Positions 1 through 64,000 of a stretch of DNA of 64,000 nt are shown here, piece after piece. The DNA is taken from contig NZ_VLPL01000002.1 in the NCBI RefSeq assembly GCF_007558725.1, positions 496,001 to 560,000 of the forward strand. Reading direction: 5' to 3'. The stretch is from Fluviicola chungangensis (GTDB lineage Bacteria > Bacteroidota > Bacteroidia > Flavobacteriales_D > Crocinitomicaceae). Position numbers and translations under genes: made by a program. The stretch's first letter is position 1; every line of letters begins with the position of its first letter. The notes under the pieces were generated by a model. That model saw only the letters and a program-made list of their open reading frames with translations, was not told the origin of the DNA and did no database searches.

Positions 1-1283
1 TGTGGATCTTCCATCAGTTTTTGGTGGAAAGGAATCGTTGTTTTGATACCTTCGATGATGTATTCATCCAAAGCACGTTTCATTTTAAGAATTGCTTCTT
101 CGCGTGTTTGAGCAACTACGATCAATTTTCCGATCATGGAGTCGTAGTTCGGCGGGATCGTGTAACCTGCGTAAGCATGAGTATCGATTCGCACACCGTG
201 CCCTCCCGGAGAATGGTAGCTCGTAATTTTTCCCGGAGACGGACGGAAATCAGCATACGGGTCCTCTGCATTGATACGGCACTGGATCGCGTGCATTTGC
301 GGATAGTAGTTCTTTCCGGAAATCTTTTCTCCGAAAGCAATTTTAATTTGCTCCTTGATCAAGTCGTAATTGATTACTTCTTCGGTAATCGTGTGCTCAA
401 CCTGGATACGTGTGTTCATTTCCATGAAGTAGAAATCGCGGTTTTTGTCAACCAGGAATTCTACTGTTCCAACACCTTCGTAATTTACAGCCTTCGCAGC
501 TTTAATTGCCGCCTGACCCATTCTTTCACGCAGTTCGTCAGTCATGAACGGAGAAGGAGTTTCTTCTACCAATTTCTGGTGACGGCGTTGGATGGAACAA
601 TCGCGCTCAGATAAGTGACACGCATTTCCGTATTGATCACCTGCAATCTGGATCTCAATGTGGCGTGGTTCTTCAATGTATTTCTCCATGTAGATCCCGT
701 CGTTCCCGAAAGCAGCACCTGCTTCCTGGCGCGCTGAATCCCAGGCAGCTTCCAATTCTTCTTCTTTCCAAACGATACGCATTCCTTTACCACCACCACC
801 GGCAGTTGCTTTCAGAATGATCGGGTAAACCACTTTTTTAGCAGTCTCGCGTGCATCGTCCAAATCTTTCAGCAATCCTGTTGATCCCGGAATACAAGGA
901 ACTCCGGCAGCGATCATGGTTGCTTTTGCAGTTGCTTTATCACCCATTCCGGCAATTTGTTCCGGCAATGCACCAATGAATTTGATGTTGTGTTCCTGGC
1001 AAACGCGTGAGAATTTTTCGTTCTCGGAAAGGAAACCGTATCCCGGGTGAATGGCATCTGCGTTGGTAATTTCTGCAGCTGCAATGATGTTTGCTATGGA
1101 CAAGTAAGATTTATTACTTGGGGCAGGTCCGATACAAACTGCTTCATCTGCAAAACGGACAGGTAAACTTTCTTTATCAGCAGTAGAATATACTGCAACC
1201 GTTTTGATGCCCATTTCTTTACAAGTACGAATAATACGTAAAGCAATCTCACCACGGTTGGCAATTAATATTTTTTTGAACAT
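1..1283 (-). CDS. accC: Acetyl-CoA carboxylase, biotin carboxylase subunit (partial, C-terminus off left edge)
   Basis: ATP-dependent carboxylation of biotin on AccB, the first half-reaction of malonyl-CoA formation. Reading from the ATG at 1281-1283, the protein opens with [17 protein letters not shown], the classic biotin carboxylase start, followed by [10 protein letters not shown], the ATP-grasp glycine loop [12 protein letters not shown], and [10 protein letters not shown] with the catalytic Glu/Arg region. About 427 codons are present; the family is usually about 450 residues, so only a short C-terminal piece is missing. It lies 53 bp downstream of accB on the same strand and is surely co-transcribed. 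The frame is open to the window edge. Confidence 0.97.
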
Positions 1284-1336
1284 AAAATCATGTTTAATGA
1301 ATCACTAAGTTGTTGCGTTGCAAGACAACCCGTCTA

Positions 1337-1828
1337 TTAAGCAGGATCTACCAGGAATAACGGTTGATCGTATTCTACCGGAGAAGCATCATCAACTAAT
1401 ACTTTCACGATTTTACCGGTAAATTCAGCTTCAATTTCATTGAATAATTTCATCGCTTCGATGATACATACGGTTTCTCCTTTGTTTATGGATTGTCCAA
1501 CGCTAACGAAAGGTTCTTTATCCGGACCTGAAGAACGGTAGAATGTTCCGATCATCGGAGACTTAACCGTAATGTATTTTGAATCATCAGATGCAGCAGG
1601 TGCCGGTGCAGATTCTGCTGCCGGTGCACTTGCCGGAGCCGGTGCTGCAGCTGGAGCTGCCACCATTTGAGGAACAACCGGAGCCGCTGCTTGTACGATA
1701 ATCGGAGAATCAGATTTTTGCTTTTCTGATTTGATCGTTATTTTAAAGTCTTTTTGCTCAATTTCTACTTCCGTAACACCTGATTTTGCTACAAACTTAA
1801 TTAAGTCTTGGATTTCGTTCAGATTCAT
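1337..1828 (-). CDS. accB: Acetyl-CoA carboxylase biotin carboxyl carrier protein
   Basis: Carries biotin between the carboxylase and carboxyltransferase sites of acetyl-CoA carboxylase. The 163-residue protein has the family layout: an N-terminal helical segment beginning MNLNEIQDLIKFV, a flexible Ala/Pro-rich linker (about residues 45-80), then the biotinyl domain with the biotin-accepting Lys in CIIEAMKLFNE. The length is normal. It sits between fabH (35 bp upstream) and accC (53 bp downstream) in one fatty-acid operon. Confidence 0.98.
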   Translation of the reverse strand: MNLNEIQDLIKFVAKSGVTEVEIEQKDFKITIKSEKQKSDSPIIVQAAAPVVPQMVAAPAAAPAPASAPAAESAPAPAASDDSKYITVKSPMIGTFYRSSGPDKEPFVSVGQSINKGETVCIIEAMKLFNEIEAEFTGKIVKVLVDDASPVEYDQPLFLVDPA

Positions 1829-1863
1829 ATCAGTATAATTTAATAGTTGTTTTTTCGATTATA

Positions 1864-2853
1864 TTAAGAATTATAAGCCCATTTTAAATAAACGGCACCC
1901 CATGTAAATCCACCACCAAAAGCAGATAGGATTAAGTTGTCGCCTTTTTTCAATTGCTTTTCCCAGTCCCATAAACAAAGTGGTAAAGTCCCTGCTGTTG
2001 TATTTCCGTAGCGTTGGATGTTGATCATTACTTTCTCTTTCGGAACACCCATTCTGTCGGCAGTTGCATCGATGATGCGCAGGTTTGCCTGGTGAGGAAC
2101 CAGCCAATCTACATCAGCAGGAGTAAGGTTATTGCGTTCCATGATTTCAGCCGAAACCTCTGCCATGTTTGTTACCGCAAACTTGAAAACCTGTTTTCCT
2201 TCTTGTTTTACAAAATGTAACCGCTGATCCACTGTTTCGTGTGTAGGAGGGTTCGCTGATCCGCCTGCAGGTTGGTAAAGGTATTGCCTTCCTGATCCGT
2301 CTGACTTCAGGATTGCGTCTTGAATTCCCAGTCCTTCCGTATTTGGTTCCAATAAAACGGCTCCACCCCCATCACCAAAAATAACACAAGTCGTTCGATC
2401 TTCGTAATCCAGGATGGCACTCATTTTGTCCACGCCAATGACGATTACTTTTTTATGCTTTCCGGATTCGATGAAACTGGCCCCTGTTTGCAATCCATAA
2501 ATGAATCCCGAACACGCAGCAATCAAATCATAACCCCATGCATTCTTGAGTCCCAGTTTATCACAAACCACATTTGCCGTTGATGGAAAAGGATAATCCG
2601 GAGTGACCGTTGCCAGAATCACCAGCTCGATGTCCAACGGATCCGTATTTGTCTTTTCCAATAGTCCTTTTACAGCTGCAGCAGCGATATCTGAGCAAGC
2701 GCCTTCGCGAAGAATGCGTCGTTCTTTGATCCCGGTCCTTGTTGTAATCCATTCATCGGAAGTATCAACAATTTTAGCTAAGTCGTCATTTGTAACCACT
2801 TCCTCCGGAAGATAGCCACAAATGCCTGTTATTGCTGCGGTGATTTTACTCAT
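1864..2853 (-). CDS. fabH: 3-oxoacyl-[acyl-carrier-protein] synthase III
   Basis: Condenses acetyl-CoA with malonyl-ACP to start fatty acid elongation. The Cys-His-Asn triad is visible: Cys in [11 protein letters not shown], His in [11 protein letters not shown], Asn in [12 protein letters not shown] start it at the ATG 2851-2853 ([16 protein letters not shown]), which matches the family N-terminus and lies 1 base after the plsX stop; the longer reading to 2910 would run into plsX and adds non-homologous residues. The mature length is 329 residues, normal for FabH. Confidence 0.97.
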
Positions 2854-2854
2854 T

Positions 2855-3796
2855 TTATTGATTAAAAGCTTCGTTAATGTTTTTTGTAAGATCTGATTTT
2901 GCCACCTCATAGGAGTGCAGTAGCATACTTCTTACGGCCTTATCGTTTGAGATACCGTGACCGATTATGACGTTCCCCTTCACGCCAAGGATTGGCGTTC
3001 CGCCGTAATTCTCATAATTGAAACGATCGAAGTATTCATCACGCAGCCCTCTTTTACGCATGAGTGTGTAGATTCCTTCGGCTTGCTTCAATGCAATATT
3101 ACCGGTGAATCCATCACAAACAATAATGTCTGCCACACCGGTAAACAGATCGCGACCTTCAACGTTACCAATGAAATTTATTTCATCGGATTCCGCCATC
3201 AGCTTGTGAGCAGCGATCGTCAATAAATTTCCTTTGGTTTCTTCTTCACCAATATTCAATAAACCGACTCGTGGGTTTTCTACGCCATAAACACATTTGG
3301 CGTAAAGACTTCCCAGAATGGCAAATTGGTAAAGTACATCGGGTTTGCAATCGGCATTGGCACCAACATCCAATAAAATGGAGTTTTTACCATCTACTGT
3401 TGGCAAGACGGAGGTAATACACGGACGGATGATCCCGGCAATGGTATTGATCTTATAGATCGCACCAACCAGCATTGCACCCGTATTTCCCGTACTGGCA
3501 AAGATGTCGATTTCCTTCCTGGCGAGCAGATCAAAACCGACCGCGATACTACTGTGCGGTTTGTTTGGAATTGCCCGGGTAGGATGGTCGTGCATAGTAA
3601 TGACATCAGGGGCATGAACAATGTCATATCCAGCTGAATCTTCATTCAACGCGTTTAGGCCACTCAAGATCTGATCCTGGTCGCCAATCAACACGAGACG
3701 CACGTCCTGAGGAAGTTCTTTTCTAGCAAGTACAGCACCGGCTATATTGGCCTCTGGTGCGAAATCACCGCCCAAAATATCTATTCCTATCTTCAT
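2855..3796 (-). CDS. plsX: Phosphate acyltransferase PlsX
   Basis: Converts acyl-ACP to acyl-phosphate for phosphatidic acid synthesis at the membrane. It begins [18 protein letters not shown], where Bacteroidota often have IG(I/L)D(A/I)LGGDFAP, and contains the family segments [26 protein letters not shown] and [12 protein letters not shown]. The length of 313 is normal. It sits between rpmF (32 bp upstream) and fabH (1 bp downstream), the arrangement conserved in many bacteria. Confidence 0.97.
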
Positions 3797-3828
3797 CAGG
3801 AGGAATGTTTATTACTAAACAGCGCGAA

Positions 3829-4020
3829 TTAAATCGCTACTTCTTTCTCAGCTACTACTCTTCCTTTGTAGTACAACTTGCCTTCATGCCAGTGAGCATG
3901 GTGGAACAAATGTGGTTGTCCTGTTGTAGGACAAGTTGCAATGTTCTTCGCAATTGCTTTGTCGTGAGTTCTTCTCTTGTCACGACGTGTTGTGGACGTT
4001 CTGCGCTTTGGATGTGCCAT
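3829..4020 (-). CDS. rpmF: 50S ribosomal protein L32
   Basis: Small basic large-subunit protein; starts [19 protein letters not shown], diagnostic of bL32. The protein has 63 residues. The zinc-ribbon half is degenerate: one Cys (CPTTG) remains where the zinc form has four, and the second pair is replaced by a His-rich stretch (HLFHHAHWH), so Cys4 zinc binding is unlikely. The gene lies 21 bp downstream of DUF177, the usual partner of rpmF. Confidence 0.97.
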
Positions 4021-4041
4021 TTTACTTATTTATTTCAATCG

Positions 4042-4683
4042 TTAATTCAAATTTTTTAATGCAGACCATCTGGGGTCTATCGGTTTGTCGTCATCCGGGT
4101 CGTCCGAATCATCGTCGTCTCCGTCTTCTTCATCCCAATCCTCGTCGGAGTCTTCATTGTCGTCCCAATCCCGATAGCTATCGGGATCATCGTCTTCATC
4201 CCACTCGTCGTCTTCACCCGGCTGACTTGCATTCACAATGTATTTGTTATACAAATCCATTACCTCTTCGTTACATCCTCCTTCCGGATGGATTCTTCGG
4301 GCGGGTAATGAGATTACCAACAACTCATAGATCGGTGCTGAAACATCCAGTTCATAGGATTCCGGGGGAAGAATAACTAAATTCTCATCTTCAGAAACTT
4401 CTGTCCCAAATTTGTAAACAATGCGGTAATCACCGTGAATGGCTACTTCCATCGGATCGTTGCAACGATCACATGGAGTGGCAACAGTTCCTGAAAGCGA
4501 AAATTCCGCGATCATCATTGTTTCCTTCTTTTCAAATGCCAGTTCTACCAGAACATGAGCATCTTCAATCAGCGTGTTTTCAACACCTTCAAAGAACGAT
4601 TTGTCTATGTTGAACTCATAGCGATGCGTCCCTGTTTTTAATCCGACAAACTGGATTATGAACTCATTCGTAGATTTCTTCAC
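4042..4683 (-). CDS. DUF177 (YceD-like) protein with long acidic tail
   Basis: YceD/DUF177 proteins are almost always encoded just upstream of rpmF; plant and bacterial members are linked to 23S rRNA accumulation. The core has a Cys pair in TPCDRCNDPMEV and the segment VISLPARRIHPEGG. After about residue 155 there is a roughly 45-residue tail almost wholly of Asp, Glu and Trp. The longest reading starts with TTG at 4704, but a perfect TAnnTTTG promoter box (4702-4709) overlaps that codon. I therefore choose the GTG at 4681-4683 (KKSTNEFIIQFVGLK), in line with family N-termini. The tail carries a 20-bp perfect palindrome (4168-4187). Confidence 0.85.
   Translation of the reverse strand: MKKSTNEFIIQFVGLKTGTHRYEFNIDKSFFEGVENTLIEDAHVLVELAFEKKETMMIAEFSLSGTVATPCDRCNDPMEVAIHGDYRIVYKFGTEVSEDENLVILPPESYELDVSAPIYELLVISLPARRIHPEGGCNEEVMDLYNKYIVNASQPGEDDEWDEDDDPDSYRDWDDNEDSDEDWDEEDGDDDDSDDPDDDKPIDPRWSALKNLN
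4168..4187. repeat. 20-bp perfect palindrome inside DUF177 acidic tail
   Basis: The bases ATCCCGATAG/CTATCGGGAT form an uninterrupted 10+10 palindrome. It is translated in frame as part of the Asp-rich tail (PDSYRD). I found no second copy in the window by eye. Confidence 0.8.
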
Positions 4684-4701
4684 TACACAAAAATTGGAGG
4701 G

Positions 4702-4709
4702 CAAAGGTA
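4702..4709 (-). promoter_or_regulatory. Bacteroidota -7 promoter box for DUF177-rpmF-plsX-fabH-acc operon
   Basis: On the minus strand the bases read TACCTTTG, a perfect TAnnTTTG. It lies 18 nt upstream of the GTG start at 4683. No clear -33 TTG is seen at the expected spacing. The 190-bp gap to pdxA supports a separate promoter for this operon. Confidence 0.6.
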
Positions 4710-4873
4710 GAAAAAATAAACGAATAGATTCTTATAATCCAGTTAAATTTATTTTTCATGCTACACTTTGGACCTGGTTTCAGGTTTTGACACCATCAAA
4801 AGAGCTGCTGTTTTTACGCTTGTACTCGCTCTTCGCAAGCCGTACTGACTCTTCTCACAAGCTGCACGTTCCA

Positions 4874-5992
4874 TTACTCAATTTCATGCTGTCGGTCACC
4901 TCTTTTCCGGTGGTGGGCAGATTCTTGAATTTGAAGCGGATTTGCTGCGATTTCTTTTAGGAACTTCCGGGTATTGAAAATGTCAATTGCCAGGTAAATT
5001 GCGCTGCGCATCGATTGGGCATTGGCTTCATTTTTCCCTGCAATATCGAATGCTGTTCCGTGATCCGGGGAAGTTCTTACGATAGGTAATCCTGCCGTAT
5101 AATTCACTCCGTCTTCAAAAGCAAGTGCTTTAAAAGCTGCCAATCCCTGATCGTGATACATGGCTAAAACGGCATCGTACTGACTGCGGTTCGGACTGCC
5201 AAAAAATCCATCAGCGGGAAAGGGGCCGAATGCAAAAATGTCTTCGTTCCGTGCCATGTTGATTGCCGGAGTAATGGTTTCTGCTTCTTCTGTTCCCATT
5301 TTTCCATTCTCGCTGGCATGCGGATTCAAACCGAAGACGGCAATTTTCGGACGTTGAATTCCAAAATCCTTTTTCAAACTGCTGTCCAGAGCTTTGATTT
5401 TTGCCAGGATTTTTTCGCGCGTTAAGGTACCCGAAACTTCCTTCAGGGGAACATGTGTAGTAACCAATGCCACACGAAGTGAACCGCTTACCATCATCAT
5501 CAGGGCCTCATCCATTCCTGCCAGGTGCGCCAGGTATTCCGTATGGCCCGGAAATTGAAACCCTGCTTTCCCGATTGCTTCTTTGGAAATAGGGGCGGTT
5601 ACCAGCACATCGATTTTCCCCGAAGCCAGGTCTTCTGTAGCCTTTTCCAGGGAAAGGAATGCGTATTTACCACTGGCTTCAGTTCCTTTTCCCAATTCGA
5701 ACTGGACCTCTTCATTCCAGACATTGATGATATTGACCTTGCGATTGACTGCTTCGTTCGCCGTTTTGCATGTTTGGTAATTAAACTCCGGCTCATTCAT
5801 TGCTTTCTTATGAAAGGAAATGGTTTTGGACGAAGCGTAAATGATGGGTGTGCAATCCAGTAACAAGCGGTTATCCGCCAAAGCTTTGATCACCACTTCC
5901 GGCCCGATACCATTGATATCACCAATTGAAATTCCTACACGAATCGGAACTGCACGGCCTTCTTCTTTGATTTTTTCTTTCTCTTTTTCCAT
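4874..5992 (-). CDS. pdxA: 4-hydroxythreonine-4-phosphate dehydrogenase
   Basis: Oxidises 4-phosphohydroxy-threonine in the DXP-independent branch of pyridoxal-phosphate synthesis. Family motifs: ISIGDINGIGPEVV near the N-terminus, FPGHTEYLA and MYHDQGLAAFK with metal-binding His, and RTSPDHGTAFDIAG. The protein has 372 residues against about 330 for the family. The extra length is a charged N-terminal lead (MEKEKEKIKEEG) and a basic C-terminal tail after FLKEIA. The ATG lies 1 base after the pepA stop, so the two genes form an operon. Confidence 0.95.
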   Translation of the reverse strand: MEKEKEKIKEEGRAVPIRVGISIGDINGIGPEVVIKALADNRLLLDCTPIIYASSKTISFHKKAMNEPEFNYQTCKTANEAVNRKVNIINVWNEEVQFELGKGTEASGKYAFLSLEKATEDLASGKIDVLVTAPISKEAIGKAGFQFPGHTEYLAHLAGMDEALMMMVSGSLRVALVTTHVPLKEVSGTLTREKILAKIKALDSSLKKDFGIQRPKIAVFGLNPHASENGKMGTEEAETITPAINMARNEDIFAFGPFPADGFFGSPNRSQYDAVLAMYHDQGLAAFKALAFEDGVNYTAGLPIVRTSPDHGTAFDIAGKNEANAQSMRSAIYLAIDIFNTRKFLKEIAANPLQIQESAHHRKRGDRQHEIE

Positions 5993-5993
5993 C

Positions 5994-7391
5994 TTATGAA
6001 AGGCGTTTTAAGAAGTTGATCATTAAGCGAATTCCGGTTCCGGTTCCTCCAAATCCCCTGTAGTCCTGAGGTTTGTCAAGGAAGGCCGGTCCGGCAATGT
6101 CCATATGGATATACGGTGCTTTTACGAAATGCTCAAGGAATTTTCCTGCTGTAATCATTCCTGCATAGCCGTTTCCGACATTATTCAAATCCGCAATTTT
6201 GGATTTCATATCGTCGTAGTAGTCGTCCCAAAATGGAAACTCAACCAGGCGTTCATATGTTTCCATACCTGCTTCGTTCAGCATATTGAAATATTTTCTA
6301 TCGGCATTTCCCATCATAATGGATGCACGTGTACCGATTGCCCTGGCAGCAGCTCCTGTTAAGGTGGCAGCATCGATAACCAGTTCGGGTTTGTATTTAT
6401 CTGAATAAGCCAAAGCGTCTGCCAGGATCATTCTTCCTTCCGCGTCGGTGTTAAGTACCTCCACGGTGGTACCGTCGTACATCGTAATGATGTCACCCGG
6501 CGTATATGCATTCAATCCCGGTCGGTTGTCCGTAGCAGGAATCAATCCGATCAAGTGAATAGGAAGTTCCATCATCGCGGCAGCATAAATGGTTCCTGCC
6601 ATCATCGCTGCTCCTGCCATATCGGATTTCATGGCATCCATTGATCCGGCTGTTGGTTTCAAACTCAAACCTCCCGTATCGTAAACAACTCCTTTTCCAA
6701 CCAGGACGATGGGATTTTTGTTGCTCGCTTTTTTGGGTTTGTATTCCATGATGGTGAATGTAGGAGGATCAACAGAGCCTTTGTTTACAGCTAATAATCC
6801 ACCCATTTTCAGTGCTTCAATCTTCGATTTTTCGAGGATGGTTACTGAGAACTTTGCTTCTTTTCCTTTGGCTTCAATTGCTTCGGCAAGTTGCGTGGCA
6901 TTTAACCCTGAAACCGGTTCATTAACCAGGTCACGGGCCCAGAAAACAGCTTTTAGGCTAGCAGCGAGCTCTTCAATTGCCGAGGTCGTGATTTTTGCTG
7001 AAAAATCAATAGTTTCCAGGGCGAATTTTTCCTTGTCTGCTTCTTTTCTGTATTTCAGGTACTGGTAACAGGAGAGTGCAAATCCTTCTGCAAGAAGCAG
7101 GCTGTTTGATTTTCCTCCATCGATGAAAACGCTTTTGACTTCTTTGGGTAAAACTCCGCGGAGTTTGTGTCCCATGATGCGCATTTTTTCATCGGTTGCC
7201 TGGTCTTTGATAAAGACGAAGTGTTTTCCTTTCAGGGGTACGTGTAAAAATTGGAGATCAGCATTTTTGTGAAAGATTTCCAGTTCTTCTGCCACCACCT
7301 TAGGAAGCTTGGTTTGCGTTTCCATTTTTTTCCCAACAAGGACAACGAGGCCTTCTTGTTGGTCGAACGCAGCGGATGTATTCAAATTCAT
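5994..7391 (-). CDS. pepA: Leucyl aminopeptidase (M17 family)
   Basis: Two-metal cytosolic aminopeptidase. It shows the M17 signature NTDAEGRMILADALAY, the metal-binding segment GKGVVYDTGGLSLKP and KSDMAGAAMMAG. The ATG at 7389-7391 (MNLNTSAAF) is preferred over an in-frame TTG at 7400. A near-consensus -7 box (TATCTTTA, minus strand, 7414-7421) lies 22 nt upstream. The 465-residue length is normal. It is the first gene of a pepA-pdxA unit. Confidence 0.94.
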   Translation of the reverse strand: MNLNTSAAFDQQEGLVVLVGKKMETQTKLPKVVAEELEIFHKNADLQFLHVPLKGKHFVFIKDQATDEKMRIMGHKLRGVLPKEVKSVFIDGGKSNSLLLAEGFALSCYQYLKYRKEADKEKFALETIDFSAKITTSAIEELAASLKAVFWARDLVNEPVSGLNATQLAEAIEAKGKEAKFSVTILEKSKIEALKMGGLLAVNKGSVDPPTFTIMEYKPKKASNKNPIVLVGKGVVYDTGGLSLKPTAGSMDAMKSDMAGAAMMAGTIYAAAMMELPIHLIGLIPATDNRPGLNAYTPGDIITMYDGTTVEVLNTDAEGRMILADALAYSDKYKPELVIDAATLTGAAARAIGTRASIMMGNADRKYFNMLNEAGMETYERLVEFPFWDDYYDDMKSKIADLNNVGNGYAGMITAGKFLEHFVKAPYIHMDIAGPAFLDKPQDYRGFGGTGTGIRLMINFLKRLS

Positions 7392-7426
7392 AACAATCAA
7401 ATTATGTGAATTGTAAAGATAGGATT

Positions 7427-7457
7427 AATTGAAAATGTAAAATTGAGAATTGAAAAG
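7427..7457 (-). repeat. Dispersed intergenic repeat, copy A
   Basis: Read on the minus strand this 31-bp stretch matches the 31 bp at 52432-52462 at 29 positions (consensus starts CTTTTCAATTCTCAATT and ends CATTTTCAATT). It lies between the DUF4349 gene and pepA. Its first 10 bases also pair with 7459-7468 to form a 10-bp stem with a one-base centre. Confidence 0.75.
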
Positions 7458-7501
7458 TCTTTTCAATTTAGTTGACTCTTAGTATCACTTTTCGACCGGA
7501 T

Positions 7502-8374
7502 TTAGTTTTTTGGATTTTTTAGTTTTCTATAGCCATAGATTCCTGCCGGAACAAGAATAACAAGTAACGGCCAAATGGAAAGCAATCCCAGAAAAAGAAC
7601 AACGATGCCGGTCCACCCTTTTGCAAGCGCGTTTTTTGCTTTTTCCCAAAATCCGGGTTCTTCTGATGGAGTAACGTGGTGACTGAGGGGTTTGTATAAT
7701 TCAATGTCGAGGGTACTGTAGCCAACTTGATCATCCAAAAAACTGAGTCTTGCTTCCTGGCTTTCAATTTCCTCGATCAGTTCCCGGATCTGCTCCTGGA
7801 TCTGCAATAGTTCTTCCATATTTTTAGCCTTTGTCAGGAATGCTTCATATCTTGCCAAATAGGCTCTCTTGCTTTTTAGTCTTGTTTCAAGGTCGATATA
7901 TTCTCCACTGACGTCATCGGTTTGGATGTTTTTGGATACGATTTCATCATTGCCATTATGAATAGCCTGAAGCATTCGGTCGAAATTTTTTGCAGGAACG
8001 CGGACTGTCAATGAGTAACGGTATTCATAACCTGATTTGCTGAATTGTTCGTTGTCGTAATATCCGTCCAACGATTGGATTGCCCTGTCCAGATGGGCTT
8101 TACTTTTTTCAATGTGTCCGGACTCTAAAACCAGGTTTCCGGTTTTAATTAGTTTCTTTTTTGCGCGCGAATCGGTCGTTTTCTCTTTGTCCTTTTCATT
8201 GAGAGAAGCTGTAGATTTGAAGCCGGAACTCTGATCTTCGGATTCAATGTTGGCAGAAACACTTCCCGGTTCGGGTGAATTTTTCAATTCCGGGTTCTGA
8301 GAACAGGAAAAAACAGTCAGTGTAATAGCGAATAATCCTGTAATGGATAGATATGGATTGATTGACTTTTTCAT
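7502..8374 (-). CDS. DUF4349 lipoprotein with C-terminal membrane segment
   Basis: The start MKKSINPYLSITGLF plus lipobox TVFSCS predict an outer- or inner-membrane lipoprotein. Residues about 80-245 have the DUF4349 pattern: GNLVLES, YRYSLTVRVPAKNFD, and a coiled coil (MEELLQIQEQIRELIEEIE) leading to LDDQVGYSTLDIEL. A hydrophobic helix near the C-terminus (GIVVLFLGLLSIWPLLVIL) ends in a basic tail. The function of DUF4349 is unknown; members are often near regulators of envelope stress. It lies 68 bp downstream of a MarR gene on the same strand. Confidence 0.88.
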   Translation of the reverse strand: MKKSINPYLSITGLFAITLTVFSCSQNPELKNSPEPGSVSANIESEDQSSGFKSTASLNEKDKEKTTDSRAKKKLIKTGNLVLESGHIEKSKAHLDRAIQSLDGYYDNEQFSKSGYEYRYSLTVRVPAKNFDRMLQAIHNGNDEIVSKNIQTDDVSGEYIDLETRLKSKRAYLARYEAFLTKAKNMEELLQIQEQIRELIEEIESQEARLSFLDDQVGYSTLDIELYKPLSHHVTPSEEPGFWEKAKNALAKGWTGIVVLFLGLLSIWPLLVILVPAGIYGYRKLKNPKN

Positions 8375-8384
8375 TTTCAGGTTT

Positions 8385-8414
8385 TTAGTAATGTATTATA
8401 CAAACGATTACTAA
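8385..8414. promoter_or_regulatory. Inverted repeat upstream of DUF4349 gene, possible MarR operator
   Basis: TTAGTAAT (8385-8392) and ATTACTAA (8407-8414) are perfect 8-bp inverted arms separated by 14 bp, 11 bp upstream of the lipoprotein start. That MarR encoded next door binds here is inference. A weaker inverted pair (AGTTA 8941-8945, TAACT 8953-8957) lies upstream of the marR gene. Confidence 0.35.
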
Positions 8415-8442
8415 TAAGGTTCAGGTTGGGTAGAAAAGAGAT

Positions 8443-8901
8443 CTAGTGCAACTTCGAAACCTGCCTGCCAATGTTTTTCAGCATGGTGATGGTCTTGTTC
8501 AGGTTTTGAATATCTACTTCCTTCAAAAAGTTCGCGTAAAATTCCTCAAACATTTTGTTGTAGGAACGACACAGACTTTTTCCTTTATCAGTTAAAGAAA
8601 TAATGTTATTTCTTCTGTCGGAAGGATCTTCCTGTCTTAATAATAGCCCTTTTATGGACAGTTTGTGGATAATGGGTGTCAGGTTAGCTTTGTTTTTGCG
8701 GACCCGGTCTGCAATTTCTTTTTGGTTGATCTGAGCACTTCGGGAAAGAAGCATCAATACTTCCAGCATCTCAACTGTAATTCCCAGCTCATTGTTTTTC
8801 AATTGCTTTTTAAAATAGGCCTGGATGATAAACCGCATGTCCTTGATGGAATCAATTAATTCCACCAGTTTAGCCATGTTTGTATTTTCAATTTCGATCA
8901 T
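8443..8901 (-). CDS. MarR-family transcriptional regulator
   Basis: A 152-residue winged-helix repressor. The helix-turn-helix and wing region is visible as INQKEIADRVRKNKANLTPIIHKL, then GLLLRQEDPSDRRNNIISLTDKG, the usual MarR wing with the conserved D-x-R-D/R pattern. It starts MIEIENTNMAKLVEL; an internal Met at residue 9 is a possible alternative. The ligand and target are unknown; the adjacent DUF4349 lipoprotein is the likeliest target. Confidence 0.92.
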   Translation of the reverse strand: MIEIENTNMAKLVELIDSIKDMRFIIQAYFKKQLKNNELGITVEMLEVLMLLSRSAQINQKEIADRVRKNKANLTPIIHKLSIKGLLLRQEDPSDRRNNIISLTDKGKSLCRSYNKMFEEFYANFLKEVDIQNLNKTITMLKNIGRQVSKLH

Positions 8902-9057
8902 TACTTTTAGTTAAGTCAAAAGCAAGTTACAAACAAATACAGTTATCCAAAGTAACTAATACCTGGGGAATTACTGAAGTGTATAACTTATTTAGCGATC
9001 GGTTATCAAAGGGTAAGTAATTCACCTCTTGACACTTAGTTAATATTGGAAATTACC

Positions 9058-12000
9058 TTATTCTTCGTAATTCATGTAGATCTCTTCTTCCCCGTAATAA
9101 CCTTCCGGGGCTTCACTATTGTTCATGTTGATGCCGTAGTACTTTCGTTTCAGCTCTTTCCCGATCTGATAGGTGATCACGCTGACATCCAACAATTTCT
9201 CCTGGTAACTCAAAATAGCATCGAGATTTTCCAGGTTCGGATTCAGGCAGATTTCGCTCATGTTCTTTACACTTCCCAAATCACCTTTTAACCAGCGGCC
9301 GTTGCGTTTGCCCATTACATACTCACCAACCTGGTTTAGGTTACCGTTGACGTCGTACAGTTTCCAGATCCCGGTCGGTAACCCGTCTTTTACCCAGCCT
9401 TCATTTTGAATGGACCCATTGTCGTAATAGTTTTTGACATACCCGTTTTTCCGGTGTTGTGAGCTGTCTTTTTCCCAGAAACAATACAGCATCCGTTCTT
9501 CATTGTGGTCCGTATGCGCACAGTCGTATTTTTCAAATTTCTCGATGATCCAGTTTTTACTCAAAGGATTGTCGTTTTCATCCAGGTAATAAAGAATTCC
9601 CTTCGATTTGAATTTGATGCTGTCATTTACCGTAATAATGCTGTCAAAGTATTCTACTTCCATTAGTTTCTTCCCGAAGTAATTGAAGTATTTCCAGCAG
9701 CCTGTTTTTATTCCTTTGGAAATGGTCCCGATACGAGCAATGGTGTCGTTCGGGTAATACTTGGTGATGTGATAATCAATACCGGTTTTATTGACCAGGC
9801 TTGGTCTTCCGTAATACGGTTCGTTTAAACTGTAATCGGAGTAACCGACCTGGTAGATCAATTGGTCGATGCTGGAACTGGTTGTAATGTCTGCAAAATT
9901 GAATGCAATAGAATCCCTCCAATCAAATTCGTAACGCACGCTGAGTTCGTTTTCTTCCCAGATCTTTTCCTCGACCGGCTGATTGTATTGGAACTTCACA
10001 TATTGGTATTTGAAACCGAGTGTATCGTAAGCTTCATAATCATCAATTGGCTGACCGCTTAGGAAAAAGCCTTTTTTTGCCAGTTTGCCGTTTGAATGAT
10101 AGGCTACGGATTCGCCCTGCAAGGCCCCGTTTTTGAAACTTAAGTCAAAGATCAATATGGAATCTTTTTCAGGGCCGGTGAAATAGGTCTTTACATTCCC
10201 GTCGATGTATCCGTTTTTATAATACGATTGACTGAAGAATAATTTGTTGCGTTTGAATTCAAGGCCTTCCTTGGCTCCATCCACAAAGTTCACATACGTC
10301 AGTGTGTCGCCTATCCAGTTCATGGTAGTATACGGACCGTTCAGAGCACCATTTTTATAAGTACACTTTGATTCCAGATAATACGTCTTTTTTAAGGGAT
10401 ATTCTTCGTATTTGGAAAGCGGATCTTCGTAGCCTATTAGTTCGTCTTCGTTTTTTGGCTTCGGTTTGGGAAGCACTAAATTGTAATCTAAATTGTCTCC
10501 ATGAGCTTCCCCGTTTTTAAAGCCGATGGTTGATCGCACTTTTCCGAATTGATCTTTGTAAGTCCAGAGACCTTCGGGTTTTCCGTTCAGGTATTTTCCT
10601 TCTGCAAAAGTAAATACGGATCCGGTTTCTCCTTTTAAGCGGGCAGATCGGCTTGAAAAGCTTTCCCCGTCATATTCGCGTTGCCCGTCAATTTCGTAAA
10701 GCGGACGGTCATACATTGCGGTGAAAACTCCGTAAAGGGTGGTAAATAATCCGGTAACTGAGTGGGAAACCTGTCCTGAACCACCGAATTCGGATAGGTA
10801 TCCTAACAGGAAGTCAGTTCTCTTCCCGGATTTTAAATACGCTTTGACTGCTGCTTTGTACAGTTTTAGATCCGTTTTTCCGTCAGGAAGGGAGAGCTGA
10901 ATCAGCTGATCGGAAGCGCTCACATGAAAACTTCCCTGTTTGTCTTTCAGTTTGAATGTTCCGGTAAAAGGTTTGCCGTTCACCAGGAGCTCATCGTCTT
11001 TTTCGACCGTGTACTTGTATTCCCAATAGAAAGCCAGCTTTTCAAGTGGAACGGTATCGGATAAACTTGATTTCCAATAATCGTCCAGGGTCCCGTTTTG
11101 AATGGTTTTTAACGTCAGGTTTTTGAATTTCCAGGTTTTTACGGCATTCATATTGAGGTAATCTTCCGAAAAAATGACTTCCTGAGTGGATACCGTATCA
11201 CCCATGAGGTTCAGTTGAAACGCATTCAAAGTCCTGCTCTTCGGGTAGAAATAAACGATTTTTGCCAGGGAAGAATCCAGTTTGAAACGTTCCTCGATCA
11301 ATAATATTTTTTCCGGCATCGCTCCGGGTTTGATTTCCTTGTCTTCCGAATAAATGAATGTCGGGTTTCCGTAGTTCCGGTCGTATTCTTTGTCTCCAAT
11401 GGTTACGAAATCTGGATTTTTCCGGGAAGGACTGCTTAAAATATTTCCTATGGAATCGTGGTAAGTTTCATAGTATTTGACACCGTTATAATCGTAAAAA
11501 CGCTGCACATACTGATTTGAATCTACCAAGAAAACCACTTCGTTTGCGATGGTCCCGTTGTCCCAGTAAACAGGTTCTTCTTTTACCAGTTTTCCGTCTT
11601 TTACTTCAAAGCGGTACTGCAATTGCCCGTTCTGATAGTAATGCTCTACGATTCCTTCATATGCATACAAATAACCCATTGAGTCGATCAGATCGTTGAG
11701 CTTGTACCGTTTTTTGTTCACGAATTCGTAAAATTCATTTGGATTGTAATCCGGTCCGGGGGTAAAATCAAACTCTGAGCCGTAATCATAATATTCTCCT
11801 TCGTACAGTTCTTCTTCACCTTCGTAACTCGTCAAATTTTCTTCCGGTAATTCGATGTTGTCGTTTTGAACTTCCTGGACGGTGAGGAAGGTGCTGAAAT
11901 CCGGGAAATCTGTTGCATAACCCAAATCATATTTATTTTCGTCATTGGGGGAGCTGTTTACCAGCACTAAGGAATCTTCCCGACTGTAGCCCATAAATTC

Positions 12001-12960
12001 ATAGGGAATGATGCTGTGTCGAATGATGGGAGATTTCCCTCTTTTTTTGTCGCTTCGAATGGTATACCGGTCGATCAGGATCTTTTCTGGTCCTTTTGTA
12101 ATGATCAGTTTCCCTTTTTTGTCAACTGTTACCGTGGTTTTATAGCCATAAATTTCCCACGATCCGGAAGTTTGGTCTGCCAGGAAATTTCCGGAAGTCA
12201 GCAATTCCTGGTTTTGGTAAACGGTAAACGGTCCGTTTTTCAATCCGTCTGAAAAAGTAAAGGTTGTTTTTGTTGTATCGTAAATCATCTTTTGCAGGCG
12301 GCTTTCTATCGATTCCTTGGGATCGTAGGTGTAAGACTCATCGATCTTCTGCATGTATTCGTATAAGCGCCAGGTACCTGTTTTTTCACTGTTCCTGTAA
12401 TTTCCGGTTTTCACTGTTTTTCCATCCGGAGCATACCAGGTGCTGCTTCCTTCAATGAGGTTGTTTTTAATTGAAAAAAAAGCAGCAACGACATCATTTT
12501 TGTAGCGCAAAACGCGTCCGGAGATAAATGGGATATCCCGGTAGTACATCACATAATCTCCGTCCGGAAGAGATACCAATGCGGGAGTCGGGTCAACCGT
12601 AATACCATTGTCGGTTGTGACCATAAAAAATGGATGTTTCTCCAGCATTTCCTCAAAATCCTTCAGGTATTTTTTATATGATTTCGGAAATTTGAAAGCG
12701 GTTTTTTTCTCCAGTTCCGAAATGGGTTCTTCGCTGACCGAAACGATTTTTTCATTGCGCTCGTCCCTTTTGATGACTTCTTTCCGGTCGGCAAAATTCA
12801 GGTAATATTCCTGCATTCCTGCAACAGCCTGCTGGTGTGGATAAACATAATAGTTTTTACCATCAATAGTAACCTTTTCTGTTTGAGCAAAAACAACAAA
12901 AGAAGTAAGAGAAAGAACGATTGCGAGGATGAATTTTCTTTCTGAGGTATTGTTGATCAT
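9058..12960 (-). CDS. Giant secreted MORN-like repeat protein (YwqK-type repeats)
   Basis: The 1300-residue protein has a signal peptide (MINNTSERKFILAIVLSLTSF to VFAQ). Its body holds many scattered repeats of the MORN_2/YwqK kind, in which an aromatic, a Gly and a Trp recur: GNYRNSEKTGTWRLYEY (about residue 185), GNFLADQTSGSWEIYGY (about 255), YHSNGKLAKKGFFLSGQP (about 960), GWVKDGLPTGIWKLY and GEYVMGKRNGRWLKG (about 1190-1225). Such repeats form beta-hairpin arrays; no enzymatic domain is visible. There is no T9SS sorting domain at the C-terminus, so a periplasmic place is likely. It appears to be a single-gene unit. The role is unknown. Confidence 0.82.
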   Translation of the reverse strand: MINNTSERKFILAIVLSLTSFVVFAQTEKVTIDGKNYYVYPHQQAVAGMQEYYLNFADRKEVIKRDERNEKIVSVSEEPISELEKKTAFKFPKSYKKYLKDFEEMLEKHPFFMVTTDNGITVDPTPALVSLPDGDYVMYYRDIPFISGRVLRYKNDVVAAFFSIKNNLIEGSSTWYAPDGKTVKTGNYRNSEKTGTWRLYEYMQKIDESYTYDPKESIESRLQKMIYDTTKTTFTFSDGLKNGPFTVYQNQELLTSGNFLADQTSGSWEIYGYKTTVTVDKKGKLIITKGPEKILIDRYTIRSDKKRGKSPIIRHSIIPYEFMGYSREDSLVLVNSSPNDENKYDLGYATDFPDFSTFLTVQEVQNDNIELPEENLTSYEGEEELYEGEYYDYGSEFDFTPGPDYNPNEFYEFVNKKRYKLNDLIDSMGYLYAYEGIVEHYYQNGQLQYRFEVKDGKLVKEEPVYWDNGTIANEVVFLVDSNQYVQRFYDYNGVKYYETYHDSIGNILSSPSRKNPDFVTIGDKEYDRNYGNPTFIYSEDKEIKPGAMPEKILLIEERFKLDSSLAKIVYFYPKSRTLNAFQLNLMGDTVSTQEVIFSEDYLNMNAVKTWKFKNLTLKTIQNGTLDDYWKSSLSDTVPLEKLAFYWEYKYTVEKDDELLVNGKPFTGTFKLKDKQGSFHVSASDQLIQLSLPDGKTDLKLYKAAVKAYLKSGKRTDFLLGYLSEFGGSGQVSHSVTGLFTTLYGVFTAMYDRPLYEIDGQREYDGESFSSRSARLKGETGSVFTFAEGKYLNGKPEGLWTYKDQFGKVRSTIGFKNGEAHGDNLDYNLVLPKPKPKNEDELIGYEDPLSKYEEYPLKKTYYLESKCTYKNGALNGPYTTMNWIGDTLTYVNFVDGAKEGLEFKRNKLFFSQSYYKNGYIDGNVKTYFTGPEKDSILIFDLSFKNGALQGESVAYHSNGKLAKKGFFLSGQPIDDYEAYDTLGFKYQYVKFQYNQPVEEKIWEENELSVRYEFDWRDSIAFNFADITTSSSIDQLIYQVGYSDYSLNEPYYGRPSLVNKTGIDYHITKYYPNDTIARIGTISKGIKTGCWKYFNYFGKKLMEVEYFDSIITVNDSIKFKSKGILYYLDENDNPLSKNWIIEKFEKYDCAHTDHNEERMLYCFWEKDSSQHRKNGYVKNYYDNGSIQNEGWVKDGLPTGIWKLYDVNGNLNQVGEYVMGKRNGRWLKGDLGSVKNMSEICLNPNLENLDAILSYQEKLLDVSVITYQIGKELKRKYYGINMNNSEAPEGYYGEEEIYMNYEE

Positions 12961-13004
12961 GGAATAACGGGATTTTTTAATATCGTGTAAAAATTAAAGC
13001 GTTG

Positions 13005-13958
13005 TTAGGGGTAATAAGTATAGGTGAATAATTCATGTGTCTGGTAATTGTTTACTCCTTCTGCATGTTCTTTTTTATGGATAATTTTTGTTGGCAAATG
13101 GTTGTTGTCATAATAAATGAGAGACTTTACAGAGGTTACAAATGTTTTGTCAATAAAAGTGGAATCAATGTAGCCGTTAAAATGCCCGTCATTGTAGTTG
13201 AAGTAACGTTTCTTAAAGAAAGGATAATCTTCATTGGTAATCAGTTTCGGAAAGTTGCCGGTGTAATATTGGTAATTTGAAATAAATGTTTCTTTGACTT
13301 TGTTTCTCACTTTGTAGCGTTTCACAGGTCTGTCCGGAGATCCCAGGATGATCCAGTCATTTGGCAAAGGATTTGCAAGCGAATCGACCGAAAGAGGGCC
13401 AAAGTATTTTTTGTTCAGAATAAAATGAATCAGGTCCATTTCATTGGAAGCGACAAAAGAAGCATAGCTCGGGGATAACTTGTTCGGATCGTAGGTGAAA
13501 GTAGTATTCTCCACACCGTAAAAATTGTCTTTTTGGACTGCTTCGGAATAATTCAGTTGACCGGGCTCACTGATCCTGAAAGACTGATTCGAAATCACAA
13601 TTCCTTCTGAAAAGTCTGTTATTTGAAGCTGAATTAATCTCCCGGACTGATTAAAGGTGTAAATCAGTGTTCTTTTTGGAAACGTTTCATCTTCCGATTC
13701 GGGATTGTAGACACTGGTATCTGAAATGACCCCTTTAAACGAAGTGACGGTTAACTGCTGGATTTTTTTACTGGCTACGATACTGTCGTTAAACCAAAAT
13801 GGGAAATTGATCAGGGATGCGATTTCTTCCTGAAAATAAAGCGGGTGAATCAGATCCGGCATAATTTGGACCTCTCGGACCTGAACTTTCTTTTTTTGTG
13901 CGCAATCTGAAAGTAAAAATCCGGCTAAAATCAACAGGTAAACAAGGGTTCGTTTCAT
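13005..13958 (-). CDS. Predicted lipoprotein, unknown function
   Basis: A 317-residue protein with a lipoprotein signal (MKRTLVYLLILAGFLLSDC). The rest is mixed polar sequence without a domain I recognise; it mentions no repeat or membrane segment. It is read in the same direction as the MORN-like gene with a 44-bp gap and may be co-transcribed with it. A 7/8 match to the -7 box (TACCTTTA, minus strand, 13964-13971) lies 5 nt upstream of the ATG. Confidence 0.8.
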   Translation of the reverse strand: MKRTLVYLLILAGFLLSDCAQKKKVQVREVQIMPDLIHPLYFQEEIASLINFPFWFNDSIVASKKIQQLTVTSFKGVISDTSVYNPESEDETFPKRTLIYTFNQSGRLIQLQITDFSEGIVISNQSFRISEPGQLNYSEAVQKDNFYGVENTTFTYDPNKLSPSYASFVASNEMDLIHFILNKKYFGPLSVDSLANPLPNDWIILGSPDRPVKRYKVRNKVKETFISNYQYYTGNFPKLITNEDYPFFKKRYFNYNDGHFNGYIDSTFIDKTFVTSVKSLIYYDNNHLPTKIIHKKEHAEGVNNYQTHELFTYTYYP

Positions 13959-14007
13959 CCAATTAAAGGTAATATATTTTGTTTTGTTCTAAACCTTATT
14001 GGTTTTG

Positions 14008-14095
14008 AAGTTTTTAGTTCCGAAATGTTCAAATGTTCGAATTTGAAGTTTAAATACTTGAACTTCTTGAACCCTTTCCACCTTTTGAACTTTTT
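14008..14095. repeat. Cluster of TTGAAC/GTTCAA hexamers in a divergent intergenic gap
   Basis: Between the lipoprotein (minus) and ygiQ (plus), TTGAAC occurs at 14058, 14067 and 14085 and its complement GTTCAA at 14027. A similar cluster (four copies) is at 55996-56039. The remainder of the 219-bp gap is AT-rich with the ygiQ promoter box at its end. Confidence 0.5.
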
Positions 14096-14165
14096 TTAAC
14101 TTCCTTCTAAGCTGTTAATGTAATACAAAACCTTCAGTTATAAGGCTTAAACGGCTCTTTTTTGG

Positions 14166-14173
14166 TAACTTTG
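14166..14173 (+). promoter_or_regulatory. -7 promoter box of ygiQ
   Basis: TAACTTTG is a perfect TAnnTTTG; only four bases separate it from the ATG at 14178, so the transcript would be leaderless or translation would begin at the ATG two codons later (14184). Confidence 0.6.
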
Positions 14174-14177
14174 CCCC

Positions 14178-16115
14178 ATGGATATGGAAAGGCCGATAAC
14201 AGACTGGTTGCCGCTGACAAAAAAAGAGGTTGAAAAAAGAGGTTGGGACGAACTGGATGTGGTCCTGATTTCCGGTGATGCCTATGTGGATCATCCGGCT
14301 TTCGGTACTGCAGTTATTGGAAGGATCATTGAAAGTGAGGGGTTTAAGATCGGGGTAATTGCCCAGCCGAACTGGAGAGATGATTTGCGGGATTTTAAGA
14401 AATTGGGAAAACCCAAATATTTCTTCGGAGTAACTGCCGGATGCATGGATTCCATGGTTAATCATTACACTGCTGGAAAGCGTTTGCGCTCTACGGATGC
14501 TTATACGCCCGGTGGAGTTTCCGGGTTCAGACCCGATTATGCAACAACTGTTTATACCCGGATTTTAAAAGAATTGTATCCTGATGTACCCGTATTGATC
14601 GGGGGAATTGAGGCTTCTCTCAGAAGGGTGACTCATTACGATTATTGGAAGGATGAATTGATGCCTTCTATTTTGGTTGATTCACAAGCCGATTTATTGG
14701 TTTACGGAATGGGCGAACAACCTTTACGGGATTTGCTTCGCTTGTTGAAAAAGGGAGTTCCTTTTAGTTCCCTGACGACCATTAACCAGGTTGCATTTAT
14801 CCAGGATTCTTCCAAAGAACTTCCCAAAAACAAACAGTGGGAAACCGTTGAACTGGCCAGCCACGAGTTGTGTCAGAAGGATAAATTGGCTTACGCTGCG
14901 AACTTCAAAATCGTAGAAGTTGAGTCCAATAAACTAAAAGCGAATCGTATTATTCAGCAGGTTGGTTCCAAAACCTTGATTATTAATCCCCCATATCGTA
15001 CCATGACCGAAAAGGAAATGGACCAGTCATTCGATATGCCTTATACACGCCTGCCACACCCGAAGTACAAGAAACGGGGCACCATTCCGGCGTATGAAAT
15101 GATCAAATTTTCGATCAATATGCACCGGGGATGTTTCGGGGGCTGCAGCTTTTGTACGATTTCCGCTCACCAGGGAAAATTCATTTCTTCCCGTTCTGAA
15201 AAAAGTATCCTGAATGAGATCGATGAGGTGGTAAAACATCCGGAGTTCAAGGGATATTTATCCGATATCGGTGGACCTTCTGCGAACATGTACCGTATGA
15301 AAGGAAAGGTGGAAGCAATCTGTGAACGCTGCTCCAGTCCCAGTTGTATTCATCCGGTCATTTGTAATAACCTGGATACATCTCACAAAGCAATGACAGA
15401 ATTGTATCGTAAGATCGATGCGCATCCGAAGATCAAAAAAGCCTTTGTGGGTTCGGGGATCCGTTACGATTTATTGGTAGATGATTTCAATAAGAACAAC
15501 GAAGACGGTAATCACGATGAGTATATTGAACAGCTGATCACGCGCCATGTGAGCGGCCGGCTGAAAGTTGCCCCGGAGCACACTTCCGATGCTACTTTGC
15601 GGGTGATGCGCAAACCGTCGTTTAAGTATTTTCATAAGTTTAAAGAGAAGTACGACCGTATTTCGGAGAAAAACAAGTTGAATCAGCCTTTGATCCCGTA
15701 CTTTATATCTTCTCATCCGGGCTGCGAGGAAGCAGATATGGCTAACCTCGCTGCGGAAACAAAAGATATGGGCTTCCAATTGGAGCAGGTCCAGGATTTT
15801 ACACCAACTCCAATGACGGTTTCGGAAGTAATTTACTACACGGGAGTGCATCCATATACGCTGAAACCGATTTACACAGCAAAAGGTGTGGACGAAAAGA
15901 AAAATCAGAATCGTTTTTTCTTCTGGTATAAAAGGGAGAACCGGGATTGGATCAAGGACCGGTTAACAAAGGCTAAAAGACCGGAGCTAATCTCCCAATT
16001 ACTGGGAGATCAACGCGGCCCATCTATGAATAGTGGTAAAACAAATAGCGGTAATTCTTCCAAATCGAGCGCGAACGTACCAAACTGGTTGAGCGAGCGC
16101 AGGAAAAAAAAATAA
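14178..16115 (+). CDS. YgiQ family radical SAM protein
   Basis: Radical S-adenosylmethionine protein of unknown substrate. The N-terminal 200 residues fit the UPF0313/YgiQ region (PITDWLPLTKKEVEKRGW, ISGDAYVDHPAFG, LIGGIEASLRR). The [4Fe-4S] motif CFGGCSFC has Cys at about residues 319, 323 and 326. Further family landmarks are SDIGGPSANMY, GSGIRYDLL and FTPTPMTVSEVIYYTG. A low-complexity Ser/Asn/Gly stretch precedes a basic C-terminus. The 645 residues are in the family range. It is monocistronic, with its own promoter and a 3' hairpin. Confidence 0.94.
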   Translation: MDMERPITDWLPLTKKEVEKRGWDELDVVLISGDAYVDHPAFGTAVIGRIIESEGFKIGVIAQPNWRDDLRDFKKLGKPKYFFGVTAGCMDSMVNHYTAGKRLRSTDAYTPGGVSGFRPDYATTVYTRILKELYPDVPVLIGGIEASLRRVTHYDYWKDELMPSILVDSQADLLVYGMGEQPLRDLLRLLKKGVPFSSLTTINQVAFIQDSSKELPKNKQWETVELASHELCQKDKLAYAANFKIVEVESNKLKANRIIQQVGSKTLIINPPYRTMTEKEMDQSFDMPYTRLPHPKYKKRGTIPAYEMIKFSINMHRGCFGGCSFCTISAHQGKFISSRSEKSILNEIDEVVKHPEFKGYLSDIGGPSANMYRMKGKVEAICERCSSPSCIHPVICNNLDTSHKAMTELYRKIDAHPKIKKAFVGSGIRYDLLVDDFNKNNEDGNHDEYIEQLITRHVSGRLKVAPEHTSDATLRVMRKPSFKYFHKFKEKYDRISEKNKLNQPLIPYFISSHPGCEEADMANLAAETKDMGFQLEQVQDFTPTPMTVSEVIYYTGVHPYTLKPIYTAKGVDEKKNQNRFFFWYKRENRDWIKDRLTKAKRPELISQLLGDQRGPSMNSGKTNSGNSSKSSANVPNWLSERRKKK

Positions 16116-16176
16116 GCAACAGGCCGTGAAAAACTCAGTGAAAGTGGAAACGGTAATTTCGTTACGACCTGTTGCT
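16115..16176. terminator. Long imperfect hairpin at the 3' end of ygiQ
   Basis: AGCAACAGGCCGT (16115-16127) pairs with ACGACCTGTTGCT (16164-16176) with one mismatch in 13. The 36-nt interior contains a further short AACG/CGTT pairing. It begins at the ygiQ stop codon and lies between convergent genes. There is no clean U-run, so terminator function is uncertain. Confidence 0.45.
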
Positions 16177-16195
16177 GTAATCTTATTTTAGTTCT

Positions 16196-16402
16196 TTAGA
16201 TTGCGATATTACGTGTAGACCAAACTTGCAGCAGTGATTTGTTCATGTGCAGATAGCTTTCTATTGCAATCACTGAAGAACCAACCTTCGATATACAGTA
16301 AAGCAACTCTTCTTCGGAACACTTCAACTCGCTGCTCCAATAGGAGATATTCGTTTTGCTGTGAATATCTACTCTTGGTTTGTTTATTTGATCATGTATC
16401 AT
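16196..16402 (-). CDS. DUF3606 family small protein
   Basis: A 68-residue protein. The stretch RVDIHSKTNISYWSSELK followed by CSEEELLYCISKVGSSVIAI fits the DUF3606 pattern (Asp near the start, YW, then a helical eeL..av..vG..). Function is unknown. The longest reading starts with TTG at 16462, upstream of a perfect promoter box (16436-16443). The ATG at 16400-16402 is therefore the start. Confidence 0.72.
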   Translation of the reverse strand: MIHDQINKPRVDIHSKTNISYWSSELKCSEEELLYCISKVGSSVIAIESYLHMNKSLLQVWSTRNIAI

Positions 16403-16435
16403 CTCAAACAGTGAATTAATTTTGTTATGTTGAAA

Positions 16436-16443
16436 CAAATGTA
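16436..16443 (-). promoter_or_regulatory. -7 box (with -33 TTG) of the DUF3606 gene
   Basis: Minus strand TACATTTG, a perfect TAnnTTTG. A -33 TTG lies at 16464-16466 with a 20-bp spacer, the best full promoter in this part of the window. It is 33 nt upstream of the ATG at 16402. Confidence 0.65.
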
Positions 16444-16632
16444 GGTCCCGGATTTGATCCAAACAACCGTATTTTTACTGAAAATGCATTGCGGAAAACC
16501 ACATTTTTTTGATTTTGTGAAAATTTTAAACCCATTAAAATCAGGGATATGGCAGATTTCGCTGTTTTAGCGGTTTGGAAGTTCAATTTATTCCAGTTAT
16601 AATTGATCCCGTATAACTTAAACTATATTATT

Positions 16633-16959
16633 ATGTCATTTACAGGAAACGAAGGGGGACAAATTACCCTAGCAGAAGGGGCAGCTTTGACAAAGGCATA
16701 TCGTGATAAAAATCCGAATGCTATAAAAGCAAGATTTTTTGGAAGAGCCGGGATTGAACAAATTTTAGCTCAACCCGATTGTAAAGGTTTGCGTTTGTAT
16801 TTTGGTCATGGCGTCGATGGAACCCCTGAATTGGTAATGGTTGGCGCGGACTCCAATGAAAATGACATGCTGGACATAATTTATGATTTTTCAAAACCAT
16901 GTCCTGCTAGTTGTAGCAGTGTCAATTTATTGAACAGTGATCAAGGGAGTTTGAGGTAA
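16633..16959 (+). CDS. Small unknown protein, first gene of a sensory operon
   Basis: The 108-residue protein starts at the ATG 16633 (MSFTGNEGGQITLAEGAAL); an in-frame upstream codon at 16603 gives non-characteristic sequence. It is soluble, with no signal peptide. It contains KARFFGRAGIEQILAQPDC, LRLYFGHGVDGTPELVMVG and a Cys-rich C-terminus PCPASCSSVNLLNS. I recall similar small proteins with a C-P-x-x-C end in other Bacteroidota but know no function for them. It ends 3 bp before a membrane-protein gene, then a histidine kinase and a response regulator follow. A role in the same signalling system is inference. Confidence 0.75.
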   Translation: MSFTGNEGGQITLAEGAALTKAYRDKNPNAIKARFFGRAGIEQILAQPDCKGLRLYFGHGVDGTPELVMVGADSNENDMLDIIYDFSKPCPASCSSVNLLNSDQGSLR

Positions 16960-16962
16960 TCG

Positions 16963-17610
16963 ATGAGTGGCTTGGAGTATCTTGTTATTTCATCCTACTT
17001 TTTTCCAATAGGGATTGGTTTGGCGCTTCTGGTTTGGAAGCGCCTTATTTTTGTTGGAAAGATGTTGTGGTTTTACTTATTATTCACTGTTTGTGTAGAA
17101 ATAGTTAGCGCTACTCTTGCAACTAATGGGATTAACAACCTATGGCTTTATAGGATCTATCTCTATGTTGAATTAGTCTTTCCTAGTCTTTTTTTCTTCA
17201 AACAGTTGTCGAATAGAAATAGCAAGAATATTTTACTATTTGCTTTCTCAACAGCCATTGTATTAACTACTCTTACGAATTTTTTTGACGATTGGCAAAG
17301 CCATGCTTCTGTTCAAACTGGAATTACTTTTGGTTGTATCGCACTTATTATCATCAGTTATTTCATCGAAATGTTTCGTACGGAAAATGTATTTAATCCG
17401 TTTAAAGATATTTATTTTCTTGTTGGCGCAACGTTGCTTTTGGCGCATTCTTGTACTTTGATATATAATTTACTTTATGATTACTTGGTAATAGGATATT
17501 TTGGGGATGAGATGCTCAAAATTCTGAATAAGGGGAATCTAGGGTTGGTTTTACTTTATAATATTTTATATTCATACGCACTATGGATCAGCAGGAAACC
17601 TCAAATTTAG
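16963..17610 (+). CDS. Multi-pass membrane protein in two-component operon
   Basis: A 215-residue, strongly hydrophobic protein with about six or seven predicted helices (for example YFFPIGIGLALLVWKRLIF, MLWFYLLFTVCVEIVSATL, ITFGCIALIIISYFIEMF, LGLVLLYNILYSYALWI). No known domain is recognised. The start follows the previous stop by 3 bp and its end overlaps the histidine kinase start by 28 bp, so translation is probably coupled. It is a candidate for the signal-sensing part, since the kinase has no sensor domain. Confidence 0.78.
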   Translation: MSGLEYLVISSYFFPIGIGLALLVWKRLIFVGKMLWFYLLFTVCVEIVSATLATNGINNLWLYRIYLYVELVFPSLFFFKQLSNRNSKNILLFAFSTAIVLTTLTNFFDDWQSHASVQTGITFGCIALIIISYFIEMFRTENVFNPFKDIYFLVGATLLLAHSCTLIYNLLYDYLVIGYFGDEMLKILNKGNLGLVLLYNILYSYALWISRKPQI

Positions 17611-18377
17611 GACTCTTACTAATTATTGGTACCCTGGCAATGTTCATCATGGCTTTGAGTATCATTGTTTTTGCCGTGCTGTACCAACAGAAAATGCGCC
17701 GCAAAAAGCAGGAAATGATTCAAATGGAGCTGAACTACAAGAATGAAATGGTGCAGGCTACGTTGGATGCCAAGGAACTGGAACAGCGCCGGATCGCCAT
17801 CGAACTGCACGATGATATCGGGTCCTCGCTTACCGCCTTGAAATTGTCATTTGCCCTGCTGCCTATTGATGAAGACGAGCGAAAATTATTGAACGCGGGC
17901 ATCCAGGATACAATCAACAAGGTGCGTAGCCTTTCCAATCGCTTACTTCCTACCATTTTGGAAGAATTAGGACTTGTTCCGGCGGTAAAAAGCCTGGTAA
18001 ATACCCTCGCACAGCAAATCCCTCACGTTCAATTTTCTATAATTGCAGTGAATGACCCGAAACATCCAGCTCAGACAAGAGAAGTGAGCCTGGCGGTTTA
18101 TCGGATCTTGCAGGAATTAATAAACAACATTCTGAAATATGCCGAAGCAACAGCGATCGAAATAGTGCTGGAACAAAATGAAGAAGGTATCCGTATGAGT
18201 GTGAGTGACAACGGGAAGGGATTTATCCCCACCCAGGATGACAAACGAAAATCCCAAAGTTTGGGACTAAAAAATATTGAAAGCAGGAGCCAGCAAATTG
18301 ATGCAAAAATCGAATATCAATTAATGGAACCGGGAACTAAAGTTGTTTTAATATGGCAGGTGAAGGAGGAAATATAA
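17583..18377 (+). CDS. Sensor histidine kinase, HisKA_3/NarX-type
   Basis: A 264-residue kinase: one N-terminal membrane helix (about residues 9-33), a short coiled coil, then the dimerisation/phosphoacceptor helix ELHDDIGSSLTALK with His at about residue 76. The ATP-binding domain shows RILQELINNILKYAEA (N box), SDNGKGF (G1) and SLGLKNIESR (G2). There is no extracellular sensor domain. It overlaps the upstream membrane-protein gene by 28 bp and the downstream response regulator by 25 bp. Confidence 0.93.
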   Translation: MDQQETSNLGLLLIIGTLAMFIMALSIIVFAVLYQQKMRRKKQEMIQMELNYKNEMVQATLDAKELEQRRIAIELHDDIGSSLTALKLSFALLPIDEDERKLLNAGIQDTINKVRSLSNRLLPTILEELGLVPAVKSLVNTLAQQIPHVQFSIIAVNDPKHPAQTREVSLAVYRILQELINNILKYAEATAIEIVLEQNEEGIRMSVSDNGKGFIPTQDDKRKSQSLGLKNIESRSQQIDAKIEYQLMEPGTKVVLIWQVKEEI

Positions 18378-19033
18378 GAATTGCGATTGCAGAGGATCAG
18401 TCGATTTTCAGAAATGGATTAACAAAACTTCTGAACGATATTGATGGATTTGAAGTAGTCCTGGCAGTGGAGAATGGTCAACTGCTTATTGACGGGTTGC
18501 AAACGACACCCATCGATCTGGCATTAATCGATTTTAGAATGCCTGTGAAGAACGGCATTGAAGCCACAAAAGAAATCAGGCAAACATTTCCCAAATTGAA
18601 AGTTTTGCTCTTATCCATGTACGATGATGTGGAATTTGTGGAGCTGGCGATTGAAAATGGGGCAAACGGATATTTATCCAAAGACGATGAAGCGGAAGAG
18701 ATCCAGTTGGCGATCCGGTCAGCGGTGGAAACCGGGTATTATCTGAATGACCGTACTTCCAAAATGTTTATTGCCAAAATGGTCCACTCCGGAAGAATTC
18801 AACCGGTATTCGAAGCAAGCTCAGCCAGTATTTTTAACGAAAATGAATTGGTCATCCTGGAATTGATTTGCAGTGAAATGACTACCCAGGAAATTGCCGA
18901 TAAATTATTTAAGAGCAGGCGTACGATAGAAAGTGCACGGACCCTGATGATGAATAAAGTAGGAGCAAGAAATGTGGTCGGATTGGTTATGTATGCTATT
19001 CAGAACGGAATTGTGAGTCAGAAGACAAAGTAA
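18353..19033 (+). CDS. Response regulator, NarL/LuxR type
   Basis: The receiver domain (about residues 8-125) has the phosphoacceptor Asp at about residue 60 in LALIDFRMPVKNG, an acidic pair in IAEDQS and the Lys in GYLSKDDE. The C-terminal DNA-binding part has the helix-turn-helix TQEIADKLFKSRRTIESARTLMMNKV; the usual invariant T-V-x-x-H is replaced by TIESAR, a common variant in Bacteroidota. It is the last gene of the four-gene operon, followed by a terminator hairpin. Confidence 0.93.
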   Translation: MAGEGGNIRIAIAEDQSIFRNGLTKLLNDIDGFEVVLAVENGQLLIDGLQTTPIDLALIDFRMPVKNGIEATKEIRQTFPKLKVLLLSMYDDVEFVELAIENGANGYLSKDDEAEEIQLAIRSAVETGYYLNDRTSKMFIAKMVHSGRIQPVFEASSASIFNENELVILELICSEMTTQEIADKLFKSRRTIESARTLMMNKVGARNVVGLVMYAIQNGIVSQKTK

Positions 19034-19040
19034 GCGATAC

Positions 19041-19073
19041 AATTATCAAGGATTGAATTTTCCCTTGATAATT
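19041..19073. terminator. Bidirectional terminator hairpin
   Basis: AATTATCAAGG (19041-19051) and CCTTGATAATT (19063-19073) form a perfect 11-bp stem with an 11-nt loop, between the convergent response regulator and methyltransferase stops. Confidence 0.65.
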
Positions 19074-19080
19074 AAATCAT

Positions 19081-19935
19081 TTATAATTGATTAATTCTTG
19101 TTACAATCCCATAATACAACTCCTTGCCGCTGGTTGTTTTGAACCACAATTCGGCGTTTGTCAGTTGTTTATTCGAAATACCCAGTTCCTTTGCAATCTG
19201 TTGGATAAATGGAATATCGACTTTGGGTGAGTACGTATTTAAGATCAATATTCCCGATTTTGAAACGAGCTGAAGGGCTTCTCCGATCAGTGTTCCCAGC
19301 AACTCTTCCAGTTTCCATTTTTCACCTTTCGCGCCCAAGCCCCAGGCAGGCGGGTCCAGTTGCACCATGTCATATTTGTTTCCCCGCTTTACTTCCCGCC
19401 GGATAAACTTCAGTGCATCTTCATGAACCCATTTGATTCCGTCCAAACCGGATGCCGACTGATTTTGCCGTCCCCAATCCAACATGGTTTTTACACTGTC
19501 GCAATGGACTACTTCCGCTTCGGTTTTTCTCCCGAAAAGAGAGGCTGCGCCTGTGTATGCAAATGCATTCAGGAACCGTTTGGAAGCGTTTAAATTTTCG
19601 GAAAGGAATTCCCAGTTGATTTGCTGTTCGGGAAAAAGTCCCAGGTGCTTGTTGTTGGTAATCTTTAAATTGAAAACAAGTCCGGCGCTTTGAAAAAGCC
19701 ATTCTTCGGATGCCAGCGGATTGAGTTTCTTCCAGTTTCCCTGCAAGGAGCCTTCCTTTTTTGGAATAAATTCCCAATCGGCAAGTTGGGTCCATTGCTT
19801 TTTGGAAAGCACCGCTCCAAAATAAGCCTGGTGTTCCGGACGAATGGTTGTGACTGTTCCCCAACGCTCCAATTTCCTTCCACCACCGGCATCAATGAGC
19901 TCGTAGTTCTCCGGAAAATCAGCAAATAATTTCAT
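19081..19935 (-). CDS. Class I SAM-dependent methyltransferase (RlmI-like, PF10672 type)
   Basis: The catalytic region resembles the C-terminal domain of RlmI/RlmK 23S rRNA cytosine methyltransferases: FLNAFAYTGAASLFG (SAM-binding motif I), VHCDSVKTMLDWGRQN, and LDPPAWGLGAKGEKWKLEE, which holds the DPP catalytic-loop motif. It lacks the N-terminal PUA domain of RlmI (284 residues against about 395). The exact substrate is not shown by the sequence. It is the last gene of a ridA-TPR-methyltransferase unit, with 8-bp gaps. Confidence 0.88.
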   Translation of the reverse strand: MKLFADFPENYELIDAGGGRKLERWGTVTTIRPEHQAYFGAVLSKKQWTQLADWEFIPKKEGSLQGNWKKLNPLASEEWLFQSAGLVFNLKITNNKHLGLFPEQQINWEFLSENLNASKRFLNAFAYTGAASLFGRKTEAEVVHCDSVKTMLDWGRQNQSASGLDGIKWVHEDALKFIRREVKRGNKYDMVQLDPPAWGLGAKGEKWKLEELLGTLIGEALQLVSKSGILILNTYSPKVDIPFIQQIAKELGISNKQLTNAELWFKTTSGKELYYGIVTRINQL

Positions 19936-19943
19936 TCGTCGTA

Positions 19944-20528
19944 TTAACGCATTTTAGGCATCTTCTTGCGCCCACCCATCATTTGCGCCATACGCATTTG
20001 GTTTTTGGATGGAGCATTTTGCAATTGTCCCTGCATCATTTTGATTTGGTCCTTGAGCATTCCGCTGTCGTCCATTTTCTTTGCTTCTGCCAAGAGCGTG
20101 ATTGCTTCTTGTCTGCGGCCGGTCTGAACACAAATTCCGGCCAGGTGCATGCGTGCCATGGCTTTATCGTGACCTCTTTTCAGTCCCATTTGAATAGCCT
20201 GACGAAGCATTGCTTCTACTTTCGCATGTGGAAGTGATTGGGCGTTCAGAAGTGCCTGCATGTAAATAACATATGCTCTTTGGCGTTTTGAAAGAATGTA
20301 CTGCGGTGCTGTAATGCGGTTAATTGCACGTTGTGCCTTATCCTGGTTTCCGCTGCGCATGTGGTTGAGCGTAAATGCCAGGTTTTCATTGTAGATAAAA
20401 GAAAGAATTACCAATGCCAGCGGAATGATCAGGGAGATTCCCCAACCCCAGTAGCCGGTATAAAAAGAATAAACTGTTAAGAATAACATCCCTGCAGCGA
20501 TGAAACTGCGAATAGCAAATCCGATCAT
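19944..20528 (-). CDS. Membrane-anchored TPR-like protein
   Basis: A 194-residue protein with two adjacent N-terminal membrane helices (about residues 5-48) followed by helical TPR-like repeats (DKAQRAINRITAPQYILSKRQ, HAKVEAMLRQAIQMGLKRG, AMARMHLAGICVQTGRRQEA). It ends in a Met- and Lys-rich tail (MRMAQMMGGRKKMPKMR). A protein-interaction role facing the cytoplasm is likely; no enzyme motif is seen. Confidence 0.78.
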   Translation of the reverse strand: MIGFAIRSFIAAGMLFLTVYSFYTGYWGWGISLIIPLALVILSFIYNENLAFTLNHMRSGNQDKAQRAINRITAPQYILSKRQRAYVIYMQALLNAQSLPHAKVEAMLRQAIQMGLKRGHDKAMARMHLAGICVQTGRRQEAITLLAEAKKMDDSGMLKDQIKMMQGQLQNAPSKNQMRMAQMMGGRKKMPKMR

Positions 20529-20536
20529 AATTTTAT

Positions 20537-20971
20537 TTAGTCAATTGTTGCAATACACTTTAATTCGATGGCAATAGGGGTAGGAAGCGAATTGATCTCA
20601 ACGGTTGTTCTGCACGGTAAATTATCCTTGAAATACTCGGCGTAAACACGATTATAAACATGGAAATCACGTTTCATATTCACCAGGAAAACCGTTACGT
20701 CAACCAATTGGTCCCAACTTGATCCTGATTCTTCCAGGATAATACGCACGTTATCAAAGACACTGCGGCATTGTGCTTCAAAATCAAATTCAATGAAATT
20801 TCCGTTCTTATCCAACTGAAGTCCGGGTACAGCAGAGTCAATATCATCAGATCCCGCTACCCTTGGTCCAACTCCCGATAAAAAAAGAAGGTTGCCAACT
20901 TTGCGTGCGTGAGGATACAATCCGACTGGTTTCGGTGCCTTATTTGTTGAAATACGTGAAACTTCTGCCAT
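20537..20971 (-). CDS. RidA family protein (imine/enamine deaminase or related)
   Basis: Members remove reactive enamines/imines or cleave related substrates. The 144-residue protein begins MAEVSRISTNKAPKPVGLYPHA and contains the family run LLFLSGVGPR, FDNVRIILEESGSSWDQLVDVTVFL and PCRTTVEINSLP. The Arg in CRTTVEI corresponds to the substrate-binding Arg of RidA. The longer reading (start at 21118) would cross a promoter box and the divergent gpsA start, so the ATG 20969-20971 is used. Confidence 0.88.
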   Translation of the reverse strand: MAEVSRISTNKAPKPVGLYPHARKVGNLLFLSGVGPRVAGSDDIDSAVPGLQLDKNGNFIEFDFEAQCRSVFDNVRIILEESGSSWDQLVDVTVFLVNMKRDFHVYNRVYAEYFKDNLPCRTTVEINSLPTPIAIELKCIATID

Positions 20972-20983
20972 ACATTTTTTTAG

Positions 20984-20991
20984 CAAAGATA
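20984..20991 (-). promoter_or_regulatory. -7 promoter box of ridA-TPR-methyltransferase unit
   Basis: Minus strand TATCTTTG (perfect TAnnTTTG), 12 nt upstream of the ridA ATG. It also rules out the longer RidA reading. Confidence 0.6.
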
Positions 20992-21070
20992 GTGCTTTCT
21001 GTTGGATTGCATAACGAATTATTTTCCCGGTTTGAAAGAGTTGGTTTGAATGCACGAAGAGAATTATATG

Positions 21071-21078
21071 TACATTTG
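21071..21078 (+). promoter_or_regulatory. -7 promoter box of gpsA
   Basis: TACATTTG, perfect TAnnTTTG, with a TTTG at 21045-21048 (spacer 22 bp), 8 nt upstream of the ATG at 21087. It is divergent from the ridA promoter 80 bp away. Confidence 0.65.
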
Positions 21079-21086
21079 TCAGGACT

Positions 21087-22088
21087 ATGAATAAGCGCAT
21101 GAAAACCGTTGGGGTCATTGGAGGAGGAAGCTGGGCTACCGCTTTGGTGAAGATATTGTGTAATAATTTTGCGCAGGTAAACTGGTTTGTCCGCAGAGAA
21201 GATCAGGTTGCTCACATCTTGAGATATAAGCACAATCCTACTTATTTACAGTCGGTTGAGTTTGACCTGAACCAGATACATGTTTCGAATAATCTTGAAA
21301 CTATAATCAGCAGATCCGATGTGTTGATCGTTGCAACTCCATCTGCTTTCTTAGTTGAACTTTTTAAGGATACGACCCCGGAACTTTTCAAGGGTAAAAT
21401 TGTTTTTTCGGCTGTAAAGGGAATTGTTCCGGAATACAATGCGATCCCTGCACGTTTTTTTCATAAAACATTTGGAACTCCATACAAGGATATTGGAATC
21501 ATTTGCGGACCTTGTCATGCGGAAGAGGTTGCCCTGGAGCGTTTGTCCTATTTGACGGTTGCTTGTCAGCACGAGACCATTGCCAATGAAATGGCGCGTA
21601 TGTTAGCATGTCGTTATATCAAAACTACTACTTCGGACGATTTATTCGGAACCGAACTTTCGGCGGTATTGAAAAATGTGTATGCCTTGGCTTCAGGCAT
21701 TTGTTCCGGTTTGGGTTATGGAGATAACTTCCAGGCAGTGTTGATCGCAAATGCTATCCAGGAAATAGAAAATTTCATTGATGAAGTCAGTCCGATTCAC
21801 CGGGATGTAAAATCATCTGCCTATTTAGGGGATTTGCTGGTAACTGCTTATTCCAAATTCTCCCGGAACCGCACGTTTGGATATATGATCGGGAAAGGAT
21901 ATTCGGTGAAAACGGCGCAGCTGGAAATGGACATGATCGCGGAAGGATATTATGCGACGAAATGTGTTAAGGAGATCAATAAGAAGTTCCAGGTGGAGAT
22001 GCCTATTTTGGAAGCCGTTTACAATATTTTGTATGAAAAAATCTCTCCGGTGATCGAAATGAAGATTTTGTGTGACAAATTGACTTAG
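21087..22088 (+). CDS. gpsA: Glycerol-3-phosphate dehydrogenase [NAD(P)+]
   Basis: Reduces dihydroxyacetone phosphate to sn-glycerol-3-phosphate for phospholipid synthesis. The Rossmann start is VGVIGGGSWATALVKIL; other family blocks are ATPSAFL, SAVKGIVPE, ICGPCHAEEV, LKNVYALASGICSGLGYGDN (with the catalytic Lys) and GDLLVTAYSKFSRNRTFG. The length of 333 is normal. Either the ATG at 21087 or the one at 21099 (MKTVGVIGGG) could be the start. Confidence 0.95.
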   Translation: MNKRMKTVGVIGGGSWATALVKILCNNFAQVNWFVRREDQVAHILRYKHNPTYLQSVEFDLNQIHVSNNLETIISRSDVLIVATPSAFLVELFKDTTPELFKGKIVFSAVKGIVPEYNAIPARFFHKTFGTPYKDIGIICGPCHAEEVALERLSYLTVACQHETIANEMARMLACRYIKTTTSDDLFGTELSAVLKNVYALASGICSGLGYGDNFQAVLIANAIQEIENFIDEVSPIHRDVKSSAYLGDLLVTAYSKFSRNRTFGYMIGKGYSVKTAQLEMDMIAEGYYATKCVKEINKKFQVEMPILEAVYNILYEKISPVIEMKILCDKLT

Positions 22089-22158
22089 ATCCAAGAGACA
22101 AGAGAGGAGATTTCGCGTGCGCGGGTCAATAATATAACTAGTTTTTTTGACACCACCC

Positions 22159-22181
22159 TTCTAGGGTTATAAACCCTAGAA
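22159..22181. terminator. Hairpin between convergent gpsA and araC-type genes
   Basis: TTCTAGGGTT (22159-22168) and AACCCTAGAA (22172-22181) form a perfect 10-bp stem with a 3-nt loop. No U-run follows on either strand, so it may be a weak terminator or a mobile palindrome. The surrounding 124-bp gap has nothing else. Confidence 0.5.
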
Positions 22182-22212
22182 CAGATTGGAAGCTAAAGTT
22201 GTCGGTTTGTTT

Positions 22213-23085
22213 TTAACTGTTCTTCTCCCGGAATTGTTTTGGCGTTTCTCCTGCATGTTTTTTGAAGAACAAATGAAAATAGGGATAGTTCTCAAATCCC
22301 AGTTCATCCGCAATTTCCTGGATACTTTTCGATTCGCTCACCAACTTGCGTTTGGCTTCCAGGAGCAACCGCTCGGCGATTAGTTGAGAAGTACTTTTCC
22401 CCGCACAGGATAAACAGATGCGGTGCAGATGCTTCGTCGTCATCGCTAATTCCGAAGCATAAAAGGATGCATTCTTTTGGGAACTGAAGTGTTTATCCAG
22501 TAATTGGGTGAACCGATGGAAATGGTCCTGGTATAAATGGTTCTTTTGACCCGGAATGGCTGTTTGTGTGACATAAACCCGGGCAAGATCTGCATAAATT
22601 AACTGGCTCAGGTTCGCGATTTTAAGAAAGGCATGTTTTGCATTTTCCTGGTATTCGGTTAGAATCTCTTCAAAACGTTGGTGTAAAATATCTGCCACTT
22701 CTTCCGGAATATCCAGTTTCGGATTTGAATCCCTGGATTGAAAAAACGGCCATTGAGTCAACTCGAAATGGGTTACGTACAATTTATAAAAATCTTCTGA
22801 ATGAAAGAAGATCCAGCCCTCGGCTTCCTGGTCAAACTCCCAATGGTGGATTTGTTCGGGCTGAAGAAAGAATACTCTGTTTGGCTGGATGGTGTAAGTG
22901 TGGAAATCAATATCGTGTCTTCCTTCTCCTTTTTCAAAAAAGACCGTCAGATAGAAATCGTGTTTATGTGGATGGTTAATGTCCGAATGGTATTTTTTCA
23001 GATGTTCGGAAAAACGATTGATGTAAAAAGCTTGCAACAAGCCATTTTCATCAAACTTTTCAATGGGAAGTCGTGGAAAATTCAT
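22213..23085 (-). CDS. AraC-family transcriptional regulator
   Basis: A 290-residue regulator. The N-terminal half looks like a cupin (HPHKHDFYLTVFFEKGEGRH, NRVFFLQPEQIHHWEF). The C-terminal half has the two AraC helix-turn-helix motifs: FYASELAMTTKHLHRI and IQEIADELGFENYPYFHLFFKK followed by AGETPKQFRE. Effector unknown. It is divergent from the DUF983 gene, with two short inverted repeats in the shared 96-bp gap, so control of that gene is plausible. Confidence 0.92.
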   Translation of the reverse strand: MNFPRLPIEKFDENGLLQAFYINRFSEHLKKYHSDINHPHKHDFYLTVFFEKGEGRHDIDFHTYTIQPNRVFFLQPEQIHHWEFDQEAEGWIFFHSEDFYKLYVTHFELTQWPFFQSRDSNPKLDIPEEVADILHQRFEEILTEYQENAKHAFLKIANLSQLIYADLARVYVTQTAIPGQKNHLYQDHFHRFTQLLDKHFSSQKNASFYASELAMTTKHLHRICLSCAGKSTSQLIAERLLLEAKRKLVSESKSIQEIADELGFENYPYFHLFFKKHAGETPKQFREKNS

Positions 23086-23108
23086 GTTTAAAATTACAAA
23101 AATGTCCG

Positions 23109-23158
23109 AATAATAGAATTATTTGAGATAAAGGATAATGGATTGGACACCTCGTCCA
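23109..23158. promoter_or_regulatory. Two inverted repeats in the araC/DUF983 divergent promoter region
   Basis: AATAAT-AGA-ATTATT (23109-23123) and TGGAC-ACCTC-GTCCA (23144-23158). The second ends 3 bp before the DUF983 -7 box, a usual place for an operator. Binding by the adjacent AraC protein is inference. Confidence 0.35.
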
Positions 23159-23161
23159 CAG

Positions 23162-23169
23162 TAACTTTG
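23162..23169 (+). promoter_or_regulatory. -7 promoter box of the DUF983 gene
   Basis: TAACTTTG, perfect TAnnTTTG, 12 nt before the ATG at 23182. A TTG at 23143-23145 is the nearest -33 candidate (16-bp spacer, on the short side). Confidence 0.6.
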
Positions 23170-23181
23170 TAAAAAAAAGAG

Positions 23182-23523
23182 ATGTCAAATTTTAAACCGA
23201 TACTCAGTGGAACTTGTCCGATATGCGGAAAGGGTAAAATATTTGAAACAAAAGGATCTTTGCTTCATTTGAAAGCTCCCAAAATGTATGAACGCTGTTC
23301 GGAGTGTAACTACAGGTTTGATAAGGAGCCCGGATATTTCTTCGGGGCGATGTATATCAGCTATGGCCTGGCGGTTGCGGAATTACTCCCCGTGTTTCTT
23401 TTATTCTCCTGGTTTCTCCCTTTGGGATGGATGTTTGCCCTCATGTTGGTAGTGCTGATTTTAACTATGTTCTTTAATTTTCGGGCTTCCCGAGTACTTT
23501 GGATCCACATTTTTCATGAGTAA
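23182..23523 (+). CDS. DUF983 membrane protein
   Basis: A 113-residue protein with an N-terminal zinc-ribbon-like part (CPICGKGKIF, then CSECNYRF) and two membrane helices (about residues 58-80 and 86-103). This is the DUF983 pattern common in Bacteroidota and alphaproteobacteria; the function is unknown. Both Cys pairs are intact. Confidence 0.88.
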   Translation: MSNFKPILSGTCPICGKGKIFETKGSLLHLKAPKMYERCSECNYRFDKEPGYFFGAMYISYGLAVAELLPVFLLFSWFLPLGWMFALMLVVLILTMFFNFRASRVLWIHIFHE

Positions 23524-23562
23524 CCATTGAATTGTAATAACTGAAAATAGGAAGTGTTTTTC

Positions 23563-23691
23563 GTGAAATGGTCAGAAATGAAAGGGCGCTTGGTTGCGGC
23601 AATTGTAAAAGGTATTTTTGCCTTGGAAAAAGTAGGAGCAGAGAAATTGAGAATGATGACTGGTGATTTTAACCAATTGACAGCCAAATAA
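23563..23691 (+). pseudogene. Possible CsbD-like remnant or very small ORF
   Basis: In the 277-bp gap between DUF983 and the amidase there is an ORF of 42 codons from GTG 23563 (37 from ATG 23578). Its ends resemble the two halves of CsbD/YjbJ stress proteins (KWSEMKGRL against W-K-x-x-K-G-K-x; LRMMTGDFNQLTAK against the D-x-x-x-x-E-G-K-x-D-x-L-x-G-K segment), but the middle is altered and the C-terminal third is absent. It could be a decayed gene, a diverged mini-protein or chance. Confidence 0.25.
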
Positions 23692-23800
23692 TTTTTGGAA
23701 CTGTTAAAAGTAACGCTACTAAATCCATTTTCTTTTCCATTGATTTTCAGAGCTGTATAGAATTGAATATCTTAGTCCTTTACTACTGATTGAAAACACT

Positions 23801-26800
23801 ATGAAGAAACTTCTGCTATTCGCAAGTTTGCTGGGATTCCACTCATTCGCACAAACCAATACGGATTTTGAGAATCTGTGTCAACAGGCTTATGCTGCTT
23901 ATCCGGCTATACCGAAAGGAGTCATCGAAGCAGTTTCATTTACCCAAACGCGTATGTCCTATCTGGCGGATTCGGAATTAGAGTCCTGTTCAGGTCTGCC
24001 GAAATCCCGTGGATTCTTAGGAATGGTTGCTAGAGGGAAAGGCTACTTTAAAGAGAACATGAAGCTTGTTTCCCAACTGTCAGGGATTCCAGTTTCGCAA
24101 ATCAGGCAAGATCCGGCGGCAGAAATCAATGCTTTTGCAAAAGTAATCAACGGATACGTGACGGAATTGAAAGGAATGTCGCTTCAGAACACGTTGAAAG
24201 AGGTTTTTAGCAGACTTTCTTACTTGCCGGATTCCGGAAGGGTGAATATATATGCCCGTGATGCGGAATTGTATGAACTGTTCCGGTTTCTAAATAACGA
24301 TGAATACGCTGTTTCTTACCATTTTCCGAATTACAATTTTGATTTGGTTAGCTTATTCGGTGCAGAGAATTTGGCAGTTCTAAGTGCTCAGCGCGTTATT
24401 TTCTCAGAAGAGGGAATCCGGTCAGATTCAGGACACAGTTACCTTCCGGTTAAAAAGGAAAGTATATTGAAATCTACGGAATACGCACCGGCGATATGGA
24501 ACCCTGCACCTTCCTGTAATTTCAGCTCCCGCAACGGTACTGCTATCTCGGCAATTACAATTCATACCATTCAGGGAACCTATGCCGGGGCAATTTCCTG
24601 GTCTCAGAATTGCTCTTCCAGCGTTTCGTACCATTACGTCGTTCGTTCTTCTGACGGACAAGTCACGCAAATGGTCCTGGAGGCGAGTAAAGCATGGCAT
24701 GTCGGATCAGAAAATCCGTATACGATCGGGTACGAGCACGAAGGATATGTGAGTCAGTCACAGTGGTACACAACAGCGTTGTATAACGCATCAGCGGGAA
24801 TTACACGCGATATTTGTCAGAGCGGTTATGGGATCAATCCGCTCAGAACCTTTTCCGGAGCGGCAACCAGCGGAACAAATGTATTGGGTGGCTGCATCAA
24901 AATAAAAGGACATCAGCACTATCCGAACCAAACACATACGGATCCCGGAATTTATTGGAATTGGGCATTGTATTACCAATTGGTGAATAACAACCCCGTT
25001 CAAAGTAACCTGACGACTGTGAGCGGTACATTTACAGATTCCGGGGGAAGTTCGGCGGATTACAGCAACGATCAGCGTTATTTTACATTGATCCAGCCTG
25101 CAAACGCGAGTTCGATTACCCTGAATTTTTCAAGCTTTTCCCTAGAGACCAATTGGGACTATCTGTACATCTATGATGGCGCAACAACCAGTTCACCGCT
25201 GATCGGAACGTATACCGGTACCAATTCACCGGGAACAATCAGTTCTACAGGCGGAGCTTTGCTGATTGAATTCCGGAGTGATTGTGCTACCACAGCTTCC
25301 GGTTGGGTGGCTAGCTGGTCGAGTACCATTTCAAATCCGGGCCCGGGAGATCTGATCGCTCCGACAACAGTCATTGCGGCACAACCTGCCTGGATTACCC
25401 AGGATTTCACAGCAACTTTTACCGATGCGGACAACGCGTGCGGAAGCGGAATTGAGAAAGCGTATTATCAGGTGATTGATTTTGATGGAACGGATTGGAG
25501 GGCAAATAGCAGTAAGGGGTTCTTTAGCGATAATTTTGATCAAAATGCCATTCATTCGGATTGGACAGTTCAAACAGGAACGTGGGCGTTAGGAAGCAGC
25601 CACCTGATCCAAAATGACGAAAGTAACGGCAATACCAATATTTGGACCCCGGTCTCAAGCACGCTGAGTAATCGCTATCTGTACCATTGGACAGGCGCTA
25701 TGTCAGGGAGCGGAACAAACAGAAGGGCGGGACTTCATTATTTCTGCAGCGATCCGACTTTACCAAACAGGGGAAATTCCTATTTTGTCTTTTTCCGACT
25801 GGACAACGACAAAGTCCAGTTATATGAAGTAACAAATGATACCTATGCCCTTGTGGATGAGGTTTCCTATGATTTCAATGCGGGTCAATGGTATGATTAC
25901 AAAATTATTTACGACCGTATTTCCGGAAAACACCAGGTTTACGTAGATAACGTGTTAGTCCAAACCTGGACAGATACGACTCCTTTGGCCAGCGGCGAAT
26001 CCATTTCATTCAGAAGTGGCAATTGTGTCTATGAAGTGAACGATCTGAAAGTCTATCGTTCCAGGGCGCTTACTGTGCCGGTTTCGGTGGGAACAGGTAA
26101 TGATATTCGTTACCAAAGTATCTCGCCGTCTTCACCATCCGGCCGCATTAAGTCAATTGTCCAGGATCAGGCGGGGAATTTATCTGCTATTCAGTCACTG
26201 GATTTAAAAGTGGATTGGACGGTTCCAGCAACTATAGCAAGTGTTTTTGACGGACTGTCAGCTGATATAACAACGACGACCAATAATTCCATGCTGGAAG
26301 CGAATTGGACGGTCTCTTCGGATCCACATTCGGATGTTGCAAATTACTGGGTGGCTATCGGTACCGCGCCGGGAGGGACAGATGTAGTATCCTGGACGAA
26401 CAATTATTGGAACACAACGATCAGTATCGGAGGTCTGAATCTAAGTGTCGGAACCACGTATTACGTTTCGGTAAAAGCGGAAAACGGTGCGGGCTTGTTT
26501 TCAGCGATAAGCACGTCGGATGGACAAACAGTCGTTTTGCCGACCAATCCGCCCAATGCGTCATTCATCCTCCAGAATACCTATGTCTGTTCAACCGATT
26601 CCCTGGTTTTTCAAAATACCTCTGTGGATGGAGTTAGTTATTTGTGGTCATTCCAGGGAGGATCTCCGGCTGCAAGCAGCGAGGTAAATCCGAAAGTACA
26701 ATTTCCTGCTTCAGGATCATACCAGGTCCAACTGATTGCTTACGGACCCAACACTTCAGATACCATTCAGCAGTTGATTGACGTAGTGGTAAGTTTGCCG

Positions 26801-27295
26801 GTCACGGCGCAATTTAGTTTAAATGATGACACGCTCTATTTACCGAATGCGGTGCTTTACTGCACAAACCTGTCATCCAATGCAAACGGTTACAATTGGA
26901 ACTTCGGAGAAGGCACCCAAAGCCAGGACGAAAATCCCTGGCACACATATTCGGCTGCAGGTAATTATGAGCTGACGTTGATCGCTGTAAATGATGCTTG
27001 TCCGGGAGATACGATGAACCGGTTGATTCGTGTGATAGACTTTGCCGGTATAGACGATCCGGAAAATCAGGTATTCCATGTTTATCCGAATCCCGCTGCT
27101 GACTTTGTGACCATTGAGTTGACCGAATCGGGCGGAACACTCCTGGTTATGGATGGTTTGGGAAGGATCGTACGGGAAAAGAAGTTAGACACGGCAACAA
27201 CTGATTTGAAAATAAGTGATTTGGCTGGTGGAATGTATCAGTTGGTTTATGTCATTGACGGGAAACGGGTGCAGAAATCGATCGTAAAACGGTAA
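23801..27295 (+). CDS. T9SS-exported N-acetylmuramoyl-L-alanine amidase, multidomain
   Basis: A 1164-residue exported cell-wall hydrolase. It has a signal peptide (MKKLLLFASLLGFHSFAQ) and a helical, possibly lysozyme-like N-terminal region. The amidase_2 domain spans about 225-395, with zinc ligands likely His255 (ITIHTIQG), His371 (GHQHYP) and Asp381 (THTDPG). Then come a CUB-like domain (about 405-510, with SLETNWDYLYIYDG), a concanavalin-like beta domain (about 575-765), a fibronectin III-like domain (about 810-910), two PKD domains (VSYLWSFQGGSP, NGYNWNFGEG) and a type A sorting domain (VFHVYPNPAADFVTIEL to KSIVKR). It is a single gene. The add-on domains suggest binding to a surface or to other cells; that is inference. 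Confidence 0.9.
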   Translation: MKKLLLFASLLGFHSFAQTNTDFENLCQQAYAAYPAIPKGVIEAVSFTQTRMSYLADSELESCSGLPKSRGFLGMVARGKGYFKENMKLVSQLSGIPVSQIRQDPAAEINAFAKVINGYVTELKGMSLQNTLKEVFSRLSYLPDSGRVNIYARDAELYELFRFLNNDEYAVSYHFPNYNFDLVSLFGAENLAVLSAQRVIFSEEGIRSDSGHSYLPVKKESILKSTEYAPAIWNPAPSCNFSSRNGTAISAITIHTIQGTYAGAISWSQNCSSSVSYHYVVRSSDGQVTQMVLEASKAWHVGSENPYTIGYEHEGYVSQSQWYTTALYNASAGITRDICQSGYGINPLRTFSGAATSGTNVLGGCIKIKGHQHYPNQTHTDPGIYWNWALYYQLVNNNPVQSNLTTVSGTFTDSGGSSADYSNDQRYFTLIQPANASSITLNFSSFSLETNWDYLYIYDGATTSSPLIGTYTGTNSPGTISSTGGALLIEFRSDCATTASGWVASWSSTISNPGPGDLIAPTTVIAAQPAWITQDFTATFTDADNACGSGIEKAYYQVIDFDGTDWRANSSKGFFSDNFDQNAIHSDWTVQTGTWALGSSHLIQNDESNGNTNIWTPVSSTLSNRYLYHWTGAMSGSGTNRRAGLHYFCSDPTLPNRGNSYFVFFRLDNDKVQLYEVTNDTYALVDEVSYDFNAGQWYDYKIIYDRISGKHQVYVDNVLVQTWTDTTPLASGESISFRSGNCVYEVNDLKVYRSRALTVPVSVGTGNDIRYQSISPSSPSGRIKSIVQDQAGNLSAIQSLDLKVDWTVPATIASVFDGLSADITTTTNNSMLEANWTVSSDPHSDVANYWVAIGTAPGGTDVVSWTNNYWNTTISIGGLNLSVGTTYYVSVKAENGAGLFSAISTSDGQTVVLPTNPPNASFILQNTYVCSTDSLVFQNTSVDGVSYLWSFQGGSPAASSEVNPKVQFPASGSYQVQLIAYGPNTSDTIQQLIDVVVSLPVTAQFSLNDDTLYLPNAVLYCTNLSSNANGYNWNFGEGTQSQDENPWHTYSAAGNYELTLIAVNDACPGDTMNRLIRVIDFAGIDDPENQVFHVYPNPAADFVTIELTESGGTLLVMDGLGRIVREKKLDTATTDLKISDLAGGMYQLVYVIDGKRVQKSIVKR

Positions 27296-27395
27296 ATGCG
27301 GGAAAACCTAAAATCGATTTTGTTGAAAATTGACGGTTAAAAAACTGAAAGCAGCGTTAGAGAAAAAGGGGACGAGGAAAACCAAAGTTGCTCTG

Positions 27396-27403
27396 TAAAT
27401 TTG
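27396..27403 (+). promoter_or_regulatory. -7 box of candidate small RNA
   Basis: TAAATTTG, perfect TAnnTTTG, about 60-90 bp upstream of an intrinsic terminator with no ORF between. No -33 TTG is seen at the right spacing. Confidence 0.4.
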
Positions 27404-27408
27404 GTTTA

Positions 27409-27495
27409 GCCTAAGTAGGTGGAGGTATTAGAGCCTACTCCTAAATCTAATAGTTAGTTTTGCCATCTTCGCGTAAAAGTTGAGATGGCTTTTTT
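27409..27495 (+). ncRNA. Candidate intergenic small RNA
   Basis: Downstream of a perfect -7 box, a roughly 85-nt stretch contains a 5' stem (AGTAGG with CCTACT, extended by flanking TTTAG/CTAAA across bulges) and a 3' intrinsic terminator (GCCATCT/AGATGGC plus T6). The 5' loop carries TGGAGGTATT. It is not a tRNA and matches no RNA family I know. It lies between the amidase gene and the L25 terminator. Confidence 0.4.
27462..27495 (+). terminator. Intrinsic terminator (plus strand)
   Basis: GCCATCT (27462-27468) pairs with AGATGGC (27483-27489), followed by six T. It could end either the amidase transcript or the candidate small RNA. Confidence 0.7.
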
Positions 27496-27516
27496 ACAGC
27501 GTAGAAATTGAGAAAT

Positions 27517-27553
27517 AAAAAACCCCGACGATCAATGAGATGTCGGGGTTTTT
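27517..27553 (-). terminator. Intrinsic terminator of rplY
   Basis: GTCGGGGTTTTT (27542-27553) pairs with AAAAACCCCGAC (27518-27529); on the minus strand the stem is followed by a T-run. It lies 18 bp after the L25 stop and can work in both directions. Confidence 0.85.
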
Positions 27554-27570
27554 GTTAGATATTAGAAATC

Positions 27571-28155
27571 TTATTCTTCATCCTCATCATCAGCCTCTGC
27601 AGCTTTAGAAGCTCCACGAGCCATTTTCACTGCAACAACTACTGCATTTTTCGCTTCGGAAATAGTTAAACCATCATTTTCCAAATCTTTCACGCGAATA
27701 GATTGTCCGATACGCAATTTAGTAATATCGATTACGATTGCCTCCGGTAAATCTGTTGGAAGACCAACTACACGTAAACGACGGAAAACCTGCATCAAAC
27801 GACCTCCTGCTAATACACCGCGAGAAGCACCTGTCAAACGAACCGGCAATGCTACTTTAACTGCTTTTTTAGGATCTAACTCCAGGAAGTCAATGTGCAT
27901 TACTCTATCCGTAATAGGATTTTGTTGAATCTCCTGGATAATTGCATTTGTTTTTTTACCGTCGATATCCAATTCGATTTTGAAAACGTCAGGGTTAAAA
28001 ACCAATTTTTCAACTTTAATGTCTGGAAGTGAAAAATGTGTTTGAGTTCCTTGTCCGTAAAGAACACATGGAACCTGCCCTGAGTCTCTCAAAGCTTTAG
28101 CATCTTTCTTCCCTACGTTCGCGCGCAGCGAACCGCTCAATTGTGCTACTTTCAT
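27571..28155 (-). CDS. rplY: 50S ribosomal protein L25/general stress protein Ctc
   Basis: Binds 5S rRNA. The 194-residue long (CTC) form has the N-terminal L25 domain (LSGSLRANVGKKDAKALRDSGQVPCVLYG) and the TL5-like beta domain (LPVRLTGASRGVLAGGRL, LPTDLPEAIVIDI, LGIGQSI-type segment LRIGQSIRVKDL). It ends in an acidic tail (EADDEDEE). It lies 66 bp downstream of prs, a gene pair common in bacteria, with a palindrome between them. Confidence 0.95.
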   Translation of the reverse strand: MKVAQLSGSLRANVGKKDAKALRDSGQVPCVLYGQGTQTHFSLPDIKVEKLVFNPDVFKIELDIDGKKTNAIIQEIQQNPITDRVMHIDFLELDPKKAVKVALPVRLTGASRGVLAGGRLMQVFRRLRVVGLPTDLPEAIVIDITKLRIGQSIRVKDLENDGLTISEAKNAVVVAVKMARGASKAAEADDEDEE

Positions 28156-28179
28156 GTTTGTTATTTATTTAATTGTTTT

Positions 28180-28195
28180 ATCCGCCCGGGCGGAT
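28180..28195. repeat. 16-bp GC-rich palindrome between prs and rplY
   Basis: ATCCGCCC/GGGCGGAT is a perfect 8+8 palindrome in a 66-bp gap of otherwise AT-rich sequence. It could be a small dispersed palindrome or a processing/pausing site; no second copy was seen in the window. Confidence 0.6.
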
Positions 28196-28221
28196 GGTTA
28201 TCGGAAGCAGTGCCTCCTCTT

Positions 28222-29157
28222 TTATGAAATTATAAAATGCGTACTAATGGATTCGTTTTTAATCAGGCGATCAATTACATCTGCAAACAGATCAGCTACG
28301 GTAATGACACGAATCTTGTCACTCTTTTGTTTCAACGGAATGGTATCTGTAACGATTAGTTCCGTTAGTTTGGAATTATTGATGCGTTCGTAAGCAGGTC
28401 CTGATAACACAGCGTGTGTACAGAATGCACGAACACTTTTTGCTCCTTTTTCAATAAATAATTCGGCTGCTTTGGTCAGCGTTCCGGCAGTGTCACACAT
28501 ATCATCTATCAAAATAACATCTTTTCCCGCTACGTCTCCGATAACAGTCATTTCAGCAACTTCATTTGCTTTCTTGCGGTGTTTGTGGCAAATGGCCAGC
28601 CCGGTATCTAATTTTTTGGCGTAGGCATTGGCACGTTTTGCACCTCCTGCATCCGGAGCTGCCATGATCAGATTACCGTTGTCCAGTGCTTTCATTTCGT
28701 TGAAGAATAAGGTAGATGCAAACAGGTGATCAACCGGAACTTCAAAGAATCCCTGGATTTGATCTGCATGCAGATCCATGGTCATGACGCGGTCAACGCC
28801 GGCAGCCATCAACATGTTTGCAATCAGTTTTGCACCGATAGCAACTCTTGGCTTGTCTTTGCGATCCTGGCGTGCAAATCCGAAATAGGGAATTACAGCA
28901 ACGATTTTGCGTGCTGAAGCACGCTTTGCTGCGTCAACCATCAACAACATCTCGAACAAATTTTCTGTTGGAGGCATGGTAGACTGAACGATAAATACAT
29001 CCTGACCACGCACTGTTTCTTCAAACGACGGTTGAAATTCACCATCACTGAATTCAGTAACTTTTACATCACCCAAACTAGCACCAAACTTGGTAGCTAT
29101 TTGTTCTGCAAGCGATTTGGACGCTCTTCCTGCAAAAATTTTTACGCCGTAAGACAT
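28222..29157 (-). CDS. prs: Ribose-phosphate pyrophosphokinase
   Basis: Makes PRPP from ribose-5-phosphate and ATP for nucleotide, His and Trp synthesis. Visible motifs: FSDGEFQPSFEETVRG, the ATP site YFGFARQDRKDK, the metal-binding DLHADQIQGFF, and the PRPP loop VILIDDMCDTAGT. The 311 residues are normal length. It has its own promoter box and lies upstream of rplY. Confidence 0.97.
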   Translation of the reverse strand: MSYGVKIFAGRASKSLAEQIATKFGASLGDVKVTEFSDGEFQPSFEETVRGQDVFIVQSTMPPTENLFEMLLMVDAAKRASARKIVAVIPYFGFARQDRKDKPRVAIGAKLIANMLMAAGVDRVMTMDLHADQIQGFFEVPVDHLFASTLFFNEMKALDNGNLIMAAPDAGGAKRANAYAKKLDTGLAICHKHRKKANEVAEMTVIGDVAGKDVILIDDMCDTAGTLTKAAELFIEKGAKSVRAFCTHAVLSGPAYERINNSKLTELIVTDTIPLKQKSDKIRVITVADLFADVIDRLIKNESISTHFIIS

Positions 29158-29179
29158 GATCTTTACCGTTTTAAGAGCG

Positions 29180-29187
29180 CAAAGATA
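29180..29187 (-). promoter_or_regulatory. -7 promoter box of prs
   Basis: Minus strand TATCTTTG (perfect TAnnTTTG), 22 nt before the prs ATG. Confidence 0.6.
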
Positions 29188-29236
29188 GGAATAATATCCG
29201 AAATGACATCATTTTTTTGAACCGCTTCAAAACGAT

Positions 29237-30406
29237 TTAGTCTTTGTTTTTCCGTTGTTTCGATAACCAGCGTGGTAGAATGACCGATCCGATAATCAAA
29301 TAGGGGAAATAAGAGATCAGTCGCCACAATACGGCCATCGTTCCCAAAAGAATAACACTTGTACTGAATTCAGACAATAATTCACCAAATGCCCACTCTG
29401 CAACACCACTTCCGCCAGGAGTAGGGGAAATTCTCAGGAACATCCACAGAACAAATTGTTTGGTGAAAATTTGTGCCTGCTGGAAGAAGCCCAGGTTTAA
29501 GAAAGCCTGCATAATGAAATTAATTACCAGAAAGCGGGACGACCAGGAGAAAACAGTAGTCCCAAATGCCTTCAACCAGAAGGAAAACGGTTCTTTTTTC
29601 AATTCAGCGGCTGTATTCTTTACATCATTACCTGTTTTTTCTGCACCCGGACGGAAGCGCTTCAGGAATGGAATACGCGTAATAAATGTGAGCAGGTGGT
29701 AAACCAGTTTCGGATAAAGGACAATACTTGAAAAAAGGACAATACACAACAGCGCAAAAACCGAAAAACCGGTCCAGAAAACAACGGTCATCGACTCATT
29801 TCCTGCACTTGGAAATAATTTTCCAGCGGGCATGAGAAGAAACAAAAGCGGAATAATGACTACGTAAAATAAATTATCCAGGAATGCAGTCAGGATCACG
29901 ATAGCTGTTGCACGACCAAGTGCAATTTTTTCCCTGTTTAGGATGAACATGGCGACAGTTGCACCACTCATAACTCCAGGCGCAAGTGCTGAAGCAAATT
30001 CCCAAAGCATAATCACTTGGAAAGATTGCCGCCAGCTCAATTGCTTCTTTGTCAGGATCCGGATGCGAAGCATATAGCCCAAATCACGTCCAACCATTCC
30101 TAAAAGTGCAAGAAACAGCCAAAAAAAAGTAGTACTGTTCCATGAAACTTCCGATAACACTTCATAAGCAGATTTTTTCTCGAAATCCCCATTGGGAACT
30201 AAGGCGAAATCTCCCGGATCGGTATAATCTATCCGTTTGTTTTGATTGAAATCTTCCCAGGCATAACTCCCTGTTCCTTTTTCTACTTTGTGAAATTCAG
30301 TCCGCGTAAAGCTGTAAACGAGGATCCCGCCCGAAATTGAAACACCAATCAGCAAAGCGAGATAAATTCTCCATTTACTAAAGGTTTTTTCAATGGGTTC
30401 ACTCAT
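29237..30406 (-). CDS. UPF0104/lysylphosphatidylglycerol synthase-type membrane protein
   Basis: A multi-pass inner-membrane protein of the YbhN/LPG_synthase_TM family. The family motif is visible as RISPTPGGSGVAEWAFGELL near the C-terminus, with hydrophobic helices throughout. Between helix 1 and helix 2 there is a roughly 60-residue loop containing DFNQNKRIDYTDPGDF, an EF-hand-like calcium-loop pattern. The ATG 30404-30406 (MSEPIEKTFSKWRIYLALLI) overlaps the end of the upstream lipoprotein gene by 8 bp; the longer reading only duplicates that gene's coding region. The likely role is transport or flipping of a lipid-linked molecule, not lysyl transfer, as the catalytic domain is absent. Confidence 0.85.
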   Translation of the reverse strand: MSEPIEKTFSKWRIYLALLIGVSISGGILVYSFTRTEFHKVEKGTGSYAWEDFNQNKRIDYTDPGDFALVPNGDFEKKSAYEVLSEVSWNSTTFFWLFLALLGMVGRDLGYMLRIRILTKKQLSWRQSFQVIMLWEFASALAPGVMSGATVAMFILNREKIALGRATAIVILTAFLDNLFYVVIIPLLFLLMPAGKLFPSAGNESMTVVFWTGFSVFALLCIVLFSSIVLYPKLVYHLLTFITRIPFLKRFRPGAEKTGNDVKNTAAELKKEPFSFWLKAFGTTVFSWSSRFLVINFIMQAFLNLGFFQQAQIFTKQFVLWMFLRISPTPGGSGVAEWAFGELLSEFSTSVILLGTMAVLWRLISYFPYLIIGSVILPRWLSKQRKNKD

Positions 30407-31934
30407 CGGTCTTGAGTTCGAGGGTTTCTTCAATATCCCAGTTTGGTCTGAGCTTGGATTTGAGATCAAAACGGACCACCTCTTCCGGTTGTGTTTTCTT
30501 CTCCCAATTCCCGGCGTCCCATTTGCCGTTCCCATTTACATCCCGGATACAAAGAACCTGGTAAACTGCAGGAATCAAATTCAGCCAGTTGATAACGGAA
30601 TCCGAGTCGGTTTTCAAAAAGGTGCGTATGGGATTGGTACCGTCCATTAATTGAATCACCCAGCGACCCTTCAGACTTCCGATATTCAGTTGGAGGTTTG
30701 ACAAATCGGATGTCCGGACTGTTTTCAACTCTAATTTGATGGAATCGTTTTGATTGGCTGATCCTTTTAAGGCGCCCATTTTGAAATTGACAACCAGTTC
30801 AAAGGCTGTAGCGGATTTTGGAATGATCCGGACCTGATTTCCAGAAAAAGAATAATCATAGGCAATCTTCACTTTTGTTTTGTCCTCCATTACAATCAGG
30901 GAAGTGTCTACTTGCGTGATTTGCTCGTTGGTTTCGAAAAGAAGTGTATCCCCCAATAACCACGTATTTTTATAGACTTTATTTGAAATGGAAAAGTTCT
31001 TACTCCGGTCCTTCAGCGGAATGATCTTCGTGATTGTGTCCGGACCATCGATAAAAGTATACACCTCATTTGAAGCAATTGGGAGTACAGCTAAAAGAGA
31101 GTCCGGAGCATACCGTTTAAGGATCCGGACCGGTTGGGAGTTAATGCTGAGGTCCGCTTCATTCAATTCCTTCCCAAATGCATAGAATGTACCCGGATTC
31201 AATAGTTTTACCTGGAGTTGTTTTAACGGACTTTTGGGTTTTGAGGCCAGGATGTGAATGAATATGCTGTCTCCGCTAGCAATCAGTTTGGAAGTGTAAG
31301 CCATGTTTTCCCCGATGGAGGGAAGCCGGTCTTTATTAGAATCCAGGAAGGCAAACAATTGATACCGGCCTTCCTTCAAATACGCGAATTCGAATTCACC
31401 TTTGGCATTGCTTTTACAAATATAAGTGGGCGCTTTTTGGTACGGATCTGTTAAAGAGTCATATAGACCGATCGTAAATGCAGCTGAAGGTTTATTGGAA
31501 AACGCATCTGTAACAACTCCATTGATCTTCAATGAATCGATCCGGTCTCCTGTTGAGAAAACGAACTGGTGGATCGTGTCATTTTTTTCATTCAAATCCT
31601 TGATAGTCCCGTTCAACTGAATAATATACGTGGTATTTGCCTGAAGTGTGCTATCCCATTTAATACTTAGTTCCCGTTTGTTCGATGTGATGTCGAGTTT
31701 ACCTGCTGCCGGGTTCATAACGGCCGTATTTGCAGGATCATTCAGCGTGAAGTATTCATTGAATTTTACGGTCAATTCATTTTGATTCACGTGTAATGCT
31801 CCCTGTTCCGGATTTTGAGTTCCCTGTACAGGAACCGCAGCGCGTTCATCAGCAGGCCCTCCAGTTAACGGAACGATTTCGGCGCACCCGAACAATAAAA
31901 GTAAAAGCCCTAGAAACAGTGAGTACCTACCCAT
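30399..31934 (-). CDS. Ig-like domain lipoprotein
   Basis: The lipoprotein signal is MGRYSLFLGLLLLLFGC. A bacterial Ig-like domain follows (PLTGGPADERA, then NELTVKFNEYFTLNDP, typical of SbsA-type Ig_5 domains in Bacteroidota). A carboxypeptidase-regulatory-like beta domain (SLKINGVVTDAFSNKPS to AKGEFEFAYLKEGRYQLFAF, with DSNKDRLPSIGE) comes next. The total is 511 residues. I start at the ATG 31932-31934; the longer reading begins with TTG. It overlaps the fRMsr gene upstream by 25 bp and the UPF0104 gene downstream by 8 bp, so the three are probably co-translated. The role is unknown, presumably at the cell surface or in the periplasm. Confidence 0.85.
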   Translation of the reverse strand: MGRYSLFLGLLLLLFGCAEIVPLTGGPADERAAVPVQGTQNPEQGALHVNQNELTVKFNEYFTLNDPANTAVMNPAAGKLDITSNKRELSIKWDSTLQANTTYIIQLNGTIKDLNEKNDTIHQFVFSTGDRIDSLKINGVVTDAFSNKPSAAFTIGLYDSLTDPYQKAPTYICKSNAKGEFEFAYLKEGRYQLFAFLDSNKDRLPSIGENMAYTSKLIASGDSIFIHILASKPKSPLKQLQVKLLNPGTFYAFGKELNEADLSINSQPVRILKRYAPDSLLAVLPIASNEVYTFIDGPDTITKIIPLKDRSKNFSISNKVYKNTWLLGDTLLFETNEQITQVDTSLIVMEDKTKVKIAYDYSFSGNQVRIIPKSATAFELVVNFKMGALKGSANQNDSIKLELKTVRTSDLSNLQLNIGSLKGRWVIQLMDGTNPIRTFLKTDSDSVINWLNLIPAVYQVLCIRDVNGNGKWDAGNWEKKTQPEEVVRFDLKSKLRPNWDIEETLELKTDE

Positions 31935-32392
31935 TCGCAAAGTTCATTTAAAAAGTGTGCATCCATCTCGTCAAAATTGTTCAATACATTACTGTCGACG
32001 TCCAGAACAGCAATAACCTGACCATTTTTCCTGATAGGAACCACGATTTCACTTTTGCTTTCACCGGAACAGGCAATGTGTCCCGGAAATGCATCTACGT
32101 CAGGAACCAGCAAAGTTTCATTTTGTTTCCAAGAAGATCCGCACACTCCTTTTCCGTAAGCAATTCGCGTACAGGCAATCGGACCCTGGAAGGGCCCAAG
32201 TACCAACTCCCCGTTTTCAACCAGGTAGAAGCCTGCCCAAAAGAAATCGAAGGTCATTTTTAAAGCGGAAGTGATATTTGCCAGGTTGGCAACCAAATTC
32301 GGTTCACCTGCGCACAACGCATGTACCTGGGGGAGCAGGGTCTTGTATTTTTCCTCTTTGGAAGTTTGAGCTATGATTAATTCTTCGGCCAT
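31910..32392 (-). CDS. Free methionine-(R)-sulfoxide reductase (GAF domain)
   Basis: GAF-fold enzyme that reduces free Met-R-sulfoxide. The signature GPFQGPIACTRIAYGKGVCG plus HIACSGESKSEIVVP holds the three Cys used in catalysis and resolution. Residue counts: 160 from the ATG 32390-32392 (MAEELIIAQTSKEEK); the TTG reading at 32401 overlaps a promoter box. It is the first gene of a three-gene overlapping unit. Confidence 0.92.
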   Translation of the reverse strand: MAEELIIAQTSKEEKYKTLLPQVHALCAGEPNLVANLANITSALKMTFDFFWAGFYLVENGELVLGPFQGPIACTRIAYGKGVCGSSWKQNETLLVPDVDAFPGHIACSGESKSEIVVPIRKNGQVIAVLDVDSNVLNNFDEMDAHFLNELCEWVGTHCF

Positions 32393-32398
32393 AATGCA

Positions 32399-32406
32399 CA
32401 AAAGTA
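32399..32406 (-). promoter_or_regulatory. -7 promoter box of the fRMsr-lipoprotein-UPF0104 unit
   Basis: Minus strand TACTTTTG, perfect TAnnTTTG, only 6 nt before the ATG. The mRNA is probably leaderless. Confidence 0.6.
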
Positions 32407-32518
32407 AAGAATCCTATTCTTTAAGTCTAAAAAATGGATTTATTTGGGAAAAAAATCGAAAAAATGCATTCCGGTAAATGATATTTTTACATAACTTAAA
32501 TGGAAAACAAAAATTAGT

Positions 32519-33238
32519 ATGCTTGATTTGAGCCAATTAGACAAAATTCTTTTCTTAGACATTGAGACAGTACCTGAAGTTTATCACTACGCAGATCTGG
32601 ATTTAGAAACCACGAAATTATTTGACGCAAAAAATGCGCGCTACCTGACAGAAGACAAAACCAAAGCAGACGTTTACAACGAGAAAGCCGGGATTTATGC
32701 TGAATTTGGAAAAATAGTCTGTATTTCCGTTGGATTTGTACATCAATCCGTGACTGGTAAATCGATTCGCATGACCTCTTTTGCACACGAGGACGAAGAA
32801 ACGTTATTAAAACAATTCGTGCGCTTGCTGGAAAACAATTACAATACCCCGAAACATGTTTTGTGCGGACACAATTCGAAGGAATTTGATATTCCGTTTA
32901 TCTGCCGAAGATTGCTGATCCATGGGATAGGTTTGCCGAATGTGCTGAACCTGGCCGGAAAGAAACCATGGGAAATTCAGCATTTGGATACCATGGAGTT
33001 GTGGAAGTTCGGGGATTATAAAGCATACACCAGTTTGGCATTATTGTGTCATATTTTTAAAATTCCAACCCCGAAGGATGATATTTCGGGAGCAGACGTA
33101 GCACGGGTTTATTATGAAGAAGGCGACTTAAACCGCATTCGTATTTATTGCGAAAAGGATGTGGTTGCATTAATTCAGTTATTTTTGAGGATGAATGGAG
33201 AACCTTTGGTTGACGAAGGTGAAATTTATATTAAATAG
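32519..33238 (+). CDS. DEDD-type 3'-5' exonuclease (PolB-exonuclease-like)
   Basis: A 239-residue protein of the predicted 3'-5' exonuclease family related to the PolB proofreading domain. The DEDD residues are visible: ILFLDIETVPE (exo I), GHNSKEFDIPFI (exo II) and RIYCEKDVVALIQLF (exo III, Tyr variant). No polymerase domain follows. The substrate is unknown. The start ATG at 32519 gives MLDLSQLDKILFLDIE. Confidence 0.9.
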   Translation: MLDLSQLDKILFLDIETVPEVYHYADLDLETTKLFDAKNARYLTEDKTKADVYNEKAGIYAEFGKIVCISVGFVHQSVTGKSIRMTSFAHEDEETLLKQFVRLLENNYNTPKHVLCGHNSKEFDIPFICRRLLIHGIGLPNVLNLAGKKPWEIQHLDTMELWKFGDYKAYTSLALLCHIFKIPTPKDDISGADVARVYYEEGDLNRIRIYCEKDVVALIQLFLRMNGEPLVDEGEIYIK

Positions 33239-33311
33239 GAGTTCGCAGCGGCGGGCAATAAACGATTCCCGTAAGGGGATAAAATAAATTACTACAAAAC
33301 AACTACAATTT

Positions 33312-33785
33312 ATGATTTTGACAAAACAAAAAGTGATGCTTTTTGGCATCTTCCTAATGAGCCTGAATTGCCTGAATGCACAGGAAGTGATTAAGTATAA
33401 CGACAAGTCCATTACTATTTACGGACCGAAGTGTTTTCTGATGGAAATTAATGGAACAATCCTGGAATACCACCAAAAAATTGTAGGGGATGATTTGTAT
33501 GCGACTGTTTTAACCAAACGTGGAGACGGAACTGTTCGTGAGTTGACGGTTCGGAAGGTTTCCGTAAAAGTGATTACGGATAATGTTTTTAAAATTGAAC
33601 ATTTCGATAAGTACGGTGAGATGTATTCCTGCAACATTTTGACCGATCTGGATAAGGTGAATGCCAGTGTGTATGAAAAATCCGGATCAAAGATTTTTAT
33701 GGAAACCAATGTGACAGTTTACTTCGCAGATAAAAAACAAATGACTGATTTCATTGATGAAATCAAAAAGAAAAGAGGATTCTGA
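33312..33785 (+). CDS. Secreted protein of unknown function
   Basis: A 157-residue protein with a signal peptide (MILTKQKVMLFGIFLMSLNCLNAQ). The mature part has a beta-rich look (KSITIYGPKCFLMEINGT, DGTVRELTVRKVSVKV) without a recognised domain. It has its own intrinsic terminator 19 bp after the stop and lies 73 bp after the exonuclease gene. Confidence 0.78.
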   Translation: MILTKQKVMLFGIFLMSLNCLNAQEVIKYNDKSITIYGPKCFLMEINGTILEYHQKIVGDDLYATVLTKRGDGTVRELTVRKVSVKVITDNVFKIEHFDKYGEMYSCNILTDLDKVNASVYEKSGSKIFMETNVTVYFADKKQMTDFIDEIKKKRGF

Positions 33786-33804
33786 CGGAATTCGAATGGA
33801 AAAG

Positions 33805-33838
33805 AAAACCCCCTGATGATTGCTCGTCAGGGGGTTTT
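33805..33838. terminator. Strong bidirectional intrinsic terminator
   Basis: AAAACCCCCTGA (33805-33816) and TCAGGGGGTTTT (33827-33838) form a perfect 12-bp stem with a 10-nt loop and a T-tail. It lies between the convergent secreted-protein and T9SS protease genes. Confidence 0.85.
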
Positions 33839-33859
33839 TATTTGGTTTCAGTTATTAAT

Positions 33860-36043
33860 TTACTTTTTAACGAAGGTCAAGGTTCTTTGACCTGTTATAT
33901 CAATCATTTGGATCAAATAAGTTCCTGCAGACAGATTTTCCGTTGCAATGGTAACGAGGTTGTTTCCTTCGTTTGCATTGATGGTATGGTGTTGAAGTTG
34001 TTTTCCTGTCAAATCTGTTACATAGAACTGGATTCCATTGTTTCCTGCCTGTGAGCTGAATGAAATTTGAACTTCATTGTCAGCAGGGTTCGGGAATAGA
34101 TTGATGTTGGCCACCGTTTCCAGGTCAGCCAGTCCGGCGGTAACCGGGTTATCAGATGGCGCTCCGGAATAGATGTTGATATCATCGATGTAGAAGTTAT
34201 TACCACCTCCTGAACTTGCTTGGAATTTGCATCGGAAGTTGTCATTCCAATAGGTAGATGTAACGTTTGTTACGTGCACGGTTACCCAATCAGCTGCACT
34301 TGGGGTCCAGGCAGAAGTTGCTGTGTTTGTTCCAGACATAGTTGCAGCCGTCAGAGTTTTGCGTACATCCCAGGTTTCGCCACAATCAGATGTTACGAAT
34401 ACCTTTAATAAATCCGTGTTAGTGGAAGTTTTCTTTCTGTAAGCATATCTGAAGGATAAAGTAACACCCGTTCCGGACGTAATGCTGGACAAGTCAATCG
34501 GTCCGGAAATTAATTCGTCGATTTGTCCGGTGCTCGACTGGCTGAAATTATCCAGTTTTGCTGAATTGGTTCCGGTTTTGGCAGCAGTATTTGTAACTGT
34601 CCAGGCGCTTCCGCCTCCATTGTAAACAAACCAGTTCGGACTGTTCAGGTTCATGGATCCCTCGAAACTTTCATAGAAAGGAAGGTTTCCTCCCGCAGGC
34701 AATACAGTGATGTAACCCGCAATGGTTGCTGTATTTGAATTCGATCCGTCAGTAGCTTGTAACTGAACGGCATACGTTCCAGGCGTATTGTAAGTAACCG
34801 TTGGGTTTTGAACAGTCGAAGAAGCCGGTGAACCACCAGTGAAACTCCATGTCCATCCTGTTGCAATATTGTAAGATTCGTCTGTGAATGTAATGGATTC
34901 TCCCGCACAGATTACTGTTCTTGGAGTGCTGAATTTAGCCGTACAAAGTGCCAATGGTGTATTTGCTCCAACAGCGGTAAGATTGGCAGCAGAAATCACA
35001 TTTGCACGACCGGTACTACTTACTGTTATTGCAGTTCGCATACGGGTAACCTGTCCGGCTGTAAACATTTTTGAACAATAAGAATAATCCATGTAGTTCT
35101 CAACATTGTCAATTTGATCAAATCCCCAGTAAGCATTATCTGTTGAACAGGTATTTGCTGCAGGATTACACGTTGTTGAACCCTGAGTTGCTGGTGTATC
35201 CTGGACGTTATCCGTTCCGCCGCAGCCAGCAGATCCCGGGTTGTTGTTCCCTCCCCAAACGTGATCCAAATTCAGCCAGTGACCAACTTCATGCGTTAGG
35301 GCACGGCTGGAGAATTCAGCAGAGGTCCCGATGTTCCCGATGTAATTATGCAGGATGAAAATACCGTTTTGCATGCTGCTTGCCGACCAGCTTGCGGGAA
35401 GCATAGTGTATCCTGCTGCTCCGCCGATGTCTTTACAAACATATACGTTCATGTATTTATTTCCCGGCCATTGTCCGTTATACACATCATTTCCTGCAAC
35501 AATTGCATTGATCTGAGCGGTTCCGTTAGACCCGTCATTGGTGATGGCGTTTTGTGTTCTTGTGATTCCTGAAAAACAAGCTCCGTTCGGTGCTTTGGTA
35601 GCAAGTACAAACTTAATGTCAACCTTGCTTCTAAGTGATTGGAAAGGTGCCTGAACGGTTGCTGTATCAGGATTTAACATCGCGTAATCTCGGTTCAAAA
35701 TAGCCAGGGCAGACATGATCTGGTCTTTTGATATATTTTCACTGCCGTTGTCGTGTAAAATATGAAAAACTACCGGTACCGTATAAACGACAGCTTTTGT
35801 AGTACTGTTGTCTCCTTTTTTAGCCAACATCAGATTTTCAAATTCCGCTTGCTCTTTTGCATATTGTTTGGCAAATTCCGGATTTGATTTAAGCTCGTTC
35901 ATTTTTTTATGGGTGATGCAGTATTCTACATCTTCGCCCTGACGCATATTGCTTTTATCTAAGATGCGCCCTTGCTGTTGAGCAAAACTCCATGTGGCAG
36001 AAAGAAGAGAGATACCTAGGAGCGAGTAAAATTGTTTTTTCAT
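33860..36043 (-). CDS. T9SS-sorted M43 (pappalysin-like) metalloprotease, copy 1
   Basis: Secreted zinc protease. It has a signal peptide (MKKQFYSLLGISLLSATWSFAQ) and a pro-region with NMRQGEDVEYCITHKKM. The catalytic domain carries LTHEVGHWLNLDHVWGG (His251/His255 plus third His) and the Met-turn segment ENYMDYSYCSKMFT. A PKD domain (FTDESYNIATGWTWSFTGGSP), a beta-sandwich domain (about 500-640) and a type A sorting domain (INLFPNPADNEVQISF to TLTFVKK) follow. The ATG 36041-36043 is chosen because the 785-residue reading adds a non-signal N-terminus. It is about 75% identical by eye to the next gene. Confidence 0.93.
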   Translation of the reverse strand: MKKQFYSLLGISLLSATWSFAQQQGRILDKSNMRQGEDVEYCITHKKMNELKSNPEFAKQYAKEQAEFENLMLAKKGDNSTTKAVVYTVPVVFHILHDNGSENISKDQIMSALAILNRDYAMLNPDTATVQAPFQSLRSKVDIKFVLATKAPNGACFSGITRTQNAITNDGSNGTAQINAIVAGNDVYNGQWPGNKYMNVYVCKDIGGAAGYTMLPASWSASSMQNGIFILHNYIGNIGTSAEFSSRALTHEVGHWLNLDHVWGGNNNPGSAGCGGTDNVQDTPATQGSTTCNPAANTCSTDNAYWGFDQIDNVENYMDYSYCSKMFTAGQVTRMRTAITVSSTGRANVISAANLTAVGANTPLALCTAKFSTPRTVICAGESITFTDESYNIATGWTWSFTGGSPASSTVQNPTVTYNTPGTYAVQLQATDGSNSNTATIAGYITVLPAGGNLPFYESFEGSMNLNSPNWFVYNGGGSAWTVTNTAAKTGTNSAKLDNFSQSSTGQIDELISGPIDLSSITSGTGVTLSFRYAYRKKTSTNTDLLKVFVTSDCGETWDVRKTLTAATMSGTNTATSAWTPSAADWVTVHVTNVTSTYWNDNFRCKFQASSGGGNNFYIDDINIYSGAPSDNPVTAGLADLETVANINLFPNPADNEVQISFSSQAGNNGIQFYVTDLTGKQLQHHTINANEGNNLVTIATENLSAGTYLIQMIDITGQRTLTFVKK

Positions 36044-36192
36044 TTTTCTAGCTAGTTTATTACTATAATGATTTAAATGATGTGGGAAAGTTGGAAATAG
36101 AGTACAGTTCGATTTGCGAAATTTACACACTTTTTCAATGGTGTGTAGAAACTTTTGCCTTAAGTGTCTGAATTGTTGATTAAACAGAAATA

Positions 36193-36224
36193 AATAAGGT
36201 TGGAAATTATTTTCCAACCTTATT
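36193..36224 (-). terminator. Terminator-like hairpin after protease copy 2
   Basis: AATAAGGTTGGAAA (36193-36206) and TTTCCAACCTTATT (36211-36224) form a perfect 14-bp stem with a 4-nt loop, 15 bp after the copy 2 stop. It separates the two paralogs, so each has its own transcript. Confidence 0.75.
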
Positions 36225-36238
36225 CCATAAACCTAAAA

Positions 36239-38404
36239 TTATCTTTTTACAAACGAGAATGTCCTTTGAACAGAACCTTTTATCTGAATTAAATAAGTTC
36301 CTGCAGACAAATCGGAAGTCTCAACGAATACGATATTTGATCCTTCATGCGCATTCACAGGCATGGATCGGATCATTTTTCCTGAAAGATCGGTTATAAT
36401 GAACTCCAACGGATTATTTCCTGTTTGAGAACTAAAGCTGATCTGAAGTTCATTTTCCGCCGGATTCGGGAATAAACGGATATCCTCAAGGAACTCGGCA
36501 TCATTTAATCCTAAAACAATATCATCGGATGGTGCTCCGGCATAAAGATTAATATCGTCCAGATAGATATTGTTTCCACCTCCGGCAGTAAACTGGAATT
36601 TGAAGCGGAAATTTTCGTTCCAGTACACACTTGTTATATTGGTCACGTGAACAGTTACCCAGTCAGCAGGAGTCGGTGTCCATTGCGTTGCTGCCAGATT
36701 CGATCCGGACATAGTTGAAGCGGTTAATGTTTTACGTACATCCCATGTTTCTCCACAATCTTTTGTAGCGAATACTTTCAATAAATCCGTATTGGTAGAA
36801 GTTCTTTTGCGATAAGCATATCTGAACGAAAGTGTTGCATTGGTAGCGGAAGTGATTCCGGATAAATCAATGGAGTGTGATTCCAATTCATCCGTTTGAG
36901 TGGCAGTTTCGCCGAAATTTTCCAGTTTTGCGGAATTTGTCCCGGTACGTCCAACAGCAGTAGTTACGGTCCACGCATTCCCGCCGCCATTCGTTACAAA
37001 CCAGTTGGGGCTTGTAAAATTGGTGAATGTCTCAAAACTCTCATAATACGGAATGCCGGTTGCGGCAGGAAGAACCGTAATATAACCTGCGATAGCCGCC
37101 GTGTTTGAATTCGATCCGTCCGTAGCTTCCAGCTGAACAGCATAAGTTCCGGGTGTATTATACAAGACAGTCGGGTTTTGAACCGTTGAAGTTGCAGGTG
37201 ATCCACCGGTAAATGACCAGTTCCATCCGGATGCTGTATTGAAAGATTCGTCTGAGAACTGGATGGATTCTCCTGCACAAATGATTCTTCTCGGTGCACT
37301 GAATCTTGCCGAACAAAGAACAGGTGCGGTGGTTGCGCCGACTGCTGCCAGGTTGGCTGCAGATACTACATTGGCCCTTCCGGTTGAACTTACGGTAAGT
37401 GCGGTTCGCATACGGTTCACCTGACCGGCTGTAAACATTCTGGAACAGTAAGAATAATCCATGTAATTTTCTACGTTGTCTATCTGGTCAAATCCCCAAT
37501 ATGCATTGTCGCTGCTGCAGGTATTGGCACTGAGGGAACAGGAAGTTGATCCGATGCAAGCCGGTGTGTCCGCAACCGCATCATTTCCGCAGCTCACGCC
37601 CGGATTATTTGTTCCTCCCCATACATGAGACAAGTTTAACCAGTGACCGACTTCATGTGTCAATGTACGACTTGTGTATGGAGTTGAAGTACCGATATCG
37701 CCGACATAATCGCTCAAAACCCAAATTCCGTTTGTCATTGCGGATGCCGACCAGCTTCCTGGATTCGTTGTGTAACCTGCGGCACCACCGATATCCTGGC
37801 AAATGAAAATGTTTAAATACTTGTTTCCGGGCCATTGACCATTGTAAACATCATTTCCGGCAACAATGGCATTCACCTGTGCACCACCATCATCACCATT
37901 GAATGTTAGCGGACTTTGGGTTCTTGTAATCCCGGAAAAACAAGCTCCGTTCGGTGCTTTGGTTGCAAGTGCAAATTTGACATCTACTTTGCTTCGAATG
38001 CTTTGGAAAGGGGCCTGTACAAAAAGGGTATCCGAATTTAACATCGCATAATCTCTGTTCAGAATGTCCAGTGCAGAAAGGATCTGATCCCTGGAAATAT
38101 TTTCTTCTCCGCCGTTGTGAAGTACATGGAATACAACCGGAATGGTGTAAACAAGTGCTTTGGTTGAATGGTCTCCTTTTTTTGCAAGAAGTAATTCCTC
38201 GAATGCCTGTTGTTCCTTGGCAAATTGTGTGGCACGGGCAGGATCAGCTAAAAGCTGATTCATTTTTTTGTGGGTAGTACAATATTCGACGTGCTCTCCC
38301 TGACGCATGTTTTCCCTGTCCAATTTCCGTTCGGGAATTTGTGAGAAGACAACATTAGAAACGCATAGTGTGAAGGTTAAAAGAGTAGAAAGCTGCTTTT
38401 TCAT
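36239..38404 (-). CDS. T9SS-sorted M43 (pappalysin-like) metalloprotease, copy 2
   Basis: A tandem paralog of the gene at 33860-36043 with the same order: signal peptide (MKKQLSTLLTFTLCVSNVVFSQ), pro-region NMRQGEHVEYCTTHKKM, catalytic THEVGHWLNLSHVWGG (His about 250), Met-turn ENYMDYSYCSRMFT, PKD domain, beta-sandwich and type A sorting domain (IRLFPNPAENELQISF to TFSFVKR). The 721 residues show no broken motif. The short leader upstream of the ATG shares CTAGCTAG with copy 1. Likely substrates are extracellular proteins or peptides. Confidence 0.93.
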   Translation of the reverse strand: MKKQLSTLLTFTLCVSNVVFSQIPERKLDRENMRQGEHVEYCTTHKKMNQLLADPARATQFAKEQQAFEELLLAKKGDHSTKALVYTIPVVFHVLHNGGEENISRDQILSALDILNRDYAMLNSDTLFVQAPFQSIRSKVDVKFALATKAPNGACFSGITRTQSPLTFNGDDGGAQVNAIVAGNDVYNGQWPGNKYLNIFICQDIGGAAGYTTNPGSWSASAMTNGIWVLSDYVGDIGTSTPYTSRTLTHEVGHWLNLSHVWGGTNNPGVSCGNDAVADTPACIGSTSCSLSANTCSSDNAYWGFDQIDNVENYMDYSYCSRMFTAGQVNRMRTALTVSSTGRANVVSAANLAAVGATTAPVLCSARFSAPRRIICAGESIQFSDESFNTASGWNWSFTGGSPATSTVQNPTVLYNTPGTYAVQLEATDGSNSNTAAIAGYITVLPAATGIPYYESFETFTNFTSPNWFVTNGGGNAWTVTTAVGRTGTNSAKLENFGETATQTDELESHSIDLSGITSATNATLSFRYAYRKRTSTNTDLLKVFATKDCGETWDVRKTLTASTMSGSNLAATQWTPTPADWVTVHVTNITSVYWNENFRFKFQFTAGGGNNIYLDDINLYAGAPSDDIVLGLNDAEFLEDIRLFPNPAENELQISFSSQTGNNPLEFIITDLSGKMIRSMPVNAHEGSNIVFVETSDLSAGTYLIQIKGSVQRTFSFVKR

Positions 38405-38534
38405 TATCTAAAGTTCTAGCTAGTTTTACTAAGTAAGCATAATTTGAGTGCAACAAGTTACAACATTTGTTTAAAAAATGAAGCCTTCTTTAAAAAGTTT
38501 AACCGATCTGGGTAACAATAATTTAAATTTTAAT

Positions 38535-39242
38535 TCACAAATGGATATCGCGGAGTGAATAGAGTACTTGCTCCAGAGGCGTTTCATGGACCAGTTTGAA
38601 TAATTTTTTCGCAACAAGTTCCGGGGAGAAAAGCTGGTTTGAATTTTTGTATTCTTTAAAACGGGCCACTTCCCTGAAAGCTTGTTCATCGGTGTTTCTG
38701 ATGAACGTCTGCATGTCCGTATCAACAACCCCGGGGGCCACGGAAAGGCAATGAAAGTTTTTTCTGCCGAGTTGCTGTTCCTCCTCCTGGATAGTCTGGC
38801 AAAACAGATCAACCGCGGCTTTGGATGCACAATAAGATGCCCAGGACGCAATGGGGGTTTTTCCTGCCCCCGAACTAATGAAAATTGATTTGAAGGACTG
38901 CGATTTGGGAATTTGACGAAGTAATTTTTGCAAAATAACGGCTCCTGCAAACAAATTAACTTGCATTACACGGGAAATTTCAGTGGAATCCAGTTTTTCG
39001 AAGTAATCTACAGTTCCCAGAATACCGGCGTTGTGAATAAAGACCACCGCTTCAAGACTCAGGTCCGGGAAAGAAATTTGTTCAACCGATTCAGGAATGC
39101 TTAAGTCGCAGTGGATTGATGAATACTGTGGATGGGAAATCGGGTGGTTTCTCCCTATACCGATTACCTTTTCGTTCAAGGACAAATAATTTTCTGCGAT
39201 TGCTTTTCCAATTCCCCTGGAGGTGCCTGTTATGATTACCAT
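38535..39242 (-). CDS. Short-chain dehydrogenase/reductase
   Basis: NAD(P)-dependent oxidoreductase. Family blocks: MVIITGTSRGIGKAIAE (TGxxxGIG cofactor site), FIHNAGILG (NAG), SIFISSGAGKTPIASW and YCASKAAVDLF (YxxxK catalytic pair), APGVVDTDMQ. The substrate is unknown. The ATG 39240-39242 sits at the standard SDR start; the ATG at 39266 is an alternative. The longest reading (39371) runs into the terminator of the next gene and is rejected. The protein has 235 residues. Confidence 0.9.
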   Translation of the reverse strand: MVIITGTSRGIGKAIAENYLSLNEKVIGIGRNHPISHPQYSSIHCDLSIPESVEQISFPDLSLEAVVFIHNAGILGTVDYFEKLDSTEISRVMQVNLFAGAVILQKLLRQIPKSQSFKSIFISSGAGKTPIASWASYCASKAAVDLFCQTIQEEEQQLGRKNFHCLSVAPGVVDTDMQTFIRNTDEQAFREVARFKEYKNSNQLFSPELVAKKLFKLVHETPLEQVLYSLRDIHL

Positions 39243-39324
39243 GTTATTAAATTCAAAAAGATGCATGCAAAATGCAAAAACTAATCGAGAATGGGAATTG
39301 AAAAGAGTTTTATATCCTAAATAA

Positions 39325-39361
39325 AAAAAGCGTTCCATCCTATTTAGGAGAAACGCTTTTT
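39325..39361 (-). terminator. Intrinsic terminator of the trans-sulfuration gene
   Basis: AACGCTTTTT (39352-39361) pairs with AAAAAGCGTT (39325-39334) on the minus strand, with a T-run after the stem. It lies 18 bp after the stop at 39380. Confidence 0.75.
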
Positions 39362-39379
39362 CATATGACATCTATTGAT

Positions 39380-40549
39380 TTATGCCAAAGCCTGTTTTAA
39401 ATCTGCGATCAGGTCATCCACATGTTCCACCCCGACACTCAGACGAAGTAGGTTGTCTACAACACCTGCCTTTTCTCTTTCTTCCTTCGGAATAGACGCA
39501 TGTGTCATGGTTGCCGGGTGATTGATCAGTGATTCAACCCCTCCCAAAGATTCTGCCAATGAGAAAACGTGGAATGAGGAAGCAACACGATAAGTGTTTT
39601 CAATGCTTTTGTCTTTTAAAACGATGGAAATCATTCCGCCGAAATCACGCATTTGCTTTTTTGCAATTTCATGGTTCGGGTGTTCCGGGAAGCCCGGCCA
39701 GTATACTTTTTCAATTGCAGGATGATCTTTCAGGAAATGTGCAATTTGCTTTCCATTCTCACAATGACGCTGCATCCGCAGGTGCAGTGTTTTAATTCCT
39801 CTCAATACCAGGAAAGAATCCATTGGGCCCGGATTTGCTCCGGAACTGTTCAATATAAAGTACAATTGTTCATGGATTGCCGTGTCGTTGGTGATCAGAG
39901 CTCCCATTACCACATCCGAGTGTCCGCCCAAATATTTCGTAACGGAATGCATGACAATCGTTGCGCCCAAATCCAGCGGATTTTGTAAGTAGGGAGATGC
40001 GAAGGTATTGTCGGCAACCAAAATAAGATCGTTGGCTTTCGCAATTTTAGCAACTGCTTCAATATCGATGATCTGCATGGTCGGGTTAGTGGGTGTTTCC
40101 GCCCAAATCAGTTTGGTGTTTGCATTGATATAATTGGTTACATTTTCCGCATTGGTCAAGTCGATGAAATGGAATTTGATCCCGAATTTTTCATAGATTT
40201 TTGTAAACAAACGGTAGGTTCCGCCGTACAAATCATCTCCGGTAATCACCTCATCGCCCGGTTGTAATAATTTCAATACAGCATCTGTTGCCGCAACACC
40301 GCTACTAAAACATACACAGTGTTTTCCATTTTCCAGCGCAGCGATATTTGCCTGCAATGCCTCCCGGGTTGGATTTTTTCCTCTTGCATACCCGTAGCCT
40401 TTATTTACTCCGGGAGATTCCTGAACATAGGTGGAAGTTTGAAAAATCGGAGTCATGATCGCCCCGGTAGTTTCATCAGGATGTACGCCCGCATGAATCG
40501 CTTTGGTACCGAATTTCATATCTTGTTCTTTCATAGAAAATGGATTCAT
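39380..40549 (-). CDS. Trans-sulfuration PLP enzyme (cystathionine gamma-synthase or gamma-lyase)
   Basis: PLP-dependent Cys/Met metabolism enzyme, fold type I. Family motifs: GYGYARGKNPTREALQ, FSSGVAATDAVLKLL, LIWAETPTNPTMQIID, HSVTKYLGGHSDVVMGAL with the PLP Lys, and FSLAESLGGVESLINHPATMTH. 389 residues. The sequence does not settle synthase (metB) against lyase (mccB) so no symbol is given. A promoter box lies 13 nt upstream. Confidence 0.93.
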   Translation of the reverse strand: MNPFSMKEQDMKFGTKAIHAGVHPDETTGAIMTPIFQTSTYVQESPGVNKGYGYARGKNPTREALQANIAALENGKHCVCFSSGVAATDAVLKLLQPGDEVITGDDLYGGTYRLFTKIYEKFGIKFHFIDLTNAENVTNYINANTKLIWAETPTNPTMQIIDIEAVAKIAKANDLILVADNTFASPYLQNPLDLGATIVMHSVTKYLGGHSDVVMGALITNDTAIHEQLYFILNSSGANPGPMDSFLVLRGIKTLHLRMQRHCENGKQIAHFLKDHPAIEKVYWPGFPEHPNHEIAKKQMRDFGGMISIVLKDKSIENTYRVASSFHVFSLAESLGGVESLINHPATMTHASIPKEEREKAGVVDNLLRLSVGVEHVDDLIADLKQALA

Positions 40550-40562
40550 TTTAATCGAATAA

Positions 40563-40570
40563 CAAAAGTA
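40563..40570 (-). promoter_or_regulatory. -7 promoter box of the trans-sulfuration gene
   Basis: Minus strand TACTTTTG, perfect TAnnTTTG, 13 nt before the ATG at 40549. Confidence 0.6.
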
Positions 40571-40700
40571 ACAATCTTCGGATTATTTCTCATTTTCATG
40601 TTAAACTTTGCGTCTTTGTATCTTAGCAGGGAAAAATGGACGGTTTGAACGGCGAAGATTTCCAGTTCCTTCCTTTTCATTATTTTCGTCAGGTGGTTCC

Positions 40701-43700
40701 ATGAGTTATCCTTCAACAAATATCGGCGATTTTATCCATGCTTTGTCAGACATGCCCCGGACAGACATGCTGGTAAATCTGACAGAGTCAGCTCATTCGC
40801 TGGTCCGTCTGAATGAGTTGCCACAGGATAAATTTCAGGTTCAAGTGGATGGAAACTGGAAAACGATCTGGCAAACAGCCAATAAATTCCGGCTGGAATC
40901 TGATGTGAATTCCTTGTGTTTGGTATTTGGAACGGTTTCGTCCACTATTCAGACCGGAGCCATTCGCTCTCCTTTGCTCATTGTTCCTTTGAACTGGGAA
41001 TATACACGCATAAATAATACCCTTCAACTGGAATTGCAGGAAGAATTTATGGAGATAAATCCATACATTCGGTTTCTGTATTCCGAATGGAATAAAGAAT
41101 CATTGAGAGATTTCCCGGATGATTTGGACCTGGAAGAAAAATTGGACTGGGTCGGCGATCAGTTTAAAAAGCTGAATCCTCAGGCTGAATTATCGCATGA
41201 ACTGTATATTGGAAATTTTCATTACCACCGTTTTCACCTGTTGCGGGAATTGGAAGGCATTGAACGGTCGGAAATCAAGAGCTCACTGGTTCAGCAGTTA
41301 TTGGGAAATGATTTTGAAGATCCTGAAGAACTGGATTTCCCTCCTGATCTAATAGAACCTGCCGACACGGACCAAAAACAGGTTTTGAATACGCTGAAAT
41401 CAAAAAATGTGTTGTTACAAGGTCCTCCCGGAACCGGTAAATCGCAGGTTTTAATTAATATTATCGGGAAAACCTTAAACAATCAATTAAAGACATTGGT
41501 TGTTTCCGAAAAGAAAGTTGCATTGGATGTATTGGTCAAAAAACTTTCAGAATTGGAACTGGACCCTTTTGCATTTGTCGTGCATAGTCAAACCAAGTCA
41601 AAGGATTTATTGACTCAGTTGAAAACGACCTGGAACAAGATAGAAAGTTCTGTCACAGAGCCGGCTGTCAACCTGCGACTGTCGGAACAGTTGTATGCAA
41701 ACCTGCAATTGCTGCTCGATCGGTTAAATACTTCCGATTATTTTGCAGGAGTTTCATACAAAGTGCTTCGGGAGCTGCTCCGCGAAACACCTATTCAAGA
41801 GGAAAAATTTTCCAGTTTGATTCCGGACCTGGACGAATGGTTGAAATACAAACCGACCATCCAAAAAGTGGATTTGCAGCTGAAGGGATTTTCTAAATTG
41901 AACGGTTTAAAACCGGCTTTCTTTGAGCAATGGAATGGAGATCAGTTGATCAAAAACAGTTTGAACAGTCTGAATTCGCTGCAAGCCAGGATGAAAGACC
42001 TGATTACGTTCAGTGACCTGGAAAGGACCATTGCTGTATTGGGTCGCTGCCAACTGGTTGAAAACGAACAATACAAAGCATACAGCCGGTTAATTTCCAA
42101 GCCCAAAGAATGGAAGAAATTCCGCAAACACGTGCTTCTTTTGGAAGAATTAAAGGATAAGCTTGCAAGTGCTCATAACGAAAATCAAATCTGGAAACAG
42201 ATCCCTTCGAAAAGCCAGTTGGAATCCTGGGAAAAATCCACCACCTGGCTCCAGCTTCACAGACGGAAAAAAACCATTGCAAAATTGCTGAATGATCCGT
42301 CGGTCCTGCCGGAAATTGCACTTGCAAACTGGAAAGATTACCTAGCTGAAACAGAAAAAATAAAAGAGTTGGAAGGATACTTCCGTGAATTGGGGCTGGA
42401 TGCGAACCGGCACGCCCTGGAAATGGGAATAAGATACGCAAGCAGCCTGGAAAAGGAAAGCGGTTCGGTATTAAGTGAAATTGCTTCGTGGCCGAAAGAG
42501 CGACGACAGACAATCATTGAATCGGGGCCAGAGCTTAACGAATTGCGGTCGAACCTGGTGCGTTATTTCGACTGGAAAGAATCGGAGATGTTATCTGATT
42601 TTTTACTTCGGAAACAAGCTGAATTTGTAGAATTGAGTGGACTTTACGAAGACCTCAAACAACTTCCGCGTTTTTTCTTTCTGTTACTTGACCGGGCAAA
42701 TTCATGGGAAGAGATGCAAGCGTTGATCCTGTTCAGTTCGTTAAAGAAAATAGAATCACTGAATCCGGAGCTGGTCAAATTTTCCGGCGATTCCTTAAAG
42801 GAACGGCTGGATGCCTTGATCGAAACGGAAAATACCGAATTTGCTGATTTTGCGCGTTCCCTTCGCTTCCGGATCCAAAAGCAATTTTCGGACTTCGAAG
42901 AACTCCTGCGGACACCTGCTCAAAAACTTTCTCCTGCTCAAAAAGAGCTCAAAACACGATTAAAAAAGGGGAAATCACTGTTAGTGAAAGAATTTGCGAA
43001 ATCGCGCAATACGATCACGATCCGGAACCTGATCGCGAGTGATGCAAAAGAATGGGTCCAGTTACTGGTCCCGATTTGGCTGGCAACGCCCAACCAGGTG
43101 GCAGATCATTTCCCCTTGGAAGTGAACCTATTTGATTTGGTGCTTTTTGATGAAGCCAGCCAGCTTCCATTGCCAAGTTCCCTGGGTTCCTTGTTCCGTT
43201 CCAAAAGAGCATTGGTTGCAGGAGATGAACAGCAAATGGCGCCATCTGCTTATTTCGGAAAGAATTTCGGATTCCATGATCTGCTGCACCAGGCTTCGTA
43301 TTATTTTGAACGCGTTCCGCTGAGACATCATTACCGCTCCGAATACCCGGAACTGATCCGCTTTTCAAATAAACACTTTTACAAGGATGAATTGATTGTT
43401 TACCCGTCTCCGAAAAGCAAGCAAGTGCTTTTTCATCACTATACCGGGAACGGGGTTTTTGAAGAAAGGAAAAATCCGGCAGAGGCACAAGCAGTTGCAG
43501 ATTACCTGGAATCATTTAAGAACTGGGACAAACAAACACTTGGGATCGTTGCTTTTTCCGAAGAACAGTTAAAAACGATTTGGAAAGCCTGTTCGCTGCG
43601 TGTACAGGAACTAATCACCCTCAAGCAGGAAGAAAACACCTTGTTTTTTAAAGCATTGGAAAATGTACAGGGAGATGAAGCGGATTGTCTGATTATCAGT

Positions 43701-44075
43701 TTGGGTTACGGAAGAAACCCGGAGGGATCATTCCAAATGCGTTTCGGACCTTTAAATCAGGTTAATGGGCACAAGCGCCTGAATGTGTTATTGACCAGAG
43801 CGAAACAGGAAATGCACTTTTTTACCTCGGTAAAGGCCGCTGATTTCGAGTTGTCCGAAAACGAATCGGTGAACTTGCTGCGGAGATTTTTGCAGGAATT
43901 GGAGACAAGTCAGGTTCCGGATCGGACATTTTTTTTCCCTTATGGACTGGAGATTGAAGCAATTGAAGGTGATGAGGTCCGATTCAAAAACAGTTATGCC
44001 CAAATCCCCAACGGAGAGGATTTGGTAACTTTTCATCGCGTGATGAATCAACGAGGCTGGCATTTAAATTACTAG
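40701..44075 (+). CDS. DUF4011-like superfamily 1 helicase
   Basis: A 1124-residue SF1 (Upf1/Dna2-like) helicase. The N-terminal region has RSPLLIVPLNWE and a conserved INPYIRFLY, in line with DUF4011. Walker A is GPPGTGKSQVLINII (Gly241). The Walker B/DEAS box is LVLFDEASQLPLPSS (Asp817), followed by VAGDEQQMAPS, LRHHYRS, NVQGDEADCLIISLGYGR and LNVLLTRAKQEMHF. A helical insert of about 500 residues separates motif I from motif II. No C-terminal nuclease domain is seen. The start at 40701 (MSYPSTNIGDFIHAL) avoids a non-conserved lead. It stands alone. Related fusions have been linked to phage defence; here that is only a possibility. Confidence 0.87.
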   Translation: MSYPSTNIGDFIHALSDMPRTDMLVNLTESAHSLVRLNELPQDKFQVQVDGNWKTIWQTANKFRLESDVNSLCLVFGTVSSTIQTGAIRSPLLIVPLNWEYTRINNTLQLELQEEFMEINPYIRFLYSEWNKESLRDFPDDLDLEEKLDWVGDQFKKLNPQAELSHELYIGNFHYHRFHLLRELEGIERSEIKSSLVQQLLGNDFEDPEELDFPPDLIEPADTDQKQVLNTLKSKNVLLQGPPGTGKSQVLINIIGKTLNNQLKTLVVSEKKVALDVLVKKLSELELDPFAFVVHSQTKSKDLLTQLKTTWNKIESSVTEPAVNLRLSEQLYANLQLLLDRLNTSDYFAGVSYKVLRELLRETPIQEEKFSSLIPDLDEWLKYKPTIQKVDLQLKGFSKLNGLKPAFFEQWNGDQLIKNSLNSLNSLQARMKDLITFSDLERTIAVLGRCQLVENEQYKAYSRLISKPKEWKKFRKHVLLLEELKDKLASAHNENQIWKQIPSKSQLESWEKSTTWLQLHRRKKTIAKLLNDPSVLPEIALANWKDYLAETEKIKELEGYFRELGLDANRHALEMGIRYASSLEKESGSVLSEIASWPKERRQTIIESGPELNELRSNLVRYFDWKESEMLSDFLLRKQAEFVELSGLYEDLKQLPRFFFLLLDRANSWEEMQALILFSSLKKIESLNPELVKFSGDSLKERLDALIETENTEFADFARSLRFRIQKQFSDFEELLRTPAQKLSPAQKELKTRLKKGKSLLVKEFAKSRNTITIRNLIASDAKEWVQLLVPIWLATPNQVADHFPLEVNLFDLVLFDEASQLPLPSSLGSLFRSKRALVAGDEQQMAPSAYFGKNFGFHDLLHQASYYFERVPLRHHYRSEYPELIRFSNKHFYKDELIVYPSPKSKQVLFHHYTGNGVFEERKNPAEAQAVADYLESFKNWDKQTLGIVAFSEEQLKTIWKACSLRVQELITLKQEENTLFFKALENVQGDEADCLIISLGYGRNPEGSFQMRFGPLNQVNGHKRLNVLLTRAKQEMHFFTSVKAADFELSENESVNLLRRFLQELETSQVPDRTFFFPYGLEIEAIEGDEVRFKNSYAQIPNGEDLVTFHRVMNQRGWHLNY

Positions 44076-44169
44076 GGGGCCCCTTTAACAAGTTTACTCA
44101 AGGTCTTTTTTTCAAAGCTTTTACTTTTCTTGTCTTTTTTTGTACATTGGACAACTTAAAAAACTGAAA

Positions 44170-46713
44170 ATGAAAAAGCTACTCTCCTCTTTTTTGTTCC
44201 TGACACTCATACAAGTTTGTTTCGGACAAAGCGAATTGGTTTCAATTCAGCGTTATTTGCAGGAACATGCAAGTGTATGGAACCTGAAAGCTGCTGACTT
44301 CGCTAACCTGGAATTGGTTTCCAGTGCATCCTCGAAAGCTTCCGATGCAAAACATGTAAAAGTACGTCAAACCAAAAACGGCATTTCAATTGTCGATGGA
44401 TTCGGAATAGTTACGCTGCGCGATAAGGAAGTAATCCATGTGACGACGAATTTTGTTTCCGTATCTGAACCAACTAATCATCCAACATTGAGTGCTGCGG
44501 GAGCGGTAAATGCTTCGTTGAAACACCTGGATTTGACTGCGGCCGATTTGAGACAGATTCAGAATAAAAACAACAGTTTTCTATTTTCAAAGGAAGGAAT
44601 TTCGAAAGAAGACATCCCCGTAAAATTAGTTCTTGGTCAGCACAACGGGCAATTGATGTACCTGTGGGACTTGAGCATTTATCCGTTGAATTCGGAACAT
44701 TGGTGGTCGATGAGGCTGAACGCGGAAACAGGAGAAGTAATCTTTCAAAATGACTGGATCAGCCATTGTTCTGCAGAACATTGCTCCGGTGAAAATCACC
44801 GTGCTGCTCAGGCAATGATGGTTCCGCCACCGCCTCCGGGAACAGATCAATACAAAGTATATGCACTGCCGAATATCAGCCCGGCTCACGGAGATCGCGT
44901 GATGGTAGTGAATCCTTCAGATGCAACTTTTTCTCCCTTTGGATGGCACGATACAGACGGAATTGCCGGTGACGAATATACCATTACACGAGGAAACAAT
45001 GTCTATGCATCAGATGATATCGATAACGACGATGTTCCGGGTTATTCACCGGACGGGGGCGTGGCTCTGAATTTTGATTTTGCCTACGATTCATTAGTCG
45101 GAGTTCAGGGAAATCTGGATGCGGTGATTACCAACCTGTTCTACATGAATAACATGATGCATGACATTTGGGCGCACTATGGTTTTGATGAGGAGAGTGG
45201 AAATTTCCAGGAAATGAATTATTCCGGTTCGGCATTCGGACAAGACCAGGTTATGGCTGATGCGCAGGATGGAAGCGGAACAAACAATGCAAATTTTGGA
45301 ACACCGCCGGATGGAATGAATCCGCGGATGCAAATGTATTTATGGACGGAAAGCAATGTTCCGGACTTACTCACGATCAACTCACCGGCAATCATTTCGG
45401 GTTCTTATTCCTGTTCTACAGCTGGATTCGGGCCTCCGGTCCCAAATATTCCGATTACGGAAGACATGGTTTTGGTAATTGATGACGGAACGGATACAAC
45501 AGATGCTTGTGGATTGATTACAAACGGTGCTGCCCTGGCGGGGAAAATCGCCCTGGTTCGAAGAGGTTCTTGTACCTTCTCTGAAAAAGTCATTGCCTGT
45601 CAAAATTTTGGGGCTTTGGCAGTAATCGTTATGAATAATACAGGAACAAGTACCCAGGCGATGGGTGGTGGTACGGGAGCGGAAACAATTCCGGCTATTA
45701 TGGTTTCAAAACCAAACGGAGATGCGTTCGTGAATCAGCTGAATCAGGGAATTGCAGTAAACGGAACCATTGTAAATCCGGGAGATTTAACGGCAACTGA
45801 TTCCGATTTTGATAATATGATTATTGCCCACGAATACGGACATGGAATTTCAAACCGTTTGATTGGTGGCGGTGATGACACCGATTGCTTATGGAATGCC
45901 GAGCAAATGGGGGAAGGTTGGTCCGACTGGTTCGGATTGATGATCACACAAGTTGCATCAGATCAGGGAACAGATGGAAGAGGAGTTGGAACTTATGTTA
46001 CAAATGAACCGAATAACGGGGGAGGAATCCGCCCGGCACCCTATTCCACGGATTTTGCGATCAACGATTATACGTATGGAAATACGAATAGTAATGCGTT
46101 GAGTCAACCGCACGGAATCGGATTTGTTTGGGCAACGATCCTGTGGGATTTGAACTGGGCGTTGATTGACGAATACGGATTTGATCCGAATGTCAAAACC
46201 GGAACAGGAGGAAATAATAAGGCAATGAACCTGGTGATTGAAGGTTTGAAATTAACTGCTTGCGGCCCCGGATTTGTAGACGGGCGTGATGGAATTCTTG
46301 CGGCGGACCAAATCCTTTATGGAGGCGCAAACAAATGCCTGATCTGGAAAGTATTTGCTAAAAGAGGTGTTGGCTTTTCAGCCGATCAGGGAGACTCGGA
46401 CGACCGCAACGACCAGGTAGAAGCATTTGACTTGCCGGTTGAATGTACGCTGGGATTATCCGAAAATAAAGCGGCTGTCCACGTTCAGGTATACCCGAAT
46501 CCAAGCAACGGAAAAATGACCGTTAAAAACACTGTTTCGGGAATAGAAAGAGTTGAATTGGTTGATTTAAGCGGAAAAACCGTTTATGCTAAAACAATTG
46601 AAAACAGCAGTAAGGAAGTTGTTTTAGATATCAGCAACCTGAATAAAGGATTGTATTTAATGAAAATTCAAACATCAAACGGATTGGAAACAATCCGGAT
46701 GGAAAAATTCTAA
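44170..46713 (+). CDS. T9SS-sorted M36 fungalysin-type metallopeptidase
   Basis: Secreted zinc protease of 847 residues. It has a signal peptide (MKKLLSSFLFLTLIQVCFGQ), an FTP/PepSY-type propeptide (about 25-200) and a catalytic M36 domain with NLFYMNNMMHDIWAHYGFDE. A PA domain is inserted (about 436-525, LAGKIALVRRGSCTFSEKV) before the zinc site IIAHEYGHGISNRLIGG (His554, His558), and GEGWSDWFGLMI holds the third-ligand Glu region. It ends in a type A sorting domain (VQVYPNPSNGKMTV to LETIRMEKF). It is followed at once by a 15-bp-stem terminator. Confidence 0.94.
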   Translation: MKKLLSSFLFLTLIQVCFGQSELVSIQRYLQEHASVWNLKAADFANLELVSSASSKASDAKHVKVRQTKNGISIVDGFGIVTLRDKEVIHVTTNFVSVSEPTNHPTLSAAGAVNASLKHLDLTAADLRQIQNKNNSFLFSKEGISKEDIPVKLVLGQHNGQLMYLWDLSIYPLNSEHWWSMRLNAETGEVIFQNDWISHCSAEHCSGENHRAAQAMMVPPPPPGTDQYKVYALPNISPAHGDRVMVVNPSDATFSPFGWHDTDGIAGDEYTITRGNNVYASDDIDNDDVPGYSPDGGVALNFDFAYDSLVGVQGNLDAVITNLFYMNNMMHDIWAHYGFDEESGNFQEMNYSGSAFGQDQVMADAQDGSGTNNANFGTPPDGMNPRMQMYLWTESNVPDLLTINSPAIISGSYSCSTAGFGPPVPNIPITEDMVLVIDDGTDTTDACGLITNGAALAGKIALVRRGSCTFSEKVIACQNFGALAVIVMNNTGTSTQAMGGGTGAETIPAIMVSKPNGDAFVNQLNQGIAVNGTIVNPGDLTATDSDFDNMIIAHEYGHGISNRLIGGGDDTDCLWNAEQMGEGWSDWFGLMITQVASDQGTDGRGVGTYVTNEPNNGGGIRPAPYSTDFAINDYTYGNTNSNALSQPHGIGFVWATILWDLNWALIDEYGFDPNVKTGTGGNNKAMNLVIEGLKLTACGPGFVDGRDGILAADQILYGGANKCLIWKVFAKRGVGFSADQGDSDDRNDQVEAFDLPVECTLGLSENKAAVHVQVYPNPSNGKMTVKNTVSGIERVELVDLSGKTVYAKTIENSSKEVVLDISNLNKGLYLMKIQTSNGLETIRMEKF

Positions 46714-46731
46714 TCGTAGCACGATTGTTGT

Positions 46732-46787
46732 AAAAAGGAGCTGACAGACTGATTCCTATGAAATACCTATTTGTCAGCTCCTTTTTT
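46732..46787 (+). terminator. Terminator hairpin whose loop carries the next ORF's start codon
   Basis: AAAAAGGAGCTGACA (46732-46746) and TGTCAGCTCCTTTTT (46772-46786) form a perfect 15-bp stem, then T. The 25-nt loop includes the ATG at 46758 that opens the next ORF. Confidence 0.85.
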
Positions 46788-47492
46788 GGTTTTATGCTCT
46801 TGTTTTTAGCGACTTCAGATTTTGCAAAGGAGTTTTTTACTTCTGATAAAGAAGCTTTTGAAAATCCTTTGGATGCTATTTTAGGAGAAAAAAAGCTGGA
46901 TAGCGGAAATCTGCGACGAAACAATTTCGATTCGATCCTTAAACTCAATGCATCAACTTTAAAGGATTCATCGGCATTATACCAGATCAGGAAATTAAGG
47001 AAAAACCTGTTTTTATTGACCCGGAAAAAGTTCTTTTACAATAACAAAAAGTATTCATTGTTTGTAAAGACTCTGGGAGATCAGATTGTTTCTTATCATG
47101 CCGTAAATGACTTTGCTATCAGAGGTGCTGTGTCTTTGGAAAACAGAATTTATTTCATGGGGGATGATTTTACAGGAATATCCAATGATTGGCAGTCATC
47201 TTATATCGTGAAAATCACCTGTTTGAATTTGGATTTTAAGGAACAATGGAGCACTGTTTCTATGCTGAACAAAAGTTATTTCTTTTATGGAAGCGGTTTG
47301 AAATACAAAGATAATATGTTGATTGCAGGGATCATTATTCGGAATGCAGGAGGTTCCAGCATGTGTGTTGACTATTATGATCTCTTTCTATCTAAAAAAG
47401 GAGAACCTATTCGTTCTGTATTTCTTGGAACAGATGCGTGTACCGGTAAAAACGTTCGGGAACTCCATGACATAACAGCACTATTTGAATAA
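46758..47492 (+). CDS. Exported or membrane-anchored unknown protein, start inside a hairpin
   Basis: A 244-residue protein with an N-terminal hydrophobic segment (MKYLFVSSFFGFMLLFLATS), probably an uncleaved signal or a signal peptide, then a polar beta-rich body (ENRIYFMGDDFTGISNDWQ, YIVKITCLNLDFKEQWSTV, MLIAGIIIRNAGGSSMC). The body resembles beta-propeller-like strands but matches no family I know. The ATG at 46758 is in the loop of the M36 terminator; an alternative start, ATG 46794, would lose the signal. Expression must come from read-through or from an internal promoter I cannot see. Confidence 0.65.
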   Translation: MKYLFVSSFFGFMLLFLATSDFAKEFFTSDKEAFENPLDAILGEKKLDSGNLRRNNFDSILKLNASTLKDSSALYQIRKLRKNLFLLTRKKFFYNNKKYSLFVKTLGDQIVSYHAVNDFAIRGAVSLENRIYFMGDDFTGISNDWQSSYIVKITCLNLDFKEQWSTVSMLNKSYFFYGSGLKYKDNMLIAGIIIRNAGGSSMCVDYYDLFLSKKGEPIRSVFLGTDACTGKNVRELHDITALFE

Positions 47493-47548
47493 TCAGATCA
47501 ACGCATATCCGGCCGGAGATGGCTTATATTTCTAATTCCGAAACGGTG

Positions 47549-47752
47549 TTATTCCCTTTTGAATAAAATAGTTTGTAAAAATCCGACCTGGTAAGATTGA
47601 ACTTCTGCGTCGGATTTCCTTAAAATTCCCTGGCTGTAAACAAGCATCGTTCCTTTCCATTTGCCTACGCACCGCAAGCCGAAGTGTTGTTGTGAAAAAG
47701 TACTCCCTGAAATCAGGATCATCCAAAGAAACGAAATGATTTTAATGTGCAT
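47549..47752 (-). pseudogene. Truncated secreted protein remnant overlapping polA
   Basis: A 67-residue ORF starts with a good signal peptide (MHIKIISFLWMILISGSTFSQ), then HFGLRCVGKWKGTMLVYSQG, the beginning of a beta-barrel-like (lipocalin/DUF-type) domain as found in many Bacteroidota secreted proteins. The reading stops soon after, with no room for the rest of such a domain, so it looks 3'-truncated. It overlaps the polA stop by 11 bp. A real short peptide is possible. Confidence 0.4.
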
Positions 47753-50546
47753 CCAGCCAGTTTTGGGCCAATTCCATTTCGACCTCCATTGGTACGGCCA
47801 ATGAAACAGCGGTTTCCATGGCTTCCTTCACCAATGCCTTCATGAGTTCCTGTTCGTCTTTGTGGACATCGAAAACCAATTCATCGTGTACCTGCAGGAT
47901 CATTTTGGATTGAACGTTTGCTTTTGTCATCGCTTTGTCTACCGCAACCATGGCCAGTTTCACGATATCAGCAGCCGAACCCTGGATCGGGGCGTTGACC
48001 GCATTTCGTTCGGCAAAGCCTCTTACTACCGCGTTGGCAGAATTGATATCCGGCAAATAACGGCGACGTTGCATGATCGTTTCCACGTAACCGTTTTCAC
48101 GTGCGTCTTTCACCGCTTTGTCCATGTAGGTTTTGATGGTGGAATATTGTGCAAAATACGAATCGATGATCTGTTTCGCTTCCGTTCTGCTGATCCCCAG
48201 GTTTTGTGAAAGCCCGAATGCCGACTGTCCGTAAATGATTCCGAAGTTCACCGCTTTCGCAGCACTGCGCTGATCTTTGGTTACGTCATCCAGTTCCACA
48301 TGGAATACTTTTGCTGCTGTCGCACGGTGAATATCCACTTTGTCTTTAAACGCCTGGATCATATTCGTATCATTTGCCAAAGCAGCAATAATCCGCAATT
48401 CGATCTGGGAATAATCGGCCGACATCAATTGGTAATCTTCCGAACGGGCAATGAATGCTTTCCGGATCTCTTTTCCGCGTTCACTGCGGATCGGAATGTT
48501 TTGTAAGTTCGGATTGTTGGAACTCAAACGCCCGGTTGCCGTAACGGTTTGCATGTAACTCGTATGGACTCTTCCGTCAACCGGATCTTTCATCGTCGGA
48601 AGCGGATCTACATAAGTCGATTTCAACTTCTTCATTTGACGGTAATCCAGGATGCACGGAATAATCTCGTGATCGTTCTTATGCTGTTGTAAAATATCTT
48701 CAGAGGTAGCGTATTGACCCGTCTTGGTTTTCTTCGCTTTCGAAGAGATCTTCATGTGTTCGAACAATACATCCCCTAATTGCTTGGGAGAATCCACATT
48801 GAAGTCTATTCCAGCCAGTTCTTTGATCTTAATTTCAAGAGCTGCTGTTTCATCCGCCAATTGTCTGGAATACGCTTCCAGATGCGGAATGTCAATTGCT
48901 ACCCCTTCTTCTTCCATCTTTGCCAGGACGGAAACCAAGGGCATTTCCATTTCATAGAACAATTTTTTCAAATGATCCTTCTCAATCTGCGGGGCAAACA
49001 ATTGTTTTAGCTGGAAGGTAATATCGGCATCCTCACACGCATAATCACTGACAGCTTCCGGAGGTAAATCTCCCATATTTCCCTGGCTTTTTCCTTTCTT
49101 ACCGATCAATGCCTCGATACTGATCGGAGTATAATTCAGGTAATATTCCGCCAGGAAATCCATTCCCTGCTTGGATTCGGGCTGGATGAGGTAGTGAGCG
49201 ATCATGGTGTCGAACAGGGGGCCGGCGAACTCAACTCCGTAACGATGCAACACCTGGATGTCGTACTTCATATTGTGTGCGATCTTCTCGATCGTTTCAC
49301 TTTCAAAGAAAGGTTTAAACTCATTTACGATAGACTGAGCTTCGTGTGGATCTTTCGGAACAGCGACATAATATGCTTCACGTGCTTTAAATGAAAAGGA
49401 CATTCCGACCAGGTTGGCATGCAGGGCATTGATGTCAGTTGTTTCCGTGTCAAAACACACTGATTTTTCCTTGAGTAATTTTGTTAGTAAAGCTTTACGT
49501 TCTTCCGGTAATGTCACTAAATGATAGGAAGGTTTTTCGGTTGCAATTGTTTTGACTCCGCTTGTCGGTTGTGCTTGCTGTACGTCCACGAGGCTTTGTG
49601 TTCCGAAAAGGTCCAGTTGTCCGTTTTCGTCTACTCCGGCGGAAGTAACGACGATCTCTTCACCAGTAATCCGTTTGGCCAGGTTCCTGAATTCAAGTTC
49701 GGTGAAAATATCCAGGATTAAGTTTTTATCCGGCTCCTGCAATTTCAATTCATCCGGATTGAATTCAACCGGTGAATCAAGTATAATTGTTGCAAGGATT
49801 TTGGAAATAATTCCCTGTTCCCTGAAATTAATCATGTTTTCTTTCATTTTTCCCTTGAGATTCTCTACGTTCTCAAAAACTCCTTCCATGGACCCGTAGT
49901 CTGTGATCAATTTCTTCGCTGTTTTTTCTCCAACTCCCGGAATTCCAGGAATATTATCGGCAGCATCTCCCCATAATCCTAAAATATCAATGACCTGGAG
50001 CGGATTTTGAACTTCGAATTTTTCACACACTTCTTTCACACCCATAATCGTAGCCGGATCTCCGCCACGCCCCGGTTTGTAAATGAAAATATTCTCACTT
50101 ACCAATTGACCGAAATCTTTATCGGGAGTCATCATATAAGTCAGGAATCCTTCTTTTTCAGCTTTTTTTGCCAATGTTCCAATCAAGTCGTCAGCTTCGT
50201 ATCCTTCTACTACGTACATCGGAATGCGAAATGCTTCAATGATGCGTTTGATCGGTTCGATCATATTGCGGATATCTTCCGGCATCTCTTCCCTGTGAGC
50301 CTTGTAGGCTTCAAAATCTACATTCCGGTTGGTTGCACCTCCGGGGGGATCAAAAACGACTGCGATATGAGTTGGTTTTTCTTTATTGAGAATATCGATC
50401 AATACATTGGTAAAACCAAAGGCTGCGGAAGTGTTTTGCCCTTTTGAATTGACTCTTGGATTTTTTGCGAAAGCGAAATACGCTCTGTAAATCAATGCAA
50501 ATGCATCTAAGAGGAACAATTTTTTATCTGACTCCGGAGTAAGCAT
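47742..50546 (-). CDS. polA: DNA polymerase I
   Basis: Repair and Okazaki-fragment processing. All three domains are present over 934 residues: 5'-3' exonuclease (LFLLDAFALIYRAYFAF, GYEADDLIGTLAKKAE, DILGLWGDAADNIPGIPGVGEKTA), a 3'-5' exonuclease with intact acidic site (SVCFDTETTDINAL) and the polymerase (TATGRLSSNNPNLQNIPIRS, MSADYSQIELRIIAAL, KAVNFGIIYGQSAFGLS, VQSKMILQVHDELVFDV). It is monocistronic, with the ATG at 50544-50546. Confidence 0.98.
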   Translation of the reverse strand: MLTPESDKKLFLLDAFALIYRAYFAFAKNPRVNSKGQNTSAAFGFTNVLIDILNKEKPTHIAVVFDPPGGATNRNVDFEAYKAHREEMPEDIRNMIEPIKRIIEAFRIPMYVVEGYEADDLIGTLAKKAEKEGFLTYMMTPDKDFGQLVSENIFIYKPGRGGDPATIMGVKEVCEKFEVQNPLQVIDILGLWGDAADNIPGIPGVGEKTAKKLITDYGSMEGVFENVENLKGKMKENMINFREQGIISKILATIILDSPVEFNPDELKLQEPDKNLILDIFTELEFRNLAKRITGEEIVVTSAGVDENGQLDLFGTQSLVDVQQAQPTSGVKTIATEKPSYHLVTLPEERKALLTKLLKEKSVCFDTETTDINALHANLVGMSFSFKAREAYYVAVPKDPHEAQSIVNEFKPFFESETIEKIAHNMKYDIQVLHRYGVEFAGPLFDTMIAHYLIQPESKQGMDFLAEYYLNYTPISIEALIGKKGKSQGNMGDLPPEAVSDYACEDADITFQLKQLFAPQIEKDHLKKLFYEMEMPLVSVLAKMEEEGVAIDIPHLEAYSRQLADETAALEIKIKELAGIDFNVDSPKQLGDVLFEHMKISSKAKKTKTGQYATSEDILQQHKNDHEIIPCILDYRQMKKLKSTYVDPLPTMKDPVDGRVHTSYMQTVTATGRLSSNNPNLQNIPIRSERGKEIRKAFIARSEDYQLMSADYSQIELRIIAALANDTNMIQAFKDKVDIHRATAAKVFHVELDDVTKDQRSAAKAVNFGIIYGQSAFGLSQNLGISRTEAKQIIDSYFAQYSTIKTYMDKAVKDARENGYVETIMQRRRYLPDINSANAVVRGFAERNAVNAPIQGSAADIVKLAMVAVDKAMTKANVQSKMILQVHDELVFDVHKDEQELMKALVKEAMETAVSLAVPMEVEMELAQNWLDAH

Positions 50547-50759
50547 ACTATTTTAGAATTGTGAGCTACAAGTTTAAGGCAAATTCGGGAAATTCTTAAA
50601 GGTTTTCCGATGAAATAACCGCAGAGTAGGAAAGAACACAAGGAATAGTTCTGAACTTAGCGTTCTCCAGGTCTTTGGGGTCAACTATTAACAGTCTGAG
50701 TTGCATAACTCTTCTTCCTCTTATGCTTTTCAGGGTTCCAATTCCACGAACTTTACAAG

Positions 50760-52376
50760 GTGGTCAGAGCGTTTAAATTATTCGTTGTTTACGGGATTGT
50801 CTTTTTGGCCGGTTACCTGGGAACCGGGATTACCTTGCATTATGTCAAACCGGAAGTGCGGATATTGCCCGAATTTGTGGAGAATATCCTGGATGGAGGC
50901 GCAATCTGGAAGGTTCAGTATCCCGAGCAATCGGATATTTCCATGTTTGACCAGCGGAGCTACAATTCGGAAGCACATGATCCGGAAGAAGCAATTTTGT
51001 TTACAGACGATTATAATTCGAAGAATGGAATTTTTTGTTTCCGGGGAAATGCTCAACGCAATGCACCCACACGGGGTTTGCTGAAAGGAAGACCAAAAAA
51101 TGTGCGTTTGGACTGGGAATTTATCACCGGTTACGATGGAAGAACCACCGAATACGGTTCTTGGGGTGGAGGTTCGGGCTGGACAGGTCAACCGCTGGTT
51201 ATTAAATGGCCGGGCAATATTGCAAAACGACTTCATGGAATGGAGGCTGTTTACCCGGATCAGGCCGATTTTCGCGAAGTGATTGTGGGGAGTTTGTGTG
51301 GTGATATTTACTTCATCGACTGGAAAACCGGTAAGGCAACTCGTCCTCATGTGACGATCGAAAACCCGATCAAGGGAACGGTTTCCGTTGACCCCCGGAT
51401 GAATGGCCTGTTGTATGTGGGGCAGGGAATTAAAAATGGGGAACGTTTCGGGGCGTATATTTTCAATATGTTTACTGGTGAAGAGATTTTCTTCCGGAAT
51501 GGGTTGGATCCCAAAGCGCGAAGAGCTTGGGGGGCGTTTGACAGCAATTCCCTGGTTGATGCCAAAACGGGATATTGGATCCATCCTGCGGAGAACGGTC
51601 AGATCTACAAAACCAAAATCACAAACGGGAAAACGATCCCAAAACCTTTCATTTTCAATTACCAGGTTCAAAAGCATCCCGATCTGGGAATTGAGTCGAG
51701 TTTTGGAGCCTGGAACAACCTGGGCTGGTTCGGTGATAACGGAGGAAATGTATTTTGCCTGAACCTGATGACCATGAAGCCGGTTTGGTACCTGGATAAT
51801 TACGACGACACAGATGCATCGATGGTAGTCGATCTGCAGGAAGACAATCATCCGTTTTTATTTATTGGAAATGAAGTCGATAAGCAAGGAGAGACGGGAA
51901 CAGCCCATATTCGAAAAATTGACGGGCTTACAGGGAAGGAAGTTTGGGATGTATCGCGGAAATCGACCAATACAAAATTAAACGGACGCGTAAATTCCGG
52001 AGGTGTTTTGGCTTCTGTTTTACCGGGAAAGAAAAAGGCAAACCACTTGGTTTACGGGATTTTCTCACGTGTAAACGGAACCCTGGCAGGAGAATTTGTG
52101 GCGATTGATAAAGTCACCGGTAAGGAAAAGTTCACGATCCCGATGGACTATTACAGTTGGGCTTCCCCGATTGATTTGTATGATAAGAAAGGCAACTGTT
52201 ATATTTTCTTCACGGATGTTTATGGAACGATTTACCTGGTTGACGGGTTGAGCGGTGAGATTATCGTTAAGCGGAAAACAGATTGCGTTTGGGAATCCTC
52301 GCCGGTTGCCTGGGGAAACCGAATTGTGGTCGGAAGCAGGGGAAAGAAGATCGTGAGCTTTGTAATTGAAAATTGA
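50760..52376 (+). CDS. PQQ-type beta-propeller protein
   Basis: A 538-residue protein with one N-terminal membrane helix (AFKLFVVYGIVFLAGYLGTGI, about residues 4-25) and a beta-propeller of PQQ-like blades: VGSLCGDIYFIDWKTGKA, GGNVFCLNLMTMKPVWYLDN, IRKIDGLTGKEVWDVS, GTIYLVDGLSGEIIVKR. No dehydrogenase catalytic residues are evident, so a structural or binding role (BamB-like) is more likely. The start is GTG 50760. The 213-bp gap upstream (50547-50759) holds no clear promoter box. Confidence 0.82.
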   Translation: MVRAFKLFVVYGIVFLAGYLGTGITLHYVKPEVRILPEFVENILDGGAIWKVQYPEQSDISMFDQRSYNSEAHDPEEAILFTDDYNSKNGIFCFRGNAQRNAPTRGLLKGRPKNVRLDWEFITGYDGRTTEYGSWGGGSGWTGQPLVIKWPGNIAKRLHGMEAVYPDQADFREVIVGSLCGDIYFIDWKTGKATRPHVTIENPIKGTVSVDPRMNGLLYVGQGIKNGERFGAYIFNMFTGEEIFFRNGLDPKARRAWGAFDSNSLVDAKTGYWIHPAENGQIYKTKITNGKTIPKPFIFNYQVQKHPDLGIESSFGAWNNLGWFGDNGGNVFCLNLMTMKPVWYLDNYDDTDASMVVDLQEDNHPFLFIGNEVDKQGETGTAHIRKIDGLTGKEVWDVSRKSTNTKLNGRVNSGGVLASVLPGKKKANHLVYGIFSRVNGTLAGEFVAIDKVTGKEKFTIPMDYYSWASPIDLYDKKGNCYIFFTDVYGTIYLVDGLSGEIIVKRKTDCVWESSPVAWGNRIVVGSRGKKIVSFVIEN

Positions 52377-52431
52377 ACAGGTAAACTTGAAAAGTTAGAA
52401 GAGAGGGTTTAATTTGTAAGTCGGAACCAAT

Positions 52432-52462
52432 CTTTTCAATTCTCAATTATCCATTTTCAATT
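52432..52462 (+). repeat. Dispersed intergenic repeat, copy B
   Basis: A 31-bp stretch matching copy A (7427-7457, minus strand) at 29 positions. It lies in the 159-bp gap between the beta-propeller gene and surE. Confidence 0.75.
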
Positions 52463-52521
52463 CCGGTGTTACTTTCCAAAACTTTCACATTTCCGGTTAA
52501 GCCAGTGAGAAACTAAAAATG

Positions 52522-52529
52522 TATCTTTG
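52522..52529 (+). promoter_or_regulatory. -7 promoter box of surE-membrane protein-lpxB
   Basis: TATCTTTG, perfect TAnnTTTG, 6 nt before the surE ATG at 52536. It overlaps the TTG that opens the longer reading. Confidence 0.6.
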
Positions 52530-52535
52530 TTTTTA

Positions 52536-53309
52536 ATGAAAAATTCGAATCGCCCACTCATTTTCGTAACCAATGATGACAGTCTTCACGCAAAAGGAAT
52601 TGCTTCCTTAGTAGCTGTTGCACAGGAGTTTGGAAATGTTGTGGTTATCGCTCCCGACAAACCGCAATCCGGAATGGGGCATGCAATTACCATTTCACAT
52701 CCTTTGAGACTGTTTCGTTCTGAAATTTTTGATGGGATTGAGTCTTATTCATGCAGTGGAACACCTGTAGATTGTGTAAAGCTGGCAGTATATGAAGTAT
52801 TGCACCGGAAACCGGACCTGATCTTGTCAGGAATCAATCACGGGTTGAATTCTTCCACTAATGTGCTGTATTCGGGTACGATGTCTGCCGCGGTGGAAGG
52901 GGCAATGGAACACATTCCTAGTATCGGGTTTTCGTACGGGGATTTTGATCCGGATGCGGATTTTTCGGCTTCCATGCATGTAGCAAAACAATTGATTCCC
53001 CAGATATTAACTCACGGGCTGCCACAGGGCGTTTGTCTGAACGTAAATATTCCGAAAGGACCGTTGGAAGCGCTGAAAGGAATGGAGGTATGCAGACAGG
53101 CGTATGCTTTTTGGGAGGATCGGTTTGACAAGCGGATCGATCAATTCGGAAGGCCGTACTATTGGTTAACCGGAACATTTGATTCGCGCGAAGACGCTAC
53201 AGATACGGATTTATATTTTTTAGATCAAGGATTTGCCACGATTGTACCAACCCAATTTGATCTGACAGCTCACCAAACCATTACAGGTTTAAAAAAGATA
53301 TTCAAATGA
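52536..53309 (+). CDS. surE: 5'/3'-nucleotidase SurE
   Basis: Metal-dependent nucleotidase. It begins MKNSNRPLIFVTNDDSLHAKG, with the metal-binding Asp pair; other motifs are SGMGHAITISHPLR, SGTPVDCVKLAV, SGINHGLNSSTNVLYSGTMSAAVEGA and NVNIP. The protein has 257 residues. It overlaps the next gene by 4 bp (ATGA). Confidence 0.95.
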   Translation: MKNSNRPLIFVTNDDSLHAKGIASLVAVAQEFGNVVVIAPDKPQSGMGHAITISHPLRLFRSEIFDGIESYSCSGTPVDCVKLAVYEVLHRKPDLILSGINHGLNSSTNVLYSGTMSAAVEGAMEHIPSIGFSYGDFDPDADFSASMHVAKQLIPQILTHGLPQGVCLNVNIPKGPLEALKGMEVCRQAYAFWEDRFDKRIDQFGRPYYWLTGTFDSREDATDTDLYFLDQGFATIVPTQFDLTAHQTITGLKKIFK

Positions 53310-53617
53310 AAAGAAGATTTAACTGGAACTCACGCGTAACCGTTGGAATGATTATCGGTTTATTATCTCCGTTCTTGTGCATTCCATTGACAATCCTGAT
53401 TATTTCCTGGGCGCAGCATTACTCCTTTTCTTTGTTTTGGGATCGGTTTTTAATGGATTTGAATGTCATGAGCAAGTTTTTATCTCTTTCTATTATCCCG
53501 AACCTGATTTGGTTTTACGTGTTTCTGAACAAGGAGCGGTATGATCTGGCACGTGGAATTATTGTAGGATCTGCATTGTTCCTCCCGTTTATTATTTACG
53601 TCAACCTGATTCGATAA
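53306..53617 (+). CDS. Small membrane protein between surE and lpxB
   Basis: A 103-residue protein with about three membrane helices (VTVGMIIGLLSPFLCIPLTI, LSLSIIPNLIWFYVFLN, IIVGSALFLPFIIYVNLI). Its start overlaps the surE stop and lpxB starts directly after its stop. I recall a similar unknown membrane protein at this place in other Flavobacteriales, which would suggest an envelope role, but no domain is recognised. Confidence 0.8.
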   Translation: MKRRFNWNSRVTVGMIIGLLSPFLCIPLTILIISWAQHYSFSLFWDRFLMDLNVMSKFLSLSIIPNLIWFYVFLNKERYDLARGIIVGSALFLPFIIYVNLIR

Positions 53618-54727
53618 ATGAGCAAAAAACTGTATATTATTTCGGGTGAGGCGTCCGGGGATTTGCATGGAGCGAATGTGATGAAGGAACTGTTTGCGGA
53701 ACAACCTGATCTGAATATCCGTTTTTGGGGAGGAGACAAAATGCAGGCTGTTGGCGGAACAATGGCAAAACATATTCGTGATCTGGCATTTATGGGCTTT
53801 GTCGAAGTGCTGATGAACCTTCCGACGATTTTGCGGAATATTCGGTTTTGCAAAGAAGATATCCTGAAATTTAAGCCGGATGCAATCCTGCTGATCGACT
53901 ATCCGGGGTTCAATATGCGTATCGCCGAGTGGGCGAAGAAAAACAACATCAAGGTGTATTATTATATTTCTCCTACGGTTTGGGCCTGGAAAGAAAACCG
54001 TGTTCACAAAATCAAAAGAGATGTTTTCAAGTTGTTTTGCATTCTTCCCTTTGAAGCGGATTTTTATAAAAAATACCATTACGAGGTCGAATATGTAGGA
54101 CACCCATTGCTGGACGAAATAGAACAATACCGGGAGCTTCCGAAACAGGAACTGGAGATCGCACCGACGAATAAACCCATCATTGCCATGCTTCCGGGAT
54201 CCAGAAAGCAGGAGTTACGCACCAAATTACCGGTCATGCTTCCACTGGTAGATCTGTTTCCACACTATCATTTTGTAATTGCGGGAGCTCCCAATATGGA
54301 CCTTGCGATTTACAGGGAATTGATCGGAGATAAGGATGTTGACGTGGTTTACGGCCAGACCTATCCTTTGTTGCAGCAAGCGGAAGCGGCAGTGGTTACT
54401 TCCGGAACGGCCACGCTCGAAACAGGGTTGTTTGAAATCCCGCAGGTGGTGTGTTATATCGGGAATGCGGTCTCGTACCAAATTGCAAAGAGATTGGTCA
54501 ACGTGAAATACATTTCACTGGTCAACCTGATTCTGGACAAAGAATCCGTTACCGAGTTGATTCAAAATGACTGTACAACTGAACGTTTGGCAAAAGAATT
54601 ATCCCTGGTTATCAAAGGTGGAAGCAAGCGTGATCAGGTATTGGAGGATTATTCCCGGTTAAAAGCGATGCTGGGAAAAGGAGGTGCATCCAGGAAAGTT
54701 GCACAAGCGGTGTTGAAAACTATTTGA
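53618..54727 (+). CDS. lpxB: Lipid-A-disaccharide synthase
   Basis: Joins UDP-2,3-diacylglucosamine and lipid X in lipid A synthesis at the inner membrane. Motifs: IISGEASGDLHGANVM at the N-terminus, IDYPGFNMRIA, YYISPTVWAWKENRV, YVGHPLLDE, LPGSRKQEL and SGTATLETGLFEIPQVVCY. The length of 369 is normal. It begins at the base after the preceding stop. Confidence 0.97.
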   Translation: MSKKLYIISGEASGDLHGANVMKELFAEQPDLNIRFWGGDKMQAVGGTMAKHIRDLAFMGFVEVLMNLPTILRNIRFCKEDILKFKPDAILLIDYPGFNMRIAEWAKKNNIKVYYYISPTVWAWKENRVHKIKRDVFKLFCILPFEADFYKKYHYEVEYVGHPLLDEIEQYRELPKQELEIAPTNKPIIAMLPGSRKQELRTKLPVMLPLVDLFPHYHFVIAGAPNMDLAIYRELIGDKDVDVVYGQTYPLLQQAEAAVVTSGTATLETGLFEIPQVVCYIGNAVSYQIAKRLVNVKYISLVNLILDKESVTELIQNDCTTERLAKELSLVIKGGSKRDQVLEDYSRLKAMLGKGGASRKVAQAVLKTI

Positions 54728-54757
54728 GTTCGAGCCGATTTCAGTTTGGTACAGAAC

Positions 54758-54765
54758 TAATTTTG
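54758..54765 (+). promoter_or_regulatory. -7 promoter box of the SpoIID/LytB gene
   Basis: TAATTTTG, perfect TAnnTTTG, 4 nt before the ATG at 54770. It implies a leaderless or near-leaderless mRNA. Confidence 0.55.
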
Positions 54766-54769
54766 TAGG

Positions 54770-55951
54770 ATGTTGCGCTTATTCGTGCTCATAGGGTTCA
54801 TTTTTCCGGTTTTCGTATTTTCTCAACAAATGCGGATAGGTGTTTTGCGCGATTATTCCGTTCAACGGATCGTCTTTGCCTATTCGGAAGGAAGTTATAA
54901 TGTATTTGGGGATACCACGAATTTCGCAACTTTGCTGCCAAGCGAATTTGTTGACCTTTCTGTAACTGCGAACAATCAAATAGAATTGAAGGTTGGGGTG
55001 AAACAGGTTGCAGTGGTTTCAAAAGTGTTGCTGGTTGCTACGAAACTGAATAATTCCCTGGTATATTCTACCAAAGTTCCAACGGTTAAAGAACGCAAGT
55101 ATAAAGACGATGTAGAGATCACTGCTCAAAATGGGTCTTTGACCATCGTTAATCTCGTGGATATCAATAATTACCTGAGCGGAGTTGTAGAATCAGAAGG
55201 CGGTGGCGGAAAGGAAATCGAATACTATAAGGTGCAGGCTTTGATGAGCCGGACTTATGCGTTGAAATACAAAAACAGGCATCAGAAAGAAGGATTTGAT
55301 TTATGCGACAGGACCCATTGTCAGGCATATCATAACCAGTTACGGTTAAATCCGATGATTGATTCTGCCGTGTTAAAAACAGAAGGAATGGTAATGGTCG
55401 ATCAGCACAATCACCTGGTTGATGCCTACTTTCATGCGAATTGCGGCGGACAAACTTCGGAACCAGATTATGTCTGGAACAACAAAATTCCGTATTTAAG
55501 CACGTTTAAAGATACTTTTTGTATTTACACCAAGCAGGCTACCTGGGAAAAACGCATTTCGCAGAATGACTGGCTGGAATATCTGGTGGGGACGTTTCAT
55601 TACCCGGTAAACGACTCGGTTTTGGGGCCTATGATCTTTACCTTCAACCAGGCAGACCGGTGTGCCTTTTATCAATATCCGTGGTTGGGAATTCCTTTGA
55701 GGGACATTCGGGAACATTTTAAGCTGAAATCTACGTTCTTCAATTGTTATCCGGAGGGTACGGAAGTGGTATTAAGAGGTCGCGGATACGGACATGGAGT
55801 CGGTTTGTGCCAGGAAGGAGCTATGAAAATGGCGAAATTCGGATTTAGTTATGTCCAGATAGCCCTGTATTATTTCCCCGGAGTGAAAGTTGTCAATTAC
55901 CAGGAACAGCAGTACTTTAATCAACAGCCTAAGATCGTAGAACTGGATTAA
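54770..55951 (+). CDS. SpoIID/LytB domain protein
   Basis: A secreted or periplasmic protein of 393 residues with a signal peptide (MLRLFVLIGFIFPVFVFSQ). The SpoIID core shows IVNLVDINNYLSGVVESE, YYKVQALMSRTYAL, DLCDRTHCQAYHNQ, YFHANCGGQTSEPDYVW and RGRGYGHGVGLCQEGAMKMA. SpoIID in Bacillus is a peptidoglycan lytic transglycosylase that acts on denuded glycan; homologs in non-sporulating Bacteroidota probably trim peptidoglycan. It does not mean sporulation. Confidence 0.9.
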   Translation: MLRLFVLIGFIFPVFVFSQQMRIGVLRDYSVQRIVFAYSEGSYNVFGDTTNFATLLPSEFVDLSVTANNQIELKVGVKQVAVVSKVLLVATKLNNSLVYSTKVPTVKERKYKDDVEITAQNGSLTIVNLVDINNYLSGVVESEGGGGKEIEYYKVQALMSRTYALKYKNRHQKEGFDLCDRTHCQAYHNQLRLNPMIDSAVLKTEGMVMVDQHNHLVDAYFHANCGGQTSEPDYVWNNKIPYLSTFKDTFCIYTKQATWEKRISQNDWLEYLVGTFHYPVNDSVLGPMIFTFNQADRCAFYQYPWLGIPLRDIREHFKLKSTFFNCYPEGTEVVLRGRGYGHGVGLCQEGAMKMAKFGFSYVQIALYYFPGVKVVNYQEQQYFNQQPKIVELD

Positions 55952-55973
55952 AAATGTTCAAATTGTTTTAACA

Positions 55974-55997
55974 CTTTTCAATTCTCCATTTTCAATT
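55974..55997 (+). repeat. Dispersed intergenic repeat, shortened copy C
   Basis: A 24-bp stretch (CTTTTCAATTCTC then CATTTTCAATT) equal to copy B with 7 internal bases missing. It is followed by four TTGAAC hexamers (55996, 56006, 56016, 56034) in the gap between the convergent SpoIID and FtsB-like genes. Confidence 0.65.
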
Positions 55998-56040
55998 GAA
56001 CGTCTTTGAACCTTTTTGAACGTTGTAACTCCTTTGAACT

Positions 56041-56325
56041 TCACTTATAAGTAATCACAAAAATGTCTTCGTCGTCCTTCTTGAATAATTTGTCTTCTCT
56101 GGCCAGTTTTTCCAGGTAAGAAGGGTCTTTGATCTGGGAAAGAATGTATTTCGTGTCTTTCAGTTTCAGGTTCATTGCGGATTGCGCGGAACGCAGTTCG
56201 GAAAGCTTTTTGTTTTGGTTGATGATGGTAAAGATATCGACTTCATCCAAAAATAAATTATACACCAAAAAAAGGCACAGTGCAAGGATGTATTTATTTT
56301 TGAAAGGTATAAGATACTTCTTCAT
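56041..56325 (-). CDS. FtsB/DivIC-like septum formation initiator
   Basis: A 94-residue bitopic protein: short basic cytoplasmic end, one membrane helix (YILALCLFLVYNLFL, about residues 12-28), a coiled coil (INQNKKLSELRSAQSAMNLKLKDTKYIL) and the family C-terminal segment DPSYLEKLAREDKLFKKDDED. It is a divisome scaffold partner of FtsL and FtsQ in other bacteria. It has its own promoter. Confidence 0.85.
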   Translation of the reverse strand: MKKYLIPFKNKYILALCLFLVYNLFLDEVDIFTIINQNKKLSELRSAQSAMNLKLKDTKYILSQIKDPSYLEKLAREDKLFKKDDEDIFVITYK

Positions 56326-56329
56326 AGTT

Positions 56330-56337
56330 CAAAGGTA
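56330..56337 (-). promoter_or_regulatory. -7 box with -33 TTTG of the FtsB-like gene
   Basis: Minus strand TACCTTTG with a TTTG at 56360-56363 (spacer 22 bp). It lies 4 nt before the ATG. Confidence 0.65.
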
Positions 56338-56425
56338 GGACTTATCGGTTCGCGTTCTTCAAAAGGAAGAAAGGAGATATCCTCCGAGGGATGTTAATAG
56401 CAAAACAGAAGTTCAATAAACAAGC

Positions 56426-56449
56426 AGGGGCGCAATTCATCGCGCCCCT
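56426..56449. repeat. REP-like GC-rich palindrome
   Basis: AGGGGCGC (56426-56433) and GCGCCCCT (56442-56449) flank an 8-nt loop. The extended form (GTAGGGGCGC ... GCGCCCCT) resembles a palindrome I remember from intergenic DNA of many bacteria. It lies 22 bp after the TPR-like gene stop and may also affect 3' ends. Confidence 0.6.
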
Positions 56450-56471
56450 ACGTTTATGTATTCTATTGAAA

Positions 56472-57194
56472 TCAATTGACTATTTCGTCATATTTTGCTT
56501 TGAAATCTTCATTTCCTTCATACCATTGAGCAACCTTGCCCATGACAGCTTTTGCTTTTTCGGTTTGTTTACTCGACAGATAACATTCTGCCGTTTGAAT
56601 GACTCCCATCATCAGCATGTCCTTTTCCGCTTTTGACCAATCGTTAATATCAGATACTGTCTTCAGCATGTTATCAGCTTCTTTCCAGGCAGTATTGGCA
56701 CCTCCTTTATCTGAATTCCTGTATTTACAAACTCCGTCCAGGTATTTTGCACCAACACTTTTCAGATTGATTTTGTAATATTTTAATATCCAGGTGTTTG
56801 CTTTTTTATAATCCTTGACATCAATTTCATTTCGGATTGTTTCTACCAGGCTATTTGTGAATTCTTCAAAGAACTCAGCGTATTCAGCTTGAACACTGCC
56901 GTCTTTATCGTATTTGATACTTTTCCCTACTTCACCGATTGCCTCCTTGTAAGCATTCTTATATTTTTCATCATCAGTACCACTCAGGGAAACTTTATAA
57001 AGACCTCTACCCATCCACATGTGTGGTAAGGGATCACTCTTTGTTTTGTCATTCATGGTATATTTTTCAGATGCACGGACCAGTTTCTCGTAATCACCAT
57101 CTGCGTAAAGAATGCGCAAATCATCATACTCCGGTGCTTGTGCAACCAGTAATTTGGTAGTAAGCAGAGCACCAATTAGAACAAGCTTTTTCAT
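56472..57194 (-). CDS. Secreted TPR-like protein
   Basis: A 240-residue protein with a signal peptide (MKKLVLIGALLTTKLLVAQ) and helical repeats typical of TPR arrays (DLRILYADGDYEKLVRASEKY, AEYAEFFEEFTNSLVETI, GVIQTAECYLSSKQTEKAKAVMGKVAQWYEG). It is a binding or scaffold protein, presumably in the periplasm. The 153-bp gap to mutB holds no clear promoter or hairpin. Confidence 0.78.
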   Translation of the reverse strand: MKKLVLIGALLTTKLLVAQAPEYDDLRILYADGDYEKLVRASEKYTMNDKTKSDPLPHMWMGRGLYKVSLSGTDDEKYKNAYKEAIGEVGKSIKYDKDGSVQAEYAEFFEEFTNSLVETIRNEIDVKDYKKANTWILKYYKINLKSVGAKYLDGVCKYRNSDKGGANTAWKEADNMLKTVSDINDWSKAEKDMLMMGVIQTAECYLSSKQTEKAKAVMGKVAQWYEGNEDFKAKYDEIVN

Positions 57195-57347
57195 AATATT
57201 TAATTTCGTTGAATGGATAAAACCAATAACTATGCCGAATGTACGAAAACTTTAAATAAAAGTTTCAAAGTGCTTTTTACAAATCGGTTTAATTGTTACC
57301 GATTTCATTTAAAAAGTTCCAAAATCAACAACATTCTCCAAGTTCAA

Positions 57348-59480
57348 TTATTCTGCACTGCGGATCAATAATTCCAGGATTTTTTGAGCAGCCTTCGAAA
57401 TCTTTGTTCCCGGCCCGAAAACTCCGAAAACTCCTGCATCGTATAAAAAATCATAATCCTGTGCCGGAATAACACCTCCGGCAACTACCATGATATCGGG
57501 ACGTCCCAATTTTTTCAATTCTTCAATGACTTGCGGAACCAGGGTTTTATGTCCGGCGGCAAGCGAGGAAACTCCCAGTACGTGAACATCGTTTTCAATG
57601 GCTTGTTTTGCAGCTTCTTCCGGTGTTTGGAAAAGTGGTCCTATATCGACGTCAAACCCGATATCTGCAAAGGAAGTAGCAATGACTTTTGCTCCCCGGT
57701 CGTGTCCGTCCTGGCCCATTTTAGCGATCATAATCCGCGGTCTTCGTCCTTCCAGTTTTGCAAAGGACTCTACCATCTCTTTTGCTTTTTCAAAATCTTT
57801 ATCACTCATACTTTCCGCTGAATAAACTCCGCTTATGGAGCGGATTGTTGCCTGATGTCTCCCGAAAGTGCTTTCCATTGCCAGTGAAATTTCACCCAAT
57901 GAGGCGCGTTCCCGGGCACATTCGACAGCAATTTCCAACAGGTTGCCTGTTCCTGTTCGGGCGGCTTCAGCCAATTTTTCCAATGCAGCTTTTACACGCT
58001 CCGGATTTCTTGTTTCGCGCAATATTCTCAATCGCTCCAGCTGGGATTCACGCACCCTGGTATTGTCTACTTCCAGGATATCGATTGCCTCTTCTTTTTC
58101 CAGTTGGTAGCGGTTCACCCCTACAATAATATCTTTACCCGCATCGATTCTGGCTTGCTTGCGTGCAGCAGCTTCTTCGATGCGCATTTTTGGAATTCCC
58201 GTTTCAATGGCTTTGGCCATCCCGCCAAGTTCTTCCACTTCCCGGATCAGTTTCCAGGCTTCGTCCACCAATTCCTGTGTGAGTTTTTCTACGTAGTAAC
58301 TTCCTCCCCACGGATCGATGAGGTCAGTCATCCCGGTTTCCTGTTGCAGGTAAATTTGCGTGTTTCGTGCAATTCGCGCAGAAAAGTCGGTTGGCAATGC
58401 AATGGCTTCGTCCAATGCGTTGGTATGGAGGGATTGGGTTCCTCCAAAACCAGCTGCCATAGCCTCAATACAGGTTCGCGCAACATTGTTGAAGGGATCC
58501 TGCTCGGTTAAACTCCATCCGGATGTTTGACAATGGGTTCTGAGTGCAAGGGATTTTTCACTTTTCGGGTTGAACTGGGAGACAAGTTTCGACCACAACA
58601 ACCTTCCTGCCCGCATTTTTGCAATTTCCATAAAATGGTTCATCCCGATTGCCCAAAAGAAACTCAGGCGCGGTGCAAAGCTGTCAACATCCATTCCCGC
58701 ATTGATCCCGGCTCTTAAATATTCCAATCCGTCGGCTAAGGTGTATGCCAGTTCGATACTTGCTGTTGCACCTGCTTCCTGCATGTGGTAGCCTGAAATA
58801 GAAATGGAATTGAAACGCGGCATTTTTTCTGCCGTGTAAGCAAAAATATCTGCAATAATGCGCATGGATGGGGCCGGAGGATAAATATACGTGTTCCGGA
58901 CCATGAATTCCTTCAGAATATCATTTTGAATGGTACCCGAAAGTTCTTCTTGTTTCACTCCCTGTTCTTCCGCAGCAACAATGTAAAATGCCATGATGGG
59001 GATGACCGCACCGTTCATGGTCATGGAAACCGACATTTCATTCAGCGGGATCTGGTCGAACAAAATTTTCATGTCCAAAATGGAATCGATTGCTACTCCT
59101 GCTTTCCCAACATCACCGACTACCCGTTCGTGGTCCGAATCGTATCCACGGTGGGTTGCCAGGTCAAATGCAACGGAAAGCCCTTTTTGTCCTGCAGCCA
59201 GGTTCCTGCGGTAAAAGGCGTTCGATTCTTCAGCTGTTGAAAATCCGGCGTACTGGCGGATAGTCCATGGCCGGATTGCATACATAGAACCATACGGACC
59301 TCTTAAGAATGGTGCTATACCACTGACAAATCCCAAGTGGTTGACTTCTTTCAGGTCGTTTTTATTGTAATAGCTTGCCAGTTCAATTTTTTCAGGTGTC
59401 GAAAAAACACCTTTCTCGGCTGTCCCTGACAGTGTATCCGTTGTTAAGGATACGTGTTCAAATGATTGACGGATACTCAT
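57348..59480 (-). CDS. mutB: Methylmalonyl-CoA mutase, large subunit
   Basis: Adenosylcobalamin-dependent mutase interconverting succinyl-CoA and (R)-methylmalonyl-CoA. The substrate-binding domain has [50 protein letters not shown] and [16 protein letters not shown]. The C-terminal B12 domain has [18 protein letters not shown] with the cobalt-ligating His. The 710 residues are normal. The ATG 59478-59480 overlaps the mutA stop by 4 bp; the longer reading lies inside mutA. Confidence 0.96.
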
Positions 59481-60805
59481 AGGGTTTGTTCTAGAATTAA
59501 TGGTTTCAGGTTGTTCCAGCAAAGAGGAAGCTCTGTCCAGCTGTTTTCAACCTGTTCCGGGTTCGGGAAGATGTTGATCCCGATTCGTTTTTCCGTTTTG
59601 TCTTTGATCTCAGTTACGCGTATAGCAGCTTTCTCCTCGATTTCAGAAGCGAGCGTTTGACGCACTTCCTGATTGGAAATGCTTCCGTTCCGTTCAATCC
59701 ACTGAAAGGAACTCCATGCACGTTCGGCAATGGTTTCTGTCAATGCATCCAACGCATACGAGCCACCTGCCGGATCAATTACGACCTGCAGATAGGATTC
59801 TTCTTTCAACAAAAGGGAAATATTCGTTGCCATTCTGCGTGTGAAGGCGGTATTTGAATTCGCCGAGTACCAATCATAAGGCTGAATGTTCAGGTGCTGA
59901 ATTCCAGCCAGGACAACGGACATTGCTTCAGTAGTCTGACGCAATAAATTGGTGTAGGGATCTTTCAATGTGGTATTTAGAAATCCGGTACGTGCCGTGA
60001 TGGTGGCTGCCAATGAGCACGAATGTTTGGGTGAATAAGCCGAAACAATTTGTGCCCAGCATGTTCTGAACGCCCGGATTTTGGCTAATTCGAAAAAGTA
60101 TTTGCTTCCGATCCCGAATGTAAAATGAATTGCCGCTGCTGCTGCATCACAATCCATACCACGCTCTAATTGCTTCACCAGTAATTCGTGGCCTTCTGCC
60201 AGCGCGATACTCAATTCCTGCCAGGTTGTTCCACCTGCCTGTTGCACGGAAGAGGCATCTACATGATACAGTTTGAGGGTTGGATTTTTATCCAGATAAG
60301 CTTTCAAATCGGTCTTTAACAGTGCATCGTTGTCGGCATATTCGATCAGGGCCGGAGCTTCTTTTACAAAAACCAGGAATTGATTTACCTGTTCGATACT
60401 TTTTGCCCGGAATGTGGTGTGAATAAAAGAAAGCCCGACTTCCTTCAACAGGATGTGAAAATCAATCGGGTCTGCATTCGTTGCTTCCAATACCAAATGA
60501 TCTGTTCCCGACATTAAAGCCGCTATGATCTCCCGGTTACTTTCCTCGGGATCCTTAATCCGAAAACCCGTGGCGATTGTCCAATCGTTGCTTTTGGGTT
60601 GAATTCCCCGTGTATAGGGAACCAAACCCGGATCGGAGAACGTACTTTTTTGGTCTTCCCTATGGAAATAAGCTGGAAAAGCGATTTCCTCTACGCGATT
60701 GATCTTGTTTAATGTATCGATCGATTCACCCTTCAATTCCTTTTTCAGGATGGCGATCCATTCTTCTTTAGAACTTGCCTGGAAGGATGAGAATAAGTCA
60801 TTCAT
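59477..60805 (-). CDS. mutA: Methylmalonyl-CoA mutase, small subunit
   Basis: The non-catalytic partner of mutB, related to its substrate-binding barrel but with no B12 domain. It starts [20 protein letters not shown] and contains [52 protein letters not shown] and [16 protein letters not shown]. At 442 residues it is somewhat shorter than typical small subunits (about 600). It is the second gene of an EI24-mutA-mutB unit. Confidence 0.92.
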
Positions 60806-60816
60806 GTGATATTCTT

Positions 60817-61581
60817 TTATGTATCTAATAGATCTTGATCCCGGACTACCGGTGTCGGTTGTACCTGTGATTTCTTATTCATCAGGATGTATACGGCAGT
60901 TGAGAGCATGGCTGTTAAAACAGGTGCTACAATGATCCCGATTACCGGAATTTTGATCATCAAAGTAAAAATCCCGCCGGTGATGAGCATGTAACTCATT
61001 TTGGAGAAGCCCATTCCCCAGCTTTTAAAGAAATTCAACCCATAACGCTCCATGCTGTAATCGTAAAAAGAAAATCCTACGAAGAATGAAGCAATTAGAA
61101 AGAAGATGGTTTCGCCGATAAAATCCGGTATGACTAAAGAAAAGAGCCACCAGATTCCCAGGAAGACATACTCCATAAATAAAGCGCTAATGACAATCAG
61201 GATCATTCTCAGGAAATCATTGAGCAGGCGGATGAAATCGAATTTGTATTCGTTCCCGGTGAGGTAACTGTCGAATTTTTCCGAGAGAATGCAATTGACC
61301 GGTGAAAGGACAACCAAAATGACAAATTTGTAGAATTCGGAAGCAATGAGATCAAAGATGCTGAAAATACCGTCCGCCAACCAGCCAATGGCAGTTCCAA
61401 CCAAGGGAACGTCGTCTGCTGCATGGGCAATTGCAAGCACTTTTTCCGCCTGCCATTTGTAGTAGACATAAATCGACCCGACGATGAGTCCGGGAACAAA
61501 GAACCACAAAAACTTTCCTTTCAGCAGTGCTTTTGTTACCTGTTCTATTCCTGTCCAATGATTTTTAAAGGCTTGAACCAT
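60817..61581 (-). CDS. EI24 domain-containing membrane protein
   Basis: A 254-residue protein with several membrane helices (GKFLWFFVPGLIVGSIYVYYK, LMRMILIVISALFMEYVFL-type segment, FLIASFFVGFSFYDYSMERY). The pattern FSFYDYSMERYGLNFFKS is typical of EI24/CysZ-like proteins. CysZ imports sulfate in other bacteria; the role here is open. It is the first gene of the unit with mutA and mutB (11-bp gap). Confidence 0.8.
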   Translation of the reverse strand: MVQAFKNHWTGIEQVTKALLKGKFLWFFVPGLIVGSIYVYYKWQAEKVLAIAHAADDVPLVGTAIGWLADGIFSIFDLIASEFYKFVILVVLSPVNCILSEKFDSYLTGNEYKFDFIRLLNDFLRMILIVISALFMEYVFLGIWWLFSLVIPDFIGETIFFLIASFFVGFSFYDYSMERYGLNFFKSWGMGFSKMSYMLITGGIFTLMIKIPVIGIIVAPVLTAMLSTAVYILMNKKSQVQPTPVVRDQDLLDT

Positions 61582-61600
61582 GTCTTTGTTGTTTCGCTTT

Positions 61601-61608
61601 CAAATATA
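61601..61608 (-). promoter_or_regulatory. -7 promoter box of EI24-mutA-mutB
   Basis: Minus strand TATATTTG, perfect TAnnTTTG, 19 nt before the ATG at 61581. Confidence 0.55.
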
Positions 61609-61739
61609 ATGAAAGTTCAAAGGTTTAAGGAGTTCGAATGCTCAATTCTTTGACGGAAGAAACTTTTAAATGCCCGAACTTGTCTGAACTTTCTTATATT
61701 GGCATGTAAATTGTTAAACTCCAAGGAAAAAAGAAAGCT

Positions 61740-61913
61740 ATGAAAAAGGTATCGTTAATAGTTATTGCATTATTGGGACTTTCATTGGGTACTTATGCGC
61801 AGGATGGAACAAAGAAACAAGATCCGAACAAAGTAGTGGCTAAGAAGCCGGTCAAAAAGGTAAGACCTGTGGTTGCCAAGAAGAAAGAAGTTCCCGCAGA
61901 AAAGACGAAGTAA
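61740..61913 (+). CDS. Small secreted Lys-rich peptide
   Basis: A 57-codon ORF with a clear signal peptide (MKKVSLIVIALLGLSLGTYAQ), then a polar, strongly basic tail (DGTKKQDPNKVVAKKPVKK to KEVPAEKTK) of low complexity with Lys-Lys-Val/Pro repeats. It has its own strong terminator 2 bp after the stop. I recognise no homolog. The Lys/Pro/Ala pattern could bind peptidoglycan, LPS or nucleic acid; this is a guess. Confidence 0.7.
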   Translation: MKKVSLIVIALLGLSLGTYAQDGTKKQDPNKVVAKKPVKKVRPVVAKKKEVPAEKTK

Positions 61914-61915
61914 AG

Positions 61916-61947
61916 AAAATGCCCTGACACTGATGCCAGGGCATTTT
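61916..61947. terminator. Intrinsic terminator between small peptide and DUF1569 gene
   Basis: AAAATGCCCTG (61916-61926) and CAGGGCATTTT (61937-61947) form a perfect 11-bp stem with a 10-nt loop and T-tail; works in both directions between convergent genes. Confidence 0.85.
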
Positions 61948-61951
61948 TATT

Positions 61952-62401
61952 TTATAGAATCCCGAATTGGGTAAAATGATGCGTCAGATGCTTCTTGTTC
62001 AGTAAGTTCCACTGTTCGTAATCCAAAGGTCCGTAATAGGCATGAACCGTTTTCAGTTCGGGGTTCTGAGCGAATAATTCCTGGAATTCCAGGTAAACAT
62101 CCACGAATTCATCAATAGCCAACTCCAGTTCTTCGTTGCGCAACGGGGTACCTTCTTTTGCAAAAGGGACCTCCATATTTTGCGCCATGGGTTTATCCGA
62201 ATACAAAAAGGCAACCATGCGTTCTACCTTTTCTTCCGGGATGATTAATTCCTGCGGGTTTTCTCCCGTTGCAATTCGAAGGGTGTCTGTCAGGTGTTCC
62301 ACCATCCGTTGCGCAGACATTTTTCCCCATGCCGGTTGCTTTTCCGGGGTTAATTTATTCAAATGCGACAGCACTGATTCCAAATCCGTTTCAATAAACA
62401 T
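61952..62401 (-). CDS. DUF1569/DinB-like protein
   Basis: A 149-residue protein. MSAQRMVEHLTDTLRIATG and the C-terminal LLNKKHLTHHFTQFGIL place it in the DinB-like four-helix group (DUF1569); the scattered His could hold a metal ion. The activity is unknown, perhaps thiol-dependent. It overlaps the lipid kinase gene by 11 bp. Confidence 0.8.
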   Translation of the reverse strand: MFIETDLESVLSHLNKLTPEKQPAWGKMSAQRMVEHLTDTLRIATGENPQELIIPEEKVERMVAFLYSDKPMAQNMEVPFAKEGTPLRNEELELAIDEFVDVYLEFQELFAQNPELKTVHAYYGPLDYEQWNLLNKKHLTHHFTQFGIL

Positions 62402-63317
62402 GTTCGTCTGTTTTAAGTTTCAAATGGGTAAATTCCAGGTATCCTTTTCCGCAAAGTACCGAAAGGCTGCATGGAACGATCTCTAAGTTAATTTCTTTTC
62501 GCACTTCAAAAGGTTCTCCGTCGTAATGTGCCAGGGGAACTTCCAAAATAATGCGCGCTTTTTGGAAAGGAACGATGCGTATGTACCGGGATCCTTCGAT
62601 CTTTTTGAAGAAAAACCTGCTGATGACTCCCATGGTTCTCCACCAGGAGAATTTGCTCAATAGTACGAGTTCCATTTGTCCGTCAACGACATTGGATTTG
62701 GGAGAAATGCAGAACCCGTTTCCAAACTCGGAAGAGTTGGCAATGGAGCAGAGAAGAAAGTTTCCTTTGATTTCCTGATCGGGCAGGGAAATCTTCATTC
62801 TTGGAGGTTTATATGAGAAGTATTCTTCATAGACCAATTGGGTATATCCCCAAAAACCGCGAATGTGGTACTCATCAAATCGTTTGGCAATAAAGGCATC
62901 AAAGCCATAACCGCCCACTCCCAGGAAAGGTTTGTCGTTCGCAAGGCCAGTATCCATCCGGATGCTGTTCAGTTCATTGATGTTTTGGATGGCCTGTGCT
63001 GTTTTCAGCGGAATTTTCAAATGCCGGGCTAAACCATTTCCGGAACCGGTTGGAATAATGGCCAGGTGACATTTTGTTCCGATGAGTGCAGTTCCTACTT
63101 CGTGGACGGACCCGTCGCCACCTACTGCGCAAACAATGTCGATTCCTTCTTGTGCGGATTCTTCCGCGATGGATTTTGCGTGTTGTTTGTATTGTGTAAT
63201 TGCGATGTCATATTCAAACAGGTCGTGGTCCAAGTGCTCCTCGATCATTTGAGGAACCCTGGCTTTCTTGACCCCACCCGAAATGGGATTGATTATGAAT
63301 CGAATTCTCTTTTTCAT
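62391..63317 (-). CDS. Diacylglycerol kinase-family lipid kinase
   Basis: Soluble lipid kinase of the YegS/DgkB/BmrU type. Visible motifs: RFIINPISGGVKKARVP, VCAVGGDGSVHEVGTALIG (nucleotide-binding GGDG) and LAIIPTGSGNGLARHL. The 308-residue length is normal. The lipid substrate is not shown. It starts with an ATGA overlap with the sulfatase gene and overlaps DUF1569. Confidence 0.92.
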   Translation of the reverse strand: MKKRIRFIINPISGGVKKARVPQMIEEHLDHDLFEYDIAITQYKQHAKSIAEESAQEGIDIVCAVGGDGSVHEVGTALIGTKCHLAIIPTGSGNGLARHLKIPLKTAQAIQNINELNSIRMDTGLANDKPFLGVGGYGFDAFIAKRFDEYHIRGFWGYTQLVYEEYFSYKPPRMKISLPDQEIKGNFLLCSIANSSEFGNGFCISPKSNVVDGQMELVLLSKFSWWRTMGVISRFFFKKIEGSRYIRIVPFQKARIILEVPLAHYDGEPFEVRKEINLEIVPCSLSVLCGKGYLEFTHLKLKTDEHVY

Positions 63318-64000
63318 CGGACAATCGTCTGATTATGGATTAGATCGTGATTATATCGTTGAATAATGGCCTTCAAACGCTTTGCCATCTTTTCCGCTTC
63401 GGCATTTTTGGCAGGCAGGAGGTTTTTCGGGTTTTTCGTACGAATGGTGAAATCGAAGAGGCTTTTGATCTCGTCGTTCGAATAAACCAGCAGTTTGTTG
63501 TTTTGGAAATAGTAATACGACCCTTCCAGGTAAGTAACCGCTTCCCGCGGATCTTTGGAAAAGTAACTGTTCCCGAAACTGTAATAATCGGTTTGGATAT
63601 TGACCAGATCCAATACGGTCGGCATGATATCAATTTGCTGGAAGATCACTTTCTCGCGCCTGCGGGGTAATTTTCCGCTCGGATCGTAGAATGCAATCGG
63701 GATGCGGTACATTTCGGTGCGCTGGTTGTAAAGTTCGCTGTTGCTTGAAGGAGTATGATCTGCCACGAGTACAAAAAGCGTCTTTTTAAACCACGGTTCT
63801 TTCTTTGCCTGTTCAAAGAATTTCCCCAAGCTGATATCGCCGTAATGAATGCTTTTACAGATCGGATGTGGTCCTTTTTTAACTTTGGAGCGCCATTCCT
63901 TCGGAACGAAATAAGGGTGATGCGAAGAGAGGGTAAACAGGTTTGCCATGAATGGAGCCTTCATTTTGGTAATTTGTTTTGCTGTCCACGGATTGAAGTA
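63314..64000 (-). CDS. LTA synthase-type sulfatase (partial, N-terminus off right edge)
   Basis: Only the C-terminal 228 residues are inside the window. The frame stays open to the edge (YFNPWTAKQITK, then MKAPFMANLFTLSSHHPYFVP). It shows LFVLVADHTPSS, the metal-binding DH of the alkaline-phosphatase/sulfatase fold, MYRIPIAFYDPSGKLP and QQIDIMPTVLDLV. In full-length relatives an N-terminal membrane domain precedes this. It probably transfers phosphoglycerol or phosphoethanolamine to an envelope lipid or glycan. It overlaps the lipid kinase by 4 bp. Confidence 0.9.
   Translation of the reverse strand, partial: YFNPWTAKQITKMKAPFMANLFTLSSHHPYFVPKEWRSKVKKGPHPICKSIHYGDISLGKFFEQAKKEPWFKKTLFVLVADHTPSSNSELYNQRTEMYRIPIAFYDPSGKLPRRREKVIFQQIDIMPTVLDLVNIQTDYYSFGNSYFSKDPREAVTYLEGSYYYFQNNKLLVYSNDEIKSLFDFTIRTKNPKNLLPAKNAEAEKMAKRLKAIIQRYNHDLIHNQTIVR

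Follow-up and report, generated by a model that had tools for sequence, protein, structure and literature searches.

A four-gene operon (SP-MP-HK-RR), in which a small protein and a seven-helix protein precede a histidine kinase and a response regulator, was characterized in the window, that is, the whole stretch of 64,000 nucleotides of Fluviicola chungangensis DNA that was analyzed, and was followed through the phylum. We lean towards reading it as a split seven-transmembrane (7TM) receptor-kinase system, with SP as the partner of the receptor. Two-component signalling itself is known; what is new is that the 7TM receptor-like subunit is a protein of its own and that the partner belongs to an undescribed family. 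SP and MP are two protein families without Pfam models, and the recurrence of the operon links both to two-component signalling. Were MP the receptor, a set of HisKA_3 kinases that are annotated as sensor-less would gain sensors, and the operon would be a case of a bacterial seven-helix receptor signalling to a separate kinase. A preliminary description, made from the sequence alone, knew of no such named system, and no description of the operon was found in the openly licensed literature; the accessible portion of PMC12419801 does not treat it.

SP, MP, HK and RR are co-directional open reading frames (ORFs) of the + strand. The ORF coordinates reproduce the arrangement first described, with a gap of 3 bp between SP and MP and overlaps of 28 bp (MP/HK) and 25 bp (HK/RR). 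The features are as follows (window coordinates):

16467..16503, + strand: upstream element, GTATTTTTAC box and TGCGGAAAACCACA; conserved, candidate operator
16633..16959, + strand: SP, 108 aa, without a signal peptide; family not yet described
16900..16956, + strand: C-terminal tail of SP with C90-P-x-x-C94; conserved, model confidence below that of the core
16963..17610, + strand: MP, 215 aa; seven TM helices predicted, predicted GPCR/rhodopsin-like arrangement
17583..18377, + strand: HK, 264 aa; HisKA_3/HATPase_c kinase with a single N-terminal hydrophobic helix
18353..19033, + strand: RR, 226 aa; NarL-type response regulator, Response_reg and GerE

HK matched the Pfam families HisKA_3 (E 7.7e-6) and HATPase_c (E 2.9e-10), and RR matched Response_reg (E 6e-23) and GerE (E 1.6e-8), all above cut-off; by these domains the pair belongs to the HisKA_3/NarL type of two-component system, as first proposed. 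SP had no Pfam match, MP had a single irrelevant match under the cut-off, and with NCBIfam both gave only matches far under the cut-off. Three details of the preliminary description stood in part. The kinase has no sensor domain, as was said, but does have one N-terminal hydrophobic helix; the C-P-x-x-C motif of SP is present (C90 and C94, spacing Cx3C), but ends 14 residues short of the C-terminus at which it had been placed; and the proposed terminator corresponds to an A+T-rich inverted repeat after RR (about 19040-19075) that was spotted by eye, but was not among the calls of the terminator scan.

Conservation of the gene order far exceeds chance, as judged from synteny counts in several sets of loci, which share genomes. 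Among relatives, SP matches were obtained in 17 of 58 genomes beyond its own (18/59 with its own); the 21 rows comprised the own locus and 20 others, two of them one gene, so that 19 other loci were read with their flanks. MP and HK followed SP in all 19 and RR was found in 18, the contig of the remaining locus (L050) ending there. Within the phylum, a profile built from 18 SPs matched in 44 of 392 genomes, spread over 24 of 179 genera. Forty loci were fetched out of 59 profile matches, none was dropped, and the full set was present in 33. The seven others were a locus that begins at a contig end (L105), loci without RR (L083), MP (L093) or HK (L106), and three with different output proteins (L089, L092 and L101). 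From named contigs 63 loci were taken, and L170 and L185 were dropped (no SP ORF recognized; L170 has MP-HK). All four genes were found by profile in 44 of the remaining 61, or in 47 if three unmatched multi-helix proteins of 207-213 aa at the place of MP are counted (L149, L166 and L167); four of the 17 loci short by profile lie at contig ends (L150, L152, L153 and L162). L034 and L123 are one contig, the kinase of which was read in two pieces and scored as present. The nearest named contigs were those of Flavobacteriales, Fluviicola and Crocinitomicaceae MAGs. Tandem forms were also seen, as SP-MP-SP-MP (L083 and L095) or with two or three MPs (L092, L094, L097 and L122).

Several further observations were made on these loci. 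L138 and L153, MAG contigs with Ignavibacteriales and Calditrichota in their titles (binning as deposited), carry SP-MP pairs, and PAS-type partners there replace the short kinase. The record CP034120.1 (L135), titled Glaciecola amylolytica, carries the operon with flanks of the window's genus; its title looks wrong because the coordinates match those of G003, a genome of the same genus as the window. Two or three divergent genes for proteins of about 185 aa lie upstream of SP in L104, L105, L118, L119, L120 and L184; those read in L105 and L119 start with MS(T/Y)EPFIGEIKIFGF and are presumably phage-tail-collar-like. A plasmid-borne origin was rejected, SP having no match in 72,556 plasmid records.

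The operon was also approached from MP. Within the class, a profile from 52 MPs matched in 71 of 197 genomes, spread over 49 of 119 genera; the weakest of these matches look spurious. Forty loci (20 of high rank and 20 mostly lower) were picked from more than 100 matches, with those fetched earlier or at contig edges omitted; L232, in which MP was not called, was dropped. A HisKA_3-type kinase adjoins MP in all 39 remaining loci, followed by RR in 36. Directly upstream of MP stand an SP-profile match (21 loci), another co-directional gene (16), a contig end (1) or a gene on the opposite strand (1); the SP share is biased because the MP profile was derived from SP-adjacent MPs, while the HK share is unselected. 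Over all sets there were 152 distinct MPs, and HK was directly next to 131 of them. Of the upstream proteins that the SP profile did not match (17 distinct ones), 9 have CPxxC within the last 60 aa, as against 1 of 1548 other genes, and 8 reached an hhalign probability above 60 with that profile (below 1 in 17/17 for shuffled versions); it appears, then, that many of the variable genes in this position are diverged relatives of SP. The preliminary description had proposed such a co-occurrence search in Bacteroidota, and would have put the association down to chance if SP and MP lay mostly apart from HisKA_3 kinases. Both proteins were found beside such a kinase in most loci, and MP-HK-RR stood together in most loci of the SP- and MP-anchored searches alike.

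The model of MP (mean pLDDT 93.6) has seven long helices, in line with the six or seven first counted, and the distribution of Lys and Arg over 149 MPs predicts an N-terminus outside and a C-terminus inside. Nearly all of the 50 structural neighbours listed are GPCRs, microbial rhodopsins or LYCHOS (VIA Z 11.0-12.9, 187-210 aligned residues), and 822 of 997 chains had a Z of at least 8. The arrangement of MP is predicted to be GPCR/rhodopsin-like; homology is not claimed, because the Z of up to 12.9 (rmsd 4.0, 195 aligned) is of the size that helical bundles reach without kinship (11-13), and Foldseek E was 0.27 or worse. Conserved polar positions include E46, N58, N59, H/R64, E70, Y161 and N200 (window numbering; the consensus may differ). 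A retinal protein was rejected, as the helix 7 lysine expected of a microbial rhodopsin is found at positions 188-207 in a fraction of at most 0.05 of 149 MPs. The MP profile gave one match among PDB sequences (E 0.42), and a MerC match in 1 of 52 MPs (E 3.7e-4) was taken as chance.

The operon can also be compared with LiaFSR and VraTSR, which likewise combine in one operon a membrane protein, a HisKA_3-type kinase and a NarL-type regulator. On that model MP would be an accessory regulator keeping an intramembrane-sensing kinase inactive unless the envelope is stressed, and SP would either modulate the system or itself be a product of that regulon. The kinases of those systems have two TM helices and a short loop, in contrast to the one N-terminal hydrophobic helix of HK, and the SP gene is extra here. 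No match to the LiaF/VraT family was found by Pfam in the MP of the window or among 52 MPs, the seven helices with their conserved polar residues suggest a binding bundle, and an SP-like/7TM fusion (below) exists. The layout is nevertheless alike, and by the accessible text of the sources LiaF inhibits LiaRS (PMC7191749) and VraT is required for full VraTSR activity (PMC9380581); overall we regard this explanation as unlikely.

The model of SP (mean pLDDT 86) has two helices and three strands, with a folded core and a less certain tail. No convincing fold match was obtained (Foldseek best E 0.35; VIA best Z 3.0, rmsd 3.9, 51 aligned), and the SP profile gave three matches among PDB sequences, at E 0.46 or worse. 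Over 120 SPs the most conserved positions by weight were R54 (99%), Y56 (98%), P91 (97%), D78 (96%), C90 (91%) and C94 (86%). Both cysteines are present in 104 of these proteins, the first alone in 7 and neither in 9, some of the losses being due to alignment gaps. The redox role first considered for SP gains from how common CPxxC is, but is weakened by the 16 of 120 proteins that are without one or both cysteines; for a thioredoxin-type protein the Cx3C spacing counts against it too.

By simple rules, an N-terminal hydrophobic or lipobox segment was called in 16 of 140 upstream proteins, and 124 were without a hydrophobic one; when the calls were checked by eye, those in L042 and L223 looked over-extended and the lipoprotein-like L228 and L240 had been missed. 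These segments suggest that some SP relatives are lipoproteins or membrane-anchored, a form that the preliminary description did not foresee. Signal-less and signal-bearing SP-like proteins occur together in the operons L119 and L275. In L271, a 516-aa protein joins a signal peptide (recognized by eye) and an SP-like sequence ending in CPPHC to a 7TM region (profile 305-508, E 4e-10), and separate HK and RR genes follow. No ATG, GTG or TTG lies in frame at the junction, and the related L275 encodes the SP-like and 7TM parts as separate genes. The order to which G480 belongs (65 genomes) gave no more fusions among its MP matches; in the class (395 genomes) matches were few, and no fusion free of internal stops was among them. 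That SP-like domains act on the 7TM protein is best supported by this single fusion, which places the domain outside the cytoplasm. The signal-less SP of the window sits uneasily with the fused and lipoprotein forms elsewhere; this, and the fact that just one fusion was seen, count against the split-receptor reading. The SP module may be able to act from either face of the membrane.

The four genes do not co-vary equally. In 90 complete sets, distances were correlated for MP-HK (rho 0.41), MP-RR (0.49) and HK-RR (0.63), with shuffled maxima of 0.10, 0.11 and 0.16, respectively. SP-MP gave a rho of 0.185 against a shuffled maximum of 0.16, and SP-HK (0.01) and SP-RR (0.06) were within the shuffles; nearest neighbours agreed in 34-54 of the 90 sets for each gene pair. 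The low co-variation of SP marks it as the less tightly bound member, which is consistent with units without SP and counts against a fixed four-part machine; it also lowers our confidence in the split-receptor reading. From these alignments SP may be reassorted or peripheral.

A different role for SP, as a cytosolic regulator (a metal, redox or small-molecule sensor) that acts on HK while MP is a mere scaffold, would suit the signal-less SP of the window, the many upstream proteins without a hydrophobic segment by the same simple rules, and the common CPxxC. It is improbable in view of the signal-bearing and fused versions, the missing cysteines (partly alignment gap) and the fact that the weakest co-variation of SP is with HK. 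Pheromone precursors change fast, and SP as the precursor of a secreted signal peptide sensed by MP in the manner of quorum sensing is very improbable: the small size of the first gene, its conserved C-terminal end, and signal or lipobox sequences in some relatives would fit, but mean pairwise identity over the 90 sets is higher for SP (34.5%) than for MP (17.9%), and the SP model has a folded core.

An N-terminal hydrophobic 19-mer is present in 130 of the 131 distinct HKs directly after an MP. In distant lineages the SP-MP pair is kept and the output behind it differs, being PAS-HisKA_3 (L083), PAS-HisKA-HATPase-REC (L089 and L153), PAS with weak HisKA and HATPase (L101) or, in L138, a PAS protein that lacks a kinase domain. 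A hydrophobic helix still precedes all of these swapped modules, as expected if the helix is the coupling part. The earlier proposal of MP as sensor and SP as accessory subunit fits these swaps and the one fusion; its redox part is weak, and the GPCR-like arrangement was not anticipated. A defence system was rejected, PADLOC giving only two weak matches, both to RR.

In the split-receptor reading, MP would be the receptor, its seven-helix bundle having the N-terminus outside and conserved polar residues in the helices, and HK the output subunit, held by one TM helix next to the bundle. We infer that the two form a complex and that changes in the bundle would pass through the TM helix of HK to the HisKA_3 dimerization domain and from there to RR, which would act on DNA, perhaps at the operon's own promoter too. 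Proteins of the SP family would serve as the partner module of the receptor, extracytoplasmic where signal-bearing or fused to 7TM; the signal-less SP would act from the cytosol or be exported by a route not seen here, and its conserved CPxxC tail may contact the MP bundle.

Such an arrangement would work like a sensory rhodopsin, a separate 7TM receptor that signals via the TM helices of its transducer, with the differences that helix 7 of MP is poor in lysine and that the partner is a histidine kinase. In BtsS/LytS-type kinases a 7TM ligand receptor likewise serves a two-component system, but receptor and kinase are one protein, whereas MP and HK are separate. PF07695, which we take to be the Pfam number of 7TMR-DISM, has no match in 52 MPs at E <=0.01. 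The likeness to 7TMR-DISM proteins lies in the idea of a 7TM receptor with an extracytoplasmic domain that feeds intracellular signalling modules, as set out in the accessible part of PMC1592074. Here, in contrast, the kinase is a separate gene rather than fused to the 7TM part, and the SP-like domain is fused to 7TM in L271 only, being a separate gene in the window and usually elsewhere.

A wider conjecture, tentative and to our minds rather doubtful, is that Bacteroidota hold a large unrecognized class of split, GPCR-shaped receptor kinases. These would pair a fast-changing 7TM receptor with a better-conserved SP, the CPxxC tail capping or entering the bundle in the manner of a tethered ligand; kinase outputs, coupled through one TM helix, would be swappable, and SP would lie on either side of the membrane according to lineage.

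The own genome holds related units. C13 (L236) encodes a 266-aa protein with CPPGC near its end, followed by MP, HK and RR, and C14 (L268) has two MP-like genes, HK and RR without SP. In L268 (3243-7914) RR is followed by what we take to be a secreted-esterase-like gene and by a third multi-helix protein of similar look. Nine kinases of the genome match HK at E <=0.001, and three of them are in such units (neighbourhoods read for 4/9); the upstream side of the fourth, C16, is missing because the contig ends there.

The upstream element (16467-16503) is kept in place in 12 aligned loci, with an altered form in the three most distant. Its second half, TGCGGNWWACCRCA, occurs exactly at 7 sites of the own genome, as against 0 for the reversed pattern, and 5 of the 7, the window site among them, have a GTAT/ATAC-type box no more than about 30 bases away. 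The element could be either an operator or one copy of a dispersed repeat. Several TGCGGAAAACCACA sites (L286-L292) lie no more than about 200 bases from the start of a gene, and that of L286 adjoins a presumably REP-transposase-like gene.
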